A stretch of 32,559 bases of DNA from Phycisphaerales bacterium (GTDB lineage: Bacteria > Planctomycetota > Phycisphaerae > Phycisphaerales > SM1A02), in NCBI GenBank assembly GCA_020345805.1, contig CP070772.1, positions 1,966,628-1,999,186 of the forward strand. The letters are read 5' to 3'. Position 1 is the first letter of the stretch, and each line of letters opens with the position of its first letter. Both the position numbers and the translations under genes were made by a program. This document shows, one piece after another, positions 1 to 32,559 of this stretch. The notes beneath the pieces are model-generated. The model saw nothing but the letters and a program-made list of their open reading frames with translations, was not told where the DNA came from and did not search any database.

Positions 1-116
1 GGCGGCGCGGGGGCGGGGTTTTCCGGGGGGCACCCCTCGGGGGGGGGGGGCGGGGCCTGAGCGGGCAGGGGGCTGCAGTTTTTCGGGGCGGGACCAGCAG
101 GCCGGCTGGTCTCGGG
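1..116. other. G-rich leader before the arsenic operon, possible contig end
   Basis: This stretch is dominated by G, with an uninterrupted run of 12 G at 39-50 and further G blocks on both sides. No sigma-70-like promoter or clear ArsR operator can be picked out, although the promoter of the downstream operon would be expected here. The composition is far more skewed than the rest of the window. It may be real low-complexity DNA, or an unreliable sequence end. If it is the latter, the true upstream region of arsR is missing. Confidence 0.5.
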
Positions 117-491
117 ATGAATGATCAACAACGACCAGGCTCCGGGGCAGGCACATCGGAAAGCGCTGCCATGGACAGGAAGAAACAAACCAGATTCGAA
201 GCACGCGCGAAGATCATCAAGGCAATGGCGCATCCCACGCGCCTGTTCATTGTGGATGAACTGTCGCGGAGGGAGCTGTGCGTGTACAAGATCACCGAGA
301 AGGTGGGAGCGGATGTTTCGACCATCTCGCGGCACCTCTCGGTTCTGAAGAACGCGGGGATTGTGGAGGCCGAGCGGCGCGGCTCGCGGATGTATTACAA
401 CCTGTGCATGCCGTGCGTTCTGGACTTCTTCTCCTGCGTGGAATCGGTGATAAAATGTCAGGCCAAGGCAAGGCAGAAGCTGGCGAGGTAG
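117..491 (+). CDS. arsR: ArsR/SmtB-family winged-helix repressor
   Basis: This is probably the As(III)/Sb(III)-sensing repressor of the operon that follows. The winged-helix fold is clear: the stretch around residues 33-50 (KAMAHPTRLFIVDEL) is the family signature and the recognition helix lies near DVSTISRHLSVLKNAGIV (66-83). Cysteines lie at 55 (RRELCVYK), 97 and 100 (LCMPC), 107 and 114. The classical alpha-3 CxC pair (ELCVC) is reduced to one Cys, because the second position is Tyr. The C-terminal CxxC plus two more Cys could complete a three-thiol metalloid site; this is inference. The start is uncertain: ATG 117 gives 124 aa, whereas the internal ATG at 171, behind GGAAAG, gives 106 aa, closer to the usual length. 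The next gene begins 70 nt downstream. Confidence 0.9.
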   Translation: MNDQQRPGSGAGTSESAAMDRKKQTRFEARAKIIKAMAHPTRLFIVDELSRRELCVYKITEKVGADVSTISRHLSVLKNAGIVEAERRGSRMYYNLCMPCVLDFFSCVESVIKCQAKARQKLAR

Positions 492-561
492 GGCGGCGGC
501 TTTGCGCCGCGATGCCGGATCAGAAGAAAGTCACGCAAGAAACGGTGAACGGAATCTGCAG

Positions 562-1863
562 ATGAGCTGGAAGACGGAATGGAAGAAGCTGACGCTGATC
601 GCGGCCGTCTTCCTGGCGTGCTTCTATCTGCCGGTGGGCACGGATCGTTTTGACAGCGCGATGATGGAGGGGCTGCACCTGACGAAATCGTATGCCCGCG
701 AGCACGTAATGCCGTGCCTGATTCTGGCGTTCTTCATCGCGGGGGCCATTGCGATTTTCGTGAGCCAGAATGCGGTAATGCGCTACCTGGGGCCGAAGGC
801 GAACAAGGTCCTGGCCTACGGGGTGGCCTCGGTCTCCGGCACGGTCCTGGCCATCTGCTCCTGCACGATTCTTCCGTTGTTCGCGGGAATCTACCGCATG
901 GGGGCGGGTATCGGCCCGGCCACGGCGTTTCTCTATTCCGGCCCGGCCATCAACGTGCTGGCGATCGTCCTTACCGCCCGGGTCCTCGGGGTGGAACTCG
1001 GCATCGCCCGGGCAGTCGGGGCCATTGTCTTCAGCATCGTGATCGGTCTGCTCATGCACCTGATCTTCCGGCGCGAGGAGCTGGGAAGGGCCGAAGTGAT
1101 GGCGGAGATGCCCGGCCCGGAGAAACCCCGGGCGTTGTGGAAGAACGTGCTGCTTTTCGCTTCGATGGTGGGGATCCTCATATTCTCACACCGGGGCATG
1201 TCCGCCCCGGACGAGCAACTGCAGCAAGCGGGCCTCTTCGTCGACTGGACCCTGACCATCGCCTCGGCTATCGGCCTGGCGGTGATGCTGGTGCTGTGGC
1301 TCGGCGTGAAATGGTGGCTGATGGCGCTGGCGTCAACACCCGTGGTGGTCCTGAGCGTCTTGTTCCCTGACGAGCCGCGACTTATATTCGCTGTCGCGGC
1401 AATTGGTCTGGCAGCGGTGCTGAGTGTTTCGGGGGGCGAAGCTGGTCAATGGCTGGAGTCGTCCTGGCTGCTCGCGAAGCAGATGCTGCCGCTGCTGTTC
1501 GCGGGGGTGCTGGTGGCCGGGGCGCTGCTTGGCCGCCCCGATCATGAAGGGATCATTCCCTCCCGGTGGGTCGCGGACCTGGTGGGGGGCAACTCGGTGA
1601 GGGCGAACTTCGTCGCCTCGGTGGTGGGAGCGCTGATGTACTTCGCCACGCTGACGGAGGTGCCGATCCTTCAAGGGCTCATCGGCAGCGGCATGGGCAA
1701 AGGGCCCGCGCTGGCTCTGCTGCTGGCGGGTCCGGCCCTGAGTTTGCCAAACATGCTGGTCATCCGCAGCATCATGGGAACCCGCAAGACTCTCGTGTTC
1801 ATCCTGCTGGTGGTGGTGATGGCTACCGTCAGCGGCATTATCTTTGGAGTAATCGTCGATTGA
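562..1863 (+). CDS. arsP: ArsP-type permease (PF03773/DUF318 family)
   Basis: This is a polytopic inner-membrane permease of 433 aa. Members of the family called ArsP export trivalent organoarsenicals; others are uncharacterised. The sequence shows at least eight hydrophobic segments in two halves. The family CSC motif sits at residues 99-101 (AICSCTILPLFAGI), followed by SGPAIN. The second half carries FATLTEVPILQGLI and LAGPALSLPN, the equivalent repeat. The start was set at ATG 562, because the extension back to 502 reads hydrophilic sequence unlike the family. The gene lies between arsR and a small thioredoxin, a neighbourhood common for this family. The exact substrate (methylarsenite, another thiol-reactive metalloid) cannot be read from the sequence. 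Confidence 0.85.
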   Translation: MSWKTEWKKLTLIAAVFLACFYLPVGTDRFDSAMMEGLHLTKSYAREHVMPCLILAFFIAGAIAIFVSQNAVMRYLGPKANKVLAYGVASVSGTVLAICSCTILPLFAGIYRMGAGIGPATAFLYSGPAINVLAIVLTARVLGVELGIARAVGAIVFSIVIGLLMHLIFRREELGRAEVMAEMPGPEKPRALWKNVLLFASMVGILIFSHRGMSAPDEQLQQAGLFVDWTLTIASAIGLAVMLVLWLGVKWWLMALASTPVVVLSVLFPDEPRLIFAVAAIGLAAVLSVSGGEAGQWLESSWLLAKQMLPLLFAGVLVAGALLGRPDHEGIIPSRWVADLVGGNSVRANFVASVVGALMYFATLTEVPILQGLIGSGMGKGPALALLLAGPALSLPNMLVIRSIMGTRKTLVFILLVVVMATVSGIIFGVIVD

Positions 1864-1933
1864 CGGGCATGCCGAAACATGCGCCGATTGACGGACATGC
1901 TTTTCGAGAAACCCCGAAGCAAGGAAATTGGCA

Positions 1934-2173
1934 ATGAAGTCCATCAAGATTCTGGGTACGGGCTGCGCCAAATGCAAGAAGCTCGCCGATCATGCCAGGA
2001 CGGCGGCGAATGAGCTTGGAATCGAATACGAACTGGAGAAAGTCACCGAAGTCAACGAAATAATGAAGCACGGCGTGATGATGACGCCCGGGTTGGTGAT
2101 CGAGGGTGAAGTCAAGTCAGCCGGCAAGATTCCGGACGTGGAGGCGATCAAAAAGATGCTGGCATCACCATAA
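1934..2173 (+). CDS. Small thioredoxin-fold redox protein (Thioredoxin_3, redox-active disulfide protein 2 type)
   Basis: This is a 79-aa minimal thioredoxin with no signal peptide, so it is presumably cytoplasmic. The active site is CAKC at residues 11-14 directly after the first beta strand (IKILGTGCAKC), and a cis-Pro loop is visible in MMTPGLVI. The length matches the small family of archaeal/bacterial mini-thioredoxins. ATG 1934 was chosen over the upstream in-frame TTG because AAGGA lies 8 nt before it. The protein is encoded between the ArsP permease and a membrane-anchored thioredoxin; partners of this type are often found beside PF03773 permeases. A likely role is to reduce a metalloid substrate or the permease cysteines, but this is inference. 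Confidence 0.88.
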   Translation: MKSIKILGTGCAKCKKLADHARTAANELGIEYELEKVTEVNEIMKHGVMMTPGLVIEGEVKSAGKIPDVEAIKKMLASP

Positions 2174-2188
2174 GGAGGGTGTTGGGCG

Positions 2189-2707
2189 ATGAAACCGAAC
2201 GCATTGTTGAAGGTCCTGGCGGTAGTGGTCGTTGCCGCCGCGGTCCTCATGGTTCTTATCATGAAGCAGCGGGCCGCCCCGAAGGCTGATCCCGTTGCCG
2301 AAGGGCTGGCCGAAGTGATTCCGATCGCGGATATCGGTCCGGCGACGGAAACGGGGGCCGAACGGGAGGCCGCGGCCTCGGCCGCGATCCCGGCCGGTTC
2401 CCTGCCCAGGCTCGTGGATCTCGGGGCGACCACATGCATCCCGTGCAAGAAGATGGCCCCGATTCTGGATCAGCTCGCCGAGGACTTCGCGGGACAGATG
2501 GAGGTGGTGTTCATTGACGTTCGGAAGAATCGCGCCGCCGGCGTGCCCTACAAGATCCGGGTCATCCCCACCCAGATCTTCTACGACCCGGAAGGCAAAG
2601 AGCTTTTCCGGCACGAAGGATTCTTTTCCCGGGAGGACATCCTCGCCAAGTGGGCGGAATTCGGATTCGAGTTCTCGGCCGAATCGGAGCAGGCCGAAGG
2701 CGCTTGA
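2189..2707 (+). CDS. Membrane-anchored periplasmic thioredoxin
   Basis: This 172-aa protein has an N-terminal hydrophobic anchor (residues about 8-25), an Ala/Glu-rich linker and then a full thioredoxin domain from about residue 72. The active site is CIPC (83-86) in DLGATTCIPCKKMAP; the usual Trp before the first Cys is Thr. The cis-Pro is in RVIPTQIFYDPEG. The arrangement places the redox domain outside the inner membrane. AAGGAGG stands about 10 nt before the ATG, and the gene begins 15 nt after the small thioredoxin, so the two are surely co-transcribed. The obvious electron donor is the CcdA-type protein encoded two genes downstream. Thioredoxins coupled to CcdA normally keep extracytoplasmic cysteines reduced. 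Confidence 0.9.
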   Translation: MKPNALLKVLAVVVVAAAVLMVLIMKQRAAPKADPVAEGLAEVIPIADIGPATETGAEREAAASAAIPAGSLPRLVDLGATTCIPCKKMAPILDQLAEDFAGQMEVVFIDVRKNRAAGVPYKIRVIPTQIFYDPEGKELFRHEGFFSREDILAKWAEFGFEFSAESEQAEGA

Positions 2708-2761
2708 CAACTCTCGGATGGTCAGGCTGATGAGCCCGACCGCCGCCGGAGTGAGAAACTG

Positions 2762-3325
2762 ATGCTATCAACGAGACGGCCGACCTGCGGTTTGTTCATC
2801 CCCTTGCTGATGATGACTCTTCTGACCGGTTGCCGCGACAGCGCGGAGGAGACGGGGGCGGTTTCCGACACGGCCGTTCCGGCGCGGAGTGAAGCAGAGG
2901 CAACCGGGTCTGTCGGCGAGGAAGCGCACCCCCCTGCCCCACCACCTCCGGCGGAGTCGTCCTTCACCGCGTACTACTTCCACTGGACGATCAGATGTCA
3001 GACCTGCCTGGAGATCGAGGAGATGTCCCGGGAGGCGATCTCGACCTCCTTCGCCGATCAACTGGCGCGCGGCCGCCTGCGGTGGCGAGCCCACAACATG
3101 GAGTTGCCCGAGTACGCCCACTTCCTGGAGGATTTCGATCTCAGCACGCCCTCGCTGGTTCTCGTGCGCCGCCAGGGCGAGATGGTCGCGGAGTGGAAGG
3201 TGCTGCAGCGGGTGTGGGATCTGGTGGAGGAGCCGTGGAACCTCGAAGCCTACGTGGTGGAAGAGACGCGGCAATTCCTGTCCCTTGGTGAGTCGCCGGC
3301 CTCGGACGAATCCACGCCGGGCTGA
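2762..3325 (+). CDS. ArsF-like thioredoxin-fold lipoprotein
   Basis: This 187-aa protein has a lipoprotein signal peptide with lipobox LLTGC (Cys24), a Pro/Ala/Glu-rich linker (about 28-66) and a compact domain beginning FTAYYFHWTIRCQTC. The CxxC at 79-82 follows a beta strand ending YYFH, the pattern of a family annotated in databases as ArsF (nitrophenyl compound nitroreductase subunit ArsF family). I recall that name from family resemblance and cannot verify it here. Further thioredoxin-like features are STPSLVLVRRQGE, with a probable cis-Pro at STP. It is probably anchored in the outer face of the inner membrane or in the outer membrane, and takes electrons from the neighbouring thioredoxin/CcdA pair. 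Confidence 0.75.
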   Translation: MLSTRRPTCGLFIPLLMMTLLTGCRDSAEETGAVSDTAVPARSEAEATGSVGEEAHPPAPPPPAESSFTAYYFHWTIRCQTCLEIEEMSREAISTSFADQLARGRLRWRAHNMELPEYAHFLEDFDLSTPSLVLVRRQGEMVAEWKVLQRVWDLVEEPWNLEAYVVEETRQFLSLGESPASDESTPG

Positions 3326-3369
3326 GGCTCCGCTTAGCACCCCGATTATTCACCTGCTTTGAGCCGCAC

Positions 3370-4068
3370 ATGGAAGACCTCTTCAGCTATCTGAGCCACG
3401 CCGTTGAAGGGAAACCGGCGGTGGCCCTGAGCGCGGCGTTCGTCTGGGGCGTGCTCAGCCTGCTCCTGAGCCCGTGTCACCTGACCAGCATTCCCCTCAT
3501 CATCGGGTTCATCAGCGGCCAGGGCGGGGAGATCTCCGCCCGGCGGGCGTTCAGCCTCTCGACGCTCTTCGCCATCGGAATACTGATCACCATCGGGGCG
3601 ATCGGTGCAATCACCGACGCGGCGGACCGGATGATGGGCGACGTCGGGCCGTGGGGCAATTACCTCGTTGCCCTCATCTTCCTCATCGTGGGGCTTCATC
3701 TGCTGGGGGTTATACCCATGCCCTGGTCCGGACCGGGCCGGGTGGGCATGAAGGGCAGAGGCGCCCTGGCGGCATTCCTGCTGGGGCTCATCTTCGGAAT
3801 CGCCCTGGGGCCCTGCTCGTTTGCGTTCATGGCCCCGCTGCTGGGGGTGATACTGGTCACGGATGCGAATCACGCCTACGGGATCCTGCTCCTGTCGGTT
3901 TACGGAATCGGCCACTGCTCGGTGATCGTGCTCGCCGGCACCTGCACGGAGCTCGTCCAGCGCTATCTCAACTGGAACGAGCGATCGCGCGGGGTGGTGG
4001 TGCTGCGCGGGATATGCGGCGTACTGGTGATCCTGGGAGGGCTGTACCTGGTATGGATCGCGCGATGA
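3370..4068 (+). CDS. ccdA: CcdA/DsbD-type transmembrane thiol-electron transporter
   Basis: This 232-aa protein has six predicted hydrophobic segments and the two signature cysteines of the CcdA/DsbD-beta fold: SPCHLTS (Cys36) in TM1 and LGPCSFAF (Cys149) in TM4. These two cysteines pass electrons from cytoplasmic thioredoxin to extracytoplasmic thioredoxin-fold proteins. It lacks the periplasmic alpha and gamma domains of DsbD; those roles may be filled by the separate thioredoxin and ArsF-like genes upstream. No cytochrome c maturation genes are nearby, so the context favours a dedicated arsenic/thiol relay over haem ligation. Two further cysteines occur near the C-terminus (HCSV and GTCTE), and one in GICG. 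Confidence 0.88.
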   Translation: MEDLFSYLSHAVEGKPAVALSAAFVWGVLSLLLSPCHLTSIPLIIGFISGQGGEISARRAFSLSTLFAIGILITIGAIGAITDAADRMMGDVGPWGNYLVALIFLIVGLHLLGVIPMPWSGPGRVGMKGRGALAAFLLGLIFGIALGPCSFAFMAPLLGVILVTDANHAYGILLLSVYGIGHCSVIVLAGTCTELVQRYLNWNERSRGVVVLRGICGVLVILGGLYLVWIAR

Positions 4069-4178
4069 TGCCTCGGGAATCTTGGGCGGGCCAGCATCGT
4101 TGCTTCTTTACTTTCACTACAGCGTCTCAGCGGATCGACTCCTGCCGAGACAAACCGAATCCTTCTGGGAGATGAAGC

Positions 4179-5270
4179 ATGACGGGCCGAGGCCTGAGAA
4201 GTCTGAGCGTTCTGGACCGGTTTCTCACCCTCTGGATATTCCTGGCCATGGCGGTCGGAGTGCTGCTGGGCTATTTCGCCCCCGCCTTCGGCGAGTGGAT
4301 CGGATCGCTGCACCCGGAGGGTTCGCAGACGAGCATTCCCATCGCCATCGGGCTGATCCTGATGATGTATCCGCCGCTGGCGAAGGTGAAGTACGAGGAG
4401 CTGGGGGACGCGTTTCGCAACGTGAAGGTGCTGGGGTTGTCGCTGGTGCAGAACTGGGTGGTGGGGCCGATCCTCATGTTCGCCCTGGCCATTCTCTTCC
4501 TGCGTCACCAGCCGGAGTTCATGATCGGACTGATCATGATCGGGCTGGCCCGGTGCATCGCGATGGTGATCGTGTGGAACGACCTGGCGGGCGGGGACGC
4601 CGAGTACGCCGCGGGCCTGGTGGCCTTCAACTCGATCTTCCAGGTTCTGTTCTACAGTGTGTACGCGTGGGTCTTCGTCACGCTCCTGCCGCCGCTGTTC
4701 GGGCTGAGCGGCGGCGTGGTGGACGTGAGCATGCGCCAGATCGCCGAGAGCGTCTTCATATATCTGGGCATTCCGTTCATCGCGGGCATGGTGACGCGCT
4801 TCGTGCTGGTGAAGGCCCGCGGCAAGGAGTGGTATCACACCAGGTTCATCCCCCTGATCTCTCCGCTGACCCTCATAGCGCTGCTCTTCACGATCGTGGT
4901 GATGTTTTCGATGCAGGGGGAGAAGATCATCTCCCAGCCGGGCGACGTGTTGCTCATCGCGGTTCCGCTGCTTCTGTATTTCATCCTGATGTTCCTGCTC
5001 AGCTTCCTGATGAGCAAGAAGGCCGGTGCGGACTATCCCAAGAGCGCGACGCTGTCCTTCACGGCGGCGAGCAACAATTTCGAGCTGGCGATCGCGGTGG
5101 CGGTCGGCGTGTTCGGCCCCAAGCACGGCGCCGCGTTCGCGGCGGTGATCGGACCGCTGGTGGAAGTACCGGTCCTGATCGGACTGGTGAACGTGGCCCT
5201 GTGGTTCCAGCGCAGGTACTTTGCGGAACCGGCCCCGCGCGAGGCGGCGCTGGAATCCGGCGATGAGTGA
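4179..5270 (+). CDS. acr3: ACR3-family arsenite efflux transporter
   Basis: This is a 363-aa inner-membrane arsenite permease with about ten membrane segments. The two residues known to be essential in studied ACR3 proteins are present in their usual context: Cys126 in [18 protein letters not shown] and Glu302 in [15 protein letters not shown]. It exports As(III) using the membrane potential or proton gradient. GGGAG lies about 7 nt before ATG 4179, and the start gives the normal ACR3 N-terminus ([15 protein letters not shown]). A 110-nt gap separates it from ccdA, so it may have extra local expression, but no terminator or promoter is evident. No arsC lies beside it. Confidence 0.97.
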
Positions 5271-5320
5271 GGAAGTAATACCGGCCGCAGACAAGTCGCG
5301 GGCGGGGGCGGAAGGGCGGA

Positions 5321-6001
5321 TCAGGAGGCCTCGGCGGTACCGAAGATGTAACCGTATCCGACGATGGTGCGGATGAGTGGAGGTCTGAATCCTTTGTCGA
5401 TCTTGCGGCGGAGCATGCTTACGTACACGTCGATCGTGTTGCTCATCCCCGAAGGACTCGCCCCCCAGACATGCCGGGCGATCTCGTCCCGGCTCAGGAC
5501 GCGCTGCTGATGGCGCAGGAAGTACTCCAGCAGCTTGAACTCCTTGGGAGTAAGTGTCTGGATCCGCCCCGCCCGCATCACGCGATGTTTTGCCAGGTCC
5601 ATTTCCAGATCGGCGCAGGTGAGACAATCAGATTCCTGCGCGGTGCCGCGGCGGAGAAGCGAGCGAAGGCGGGCTGTCATTTCCTCCAGCGCAAAAGGAA
5701 CCGTCAGATAGTCATCGGCGCCCGCATCCAGACCGGCCACCTTGTCCGCAATCGTGGAAGGTGAAGCGACAATCATCATGGGGGCGGCCACCCCCTTGCG
5801 ACGGAGCTCGCGGCAGGTCTCCACGCCGGCCTGCGTGGGCATCTTCATCTCCACGATGATGGCGTCATAGGGCGCATCCGCGGCCATCTCCCGGCCTCGC
5901 TCATGCGATTCCGCCACCTCCACCCGGTATCCCTGCACCGCGAGCCCCTCGCGAACTTCAGGGGCAAATGCCGCACTGTCTTCGATCAGCAGGATCCACA
6001 T
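5321..6001 (-). CDS. OmpR/PhoB-type response regulator with a degenerate receiver
   Basis: The gene encodes a 226-aa regulator. A receiver domain (about 1-115) is followed by a winged-helix Trans_reg_C domain (about 128-222; LTPKEFKLLEYFL and IDVYVSMLRRKID, ending in RTIVGYGYIF). ATG 6001 is preferred over the upstream in-frame start at 6055 because MWILLIED is the normal first strand. The acidic pair E7-D8 is kept. The phospho-acceptor position is Glu51 (IIVEMKMP instead of ..D..MP), and the conserved switch Lys is Val (DDYLTVPF). Such a receiver should not be phosphorylated, and Glu can mimic the phosphorylated form, so constitutive activity is plausible. No histidine kinase is encoded nearby. 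It is convergent with acr3. Confidence 0.93.
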   Translation of the reverse strand: MWILLIEDSAAFAPEVREGLAVQGYRVEVAESHERGREMAADAPYDAIIVEMKMPTQAGVETCRELRRKGVAAPMMIVASPSTIADKVAGLDAGADDYLTVPFALEEMTARLRSLLRRGTAQESDCLTCADLEMDLAKHRVMRAGRIQTLTPKEFKLLEYFLRHQQRVLSRDEIARHVWGASPSGMSNTIDVYVSMLRRKIDKGFRPPLIRTIVGYGYIFGTAEAS

Positions 6002-6317
6002 GAGTAGCCCTCCGCCCGCGAGCCAAACACGCTCCACTCCTCCACCGGACACCAAGCCTGGATTCCCGCGGCTTGGTGTCGTAATCAGGAGCGCCTCTCT
6101 GACAGTATTCTCCCATCTTCACAGACCGGGAAACGGATTCTTTGAAGAAAATGAACAATTCGGATACCCCCGGCGGTCTTGCGCGCTCCCGGATTGCTGC
6201 GCTCGTAACCGAAGCTGTTGGGGCTGCACGGTTTGCGCTGCCGGGGAGAGCAGGTGCCAAACAGCACGCCCGGCCCAGGAGACTTCAGGGCAAACGGCGG
6301 TTCCGTGACTGACCCGG
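6002..6317. other. Intergenic, no gene seen
   Basis: This 316-nt stretch separates the end of dapF from the start of the response regulator. Both flanking genes are on the minus strand, so it should hold the regulator's promoter. Open frames here read as Arg/Pro-rich shadow translation without a ribosome-binding site. I see no convincing hairpin terminator, tRNA or repeat. Confidence 0.5.
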
Positions 6318-7217
6318 CTAGCGGCGCCAGTACCCGCGACATATCTCCGCAGCGGGGCCGTTCACCAGCACCCGGCCCGTCTCCTCGGACCAGATCGCAC
6401 GTAAATCGCCACCGGGCAAATGGATAAGCACATTTCTCCGCGTTCGTTTCGTCAGCACTCCCGCCACGCAGACCGCCGCTGCCCCGGTCCCGCAGGCCAG
6501 CGTTCGGCCGCTGCCCCGCTCCCACGTTCGCATGGCCATCTCGCCGCGTGAGATCACCTCCACCCAATGAGCGTTGATCCGCTCCGGGAAGGCCGGATGA
6601 TGCTCGATGTCTGGCCCCCAGTTCCCCAGCTCCAGCTCTCTGAGCGGCCCGGCCCACAAGTCCGGATGCTGTTCGGCAAAGAACACGACGTGCGGGTTGC
6701 CCATCGAGACGAACACGCCGCTCCAACATACGCCCCCGACTTCCAGCGTCCAGCTCGCCGGGCCGTTTTGCCGCACCAGCCGATCCTCGATGACGGGGAT
6801 TCTCGCCAGATCCAGGACGGGGCGGCCCATATCAACCGTCACGGCGCACACGCGATCTGTTTCGTCGACCTCATAGTCGAGCGAAAGCACGCCCGCTCCG
6901 GTCTGAACCCGCATCGGATTGCGTCGACAGATCCCGTCCTCACGCGCGAGCTTGCACAGGCAGCGAATGCCGTTGCCGCACATCTCCGCCTCGCTGCCGT
7001 CGGCGTTGAACATTCGCATCCGCACATCGGCCTCGACCCCGTCCTCAGGCGGCAGAAGAAGGATCAGACCATCCGCGCCGACGCCGAAATGCCGATCGGA
7101 CATTCGCCGGGCCAGCTGTGCCACATCGCCCAGCTCGTCAACGGGCCGATCGAAGGCCGCGACGAGAAGATAGTCGTTGCCGATTCCGTGCATCTTGATG
7201 AAAGGTACGTCCGTCAT
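6318..7217 (-). CDS. dapF: Diaminopimelate epimerase
   Basis: DapF converts LL- to meso-diaminopimelate for lysine and peptidoglycan synthesis, in the cytoplasm. At 299 aa the length is typical. Both catalytic cysteines are in their conserved settings: Cys80 in EMCGNGIRC and Cys241 in LACGTGAAAV. The N-terminal FIKMHGIGNDY and the FGVGADG and MGNPHVVFF motifs are also standard. GGGAGG stands about 8 nt before the ATG. The gene lies 52 nt downstream of the M48 protease gene on the same strand, and the two may share a transcript. A meso-DAP route implies a DAP-type peptidoglycan. Confidence 0.98.
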   Translation of the reverse strand: MTDVPFIKMHGIGNDYLLVAAFDRPVDELGDVAQLARRMSDRHFGVGADGLILLLPPEDGVEADVRMRMFNADGSEAEMCGNGIRCLCKLAREDGICRRNPMRVQTGAGVLSLDYEVDETDRVCAVTVDMGRPVLDLARIPVIEDRLVRQNGPASWTLEVGGVCWSGVFVSMGNPHVVFFAEQHPDLWAGPLRELELGNWGPDIEHHPAFPERINAHWVEVISRGEMAMRTWERGSGRTLACGTGAAAVCVAGVLTKRTRRNVLIHLPGGDLRAIWSEETGRVLVNGPAAEICRGYWRR

Positions 7218-7269
7218 ATTTCGTCCCTCCCACTACCCATCGCTCACCACTCGCGATCTTTCGTTGCCC

Positions 7270-8802
7270 TCATCCTCCTGCGTCCAGCATCCGAATGCCG
7301 GCCACGATGGCGGCGATGAGCAGAACGACGATGGCGGTGATCTTGATGCGCCTGATGACCCGACCGGCGGGCAGGTCGGCCAGCGGCCGGCCGATCAGGG
7401 ACTGCAGGTAGTCCTGCCGCCACGCGATGGAGCCGTGCCTCCAGCTTCGACGCCTGGGATTCGCGGCGTTGAGCTGAGCGATGCGACCCAGCGCACTCTG
7501 TAGCGCGGTGACGGCTTCCGAACCGATCAGGCCCGTCTCCGGACCGTGCGCAACCGGCAAATCGGGCGGATCAGCAGAATCCCCGGCGGAAGCCGGAGAT
7601 GTACTCCGTTCACCAGGCTCGGCCGCGGGAACCTGCGGCGGCGGCGGCGTCCGACTCAGGTGGACCACGGAGAAGGTGTCGGCCTGCCGCTCGAACCGCC
7701 GCGAAACCCACCCGAACAGCTGCAGGGCGATGATGAGGGCCACCACGGTGGCGGCGATGGTAAGCCAGTCGCCGGCATCCTCGGACCAGACGACTCCGAG
7801 GCTGTCCAATACGTAAAGCAGTCCCGAAATCAGCATCTCGGACAGAGCAACCGTCGCCAGCAGGGACGCCAGGAGCCAGGGGATGTGATGCCGGCGCACG
7901 TGGCCGATCTCGTGGGCCATCACCGCCTGCACCTGCCGGCGGGAGAGCGTCTCCAGCAGAACATCGGTGAGAAGCACATAGCGCAGGCGACCGAGAAGCC
8001 CCATCACGGCGGCGTTGATCATCGAGCCGCTTGTTCGCCACAATAGGACATCGCGCACGGCGACGTTGTGCCGCCTGCACATGTCGAGCATGTCGTCCCG
8101 GAGAGGGCCGGCGGGCAGCGGCGTGAGGTGGAGCAGCCGCCTGGCCAGCAGGGGCGTGTACAGGAAGACCAGCAGTGCCGCCACCAGTGTCGTCAGGTCC
8201 GCTATCCACTCTGTCTCGTCAGCCAACGGTGCGATGGCCAGATGGACGCTCTCGGCAAGACCCATGATGATCAGCAGCGGCACGAGCAGCAGAAGAAGGC
8301 CCAGCCGCCACTGCATCAGCACGTACCGGGTGCGGGACGGCATTGAGTACACGGGCTGGCCGTTGTCCAGCCGACGAATGAGCAGGGCCCGGCGCAACCG
8401 TGACTCCACCGGGTAATAGACCCACCACGCGCCGATGTAGCCGAGAATCGGGGGCATCATCGTGATCAGCTCATCGATCAGCACCAGATCCCCGGTCCAG
8501 TCGCGCACGACCTCCAGCCAGCCAAAGGCAAACACGGCCAGGGCGTGGTTGATGAGGAACGCGGTCCGGGACCAGCGGCAGAGATGTTCGGCGGTGACGA
8601 TCGGCCGGGATCCACTGCCCCCGTCGATCCGACGACAGCACCAGACCGTGCCGATCCACGCAGTCAGCAGGATCACGGCCGCCAGTGCCCAGGCGACAAC
8701 CAGTGCGACCACCGGGTTGGGGCCGCTCTCGCCGTGCCCGAGTGCAAGCCCCTCCGACGCGGCCAGCACTACGGCCACCAGTACGATCGGAAAAAGCTGC
8801 AT
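7270..8802 (-). CDS. M48-family integral-membrane metalloprotease
   Basis: This is a 510-aa HtpX/Ste24-like zinc protease of the inner membrane. About four or five hydrophobic segments in the first 215 residues precede the catalytic region. The HExxH motif is at about 297-301 (VMAHEIGHVRRHH), and the third ligand lies in RRFERQADTF after a further pair of membrane helices. A Pro/Ser-rich linker and a last membrane helix close the protein. It is longer than HtpX because of the extra N- and C-terminal membrane parts. The ATG at 8802 starts a clean signal-anchor (MQLFPIVLVAVVLAA). An in-frame TTG at 8868 overlaps the stop of the upstream gene and would add 22 Arg/Pro-rich residues. The likely role is membrane protein quality control. 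Confidence 0.92.
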   Translation of the reverse strand: MQLFPIVLVAVVLAASEGLALGHGESGPNPVVALVVAWALAAVILLTAWIGTVWCCRRIDGGSGSRPIVTAEHLCRWSRTAFLINHALAVFAFGWLEVVRDWTGDLVLIDELITMMPPILGYIGAWWVYYPVESRLRRALLIRRLDNGQPVYSMPSRTRYVLMQWRLGLLLLLVPLLIIMGLAESVHLAIAPLADETEWIADLTTLVAALLVFLYTPLLARRLLHLTPLPAGPLRDDMLDMCRRHNVAVRDVLLWRTSGSMINAAVMGLLGRLRYVLLTDVLLETLSRRQVQAVMAHEIGHVRRHHIPWLLASLLATVALSEMLISGLLYVLDSLGVVWSEDAGDWLTIAATVVALIIALQLFGWVSRRFERQADTFSVVHLSRTPPPPQVPAAEPGERSTSPASAGDSADPPDLPVAHGPETGLIGSEAVTALQSALGRIAQLNAANPRRRSWRHGSIAWRQDYLQSLIGRPLADLPAGRVIRRIKITAIVVLLIAAIVAGIRMLDAGG

Positions 8803-8864
8803 GGCTCGGGGGGCAGGCTCCGGAGGTGGGTGGAGAGCGGGAATCCGGCGGGGCGAACGGCCGC

Positions 8865-10328
8865 TCAACGCTGGTGGATTTCGCCGAGATCGACCACCAC
8901 TCGGCCGTGGCGGTAGTAATCGACGTTCATCGTGGTTCGGTTTACGGAAGTGAAGACCAGGCAGTTTGCGCGGACGTTGTCGGCGTAGTTGAGATCGCCG
9001 AAGCCGGGGGCGGCGTATTCGGCATTGCGCAGCCGCTGGACGTGAAGATGGAAATGAAACAGCGCTGTGTAGGCGGCGTCGAGCATCTCCTGCGGAGCGT
9101 TGAACTGCTGATCGTGCCTGCGGATGCGCGGCGGAAACTCCAGAATCTCAAACCGGCCCTTCTCGTCCAGACGGATCACGCCTCCGTATTCGGTCGTCTC
9201 GTCTTCGCGATCGCGCCGGGCATAGTCGAAGAGATGCTCCACAACCTGCGGCACCTGGATGGCCCGTACCGCAATCAGCATCGCGGCCAGATCGCCCCAG
9301 GTGACCTCCTCCCGCCACTCGTAAAGCCGATCCTTCCTGGACCCGATGGTGTCATCGAACCGCGATCCCCGGTCGTGGTGCTTCCGGCCCTTGAGACCGG
9401 CCCTTAGCCGCTCCAGGAGCTGGGTGCGGGTCTGCTTGAGGAGCTCCGGATCGTGCCGCCGGGCCGAGACGACGATGGCGAGGTCTCGTATCTCAAGTTC
9501 CGCTCGCAGAGATTCCTCCAGGGCCGAAGCGGCCGCCACCGCCTCCGCCCAGAACTCGGCGTTCTCCGGCTGGCGAAGCTTCCGCAGCCAAAGGATCTCC
9601 TCCCGGTTGTAAGGGACGAGCCCCAGCTCGACCGCCCCGGCGTGAAGGTCCACGAGCATGGCGTCATCTGCAGGCGGCTCGTGGTCCCGAAGCAGCGAAA
9701 CGAGTCGGTCGCGTTGGCCCAGGTGGTGAAGGAGGTTCCAGCAGCGGGTGCGCAACCCCTGCTCCGCCACGCGGTTGGACTGAACCATAAGGTCGAATAC
9801 CACGTCGGACAGGTTCGCCTCGCCGTGAAGCGCCGCCAGTGCCTTGGCCTCGGGGCGCTGGAGGTCGTCATCCTGCCCGACGATGGAGACGGCCCAGCCG
9901 CTGACCAGGGCGGGAGTGAGATCGATCCAGCCGCGCTCGGCGATGATCTCACACAGCCGCTTTCTCCCTTCCAGTGCCGCCATATTGGGCAGACGGCGGC
10001 GAAGGGTCGTCTTCAGGCCGGGCAGGTCGTAGTCGGCAAGGCGATTGACCGCCGCCTCCCGCACCTCCACGTTGTAGCCGGGATACCAGACGATCCGGTG
10101 AAGGACCTCGAGATACGTTTCGCTGGGCGGAGCGACATCCATGGCCTCCATGGCGGCGATCTGAAGACGGGGGCTGTTAGGCGTGGTTTGGAGCTTGGCC
10201 AACGGATCGCCAACCCTTGCCTCGCCGGCACAGCCGACCAATAGGGCTGAAAGACAGCAGATAGCGCAAAGCAGGAGTGCAAAGAAAGTTACAGATGGTC
10301 TGGGGTGGTGCGGCCTGGGTCGAATCAT
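8865..10328 (-). CDS. Lipoprotein of unknown function, alpha-helical
   Basis: This 487-aa protein has a long positively charged N-terminus, a hydrophobic segment and lipobox LLVGC (Cys33), so it should be an exported lipoprotein. The body is mostly helical and hydrophilic, with stretches suggestive of HEAT-like repeats (REAAVNRLADYDLPGLKTTLRRRL) but no catalytic motif I recognise. ATG 10328 was chosen because everything upstream in that frame overlaps the divergent NifU-like gene and is low-complexity. The stop codon is adjacent to the M48 protease gene, and the two are probably co-expressed; a shared envelope role is inference. Confidence 0.8.
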   Translation of the reverse strand: MIRPRPHHPRPSVTFFALLLCAICCLSALLVGCAGEARVGDPLAKLQTTPNSPRLQIAAMEAMDVAPPSETYLEVLHRIVWYPGYNVEVREAAVNRLADYDLPGLKTTLRRRLPNMAALEGRKRLCEIIAERGWIDLTPALVSGWAVSIVGQDDDLQRPEAKALAALHGEANLSDVVFDLMVQSNRVAEQGLRTRCWNLLHHLGQRDRLVSLLRDHEPPADDAMLVDLHAGAVELGLVPYNREEILWLRKLRQPENAEFWAEAVAAASALEESLRAELEIRDLAIVVSARRHDPELLKQTRTQLLERLRAGLKGRKHHDRGSRFDDTIGSRKDRLYEWREEVTWGDLAAMLIAVRAIQVPQVVEHLFDYARRDREDETTEYGGVIRLDEKGRFEILEFPPRIRRHDQQFNAPQEMLDAAYTALFHFHLHVQRLRNAEYAAPGFGDLNYADNVRANCLVFTSVNRTTMNVDYYRHGRVVVDLGEIHQR

Positions 10329-10428
10329 GGGCCGTAGTGTACACCTCTCCCGCTGCGCTGGTCTGCCGAGCGCGATCTCCCTACCATGGAGACAACGAGG
10401 GGACCACCGGCTGAAGGACGAAACGACC

Positions 10429-10704
10429 ATGAGCTCACCGGCAGAATCGCAGGGCGCGGAGAACGCTTCCGAGCCGTCGCTGGAGCGGCGGGTGCGGGAG
10501 GTGCTGGAGATGATCCGTCCGGCCATCCAGTCCGACGGCGGGGATCTGGAACTCGTGGATGTGAGCGCAGAGGGAGTGGTGTCGGTTAGGCTCCACGGAG
10601 CCTGTGTGGGCTGCCCTTCGGCCAACATGACTCTGCAGATGGGTATCGAGCGAAATCTCCGGGACCGGATCCCCGAGGTCACGGGCGTGCGTGCGGTGCC
10701 CTAA
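10429..10704 (+). CDS. NifU C-terminal-domain Fe-S scaffold protein
   Basis: This 91-aa protein consists almost entirely of the NifU-C (NfuA-type) domain, which carries and transfers Fe-S clusters. The diagnostic parts are the N-terminal REVLEMIRPAIQSDGGDLELVDV and the CxxC in GACVGCPSANMTLQMGIE, where the two cysteines of each subunit share a cluster across a dimer. GAAGGA is present about 10 nt before ATG 10429. The gene is divergent from the lipoprotein (about 100 nt between starts) and followed by csrA at 178 nt. Confidence 0.95.
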   Translation: MSSPAESQGAENASEPSLERRVREVLEMIRPAIQSDGGDLELVDVSAEGVVSVRLHGACVGCPSANMTLQMGIERNLRDRIPEVTGVRAVP

Positions 10705-10881
10705 GCACTGTTGAGACAAGGTGTTGCCGCCAGAGGCAGCCTCGCACGACTCGGCCGAGAGGCTCGTCCAAATCGTGAAAAAAGCGGCAAACTCTTTGGT
10801 CGGGAGGGGAAATCGGATACTCTGGTGGCCGGTGGGACCGCGCACGAATGCGCAGGAACTTCGGGCAGGAGGTCCAAGAGT

Positions 10882-11106
10882 ATGCTGGTGATCACGAGAC
10901 GAGAAGGGGAAGAGGTCGTCATCGGTGATCCGGACAACCCCATCGGGGTGGTGAGGGTCGCCACGATCAAGGGGGATCGGGTTCGGTTGGCGTTCGCCTT
11001 TCCGCGCGAGATTGACGTTCACCGCCGGGAGGTCGCCGACCAGATTCTCGCCGCCAAGCCGAGCGTGGTTGGGACTATTCGCCCCACCGGGACCAAGGCT
11101 CACTGA
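10882..11106 (+). CDS. csrA: CsrA/RsmA translational regulator
   Basis: CsrA dimers bind GGA motifs in mRNA leaders and repress or activate translation. The 74-aa protein starts with the family signature MLVITRREGEEVVIGD and ends its core with PREIDVHRREVADQI, including the Arg equivalent to Arg44 that contacts RNA. The strand region is slightly longer than in E. coli (DPDNPIG insertion), and there is a 12-residue tail. A perfect AGGAGG lies 9 nt before ATG 10882. There is no flagellar gene or FliW nearby, unlike many csrA loci. Structured GGA-rich DNA at 21725-21859 is a conceivable partner RNA. Confidence 0.96.
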   Translation: MLVITRREGEEVVIGDPDNPIGVVRVATIKGDRVRLAFAFPREIDVHRREVADQILAAKPSVVGTIRPTGTKAH

Positions 11107-11729
11107 CCGAGACCGCTCAGCCAGCCTCCTTGCATCACCGATGATGCCGATCTGGTCGCCAAGGACCGAAGGCGGTGCCTGACGGCGGAGGAGCGCGGCG
11201 GGGCCGCTTCGCTCCCGAACAGCAGCAAGAATGAAAATGCTCGCAGCGCGGGTGGGCGCGCCACGAGCGAAGCGGAAGGGAACTACGGCTCATCCTCATC
11301 ATCCCAGATGCGGGGAGAGCCGCGGGCAGGAATGCCTCCGGTCTCCGGGGGGGGAGGCCGGAAGCGTCTACAGGTGCGCCGAGCACGGGCCGAGCGGCCC
11401 GATACCCGGCAGTCGGCGAGCCCGCTTGCCCGATCCATGAACCGGCGGCGCTCGCTTCAGACCCGGGTCTTCCCTGACCCGGCGTCACGTCGGCAGGACC
11501 CTCTACACTCCCGGCTCATCGAGTCGGTTGCTCCCCACTCGGCCAGGTGCCGGCAACCGACTCGCTCGCCCTTTCCCGATCGCCCGGCGTCGGCCGTCCT
11601 GTCCGGCGCCACGGATTGGCTGAGCGCGTCCACCGAGCATCCTTGCTCGGCCGTCCTTTGGCCCTCACCCTCCCTCCCTGGGGTTCGTGCCGTGCCTCGT
11701 GTCGTAAACGTCCGCAAGCCGTGTCCGGG
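11107..11729. other. Non-coding interval between csrA and mraZ with perfect inverted repeats
   Basis: No convincing gene lies in these 623 nt. It holds two long perfect inverted repeats. An 11-bp pair occurs at 11204-11214 and 11265-11275. A 12-bp pair occurs at 11520-11531 and 11553-11564, with a 21-nt loop. Smaller GC hairpins include one near 11191-11214. csrA and mraZ are convergent, so this interval receives both transcripts, but no T-run follows any of the stems. I looked for RNase P, tmRNA and SRP RNA signatures on both strands and found none. Confidence 0.5.
11520..11564. repeat. 12-bp perfect inverted repeat
   Basis: CGAGTCGGTTGC at 11520-11531 is exactly complementary to GCAACCGACTCG at 11553-11564; the loop is 21 nt. 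It lies about 165 nt beyond the mraZ stop codon. It may be a transcript-end structure or part of a structured RNA. The lack of a following T-run argues against a standard intrinsic terminator. Confidence 0.8.
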
Positions 11730-12212
11730 TCACGGACGGTCTGTCCCTCCTCCTTGCTGATGCCGGTCCAACGCACGCCTGGCCCGCAACATGATCTCGC
11801 CTTGTCGGGCGAGCTTCTGCTTTCGGATCTCCTCCCACTGCCCCGGATCGCGCAGCTCCAGATGATCCCTCACACCCAGAATCATCACCTGCTGGCCGAG
11901 CTCGGCCTGGCGGATCATGCGCTCCGGGAGCCTGACCCTTCCCGCCTTGTCCAGCTCCAGCCGCGATGCCTGCGGGAACATCAGCTCCTCGAACTCCAGC
12001 ATCTCCTCGGCCGGGAGGAGCGACCGCTCCATGACCCCGGCCATCTGCTCGAAGGTCCGCTCCGGCCACAGCCACAGTGCCCCGTTGGGACCGGGCACGA
12101 GGTAGAATGCCTCGCCCTCCCGCTCCGGATCCAGACGGGACCGAATCTCGGAGGGGATCGCCAAACGATGCTTGGCGTCGATCGTGTGTTCGTATTCGCC
12201 GGTAAACAGCAC
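11730..12212 (-). CDS. mraZ: MraZ, DNA-binding regulator of the division/cell-wall cluster
   Basis: MraZ is an AbrB-fold regulator that represses its own promoter and other genes. The 160-aa protein has the two tandem MraZ repeats: FTGEYEHTIDAKHRLAIPSEIR near the N-terminus and SRLELDKAGRVRLPERM near residue 85. It is slightly longer than the usual 143-152 aa. It starts at GTG 12212. The upstream DNA carries the expected direct-repeat operator. Normally rsmH (mraW) and ftsL follow directly, but here no reading frame follows on this strand, so this mraZ is detached from a dcw cluster. Confidence 0.96.
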   Translation of the reverse strand: MLFTGEYEHTIDAKHRLAIPSEIRSRLDPEREGEAFYLVPGPNGALWLWPERTFEQMAGVMERSLLPAEEMLEFEELMFPQASRLELDKAGRVRLPERMIRQAELGQQVMILGVRDHLELRDPGQWEEIRKQKLARQGEIMLRARRALDRHQQGGGTDRP

Positions 12213-12552
12213 TCATCCATGCCTCGGTCGGGAACGGAGACAACTTAACCCACTCTGCCCCACTTCGCAACACGATTCCACACGTTTATGTTTTTTTTCG
12301 CCCCCGGTCATCCCGGGGCGGTCGCGGGGAGGGCTGCAACTCTCATCGCAACAGAGACTTCCGGCTCCAGACGAAGATTATCGGCCGTTGACTCAATTTA
12401 AAAATCCGGGCCGGTAGGGCCGGAGCCAGTAATACCAGTTCCGATCGCTGCCGATCAGAAAGAAGAGTGGTCTTGACCACCGCGCCTGGGGTATGGCTGC
12501 ACCTACCGCACCCTCCGACGGCGCATCACGCTTCCGGTGGGCGGAGATTGGC
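12213..12552. other. Divergent intergenic region between mraZ and the flavin reductase
   Basis: Besides the MraZ operator the interval holds an 8-T run at 12291-12298 followed by a GC-rich palindrome (CCCCCGG..CCCGGGG, near 12302-12317). There is also a short AT-rich segment at about 12388-12405 (TTGACTCAATTTAAAAA), which may contribute to a plus-strand promoter although no good -10 box is in register. No gene seen apart from a possible 20-codon extension of the flavin reductase from ATG 12493. Confidence 0.5.
12248..12272 (-). promoter_or_regulatory. MraZ operator: TGGGN direct repeats with 5-nt spacers
   Basis: Read on the minus strand, TGGGG-CAGAG-TGGGT matches the known MraZ target of TGGGN repeats separated by 5 nt. 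A degenerate third unit, TGTTG, continues the 10-bp period upstream (rc of 12268-12272), and another, TGTCT, follows. The site lies 36-50 nt upstream of the mraZ GTG, which fits autoregulation. Confidence 0.8.
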
Positions 12553-13131
12553 ATGTCCACACTCGAGGACAGCGATCTGATCAGCGCCTTTGACCAGATA
12601 CCCTGCGGGCTGTTCCTTTTGACCAGCGCCCATGAGGGTCTCCGCAGCGGTGTTCTGGCCCGATGGGTGCAGCAATGCTCGCTCAATCCACCGCTGGTGA
12701 TGGTGGCATTGCCCAAGGGTTCGCCCGTGGAGCCGCTGATCCGCGACAGCCACAGCTTCGCGCTCTGCCAGATTTCCGACGGCGATCGCTTTCTGACCCG
12801 CAAGTTCTCCATAATGCCCGATCGCAGCGAGGATCCCTTCGACACGCTGTCCACCTTCCCCGCTCCCAGCGGTTCCCCGGTGGTTCGGCGGGCGATGAGC
12901 TACCTTGACTGCGAAGTCGTGCGGCATGTCGAGTTGGAGTCGGACTGCCGCCTCTACGTGGGCGAGGTGAGAGACGGCCGGCAGCTCAGCGATGGAAAGC
13001 CCGTCATCCACCTGGGGGGCAACGGCCGGATAGACGAGCTGCTGGTCCAAGAGGCGGAGCAGACCTCGGAACAGGACCACGCCGATCCCGGTACCGACAC
13101 GGAAGGGAAAGCCGGCGACAGTGCCGCCTGA
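12553..13131 (+). CDS. Flavin reductase-like FMN-binding protein
   Basis: This 192-aa protein belongs to the split-barrel flavin reductase domain family (PF01613 type), which uses NAD(P)H to reduce FMN or carries FMN itself. The N-terminal FDQIPCGLFLLTSAHEG, the central WVQQCSLNPPLVMVALPKGSPVEPLIRDSHSFALCQIS and AMSYLDCEVVRHVELESDCRLYVGEV follow the order expected for this fold. ATG 12553 is preferred because GGAGAT precedes it and the domain begins at once; ATG 12493 would add 20 residues. The C-terminal tail is acidic and probably disordered. The partner enzyme is not evident, and the next gene is convergent. Confidence 0.88.
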   Translation: MSTLEDSDLISAFDQIPCGLFLLTSAHEGLRSGVLARWVQQCSLNPPLVMVALPKGSPVEPLIRDSHSFALCQISDGDRFLTRKFSIMPDRSEDPFDTLSTFPAPSGSPVVRRAMSYLDCEVVRHVELESDCRLYVGEVRDGRQLSDGKPVIHLGGNGRIDELLVQEAEQTSEQDHADPGTDTEGKAGDSAA

Positions 13132-13138
13132 GGGAACC

Positions 13139-14248
13139 CTACGACAGCAGCTCCGTTATTTCGAACTTGATAGATTCGTCAAACACCGTCGCGCTGAACC
13201 GCTCGGCATTGCGCCGACAGGCATCGGGGTCGATCCGCTTTCCTTCAAGCGCCTCCACCGCACCGATGACGCCGTCGGTCGTCTGCGACTCGAAGAGGAT
13301 GCCGGTTTGCTCGTTCACCGTCTCCACCGCTCCCCCGGCGGCGTATGCGAGCACGGGGCAGCCCGTGGCCTGAGCCTCGACGGCAATGATCCCAAAGTCC
13401 TCCACCTGCGGGAACAGAAGCCCCCGTGCTCTGCGATAAAGATCACGCAGTTCCTCATCACTGACTCGCCCCAGCAGTTGCACGTTCTCGCCGGCCATCT
13501 CCCTCAGCGATTTGGCCTGTGAGCCGCTCCCCACGACCTTCAGCGGAAAGCCCGCACGATTCGCCGCTTCGATCACGATGTCGGTGCGCTTGTAGGGCTC
13601 GAGGGCCGCCACCACCAGCAGCCAGTCCTCGCGCGGCACGCTTTCGTCAACGGTGAAATAGTCCGTGCGCACGGGCGGGTACACCACCGTCGCCTCGCGC
13701 TCGTAGCAGCGCTGAATCCGCGCCGCGGTATGCTCGCTGTTGGCGAGGAACTTCGTCACCCCCCCCACCGTGGCAAGATCCGACTTCCGCAAGTAGCCGC
13801 CGAATGCGCGCAACCCGATCCCTCGCAGCTTGCCGCCCGCGCCGACGTCGTAGTCGGAAGTCTGCTCCCAGATGTACCGCGCCGGTGAATGACAGTAGCA
13901 CAGGTGCGGCGTTCCCGCCGGCGGCCTGATCGACTTCATCACCGCCGAGCTGGTGGAGATGAGCAGATCGCAGGGCTTCACCTTCAAACGCCCGACCGCC
14001 CACGGCATGAGCGGCAGGTAGTGCCGGCGCAGACGGCCGGCGGCCCCGGGGAATCTTTGCAGGGGCGAGGTGACCACCCGGCAGGCGCTAATCGCCTCGG
14101 TGAGGAATCGCCCGTCATCGACGAGCGTGTAGAGATCGGTGGGGCCGAACAGCCGGGCCAGCCGATCCAGCACCCACTCCCCGCCCCGCAGGCCGACCAG
14201 CCAGTCGTGGGCCAGGGCGATTCTTTTCTCCGCGGGCGTGTCTATCAT
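13139..14248 (-). CDS. GT4-type glycosyltransferase
   Basis: This 369-aa GT-B glycosyltransferase resembles the WbaZ-like mannosyltransferases of surface polysaccharide synthesis. The N-terminal domain begins ALAHDWLVGLRGGEWVLDRL and includes HLCYCHSPARYIWE. The C-terminal domain contains VAALEPYKRTDIVIEA, KVVGSGSQ and the nucleotide-sugar binding E-x7-E at Glu283 and Glu291 (PQVEDFGIIAVEAQATG). No signal peptide is seen, so it is cytoplasmic or membrane-associated. Donor and acceptor sugars cannot be told. It is isolated from other polysaccharide genes. Its ATG is only 5 nt from the GTG of the divergent amidohydrolase, so its promoter must lie within that gene. Confidence 0.94.
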   Translation of the reverse strand: MIDTPAEKRIALAHDWLVGLRGGEWVLDRLARLFGPTDLYTLVDDGRFLTEAISACRVVTSPLQRFPGAAGRLRRHYLPLMPWAVGRLKVKPCDLLISTSSAVMKSIRPPAGTPHLCYCHSPARYIWEQTSDYDVGAGGKLRGIGLRAFGGYLRKSDLATVGGVTKFLANSEHTAARIQRCYEREATVVYPPVRTDYFTVDESVPREDWLLVVAALEPYKRTDIVIEAANRAGFPLKVVGSGSQAKSLREMAGENVQLLGRVSDEELRDLYRRARGLLFPQVEDFGIIAVEAQATGCPVLAYAAGGAVETVNEQTGILFESQTTDGVIGAVEALEGKRIDPDACRRNAERFSATVFDESIKFEITELLS

Positions 14249-14253
14249 CGACC

Positions 14254-15456
14254 GTGACTCATCAGACTCTCAACACCGGACAGGCGAAGACGAATCCCGC
14301 CAACCGCCTCGGCCTGGACTATGCCGCGGAAGCGGCCCGCTTTGCCGACCTGCCCTTCGCCGCGGTGGCCAATCCGGGGGTGGGCAATGTGGGGGTGGCC
14401 AATGCGGGGGTGGCCAATGCGGGGGGAACCGAGGTGGGGGGGGCGATCATAGACGCTCACGTGCACGTCAACGGGCTTCAGGCCACGAAAGTCTATCGGA
14501 AGGTCGCCGATCTGTACGGCATAGGACTCACCTACAGCATGACCAAGCTGGAGGAAGTGCAAGCCGTCACCGAGGCGATGGAGGGTCGCGTCCGCTTCAT
14601 CGCCGTCCCCAACTACTGGGCCCAGGACGACCGCAAGTACCACATGACCGACGGCTTCGTGAAGCGGATCGAGCAGTATCACGCCCTGGGATCGCGGATC
14701 GCCAAGTTCTGGTGCTCGCCGCGGGCGACCGAGTACGCCATCGAGTTCGGGGATCCGGACCTGCTGCGCCTGGACGCCCCGCATCGCATTCACGCCATGG
14801 AGGCCGCGACGGACCTGGGGATGATCCTGATGACCCACGTGGCCGATCCGGACACCTGGTTCGACACGCGGTTCGCCGATGCCTCGGTGTTCGGCACCAA
14901 GGCCCAGCAGTACGAGCCGTTCGAGCAGCTTCTGGACAGGTTCACCCAGCCGTGGCTCGCCGCCCACATGGGCGGCTGGCCGGAGGACCTTGAATTCCTC
15001 ACCGGCCTCATGAACCGGCATCCGAACCTGTACCTGGACACCAGCGCCACCAAGTGGATGGTGCGCGAACTGAGCCGTCATTCGCGCAATGACCTTATTA
15101 GTTTCCTGTGCGCATTCAAAGGGCGCATTCTCTTCGGCTCGGACATCGTGGTGGCCGACGAACATCTCAGGCCGCCGGCCGATGGCGAGCACGAAGTCTA
15201 TTCGCGCGCCAACGGCCCCGATCAGGCGTTCGAGTTGTACGCAAGTCGTTACTGGGCGCTTCGCACGATGTTCGAAACCGAATACTCCGGCGAGTCCCCC
15301 ATCGCCGATCCGGATCTGGCGATGGTGGAACCGGATAAGTACACCGAGCTTGATGCGCCAACGCTGATCGGCAGATCACTGCCGCCGGACCTGCTGCGCA
15401 GCATCTACCGCGACGCGGCCCATGATCTGCTCGAGCCGCTGCACGAGAAGCGCTGA
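14254..15456 (+). CDS. Amidohydrolase family 2 metal-dependent hydrolase
   Basis: This 400-aa TIM-barrel hydrolase shows the HxH motif at His69/His71 (IIDAHVHVNG), a later metal-binding His in LMTHVADPDTW and the conserved Asp in ILFGSDIVVADEHL. The family (PF04909) includes decarboxylases and lactone or amide hydrolases; the substrate is not apparent. The start is GTG 14254. Residues about 38-57 are four copies of a five-residue unit (V-A/G-N-x-G) encoded by a 15-bp repeat. The catalytic barrel begins after this tract, so the N-terminal 60 residues may be a dispensable linker. The true start could also lie within the repeats, where several in-frame GTG codons occur. Confidence 0.9.
   Translation: MTHQTLNTGQAKTNPANRLGLDYAAEAARFADLPFAAVANPGVGNVGVANAGVANAGGTEVGGAIIDAHVHVNGLQATKVYRKVADLYGIGLTYSMTKLEEVQAVTEAMEGRVRFIAVPNYWAQDDRKYHMTDGFVKRIEQYHALGSRIAKFWCSPRATEYAIEFGDPDLLRLDAPHRIHAMEAATDLGMILMTHVADPDTWFDTRFADASVFGTKAQQYEPFEQLLDRFTQPWLAAHMGGWPEDLEFLTGLMNRHPNLYLDTSATKWMVRELSRHSRNDLISFLCAFKGRILFGSDIVVADEHLRPPADGEHEVYSRANGPDQAFELYASRYWALRTMFETEYSGESPIADPDLAMVEPDKYTELDAPTLIGRSLPPDLLRSIYRDAAHDLLEPLHEKR
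14365..14424 (+). repeat. Coding minisatellite, four 15-bp units
   Basis: Four head-to-tail copies of GTGGCCAATGCGGGG occur. Units 3 and 4 are identical, and units 1 and 2 differ at one or two positions. They encode VANPG-VGNVG-VANAG-VANAG inside the N-terminus of the amidohydrolase. Copy-number change by slippage would keep the frame. Confidence 0.95.
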
Positions 15457-15654
15457 ATCCTGCACTGATAATGTCCGCGTTCGCAGGTCAGGGAAAGTGC
15501 TGCAAAAGCGGAAGTAAAAACGCCAGCTCGGCGGGCGCTGCCGGCGCTGCGATCTGTCCCAATCCGCGGCGACGCTCTTGCAATACTACGGCGAGTCTGC
15601 ACGCTCGCGAGTTCCAGCGAACACGCTTTAACAGTCCGCGGACAGTGCCCGGCG

Positions 15655-15700
15655 AAAAAACGAGAAACGCGCAGCGCCACATGGCAGCGGTGCGCGTTTC
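15655..15700 (-). terminator. Intrinsic terminator of the PEP-CTERM gene
   Basis: A perfect 10-bp stem (GAAACGCGCA at 15664-15673 with TGCGCGTTTC at 15691-15700) is followed on the minus strand by TCG and six T (15655-15660). It lies 28 nt after the stop of the PEP-CTERM gene. It may also stop transcripts of the convergent amidohydrolase. Confidence 0.85.
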
Positions 15701-15728
15701 TGCGTTGACCGATCCGGGCCGATTCCCC

Positions 15729-16337
15729 TTACCGGCGCCGGCGGATACAAAGCAGCGATGCGAGGCCCAGCATCATCGCGCTGCCGGGGCCGGGAATGGC
15801 GTAGACATTGTCCAGTGCGAATTCCTGCCCGCCGATCCTGAACATGTTGATGGTACCCGTCAGCTCGACAAAACCCGTTCCCTGGCCGTAGTAGCCGCCG
15901 GTGTAGTCCGTGACGGCGACGGCCACCCCGCCGATGGTTGTCGCGTCAATGTTGCCCATATTCTCAAAGTTATGGAAGTAACCGTTGATTTCGATGTTGA
16001 GATTGCCTCCGTATTCACCGAATAAAAAGCTCACGTATGTTTGTGGGCCGCCAAAGTCGAAATCGAGATTGATGTTGTTGATCCAGCCCGCCTCATGGCC
16101 CGAGCCGCCGGCCAATCCGTCGTTCCCGATTTCCGCCCAACCGTCCCCGGTCCACCCGCTCGGATACCAGAAGAACGAGCAACCGCGGATCTCCACGCCG
16201 CTTTCCACCCACGCGTCCCCCACGTGGAGAACCGATCCCAGCGGCAGGCTTTCGAAATCGACGAACGCGGCGCGCGCAGGCACGACCACGGCACCGAAAG
16301 CAAACGCGACTGCGATCGTAGCATTCAGTTTATTCAT
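15729..16337 (-). CDS. Exported PEP-CTERM-type sorting-domain protein
   Basis: This 202-aa protein begins with a signal peptide (MNKLNATIAVAFAFGAVVVPARA) and ends with a PEP-CTERM-like tail: IPGPGSAMMLGLASLLCIRRRR, that is a short Pro motif, a membrane helix and a basic end. The motif is PGP rather than the canonical PEP. Such proteins are exported and processed by an exosortase into the extracellular matrix. The middle is rich in Gly, Asn, Phe and Tyr (a beta-sandwich-like domain beginning VDFESLPLGSVLHVGDAWVE). No exosortase gene lies in the window. GAGAGGA precedes the ATG. Function beyond surface localisation is unknown. Confidence 0.88.
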   Translation of the reverse strand: MNKLNATIAVAFAFGAVVVPARAAFVDFESLPLGSVLHVGDAWVESGVEIRGCSFFWYPSGWTGDGWAEIGNDGLAGGSGHEAGWINNINLDFDFGGPQTYVSFLFGEYGGNLNIEINGYFHNFENMGNIDATTIGGVAVAVTDYTGGYYGQGTGFVELTGTINMFRIGGQEFALDNVYAIPGPGSAMMLGLASLLCIRRRR

Positions 16338-16888
16338 GACGTAGTCCTCTCTCTTCTATCAGGTCCAAACTAACCGCCGCTCGGCGACTTCGCCGAGCTT
16401 CCTCTCTTTTCCAGATCCGGATCATCCACCGCTCGGCAACTTCGCCGAGCTTCTTCTCTTTTTTCGCCTTGCCTGCCCCGCGTCACGCTTTCATATCTGG
16501 AGAACGCCCGGGGTCCGGCTTCCGCCCACAGACAGGTCTCACATGCCTCGGCCTGCTGAACAAAGCCAGCCACCACTCAGGACACAGATGCCTGCGCGCC
16601 ATCCATGGCCGCAACGCCCCATTTTAACACCAATGTTCCACGATGCAAGCGTGATTCGCGAATATTCACGGATTTCATAACGATAGATGCGTTCGTTTCT
16701 GATGCGTGCGTGGCTCGGAGAGCAAAGGAGGTCGGGATCTTTTGCGATTCAGATAACTCGGGACAGTCACGGATGCCATGTAGCGAATTTGCAAGTCAAT
16801 AACCCAGGGGCACTTGCGGTGACTTGCGCGCGTATAGACCTCCTGTCATGTTGTTAATGCCAAATTAACGGCAGAGTGGAGGTCAACA
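16338..16888. other. Intergenic region with tandem hairpins and AT-richer transposon debris
   Basis: The left part (16379-16450) carries two hairpin repeats, described separately. From about 16610 the base composition becomes visibly more AT-rich than the surroundings, up to the transposase relic at 16889. A 65-codon open frame at 16605-16802 has no ribosome-binding site or recognisable domain and ends within this tract. The 16-nt element at 16752-16767 recurs at 17060-17075 beyond the relic. The tract looks like remains of an inserted element. Confidence 0.55.
16379..16450. repeat. Two tandem hairpin repeats, 52-bp period
   Basis: A 20-nt palindrome (GCTCGGCGA..TCGCCGAGC) at 16379-16398 recurs with one base change at 16431-16450, and both copies are followed by a similar pyrimidine tract (TTCCTCTCTTTT and TTCTTCTCTTTTTT). 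The repeat period is 52 bp. Read on the plus strand each is a stem plus T-rich tail and would work as a weak double terminator, but no plus-strand gene ends here. It also lies just upstream of the PEP-CTERM gene. Confidence 0.75.
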
Positions 16889-17075
16889 ATGGCACGGATG
16901 CCCAAGACTATCGTCGAGGCGATCACCGCCGTCAAGCAGCGCGGCGCGCATCTGCCCACGCCGCAGATTGTCTGCGAGATCTGCCGCGCGCTCGGCCACC
17001 GGTGGCGCCACGGCCTACTGCCAGGCCCGCCGTCGCCTGCCGTTGCGCTTCTTAGCCGCGATAATTCGGGACAGT
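16752..17075. repeat. Pair of 16-nt direct repeats around the transposase relic
   Basis: GATAACTCGGGACAGT (16752-16767) and GATAATTCGGGACAGT (17060-17075) differ at one base and flank the relic in the same orientation, 308 bp apart. A related 9-mer (TAATTCGGG) occurs at 25846-25854 beside the tRNA-Gly relic. The similar motifs may be ends of one element family. Confidence 0.7.
16889..17056 (+). pseudogene. IS4-type transposase relic, internally deleted and frameshifted
   Basis: The frame opens after a good GGAGG (16878-16882) with MARMPKTIVEAITAVKQRGAH, followed by ICRALGHRWRHGLL, which matches the N-terminal region of IS4-family transposases. The continuation is lost. In the +1 frame from 17007 the DNA reads ATAYCQARRRLPLRFL, another conserved block that should lie some 60-70 residues further along in an intact enzyme. 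The copy has therefore lost an internal segment plus the entire DDE catalytic domain and cannot be active. The two blocks are recognised from family memory, so the exact IS group is uncertain. Confidence 0.72.
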
Positions 17076-17356
17076 GGCGCTGTTGAAAAACCCCCGAAGG
17101 CGGAGTCTCATCGCCCTTCCTGACCGCGTGACAGGATGCTCGACTCATCAGAACGACCTTCTTCAACCGCCCCACAGTCACCTATTTCTGAGCGAGCCGG
17201 GGGGTCATGAGTTGGGCAGAATCTGTCTGCCCGTGATGCGGGCTCGCCGAGCCCGCTCGTCCCCGAGCCGGGCAACCTCCGAACACACTTCACATTAATT
17301 GTGCGCGCAACCGAGCCGCGACCGTCAGGAAGCGGTGATTCGCGGTTGCCCCGCAA

Positions 17357-17833
17357 CTACAGATGAAACTCCAGCTCGATCTCATCGCGCAGGGGGATGT
17401 CGTCGATTCCCGTGAGGGGGATCTCGGGCTTGAGCTTGCGTGATTCCTCCACTGCGTTGCGATGCACCGCGACCAGGCCGAACTGCCGCCGCTGGTAGAA
17501 CCGGATGGCGTTGAGGTTGTCATTGGTGGTGACAAGCCACAGGCGCTTGCAGCCGGCGGCGCGGGCGGCGTCCTTCACCGCCTCCATCAGGGCGATCCCC
17601 ACCCCCACGTGCTCGATGAGGCTGTTGAGGGTGACCATCTCGCATTGGTCGCCCTCGACGGCGTAGGTCGCCAGCCCCACCCGCTCGTCCTCGCTGGTGG
17701 CGACGAAGCCGGGCAGCACATCTGCCTGGTGCACCCGGCCGCGGGACACCACCCGGGTTGACCCCCACCACTTCTCCAGCAGATCGCGGACCCAATCGAG
17801 ATCGCTTTCAGTCACGGTACGGACATCAATCAT
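17357..17833 (-). CDS. GNAT-family N-acetyltransferase
   Basis: This 158-aa acetyl-CoA-dependent N-acetyltransferase begins IDVRTVTESDLDWVRDLL. The acetyl-CoA binding loop region is EHVGVGIALMEAVKDAARAAG, followed by KRLWLVTTNDNLNAIRFYQRRQFGLVAVH, a very typical GNAT motif B. The tail KLKPEIPLTGIDDIPLRDEIELE is shared with a common uncharacterised GNAT subgroup. ATG 17833 was chosen over the in-frame upstream start at 17893 because it begins at the domain. The substrate is unknown. It is divergent from the methyltransferase with 75 nt between starts, which leaves room for two promoters. Confidence 0.93.
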   Translation of the reverse strand: MIDVRTVTESDLDWVRDLLEKWWGSTRVVSRGRVHQADVLPGFVATSEDERVGLATYAVEGDQCEMVTLNSLIEHVGVGIALMEAVKDAARAAGCKRLWLVTTNDNLNAIRFYQRRQFGLVAVHRNAVEESRKLKPEIPLTGIDDIPLRDEIELEFHL

Positions 17834-17908
17834 GGTCGGATCATTGTGGTGATCGACGGGCCGGGCCGCAAATCGCGGCCGGCGGATTCGCACCGCTACA
17901 CTGGAGCC

Positions 17909-18700
17909 ATGCCCCGCTACGAGCCGCTCTGCTGGTACGAGAACGCCCTGTACTACGACATCGTCTTCGATGCCGACACGGCCCGCGAGGCGTCATTCCT
18001 TCAGGCCGCCCATCGCCGATACGGCCGGACGCGCGGCCGGCGGATGCTGGAGCCGGCTTGCGGGAGCGGGCGGCTCGTCGCGGTGATGGCCCGGCGTGGT
18101 TACTCCGTCACCGGCTTCGACATCAGCGCCTCCATGCTCGACTTCGCCCGCGACCGGCTGCGACGGCGCGGATTGAAGGGAAGGCTGGTGGAGGGACGGA
18201 TGGAGAACTTTGAGTTCCGGCAGAAGTTCGACATCGCCCACTGCCTGGTGAGCACTTTCAAGTACCTGCCGGACGAGGATTCAGCACGGTCGCACCTGAG
18301 GTGCGTCGCCCGTGCCCTGAAGCCGGGAGGGATCTACGTGCTGGGGCTGCATCTGACCGATTATCGGCGCCGGTCCTGCGAGCGGGAGCGCTGGGTGGGG
18401 AAGCGCCGGGGAACGGAAGTGGTATGCAACATCCAGGGCTGGCCGCCCGACCGTCGCCGACGCAGAGAGCGGGTCCGGGCCCGCCTGGTCGTGAAGCGAC
18501 GCGGCACGGAGCGCCGCTTCGAAACGCACTGGCAGTTCCGCACCTACAGTCTGCGGCAGTTGAGAACGCTTCTGCGTTCCGTGCCGGAGCTGGAGCAAAT
18601 CGAAACCTACGACTTCAACTGCGACATCCGCAATCCCCTCCCCTTCGACGGCGCGCAGAACGACAACGTCCTGATCCTGAGGAGAAGGGGGATAAGGTGA
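17909..18700 (+). CDS. Class I SAM-dependent methyltransferase
   Basis: This 263-aa methyltransferase shows motif I at residues 47-56 (LEPACGSGRL), motif II GYSVTGFDIS, motif III FDIAHCLVSTFKYL and the post-motif ALKPGGIYVLGLHL. The C-terminal part is rich in Arg (PDRRRRRERVRARLVVKRRG) and may bind nucleic acid or an acidic partner. ATG 17909 is chosen, with GGAG 4 nt upstream; the 21-codon upstream extension overlaps the divergent GNAT promoter. The substrate cannot be deduced. Confidence 0.92.
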   Translation: MPRYEPLCWYENALYYDIVFDADTAREASFLQAAHRRYGRTRGRRMLEPACGSGRLVAVMARRGYSVTGFDISASMLDFARDRLRRRGLKGRLVEGRMENFEFRQKFDIAHCLVSTFKYLPDEDSARSHLRCVARALKPGGIYVLGLHLTDYRRRSCERERWVGKRRGTEVVCNIQGWPPDRRRRRERVRARLVVKRRGTERRFETHWQFRTYSLRQLRTLLRSVPELEQIETYDFNCDIRNPLPFDGAQNDNVLILRRRGIR

Positions 18701-18743
18701 AGCTGTAAGGTGGAAGCGGAAAGCGGCCTATGGGCAAGGCGGG

Positions 18744-19415
18744 TCAGAAAGGCATGCTCAGCCCCAGGTAGAGCATGATGCTGTCGCGGCCGGGATTCTG
18801 CTCGTGGGTGTGTGCGTTGGAGATGTGGTGCCAGCGGAGGCCGCCCATGAGGCGATTGTTGTCGCCGATGTTGTAGGTCATGCCGAAGCCGGCCTGGGGA
18901 GTGAAGTTGAAGCTCGACCCGTCCTGGGGCGCGTCGCTGGAGCTGCCCAGCAGTCCCGCCCCGCCGTCCAGATACATGGACCAGTCCGGCTCACTGATGA
19001 AATGGTACCTGAAGAGCAGTGCGAAGTTCGCGGCCAGCGCGTTGTCGCCGACCTGGCTGACGTACAGGCCGTTGAACTCGAAATCGAGGCTCAGGTCATC
19101 GGCGATGAAGTACTCGAAGCCTACACCGAGTTGTCCGAGCTTGTTATCGCTGTCCTTGACGTCCAAGCCCGCCCCACCGTGCAGGTAGATCCGCCAGGAC
19201 TCGGCGGTCCCGAAGGGAGGAGGGGCAGGCTCGATGGCCGGAGGCTCTTCGACCTGTTCGTCAGCCATCATGACCAGGCTGACCACCGGTTCGGCAGCGG
19301 CGGGCGCAAAGCGGAACTCCAGTCGCTCCACCCCGTCACATTGACCGGCGACGGCGGTATTCTGCAGCGAACTCATGGCGACAGTGGTCAGGGCCGTCAG
19401 CAAAGTCAGCGACAC
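18744..19415 (-). CDS. PagL-like outer-membrane acyloxyacyl hydrolase (lipid A deacylase)
   Basis: This 223-aa outer-membrane beta-barrel has a signal peptide (ending near AVAGQ) and a Pro/Glu-rich linker, then alternating amphipathic strands from about residue 75 (WRIYLHGGAGLDVK...). The end LRWHHISNAHTHEQNPGRDSIMLYLGLSMPF carries the PagL-type His-x-Ser (HIS in HHISNA) and the downstream NPG, and it closes with a C-terminal Phe as outer-membrane barrels do. PagL removes the 3-O-acyl chain from lipid A, so this implies a lipopolysaccharide-bearing outer membrane. It starts at GTG 19415 behind GGAGAG. The catalytic acid position is not certain. Confidence 0.8.
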   Translation of the reverse strand: MSLTLLTALTTVAMSSLQNTAVAGQCDGVERLEFRFAPAAAEPVVSLVMMADEQVEEPPAIEPAPPPFGTAESWRIYLHGGAGLDVKDSDNKLGQLGVGFEYFIADDLSLDFEFNGLYVSQVGDNALAANFALLFRYHFISEPDWSMYLDGGAGLLGSSSDAPQDGSSFNFTPQAGFGMTYNIGDNNRLMGGLRWHHISNAHTHEQNPGRDSIMLYLGLSMPF

Positions 19416-19648
19416 AGGAACTCTCCGTTGGCAACCAGGCGCCGGGCGCGGCCGGAATCACCGGCGAAACGATCAAAGGGCGAAAGCCTACGTTGCCGCT
19501 CGGCTTGAGGCAAACATCGCTCGCAGCGGTCGGCGTCGTGCCCGCCGGTATATCGTCAGGGTCGGGCCCCCGCTGTGGGCCAATCCCCCGGTCACGAGGC
19601 GGCGGTGATGTTGCGCTAACCGCGGAAGGCGGCTAGAGTATTCGCGGC

Positions 19649-20515
19649 ATGCCTCGAAAGAAGACCATCATCGGAATCGGCGAAGCGCTGCTGGCGGAGT
19701 TGCCCGATCGCACCGAGCCGGCCGGCCTGGCGGCCCTGATCGCCATCAACGCCGCCCGGATGGGGCACGAGGGGGCGGCGATCTCCCGGCTGGGGCAGGA
19801 CGCGACCGCCTCTGACCTGCTGGGGCAGCTCGATGCCGGCGGAATCGACACCAGCCACCTGCAGAGCGACCCGGACCTCGCCACGGGGCGCCTGTTGGTT
19901 CGACCTTTGGGTGCAACGGTCAAGCGCTCCATCGATAGGTGGGCCGCTTTCGATAACCTGCAGTGGGACTTCGACTTGTCGGACGTGGCTCAGGGGGCTG
20001 ACGCCGTGGTGTTCGGCGCATTGGCTCAGCGCAGCAGCCAGACCTGGTCCACCACTCAACGATTCCTCAGCGAATGCCGCGGGGCGCTGCGCCTGATGAA
20101 CCTGCTGAACAGGCCTGATGATGAGTTGGATCGCGCGGCGGTTATGTCGGCGCTGAATCTGTCAGATGCGGCAACGCTGGATGAAGCTGCGATGCATTCA
20201 GTCCTGCCCACCGCCTGCGACGCCCCCGCCCGGGAGAAAGCCCTGCAATTGATGCGTGAAAGCGGCCTGGCGTTTGTGGTATTGCTGGAAGAGGATGGCA
20301 GGCCGGCCGTTCACACGGCAGAGTCGGAAACCCAAGGCACGGGGACGGTGAACATCGCCGTCGACGGCGCGCTCGAAGCGGGAATCGTGGGCTTCCTGCA
20401 CGGAGTCCTCGCCGGATGGGGCTTTGCCAAGGCTCTTGATCTTGCCGCCCGTGTTGCACAACACACCGCCGAGTGTGGGATGGAACCAATTCCAGACCAG
20501 TGGCTGACGGGCTAG
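19649..20515 (+). CDS. PfkB-family sugar kinase with a degenerate active site
   Basis: This 288-aa protein has the ribokinase/fructokinase fold: a start IIGIGEALLAELPD, IAINAARMGHEGAAISRLGQDATASDLLGQLDAGGIDTSHL (typical of PfkB kinases) and a C-terminal GFLHGVLAGWGFAKALDLAARVA. The family signature DTTGAGDAF, which forms the anion hole and catalytic base, reads NIAVDGALEAGIVGF here. In alignment GAGD becomes GALE, with Glu243 in place of the catalytic Asp. The protein may be a pseudokinase or have altered chemistry. It stands alone, with no transporter or regulator nearby. Confidence 0.85.
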   Translation: MPRKKTIIGIGEALLAELPDRTEPAGLAALIAINAARMGHEGAAISRLGQDATASDLLGQLDAGGIDTSHLQSDPDLATGRLLVRPLGATVKRSIDRWAAFDNLQWDFDLSDVAQGADAVVFGALAQRSSQTWSTTQRFLSECRGALRLMNLLNRPDDELDRAAVMSALNLSDAATLDEAAMHSVLPTACDAPAREKALQLMRESGLAFVVLLEEDGRPAVHTAESETQGTGTVNIAVDGALEAGIVGFLHGVLAGWGFAKALDLAARVAQHTAECGMEPIPDQWLTG

Positions 20516-20540
20516 CGTTGATTGAGGTGCGGTACGGGCA

Positions 20541-20691
20541 AAGAAAAAACCGCCGCCCGAACGCTCCGACACTCCGGACGGCGGCGCGCCACGGCCCGAA
20601 GGCCGCGATTGTCTGAGGATGTTTACGCCCCACAGTATCCGCATCGTCGCCGTCCGGTCAATGGGCGATAGGCGGTAAACCGAGAAAAACG
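20541..20691 (-). ncRNA. Candidate small structured RNA
   Basis: On the minus strand a perfect TATAAT (rc of 20698-20703) would start transcription near 20691. The predicted RNA ends about 150 nt later in a GC stem followed by six T (rc of 20544-20549). Internal structure is strong. CCGGACGGCG (rc of 20648-20657) can pair over 10 bp with CGCCGTCCGG (rc of 20574-20583), and between them lies CGGCC-UUCG-GGCCG, a tetraloop hairpin (20592-20605). The 10-bp pairing overlaps the 5' arm of the terminator, so the two cannot form fully together. The class is unknown; it does not match SRP, tmRNA or RNase P signatures. Confidence 0.45.
20544..20584 (-). terminator. Intrinsic terminator, minus strand
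   Basis: Read on the minus strand, CCGCCG (rc of 20579-20584) and CGGCGG (rc of 20550-20555) form a stem enclosing a second TCCG/CGGA hairpin, and six T follow immediately. No minus-strand protein gene ends here, which is why the upstream sequence is proposed as an RNA gene. The plus-strand kinase gene stops just before at 20515, but in that direction the stem has no T-run behind it. Confidence 0.75.
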
Positions 20692-20697
20692 CAAGTC

Positions 20698-20727
20698 ATT
20701 ATACGACAACGGTTTATGATCGACCAA
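20698..20727 (-). promoter_or_regulatory. Promoter of the candidate small RNA
   Basis: Minus strand: TTGGTC (rc of 20722-20727), an 18-nt spacer, then a perfect TATAAT (rc of 20698-20703). The -35 matches only three of six consensus bases, but the local DNA is clearly AT-richer than its surroundings. Confidence 0.5.
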
Positions 20728-21285
20728 ACAAGGACCTGCCCCCTCGGCGACACCGTAAGGGCCGGGTGTCGTCGCCGGCCCGCCGAGAATCGATCGCTAC
20801 CCCCGTCCCAGACCCGCCGCCGGAGGCGTTGGCGACACCTCCGTCCCAGGCTCAGCAGCCCCGGCGGCCTGCCTCCGGACGCCCCTAGGCGCCGATCGTT
20901 CAGGCCGGAAGAGCTGCTCTGGCGCTCCGGCAGACGAGTCACTCCACGGCATGCACGGCTGCAACGATCGACCTCCCCGACCGCCAGAAGCCGTCAGCGT
21001 CCGCAGGCGCTGTCGGGAATCCCCGGTGCATCCGCCTTCTGAGTCCATGAAATCGGACGGGACAAGTGGACGACCGCCAGGCTTTGGTCCCTGATCATGG
21101 AAGTGCTGTCGGTCCAAGTGCTTACCGGGGCGGCAGGTTCCTGACGCGTCCGGAGCGGATTCCCGGTTCGTCGGCTTATGAAGGCGTGAAATGTGCGAAC
21201 ACGAGGACGATTCCTGATGGCAGCATTCCGGTTCGGGGCGCCGGATCTGACCCAAAACCCGGCGTTAATCTGGGGGGGCCGCGCC

Positions 21286-21315
21286 ATAATATGATGTGGG
21301 ACGGGCTCCTGTGAA
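21286..21315 (-). promoter_or_regulatory. Sigma-70-like promoter, minus strand
   Basis: TTCACA (rc of 21310-21315) and TATTAT (rc of 21286-21291) each match the consensus at five of six positions and are 18 nt apart. No reading frame that looks like a gene follows on the minus strand before the small-RNA locus about 570 nt away, so the product, if any, would be a long non-coding transcript. Confidence 0.4.
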
Positions 21316-21593
21316 CGGCGCGTCATCCACGCGCTGCGTCGCTGTCGGGGCTGAACGCGGACGAAGAGCCATCGATTTGTCTCCCGATCCGGTTACCTTT
21401 GATACGGCTGTGGATAAATTGACGAAAGCGGATTCCCTACACCGGAAACTTGTGATACCCTGTCACCGCAGGCATGCAAGATCGGCCGCGGTCGCCGGTC
21501 GCGAGCCACCGCGTCGTGGCAGGAGATGATTCTCAGTATGTTTCGTGGCGAGGCCTGACTCACGGGCCTGCACGAGCCGTTTTCGACAGGGGC

Positions 21594-21824
21594 TTTGCGG
21601 CGACTTCGGCAACGCTGACAGCGTCGTCGGTGCCGCAAGGCTTGTGCGAGTTGGGGGCCGGGTTCGTTGTTAGGCGTCCGTCGCACCTGATGGATCGTTC
21701 TGACACGGACCTGGGGCGTTGTCCGGACGGGAGGAGGATGAGGAGGAGTCGTGGGGGATTGAAAGTGCCCCGATCCGCTGTCGATCGGGCACATGCCGCC
21801 GACTGAGGCGGCGGCAAGCGAGGC
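21594..21824 (+). ncRNA. Candidate GGA-rich structured RNA ahead of a terminator
   Basis: Several hairpins follow each other on the plus strand: TTGCGGC (21595-21601) with GCCGCAA (21632-21638) enclosing ACGCT-GAC-AGCGT; GTGCCC..GATC (21765-21775) with GATCGGGCAC (21783-21792); GCCGCC (21795-21800) with GGCGGC (21807-21812); and the terminator at 21825. Between the first and second hairpin is a purine run with many GGA triplets (21724-21750), and the terminator loop itself contains GGGAGGAG. GGA in loops is what CsrA binds, and csrA is in the window. The 5' end and promoter are not identified. This is a hypothesis, not a recognised family. Confidence 0.3.
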
Positions 21825-21859
21825 GGCCGGGTCCTGGGAGGAGTGGACCCGGCCGTTTT
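21825..21859 (+). terminator. Intrinsic terminator, plus strand
   Basis: GGCCGGGTCC (21825-21834) pairs perfectly over 10 bp with GGACCCGGCC (21845-21854), followed by GTTTTG. It lies between the non-coding tract and the convergent phosphorylase-like gene (stop at 21892), and could serve both directions, though the T-run favours plus-strand transcripts. Confidence 0.75.
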
Positions 21860-21891
21860 GTGCATCGACGATCCCAGAACGGTCCGGTCCC

Positions 21892-22566
21892 CTACCTCTC
21901 CAGGAGGCTAAGAAGCAGCTCGGCCACGGCTTGCATCGCCGTGATGCTGCTATGGCGGAGGCGCAAGATGGATGGAAGAAGCCGGGGGCGCGCCGCAATC
22001 GTCGCCGCAACGGCCACGTGTCGCGTGCGGCCGTTCTGATCAACCCACCGATCAACGCCCGGGGGAAGCGCGGTGTCAACACCATCGGCCACGCCGCGAA
22101 CCACGGCCCACCACCGGCCCGCGTCCTCCGCGCTCCGGGCAAAGGCCGCGGATTCCAGATCCACCAGATCTGCTCCGACACGCCGGGCCAGAGCTTCCTT
22201 CTCTGCGGGATTCATTACCGCTGCCCCTGCCGATGCAACGACACACCCTTCCGGCCTTGCCGCATCGCGCGACGGATAGGACAGGGACGACATCCAGCGC
22301 TGCGTGGTTTCCGCGTCAACAACCTCACCGGCCAGATGCGCCGTGCCGGGACGAAAGGTTCCGGTCAGTGCACCGGCCAGTCCGGCGAGGAGAACCGGCC
22401 GGCGGGCCGGTTGCAGAGTCCCCGCCCAGTCAATCACCGCCGACGCCCCGGGGCCGCAGCAGTCGATCCGGTACCGAGCGCCCACCCCGGCGCGCATCAG
22501 TACTTTCCGCTCAAACTCCAGCGGGCAGACGATCACAGGCTCAACCGGCGCATTCACCGCCCCCAA
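21892..22566 (-). CDS. Nucleoside-phosphorylase-superfamily protein (possibly hopanoid-associated, HpnG-like)
   Basis: This 224-aa protein begins APVEPVIVCPLEFERKVLMRAG and has a purine/uridine phosphorylase-like core. The segment GADLVDLESAAFARSAEDAG followed by WWAVVRGVADGVDTALPP corresponds to the V-D-M-E-S-A.. and I-S-D motifs of MTA/SAH nucleosidases and of the hopanoid-associated phosphorylase. The sulfur/ribose-binding Glu is in DLESA. The equivalent of the catalytic Asp in ISD would be Asp in VADGVD, shifted by one, so activity is not certain. The start is TTG 22566, with GAGAAGG about 5 nt before it. No other hopanoid gene is present, so the substrate remains open. Confidence 0.65.
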   Translation of the reverse strand: MGAVNAPVEPVIVCPLEFERKVLMRAGVGARYRIDCCGPGASAVIDWAGTLQPARRPVLLAGLAGALTGTFRPGTAHLAGEVVDAETTQRWMSSLSYPSRDAARPEGCVVASAGAAVMNPAEKEALARRVGADLVDLESAAFARSAEDAGRWWAVVRGVADGVDTALPPGVDRWVDQNGRTRHVAVAATIAARPRLLPSILRLRHSSITAMQAVAELLLSLLER

Positions 22567-22669
22567 GGCTACCTTCTCGCCCCCGGTTTGGCATCATGGA
22601 CGCCCAAGCTTGTCCCGACGGTGCGATAACCGGTCGCCTTCGGCATTCGATGCAAGCAGGCCGCGCGAC

Positions 22670-23071
22670 CTAGTCTGACCAGGCTTCGCCTTCCGTCTCC
22701 GACAACAGAAGGCCTTCCGGAGCGCTGAAATCCACTTCGGGCAGCGGCAGATCGTGGAACCACTCGGCGACCTCTTCGGCGGTCATCAGCCTGCCCAGTT
22801 CCCGGCCGTCCGCCGCGTCGTACACGCTGTAGCAGGGGCCGGCGGAGGTGCCGAAGATCTCGACCCGGTAGCGCCCCGTCTCCAGCGACCCGAGGGGAAA
22901 GTACTCCTCGTGCGTCACGCTGGCAGTCCGGTCCTCCGGGCCGGCGGGTGCAGGCTCCGTCTCGCCGCCTCGGCTGCGATCCGGAGCAAACACGCTGGCC
23001 ATGATCAGGAACGCGACCACCAGCGCGGCGGTGGCAACCAAGCGCTCCATCGCGGGGGAGATCCGATTCAT
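22670..23071 (-). CDS. Small membrane-anchored protein, unknown function
   Basis: This 133-aa protein has a single N-terminal hydrophobic segment (about residues 9-27, MERLVATAALVVAFLIMASVFA), a Pro/Glu/Ala-rich linker and a C-terminal domain: RYRVEIFGTSAGPCYSVYDAADGRELGRLMTAEEVAEWFHDLPL. The latter resembles short beta-rich periplasmic modules, but I cannot name a family. Only one Cys is present in the domain. It lies about 100 nt upstream of the phosphorylase-like gene on the same strand, and 100 nt from the tRNA-Glu, which is divergent. The coding assignment is supported by the signal-anchor layout and by its good codon pattern. Confidence 0.75.
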   Translation of the reverse strand: MNRISPAMERLVATAALVVAFLIMASVFAPDRSRGGETEPAPAGPEDRTASVTHEEYFPLGSLETGRYRVEIFGTSAGPCYSVYDAADGRELGRLMTAEEVAEWFHDLPLPEVDFSAPEGLLLSETEGEAWSD

Positions 23072-23173
23072 ACCCGGTTTATCGGCTCGCCGGAGGCGGG
23101 GGGTAAGCCCAATCCAATCTCTTTGTCCCTTGCCAGGAGGGCCTGGAGGGCTACCATAGGCCGCTCGAAGCCG

Positions 23174-23248
23174 GACCCCATCGTCTAGTCAGGTCCAGGA
23201 CATCAGGTTTTCATCCTGAAAACAGGGGTTCGAATCCCCTTGGGGTCG
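23174..23248 (+). tRNA. tRNA-Glu (UUC)
   Basis: A full cloverleaf can be drawn. The acceptor stem is GACCCCA (23174-23180) with TGGGGTC (23241-23247). The D-arm lies around CGTCTAGTCAGG, the anticodon arm is TCAGG-TTTTCAT-CCTGA with anticodon TTC, and the T-arm is CAGGG-GTTCGAATCCCCT. The 3' CCA is not encoded, and the discriminator is G. A serine-recombinase gene reads toward it from 190 nt away, but no second copy of its 3' end occurs in the window. Confidence 0.97.
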
Positions 23249-23439
23249 CTTTTCCTTGAGATAGATAGGCAGCGTATCGGCGTCCGAGGTGCCGCCGGGG
23301 GCGGTCGCCGCAGGCGGCTCAAGCGCCATCTGCTCCGAAGCCTAGTCGCGATCACGTCGGGCCTGGCTGGCTCGCTCCCTTCGGGCCGGGTCGGTGGTCT
23401 CTGGATGCCAAGCTCTGGTGGTGCGAGCTAAGGATTAGA

Positions 23440-25425
23440 TCAAGCCTTGCGGTTGCGGGCCGTGTTGCCTCGCGGCCTGCCTCGGCGTACCTCAGGCAAG
23501 GCAGCATGAATCACCTCGGTCTCCAATCCCGCCTGGCTGCCAGCGATCGTCGGCAGGACACGCACCTGGATCCTCGCTTCTCCCTTCCTCCGATCGATGA
23601 CGATCCCGTCGATGCATCGTCGTGCTGCCGCCTGGCGTTGATCCAGCGGGCCTTCGCGTAATGACGGCCCAAGACAGGCCACGAACCTCCTCGTGTCTGC
23701 ATCCAAATCACCCACCTCCGCCTCGGTCAGCGTCAGGTGATCCAGCGACTCGATCTTCGTCTCCAGCTGCTCCCGCTCCTTCGTGAGCTCCGCCAGTCGT
23801 TGATCGACGAGATCGCGATTGGCCTTCGTGATGTTGTCCAGCAGGTTGCGTGTGGTCTTGTCAACTCGTATCAGCTTCGCCTTCAGGCTCTTCCGACGTT
23901 TGCTGATCCGGTCACGATCTCCGTCGATCTGCAGGCCCACGACCTCAGCGATCCGCTTCTCGGCATCCTCTCCCGCATACCGCCCGTAGAACTCAACCAG
24001 CGAGGTGATCACTGCTTCTTCCAAACCATCCTTCGGCAGCGCGCCAAGTGTGCAGCAGTGACGTCCGTGCCTGATGTAGCCTCCGCATCCGTAGTGCAGT
24101 GTCCTTCGCCGCTCGCCGTCGGTACTTCGATTCCCGTACCGCGTGAGTCCCTCATACCTGCTGCCGCAGCGCGAGCAGGTGCAGAGCCCCGACAGAAGGA
24201 ACTTTGCCTTTGGTCCGGTCCATCCACCCGTTCGCTTCCCAGCCTCCTCCCCCGTCCGGGGGTTGATCCCACGCTGGCGCTTCGACGCGGGCTCTTCCTC
24301 CAGTCGTGTCTTCGCTGCCTCCCAGATGCGCCGACTAACGATCGCCGGATGAGCATCTCGCGTTACGATCCAATCCGACTCATCGTTGGGCTCAAGTCTC
24401 CGTCCGTGCACCCCCACTCTTTCCACCGCCCGTCCATCGGCGATCCGGAAGAACCTCGCATCCGTTCTTCGGTTCCACACCAAGTCTCCTGCGTACGCCG
24501 GGTTGATGAGGATGGCGCGGACGCTGGTCAGCGACCATCGTCCACCGTACTGGGCCGCCCACTCAGACCCTCTTGACGTCGGAACTCCATCGCGGTTCAG
24601 TGAGTCGGCTATAGCCTTGAAGCCACGCCTCTCCTGAACGTACTCCCGAAAGATCCGCCTGATCGTCTGGACCCGACTCTTCTCGCTCAGGACGAGCCTG
24701 CACCGGTCCTTCCTCGAAACGGCAATCGACTCACCCCGCTCCAGCGTGCGTGTCAGCATCCACTTCTTGTCGAACATCTGCTTCGTTCCATCACGCATGT
24801 AACGCAGGTGGAACAGGAACTGACCTGACTGGCTCTCGTAGCCGAGGTCGTATCCGAAAGGCGGCGCGCCGCCCATCCACCACCCACCCAAGTTCCGCTC
24901 GCCCGACGTTAGCCGTCCATTGGAACTGCCGAACGTGGCTCTGCTCAGCAATCCTCGTATCGCCACCTTGGCCAGGTCCTTACTCTCCTCACGTGCCTGC
25001 CATTGCTTCACCGGCCGTAGCAGATCATCCGTGCCATCGCCGGAGAAGTTCTCGCTGACGTATCGGACCTCAACTCCGTGCGTGCGGAGCACATGCCGGT
25101 AGTAGCCCGCCTCGTCGTTGTCGATCCGGCCGAACCGCTTGACGTCGTAGACCACGACGATGGTGAAATCGCAGCCACGCCGCTTGGCATCGGTGATCAG
25201 TGCCTGGAATGCCCGACGCCCAACTGTGCTCGTTCCGCTGGCGGCATCGTCGACGTAGAAACGGACCAGCCTCATGCCGTGCTCGTCAACGTACTGCTCG
25301 ATTGCCTTCTTCTGGTCTGGAATCGACTGCTCCTGGCGATCCGTGGATCGCCTCACGTAGCCGACGGCCCTGAGCGCCCTGACCTTCCCGCCGCGTGGCC
25401 GATTGACAGTGCCTGCCCGTGCCAT
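23440..25425 (-). CDS. Large serine recombinase
   Basis: This 661-aa site-specific recombinase has an N-terminal catalytic resolvase domain with nucleophile Ser27 (VGYVRRSTDRQEQSIPDQ) and the arginine-rich region VVVYDVKRFGRIDNDEAGYY. A recombinase domain follows (EYVQERRGFKAIADSLNRDGVPTSRG), then a zinc ribbon (LLSGLCTCSRCGSRYEG ... HYGCGGYIRHGRHCC) and a C-terminal coiled coil (ITKANRDLVDQRLAELTKEREQLETKIESL). ATG 25425 has an excellent AAGGAGG 7 nt upstream; the extension to 25485 is rejected for that reason. Proteins of this size integrate or excise phage-like and conjugative elements, but many planctomycetes carry orphan copies. It looks full-length. No directionality factor or phage gene is adjacent. 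Confidence 0.95.
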   Translation of the reverse strand: MARAGTVNRPRGGKVRALRAVGYVRRSTDRQEQSIPDQKKAIEQYVDEHGMRLVRFYVDDAASGTSTVGRRAFQALITDAKRRGCDFTIVVVYDVKRFGRIDNDEAGYYRHVLRTHGVEVRYVSENFSGDGTDDLLRPVKQWQAREESKDLAKVAIRGLLSRATFGSSNGRLTSGERNLGGWWMGGAPPFGYDLGYESQSGQFLFHLRYMRDGTKQMFDKKWMLTRTLERGESIAVSRKDRCRLVLSEKSRVQTIRRIFREYVQERRGFKAIADSLNRDGVPTSRGSEWAAQYGGRWSLTSVRAILINPAYAGDLVWNRRTDARFFRIADGRAVERVGVHGRRLEPNDESDWIVTRDAHPAIVSRRIWEAAKTRLEEEPASKRQRGINPRTGEEAGKRTGGWTGPKAKFLLSGLCTCSRCGSRYEGLTRYGNRSTDGERRRTLHYGCGGYIRHGRHCCTLGALPKDGLEEAVITSLVEFYGRYAGEDAEKRIAEVVGLQIDGDRDRISKRRKSLKAKLIRVDKTTRNLLDNITKANRDLVDQRLAELTKEREQLETKIESLDHLTLTEAEVGDLDADTRRFVACLGPSLREGPLDQRQAAARRCIDGIVIDRRKGEARIQVRVLPTIAGSQAGLETEVIHAALPEVRRGRPRGNTARNRKA

Positions 25426-25897
25426 GCCCGGACCTCCTTCCGCCGCCGAACCCGGCGGCCTTCGTTCCGGGAGCCATAGGGGCATAGGGTGGGCCGCATA
25501 TCAAGGCGATTTGACGAGAATCTGGCCGGATCTGGCGGCCTTTTTTCGCCAACTTCTGGCCTCAACGTGCAGTTGGGGAGCACGACGACGCCGAGGCGCT
25601 CATTCAGCCGGACGTCCTAGCACCGGCCGGGCCGAAGTCGCGTCATCCGGAGGCGATGACGGCTCGCGCCGAGAACTGTGGCAGGTCGACGGGCAGACCG
25701 AAGCAGCCTCCCAGGGACCGCGGTCGACAGGCAACTCGTGCAGAAGCAGATGCCGTGGCCTATTCACGCGGCGGTCTTCCGAGTCGCAGGCCGCGAGTTC
25801 GAGTCCTGCCCGGAACTTGCGCGCTATTCGGCTCCACGAATATCGTAATTCGGGCCGTCCGGCGAGGCACTGTCACTTCTGACAGTCGGTTGGGACG
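25426..25897. other. Recombinase upstream region with tRNA relic and palindrome
   Basis: These 472 nt between the recombinase and the ion-channel gene contain no convincing gene. They include the tRNA-Gly relic (25771-25815), the motif TAATTCGGG (25846-25854) seen also near the IS relic, and a perfect 7-bp hairpin ACTGTCA-CTTC-TGACAGT at 25869-25886, which lies 12 nt beyond the stop codon of the ion-channel gene. The recombinase promoter and any attachment site should also be here. Confidence 0.55.
25771..25815 (+). pseudogene. tRNA-Gly (UCC) 3'-half relic
   Basis: GCGGTCTTCC-GAGTCGC reads as a tRNA-Gly anticodon arm (anticodon TCC in loop CTTCCGA; two G-T pairs in the stem). Then AGGCC and GCGAG-TTCGAGT-CCTGC follow as a T-arm with one broken pair. 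The 5' half (acceptor strand and D-arm) is not recognisable and the acceptor stem cannot close, so the gene is not functional. A tRNA fragment next to a recombinase gene is typical of an attachment-site copy or of past insertion. Confidence 0.6.
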
Positions 25898-26644
25898 TCA
25901 TGCGCGAATCTGCAGTTTCGCGACGCTTACGAGGCGCGCGATGAGGATGGCCAGGTAGAGCTGACCCAGCACCGTCTCGACCGAGCTGAGCGAACGGGCG
26001 ATCGACGAGCGCGGCGCAATATCGCCGTATCCGAGCGTCGTCATCGTGGTGAAGCTGAAGTAGATGAGATGGAGTTCACCCGATGCAGGACTGGGCGCCT
26101 GTACTTCGGACGGTGTGCTTGGAATCCACGTCATTACTTCACCGGACTCCGCCATAGATGTCGGCAGCGTGAACGAACCAGGCGCAAAAGTCTCAATGAG
26201 TGAATATACGAACGCAAACAGGACACCGAGGAGGAGGTACGCGGTCACTCCGCCGAGGACCGTGTCCCCCGTAACGGTCGCCGTGCGAAGCAGTGCCTTT
26301 AGGACACAAAGGCCAACGATCGCGATGAACGCGATCGCAATCAGATGAAAGGCCAAGGTAAGCAGCACATCTCGGTAACCGCCCCAGACGATGGCGGCCT
26401 GAAGTACCGCTGCACCCAAACCCAAGATTATGCATACGACAAAGAGCTTCGGGCTCCGCGCCACGGCGAACACTCCGGCCGCGTACAGGAGCAGACTGAG
26501 GGCAAGGGCGCTCATTCCACCGAGAATCTGAACGGACAGCGGCGCGGCGACGAGCGTCAAGGCGGTCACCAGGAAGAGTGGCCAATGGTGGGTCCGACTG
26601 AACTCGAAGGTATCTCTTGCCACAAGAGTTTTCGCAACGGCCAT
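25898..26644 (-). CDS. Potassium-type ion channel (Ion_trans_2 domain)
   Basis: This 248-aa inner-membrane protein has about four N-terminal hydrophobic segments followed by a two-helix pore module. The selectivity filter TTLGYGD is at 202-208 (FSFTTMTTLGYGDIAP) between the helix around 130-150 and the final helix (SVETVLGQLYLAILIARLVS). The filter is the canonical K+ type. There is no cytoplasmic RCK/TrkA domain, so gating would be intrinsic. A loop of about 45 residues lies before the pore helix. The ATG has AAGGAG 7 nt upstream. It is divergent from the DUF900 lipoprotein, with 102 nt between starts. Confidence 0.93.
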   Translation of the reverse strand: MAVAKTLVARDTFEFSRTHHWPLFLVTALTLVAAPLSVQILGGMSALALSLLLYAAGVFAVARSPKLFVVCIILGLGAAVLQAAIVWGGYRDVLLTLAFHLIAIAFIAIVGLCVLKALLRTATVTGDTVLGGVTAYLLLGVLFAFVYSLIETFAPGSFTLPTSMAESGEVMTWIPSTPSEVQAPSPASGELHLIYFSFTTMTTLGYGDIAPRSSIARSLSSVETVLGQLYLAILIARLVSVAKLQIRA

Positions 26645-26746
26645 CGATTATCTCCTTTGTAGACCCGGCTTTGCATGCTACCATTTTGGATCCCGGCCCG
26701 TTACGTGCGCGACGGCCCTTCTCATCATCAGCGAGAGGCCAGAAAC

Positions 26747-28030
26747 ATGTCCGTCAAGGTCCTCTGTTGCAGCAAGGGCAGTCAATGGCTGGCACTCACG
26801 GTACTACTGCTGGGTGGCTGTCAGCGTACTCTGATCCCCACGCCCACGGTGTACATCGATCGCACACCGGATCCGTTCCAAGGCGTTCCAGAGGCGCATC
26901 AGACGACGATATTCCAGATGCCGTACGTCACCGACCGGGCGCCGATCGAGCGCAAGGGCAGACCATTGCGCTACGGGCATGACCGATCGCGATCGCTCGC
27001 CTTCGGTCGCTGCTCCATCGAGATCGGCCGCGACATGTCCTGGGAGGAAGTCGCCGAACTCAGCAAAGTCAAGCGTCGCGGGCGCAGGATCCTCGTCGAG
27101 GCGGGCGAGAAGACCGAGATCGGCCGCTTCCCATCCGTGCCGATGCCGGTCACCGTCCAGGACGGATTGCCCACTGTGGATCCCACCGCGCTCGCCGGAA
27201 ATCTCCAGGCCACCGAGGCGCTCCAGGATATGGTTCGACAGTCCCTTGAGACTGCGACGAAGAAGGAGGTCTTCATCACCGTCCACGGTGTCAATAACAC
27301 ATTCGACGATGCGGTGCTCCGTGCTGCTGACCTCTGGCATTTCTTCGGCCGGCAGGCGGTCGTGATCTGTTACACATGGCCCGCCGGCCACCCCGGGCTC
27401 TTCGAGGGCTATCACTACGACCATGTCTCCAGCCGCTTTACCGTCTTCCACTTCAAGCAACTGATTCGTACCCTTGCGGAGATGGAAGAGGTCCATCGCA
27501 TCAACGTCATCGCCCACAGCCGCGGCACCGACGTGACCACCAGCGCACTTCGAGAGCTCTTCCTCGAGGGCTTCGGCGATGAGTTCGAACACAACAGAAT
27601 CGGCGACGTGGTACTCTTCGCGGCGGATCTCGACTGGCAGGTGGTACTGCAACGCGATGTGGGGCACTACGTCTTCAGCATGTTTGACCGCCTGACGATC
27701 TACGTCTCGAAGGATGATGTGGCACTTGATGTATCGAGCCTGCTGTGGCGGAGCGTTCAGCGACTCGGGCGGGTGCGACTGGAGGATCTCACCGAGACCG
27801 AGCGCGATCTGATCCGGATTGCCGGATCGATCGATATCATCGATGTGCGTATCAGGCCGCGCGCGCTCGGACACAGCTATTTCGACGACCCAGCGGTGTT
27901 CTCCGACCTGATCCTCCTGCTCCTGGACGATCGACCACCCGGAGCGAGTCACGGTCGTCCTCTCGAAGTCGTCGTACCCGGTTTCTGGGTGCTTCGAGAC
28001 GGATACCCGGCAGTTTCAGCTGACAGGTGA
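26747..28030 (+). CDS. DUF900-type alpha/beta-hydrolase lipoprotein
   Basis: This 427-aa protein starts with a lipoprotein signal (MSVKVLCC...LTVLLLGGC, Cys25). The hydrolase core runs from about residue 170: EVFITVHGVNNTF with an oxyanion-hole HG, VICYTWPAGHP, then the nucleophile elbow VIAHSRGTDV with Ser258, and VVLFAADLDWQVV. The order and spacing match the DUF900 (PF05990) family of predicted esterases. The upstream part includes MPYVTDRAPIERKG and YGHDRSRSLAFGRCSIEI, which is also a hallmark of these proteins. ATG 26747 is chosen, since the longer frame from 26675 starts before the signal peptide. Substrate unknown. Confidence 0.9.
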   Translation: MSVKVLCCSKGSQWLALTVLLLGGCQRTLIPTPTVYIDRTPDPFQGVPEAHQTTIFQMPYVTDRAPIERKGRPLRYGHDRSRSLAFGRCSIEIGRDMSWEEVAELSKVKRRGRRILVEAGEKTEIGRFPSVPMPVTVQDGLPTVDPTALAGNLQATEALQDMVRQSLETATKKEVFITVHGVNNTFDDAVLRAADLWHFFGRQAVVICYTWPAGHPGLFEGYHYDHVSSRFTVFHFKQLIRTLAEMEEVHRINVIAHSRGTDVTTSALRELFLEGFGDEFEHNRIGDVVLFAADLDWQVVLQRDVGHYVFSMFDRLTIYVSKDDVALDVSSLLWRSVQRLGRVRLEDLTETERDLIRIAGSIDIIDVRIRPRALGHSYFDDPAVFSDLILLLLDDRPPGASHGRPLEVVVPGFWVLRDGYPAVSADR

Positions 28031-28180
28031 TTCCCGCTGGGGTGTTCAGGCCGGGCCGTCGGCGGCAGGCCCGGTGACCACCATCCCGCGATTGGTGGGA
28101 GCGCCGCCCGCGGCCGCCTAAATGGACAGTTCGGCGACCCGAAACTGCACCAAGGGTTTTCAAAACCATGTGAAGATCCT

Positions 28181-28207
28181 ACAACAGGCCTGGCAAGCCT
28201 GACTGTT
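28181..28207 (+). terminator. Weak hairpin after the DUF900 gene
   Basis: CAACAG (28181-28186) pairs with CTGTTG (28202-28207) around GC-rich CAGGC/GCCTG parts. It lies in the 276-nt gap before the next gene and is followed by only a loose T-bearing tract (ATTGTCTTG), so termination would be modest. A second small palindrome, GGTTTTCAAAACC, precedes it near 28157-28169. Confidence 0.4.
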
Positions 28208-28306
28208 GATTGTCTTGCCCGCATTCTGGATCATTGGCGGTCGTTCGCTCCGCTTATTTCGTCGTGTACGTTGAAGAGAGCACGTCTTTCTGTTGGGAGC
28301 ATGCTC

Positions 28307-28864
28307 ATGCTGAGAAAACATTCGCGAATCGTTCGGGTCCTCGGACTGGGTGTGGTGCTCATGGTGGTCGGTTCGACCGGCTGGACGCTAGGCCAGATCC
28401 GCTCAGACAATGCAGCGGACTCGACCCTTGATGCACGGTTCTCGTTCGCCTGGCTCGAATTGGCGCAGGCCAACCTGGACAAGGCCCGCGCCTCGGGGGC
28501 TCCCGCGTATGTCGCTGTGGTCCATGAAGAAGCGGTCCGGAATTTCCGGGATGCGTACGAGAAGGCACAAGCGGGGCAACCACTGACCTCGTACCAGGCG
28601 CTACTCACGACCATGGACCATCTATCCAACATTGCGGAGCGGCGATTGCGCGCTGCGGAAGCTCTGCGCGAGTCGTACCCTGATGCAATTGACGAATACG
28701 AGTTGCGCAGGCTCAAGTCGAAATATGAGATCCTTAAGATCGGCGCCGGGCTAGGGCACGAGATCAGCAGCGCCTCCCCTGAGGAACAGGTCGAGTGGCA
28801 GCTCCGGCAATTGCGAAGCCTGCAATTGCTGGTGGCCGATCATCTGTTCCATGAGGGCCTTTAG
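28307..28864 (+). CDS. Membrane-anchored helical protein, unknown function
   Basis: This 185-aa protein has an N-terminal signal anchor (RIVRVLGLGVVLMVVGSTGWTLGQ) and an almost entirely alpha-helical exported part (DARFSFAWLELAQANLDKARASG ... EEAVRNFRDAYEKAQ ... MDHLSNIAERRLRAAEALRESYPDAID ... WQLRQLRSLQLLVADHLF). Its length and charge are reminiscent of small periplasmic tetratricopeptide-like or coiled-coil proteins, but I recognise no family. ATG 28307 was chosen because GGGAG lies 7 nt before it; ATG 28301 is too close to the same site. It sits between the DUF900 lipoprotein and the efflux operon, all on the plus strand, but separated by long gaps. Confidence 0.75.
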   Translation: MLRKHSRIVRVLGLGVVLMVVGSTGWTLGQIRSDNAADSTLDARFSFAWLELAQANLDKARASGAPAYVAVVHEEAVRNFRDAYEKAQAGQPLTSYQALLTTMDHLSNIAERRLRAAEALRESYPDAIDEYELRRLKSKYEILKIGAGLGHEISSASPEEQVEWQLRQLRSLQLLVADHLFHEGL

Positions 28865-29527
28865 CACAATAATCGACATTCATCGATGCGGCGCGCGGCA
28901 CTATCACCGCTGGTGGAGGCTTCGCGTGGTCCACCGATGCCTCAGGGGTGAGACGCGGGACGCGGAGCTCCGCAGGCTACCGTGAGCAGACGAAACAGTC
29001 ACAAGGCGGAAGTGCTCCGACTGAATGGAGCAAGTCCTATACGAGCGTCTGACGCCCGAGGGGGCCTGCTCATGTACAGCATCGAGTCTCACGACCAGGG
29101 CGTCCCGCGGCGGTACAACCCACCACGGCCGGCACTGATGGCCAGCATTGTGCCGGGATAGACCGGTGTGACGGCTGTTCAAAGGCCCTGCGTTCGGTCC
29201 CGCAGATCCTGGGAGTGGACAGCGCTCGCGTGTGTCACGTAAAGTGCTGCTGTGCAGAATGTTGTGACACGTCAGTACCGTCGGGGACACCAACTCAGCC
29301 TTGCAGCGCCGGAACCTCGGAATACAAGTCGGACTCACCGCCGCTGGAGGTGAGCAGCGCTGTCACGCGGTGCCCGGGATCTGTACTGTCGCCATGGACC
29401 AGAAGACCGACGTGACTGCTTTTCTGGTCCAGCAAGGCCCAAGCAGGATCGCGGCCGTGCTTGATGAGCGGGGAACAGGCCGATACCTTGTTTCACGAAT
29501 CCTCGGCCCATTAGAACGGAACCGAAT
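28865..29527. other. 663-nt gap before the efflux operon
   Basis: No frame in this interval has a start with a ribosome-binding site and recognisable protein character. It is likely to hold the promoter of the efflux operon near its right end, but no good -35/-10 pair stands out. A perfect 10-bp inverted repeat occurs at 29395-29431. Smaller repeats include GTGTCAC/GTGACAC near 29232 and 29264. The stretch around 28880-29200 may be gene debris, but I cannot assign it. Confidence 0.5.
29395..29431 (+). promoter_or_regulatory. Perfect 10-bp inverted repeat upstream of the efflux operon
   Basis: TGGACCAGAA (29395-29404) and TTCTGGTCCA (29422-29431) are exact complements with a 17-nt loop, about 97 nt before the start of the outer-membrane factor. 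It could be a dimer operator with widely spaced half-sites or a leader hairpin. No regulator gene is adjacent. Confidence 0.45.
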
Positions 29528-31120
29528 ATGCGTCAATTCCTTTGTCTGGCGGGGCTTACATGTCTGGTTCTGACTGGCTGCAAGGTCGGACCGGACTTTA
29601 AGCCGCCTGAAGCGGACGTCAACAAGGCGTGGATCGACGCCGGCGACCCGGCGATCAGGCAGGTGCCGCTGGAGTTCGATGAGTGGTGGACCGTATTTGA
29701 GGACCCGGTCCTCAACGATCTCGTCGCGAAGGCTTATGGACAGAACCTCTCCCTGCGGATCGCCGGTCTCCGGGTCCTGGAGGCACGGGCGCGGCGCGGC
29801 ATCGCCGCCGGGCTCTTCTTCCCGCAGGTCCAAGGTCTGTCGGCGACGGGGGCAGCAGTCAACCTGAGCGACAATGATCCGAATCTAGCGCTGGCCGATC
29901 GCAATTTCAATGACTACGGCGTCTCTTTCGATGCAGTGTGGGAGCTGGATTTCTGGGGCAAGTACCGGCGCGGTATCGAGTCGGCGGATGCCGCGCTGCT
30001 GGCATCGGTTGACGACTACGACAGCGTGCTGGTCAGCCTGACTGGCGAGGTGGCGAGAGCATACATCCAAGCTCGCACGTTCGAGCGACGTCTGGCGCTG
30101 GCCCGCGCGAATGTCGAGCTGCAGCAGCGCACGCTGGAGATCGCCGATGTCCGCTTCCGCAACGGCGCGGTCACCGAACTCGACGTCAGCGAGGCGCGAT
30201 CCAATCTGGCGAATACGCGAGCCCTTATACCCACGTTCGAGAATGGACTTCGACAGTCCAGGATCACCCTCAGCATCCTATTGGGAATGCCGCCGTCGGA
30301 ACTGACTGACCTGATTCCCGAGACTGCCTACATTCCGGTCGCTCCTCCGGAAGTTCTCGTCGGCATCCCTGCCGACCTGCTCCGTCGTCGGCCGGACGTC
30401 CGGTCGGCGGAACAGATCGCCGCCGCGCTGAGCGCCCAGATCGGCGTCGCCGAAGCAGATCTTTACCCGACCGTCCGCCTGTTCGGTTCGACGGGATTTC
30501 GCACAGGGGACTCGTTTGGTACCGACGGTACGGTCAAGGACATTGACAACCTCCTCGACTCCGACAGCTACTTCGGCTTCATCGGTCTCAACTTCAGCTG
30601 GCCGATCTTCAACTATGGCCGGATAAAGAACAATGTTCGAATGGCGGACGCGAGGTTCCAGCAGGCGGTCGTTCACTACGAGAACACCGTGCTGCGCGCC
30701 GCAGCGGAGGTCGAGAGTGGCCTCAGCGGGTACCTGCGGGCCCGGGAGCAGGCGACGCACCTGCAGGAAAGTGTCGACGCCACGCAACGATCGGTCGCAC
30801 TTGCCACGACGCAGTATCGCGAGGGCACGGCCGACTTCATCCGGGTGCTGACCGCCCAGACCTTCCTCGTGGCCCAGCAGGACCGGTTGGCCGCGACCGA
30901 AGCACGGATTGCTCTCAACCTGGTATCGACGTACAAGTCACTTGGAGGCGGGTGGCAGATCCGCCGCGGCCACGAGTTCATTCCTGATGCGCTCATGCAA
31001 GAAATGAGCGAGCGGACCGACTGGGGCGACATCATGAGCCCGGACTACTCCTCGGGACAGGACGTTCTCTTCGACCGGCCTGATCCTGACGAGACCGCAA
31101 GCACCGTCGACGACGGATGA
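29528..31120 (+). CDS. RND efflux outer-membrane factor lipoprotein (NodT/OprM type)
   Basis: This 530-aa TolC-like trimeric channel has a lipoprotein signal (MRQFLCLAGLTCLVLTGC, Cys18) followed by KVGPDFKPP, the standard NodT start. Both TolC/OEP repeats are present: DPVLNDLVAKAYGQNLSLRIAGLRVLEARA at the start of the first, and VGIPADLLRRRPDVRSAEQIAAALSAQIGVAEADLYPTVRLFGSTG at the start of the second, followed by FSWPIFNYGRIKNNV. The C-terminus extends about 60 residues past the last helix with an acidic tail. It is 11 nt upstream of the adaptor gene, so it is co-transcribed. It opens the outer membrane for the pump complex. Confidence 0.97.
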   Translation: MRQFLCLAGLTCLVLTGCKVGPDFKPPEADVNKAWIDAGDPAIRQVPLEFDEWWTVFEDPVLNDLVAKAYGQNLSLRIAGLRVLEARARRGIAAGLFFPQVQGLSATGAAVNLSDNDPNLALADRNFNDYGVSFDAVWELDFWGKYRRGIESADAALLASVDDYDSVLVSLTGEVARAYIQARTFERRLALARANVELQQRTLEIADVRFRNGAVTELDVSEARSNLANTRALIPTFENGLRQSRITLSILLGMPPSELTDLIPETAYIPVAPPEVLVGIPADLLRRRPDVRSAEQIAAALSAQIGVAEADLYPTVRLFGSTGFRTGDSFGTDGTVKDIDNLLDSDSYFGFIGLNFSWPIFNYGRIKNNVRMADARFQQAVVHYENTVLRAAAEVESGLSGYLRAREQATHLQESVDATQRSVALATTQYREGTADFIRVLTAQTFLVAQQDRLAATEARIALNLVSTYKSLGGGWQIRRGHEFIPDALMQEMSERTDWGDIMSPDYSSGQDVLFDRPDPDETASTVDDG

Positions 31121-31131
31121 GGTGAGCAGCC

Positions 31132-32274
31132 ATGAGATTACGATCTTCGCTCAAGTGCCGACGAGTCGCGCTCGGAGCAGTCCTGCTTATCATGGCGACG
31201 ATTGGCGCCTGCAAGCGCGAGCCGCCAGCAGAAGATCCGATCCGACCGGTCCGTGCAATGCGCGTGGCCGGCCCGAACGAACTGATGGAACGAAGCTTTC
31301 CCGGTCTCGCCTCCGCCTCCACGGAGGTGAACCTGTCGTTCCGAGTCGGCGGTCCGCTGATCAGCCGTCCCGTGAATGTGGGAGACGAGGTCAGGGCCGG
31401 CGATCTCGTGGCCCGCATCGATCCGCGCGACTTCGAGGTCCGACTCGATCTCGTCCGGGGACACCTCGAGCGGGCGAAGGCAGCGCGGGATTACGCCCAG
31501 ACGGAGTACGATCGCATTGCCCGGATCATGGAGCAGGATCCCGGCGCCACAAGCGAGGTGGCCCTGGATACCGCGGAGCGCCAGCTCAACGTGGCCAAGG
31601 CCGACATTCGCTCGATTGAGGCCAGTGTGACGGCCGCCGAGGACCAGCTTCGGTACACCGAACTGGTGGCACCGTTTGACGGCCGGGTCGTGGCGACCTA
31701 CGTCGAGAACTTCGAGGACGTGCTGCCGAAACAGGCCATCGTGCGCATCGTTGACCGCAAACGGATTGACTTCAAGATCTCCGTTCCCGAGGGTCTGATC
31801 GGCTACGCGCCATACGTCGAGGAGATCGCCGTTCGCTTCGATGCGTTCGAGGGGCGAGAGTTTCCCGCGGCGGTCAAGGAGATTGGCGAGGAGGCCACCC
31901 AGGCGACGCGCACGTATCCGGTTACGCTCATCATGGAGCAGCCGGAGGACGTCGAGATTCTCGCCGGCATGGCCGGCGACGCCCGAATCACGTCGCGGCC
32001 GCCGGAGCTGGAGTCAGCCGGCATTTCGATTCCCGCGACGGCCGTGTTTTCCGACGGCTCGTCGTCGGACACGTTTGTCTGGGTGTGTGATGAGTCAACC
32101 GGAATCCTCGAACGGCGCAAGGTCGACGCGAAACACTTCTCCGAGGCCGGATTGCGAGTGCAAAGTGGACTCTCGGCGGGCGAATGGATCGTCGTCGCCG
32201 GCGTGTACTCGGCGCGGGAGGGCCAGAGGGTGCGCATTCTCGACGTCGTCACGGGCGAGGAGGTCAAGCCGTGA
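31132..32274 (+). CDS. RND efflux periplasmic adaptor (membrane fusion protein)
   Basis: This 380-aa adaptor links the RND pump and the outer-membrane channel. A lipoprotein signal (lipobox IGAC, Cys27) is followed by a beta-barrel/lipoyl strand set (SFPGLASASTEVNLSFRVGGPLISRPVNVGDEVRAGDLVARID), an alpha-hairpin coiled coil (VRGHLERAKAARDYAQTEYDRIARIMEQ ... ERQLNVAKADIRSIEASVTAAEDQL), the second lipoyl half (YTELVAPFDGRVV) and membrane-proximal domains. The order is that of the HlyD/AcrA family. The stop overlaps the GTG of the pump gene by four bases (GTGA), indicating translational coupling. Confidence 0.97.
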   Translation: MRLRSSLKCRRVALGAVLLIMATIGACKREPPAEDPIRPVRAMRVAGPNELMERSFPGLASASTEVNLSFRVGGPLISRPVNVGDEVRAGDLVARIDPRDFEVRLDLVRGHLERAKAARDYAQTEYDRIARIMEQDPGATSEVALDTAERQLNVAKADIRSIEASVTAAEDQLRYTELVAPFDGRVVATYVENFEDVLPKQAIVRIVDRKRIDFKISVPEGLIGYAPYVEEIAVRFDAFEGREFPAAVKEIGEEATQATRTYPVTLIMEQPEDVEILAGMAGDARITSRPPELESAGISIPATAVFSDGSSSDTFVWVCDESTGILERRKVDAKHFSEAGLRVQSGLSAGEWIVVAGVYSAREGQRVRILDVVTGEEVKP

Positions 32275-32559
32275 ACCTGCCCGCCTTTGCGCTGAAGCGA
32301 AGGGTACTGACCAACTTCCTGGGGTGCCTGATCGCGATCGGCGGCATCTTCAGCTACTTCCAGCTCGGGCGTCTCGAGGATCCCGACTTCACCGTGAAGC
32401 GCGGCGTAATCGTCACCGCATACCCCGGGGCGACGCCCGCCGAGGTCGAACTGGAGGTGACGGATCGCATCGAGAAGGCGATCCAGGAGATGCCGCAGCT
32501 CAAAGAACTGTACTCCCTGTCGCGCGCGGGCCTGTCGATCATCCGTGTCGACATGCAGG
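32271..32559 (+). CDS. RND efflux pump, N-terminal fragment (cut by window end)
   Basis: Only the first 96 codons are present. The translation starts VNLPAFALKRRVLTNFLGCLIAIGG (a cytoplasmic start plus TM1), then YFQLGRLEDPDFTVKRGVIVTAYPGATPAEVELEVTDRIEKAIQEMPQL, which matches the porter domain start of AcrB/MexB-type pumps (P-G-A-x-P-x-E-V-E). GTG 32271 overlaps the adaptor stop. The wording EDPDFT suggests the branch of RND pumps near MexF/YegN-like exporters, but substrate class cannot be told from this part. Confidence 0.95.
   Translation, partial: MNLPAFALKRRVLTNFLGCLIAIGGIFSYFQLGRLEDPDFTVKRGVIVTAYPGATPAEVELEVTDRIEKAIQEMPQLKELYSLSRAGLSIIRVDMQ

Follow-up and report, generated by a model that had tools for sequence, protein, structure and literature searches.

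A conserved small RNA gene of Phycisphaerales with an invariant terminator loop complementary to the leader of an H1-like gene

The minus strand of the window (the whole 32,559-nucleotide stretch of Phycisphaerales DNA analysed here) carries a gene for a small RNA (sRNA) of ~85 nt at positions 20543–20627. Comparison with relatives identifies it as a real small-RNA gene, which would be transcribed from its own promoter. That promoter, an intrinsic terminator, a covarying structure and a conserved seed whose complement lies in a distant mRNA suggest a free-standing, trans-acting base-pairing sRNA. We propose, as the probable reading, that this Phycisphaerales RNA acts in trans without Hfq, its terminator loop pairing with the leader of an H1-like gene and adjusting that gene's translation; it would thereby probably control how much of a histone-like DNA-packing protein is made. 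Planctomycetes have tightly packed DNA and, to our knowledge, have been little studied at the RNA level; a limited literature search found no described planctomycete sRNA with a target. A single-copy, order-wide sRNA and a conserved site in a histone-like mRNA form a regulatory pair that is open to direct testing.

Results

Promoter, extent and folding of the small RNA gene

Two hairpins make up the RNA. Hairpin 1 (minus strand, 20590–20607) pairs 20607–20601 with 20596–20590 and has the loop UUCG in the window genome. The terminator hairpin (minus strand, 20550–20584) has an 11-bp stem (20584–20574/20560–20550) and a loop that holds the invariant core UCGGAGC (20563–20569), the proposed pairing seed. 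It is followed by a run of six T (20549–20544), read from the sequence and T-rich in relatives. Both the UUCG hairpin and the strong stem with its T6 had been part of the original prediction of a free small RNA with promoter and terminator, a prediction that conservation, covariation and a conserved promoter strongly support. A terminator scan skipped the terminator hairpin solely because it was limited to loops of ≤8 nt. In many members (L010, L015, L023, L029 and L039), CUUCUU is repeated directly 5′ of hairpin 1, a possible second contact site.

Oriented alignments of 33 relatives, anchored on TTGAC, gave the promoter consensus C(A/G)TTGACC-N16-(G/C)(A/C)TACT. The window copy spans 20661–20634 on the minus strand, with the −35 element TTGACC at 20656–20661 and the −10 element GATACT at 20634–20639, both conserved in relatives; a promoter scan flagged the same −10 element. 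The C two bases 5′ of TTGAC is conserved, a TACT-type −10 lies at a spacing of 16 in nearly all of the 33 relatives, and the T, A and C of the −10 are kept in 28–29 of them. Judged by its conserved sequence, this is a sigma-70-type promoter and the RNA's own. Because the conserved promoter is TTGACC/GATACT at 20661–20634, the transcript start is placed near 20627; the 5′ end thus comes from the promoter and the 3′ end from the T-run.

This start shortens the RNA, which had been predicted to begin at 20691 and to run for 150 nt, to ~85 nt. The TATAAT thought to drive it is present on the minus strand (20703–20698); as a promoter it is not conserved, and it sits within a conserved dyad. We therefore ruled it out as the promoter, since relatives keep TTGACC-N16-GATACT instead. 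Folding is in keeping with the shorter form: the 85-nt RNA is more stable than shuffled sequences (z −2.38), whereas the longer, 152-nt version gains no stability over shuffled sequences (z −1.04). The dyad itself, TAAGTCATTG-N-CAATGACTTAC (minus strand, about 20690–20718), is seen in the alignments of relatives and lies ~30–60 nt 5′ of the sRNA −35 in families f1, f4, f5 and f6; from its sequence it is likely a binding site for a putative regulator.

Genomic neighbourhood and the proposed switch

The original prediction had also paired the 5′ arm of the terminator (20583–20574) with 20657–20648 in a 10-bp helix (CGCCGTCCGG/CCGGACGGCG), as in a terminator/anti-terminator switch. The perfect complement is there, and it is only modestly unusual: dinucleotide shuffling of these 187 nt produced a perfect stem of ≥10 bp in 23 of 1000 cases; the competition with the terminator arm did not hold up. 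The 5′ partner (minus strand, 20648–20657) consists of the end of the −35 element and the promoter spacer and is not conserved; lying between −35 and −10, it falls outside the transcript made from the conserved promoter. In relatives, where pairing of this helix had been named as the check, the spacer is no more complementary to the terminator arm than shuffled spacers are. The switch was ruled out on these two grounds, the 5′ partner in the promoter spacer and the chance-level complementarity.

At the 21 loci examined, the sRNA gene stands alone between genes. Its upstream neighbour is a divergent NUDIX gene in eight, spread over several families, or a phosphorylase-like gene. Convergent downstream lies a PfkB kinase in four loci, the window included, CstA in six, and other genes elsewhere. 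Since the neighbours vary among loci, the sRNA is not mainly a leader and the antisense position of the kinase is not conserved; read-through antisense into the kinase, as once suggested, is not indicated, the kinase being convergent in only these four.

The minus strand was said to have no downstream gene, but a PagL-like gene (PF09411) lies at 18744–19415, 1.2 kb downstream of the sRNA with the kinase antisense in between. It is the only candidate for a gene that the RNA might serve as a leader or terminator/anti-terminator element, and a same-strand PagL-like gene is found downstream, up to ~1.2 kb away, in 11 f1 loci. We regard such a role as highly improbable: the PagL-like gene is absent from this position in f2, f4, f5 and f6 loci, where CstA or other genes are convergent, and the switch helix would need the untranscribed spacer. 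For want of synteny outside f1, we accordingly rejected the idea that the RNA serves the PagL-like gene as leader or attenuator.

Covariation and distribution of the RNA family

A DNA search matched the locus in 30 of 61 relative genomes. We aligned 61 sequences from families f1–f6 of Phycisphaerales (alignment A2), enlarging an alignment of 36 (A1). In A2, whose two helices are those of hairpin 1 and the terminator, 90.2% of cells pair. Two-sided changes occur at 16 of the 18 pairs, values matched by none of 500 shuffles, and pairing drops to 30–53% in controls with slid helices. Changes on both sides affect five of seven pairs in hairpin 1 and, across the 61 sequences, all 11 pairs of the terminator stem. 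UCGGAGC, the loop core, does not vary in A2 (61/61) and is likewise invariant in A1; this invariance is partly built in, as TCGGAGC was the string by which the 25 additions to A1 were found and some of the 36 were obtained by a loop-containing pattern.

A covariance model found the RNA, mostly as one copy per genome, in at least 158 of 301 Phycisphaerales genomes, and in 25 of 392 genomes drawn phylum-wide, 22 of them Phycisphaerales. Named records among the matches are Phycisphaerales and other Planctomycetota MAGs. Two genomes of other Phycisphaerae orders gave weak matches (G579, E 6e-5; G361, E 0.4). Their RNAs (L344 and L353) keep the promoter, the GCCGTGGCG linker and the terminator stem and differ in the terminator loop; their targets may differ from those in Phycisphaerales. 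Searches against Rfam (4227 families, gathering score) returned nothing except tRNA in the window and 18 relatives, which rules out a known Rfam RNA, and a plasmid or phage element was excluded in the absence of any match. The RNA constitutes a new sRNA family, restricted to Phycisphaerae on present sampling.

An invariant loop could also mean that the same sRNA gene mainly serves to bind a protein such as CsrA, with the H1-like match secondary. CsrA-family proteins occur in 11 of 11 sRNA-bearing genomes, most of which have at least two, and GGA, a CsrA motif when placed in a hairpin loop, falls within the invariant loop; in both respects the RNA resembles the CsrA-sequestering RNAs of the CsrB/RsmZ type. 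Unlike those RNAs, however, it displays a single GGA loop rather than several and has no Rfam match, and a U takes the place of CsrA's usual A before N-GGA. All seven nucleotides of the loop are invariant, not GGA alone, and the target leader conserves the complement of the loop, not a copy. A protein-binding role for the loop is, in our judgement, rather improbable, and pairing with the H1-like leader is the reading we pursue.

A complementary site in the leader of an H1-like gene

The loop complement GCTCCGACA (a 9-mer) is not enriched genome-wide in six genomes. When two single-contig genomes were compared, the only orthologous 5′-leader sites lay upstream of an H1-like gene (MAKKKRATKKK...), whose product is small and Lys/Arg-rich. 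All 19 sRNA-bearing genomes with an H1-like ortholog have CTCCGA 28–45 nt upstream of the AUG; the orthologs were gathered without the site as a criterion, by one leader-containing query and one leader-free pattern, the former making the set lean somewhat to similar leaders. CTCCGAC is identical in 18 of 18 f1 leaders, one of which (G024) comes from a genome in which no sRNA was found, and the flanks are mostly 30–70% identical. Across the 301 genomes, the pattern GCTCCGA + Shine-Dalgarno (SD) + ATGGC gave 76 matches, against ~15 for the reversed control, and the recurrent class among the pattern matches was H1-like genes of f1, f2, f3 and f5. Of 30 leaders, 13 place the site in a hairpin loop; among copies elsewhere in the genomes, 8 of 74 are so placed (Fisher p 7e-4, optimistic because the sequences are related).

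Pairing between the loop and this leader is likely. Neither side of the core varies, which makes covariation uninformative there; outside it, co-variation appears in single cases only, as in G082 (f2), where the match is extended, GCUCCGAUCUC versus GGGGAUCGGAGC, and f1 has GCUCCGACAC versus GUGUCGGAGC. In no more than about half of the genomes do the loop's duplex energies clearly beat those of shuffled loops. Families f4 and f6 have no qualifying H1-like leader site, though their sRNAs share the same core.

The leader GCUCCGA may instead act in cis on the H1-like mRNA, whether as an anti-Shine-Dalgarno partner or as the site of another factor, its match to the sRNA not being regulatory. CTCCGA is kept by five of the seven H1-like orthologs whose genomes gave no sRNA (G024, G033, G270, G257 and G165), one of these five genomes being an 80%-complete MAG and three belonging to one genus (g34). 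In g34, neither the searches R2 and R3 nor a pattern search found an sRNA; a divergent sRNA, considered as an explanation for these sites, was thus not found. The leader CUCC can also pair with the SD, with a predicted probability above 0.8 in G021, G030 and G031. We nonetheless consider a purely cis-acting element unlikely, as most leaders show only weak pairing of the site with the SD and the conserved block exceeds the SD complement in length and matches the sRNA core exactly.

Leaders L273–L292 of H1-like genes have further features in common: a GGCGG...CCGCC hairpin 5′ of the site, and GGUCAU as an extension of the SD, able to base-pair with AUGGCC across the start codon. In the window genome, another copy of GCTCCGACA (L191, G000:C1:3466857) precedes an alcohol dehydrogenase-like gene, 29 nt before its start.

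Discussion

Genome comparison backs the RNA gene, its promoter and structure, the invariant loop and the complementary leader site. That the RNA is transcribed and physically pairs with the leader, in which direction it acts and what it does for the cell are inferred in the following model of sRNA control over the H1-like gene. The sRNA would be transcribed from its own sigma-70-type promoter, with a regulator-like dyad upstream, and ended by the intrinsic terminator, whose loop would expose the invariant, GC-rich 7-nt core UCGGAGC. Without Hfq, which was not found in 11 genomes searched, all sRNA-bearing, this loop would form 7–11 bp, possibly as a loop–loop contact, with GCUCCGA in the leader of the H1-like nucleoid protein's mRNA, 28–45 nt 5′ of the AUG and directly upstream of the Shine-Dalgarno. 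Pairing would alter translation of the H1-like protein, with limitation of DNA compaction as the presumed physiological role.

Hfq-independent loop-seed sRNAs as a class have their own promoter, an intrinsic terminator and a conserved single-stranded seed. The Phycisphaerales sRNA shares this plan; its family is new. The closest comparison is with IhtA of Chlamydia, a 107-nt Hfq-independent sRNA with three reported stem-loops that represses the histone-like HctA via a 7-nt GC-rich loop (PMC4355289). The seed of IhtA is loop 1, which covers the hctA start codon, and its terminator loop is dispensable (PMC4355289, PMC3469542). Both are short, structured RNAs of the PVC group with a 7-nt GC-rich seed in a hairpin loop; they also share independence from Hfq and a target that encodes a small, strongly basic DNA-binding protein of the H1-like type, both as proposed in our case. 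Unlike IhtA, the Phycisphaerales RNA has two stem-loops and carries its proposed seed in the terminator loop, and its site lies 28–45 nt upstream of the AUG and upstream of the SD rather than at the start codon.

We take this likeness as a functional parallel, not homology. By analogy with IhtA, repression is somewhat more likely here than activation; in a few genomes, activation by releasing the SD from the leader CUCC is possible. The IhtA/HctA parallel bears on the control of chromosome compaction in PVC bacteria. It is conceivable, and we offer this tentatively, that Planctomycetota and Chlamydiae each evolved sRNA control over an H1-like protein on their own, or that such control is an ancient PVC trait in which the RNAs have been replaced; in the Phycisphaerales it would act through kissing of the terminator loop with a leader loop and be set by the TF dyad.

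Two further features of the window deserve mention. A second, divergent CsrA-like gene lies at 10882–11046 on the plus strand, 9.5 kb from the sRNA, and most genomes checked have one canonical and one divergent CsrA copy. A tRNA gene (23174–23248, plus strand) precedes a gene for a large serine recombinase (23440–25485, minus strand), and the region 23174–25485 is possibly the edge of an integrated element.
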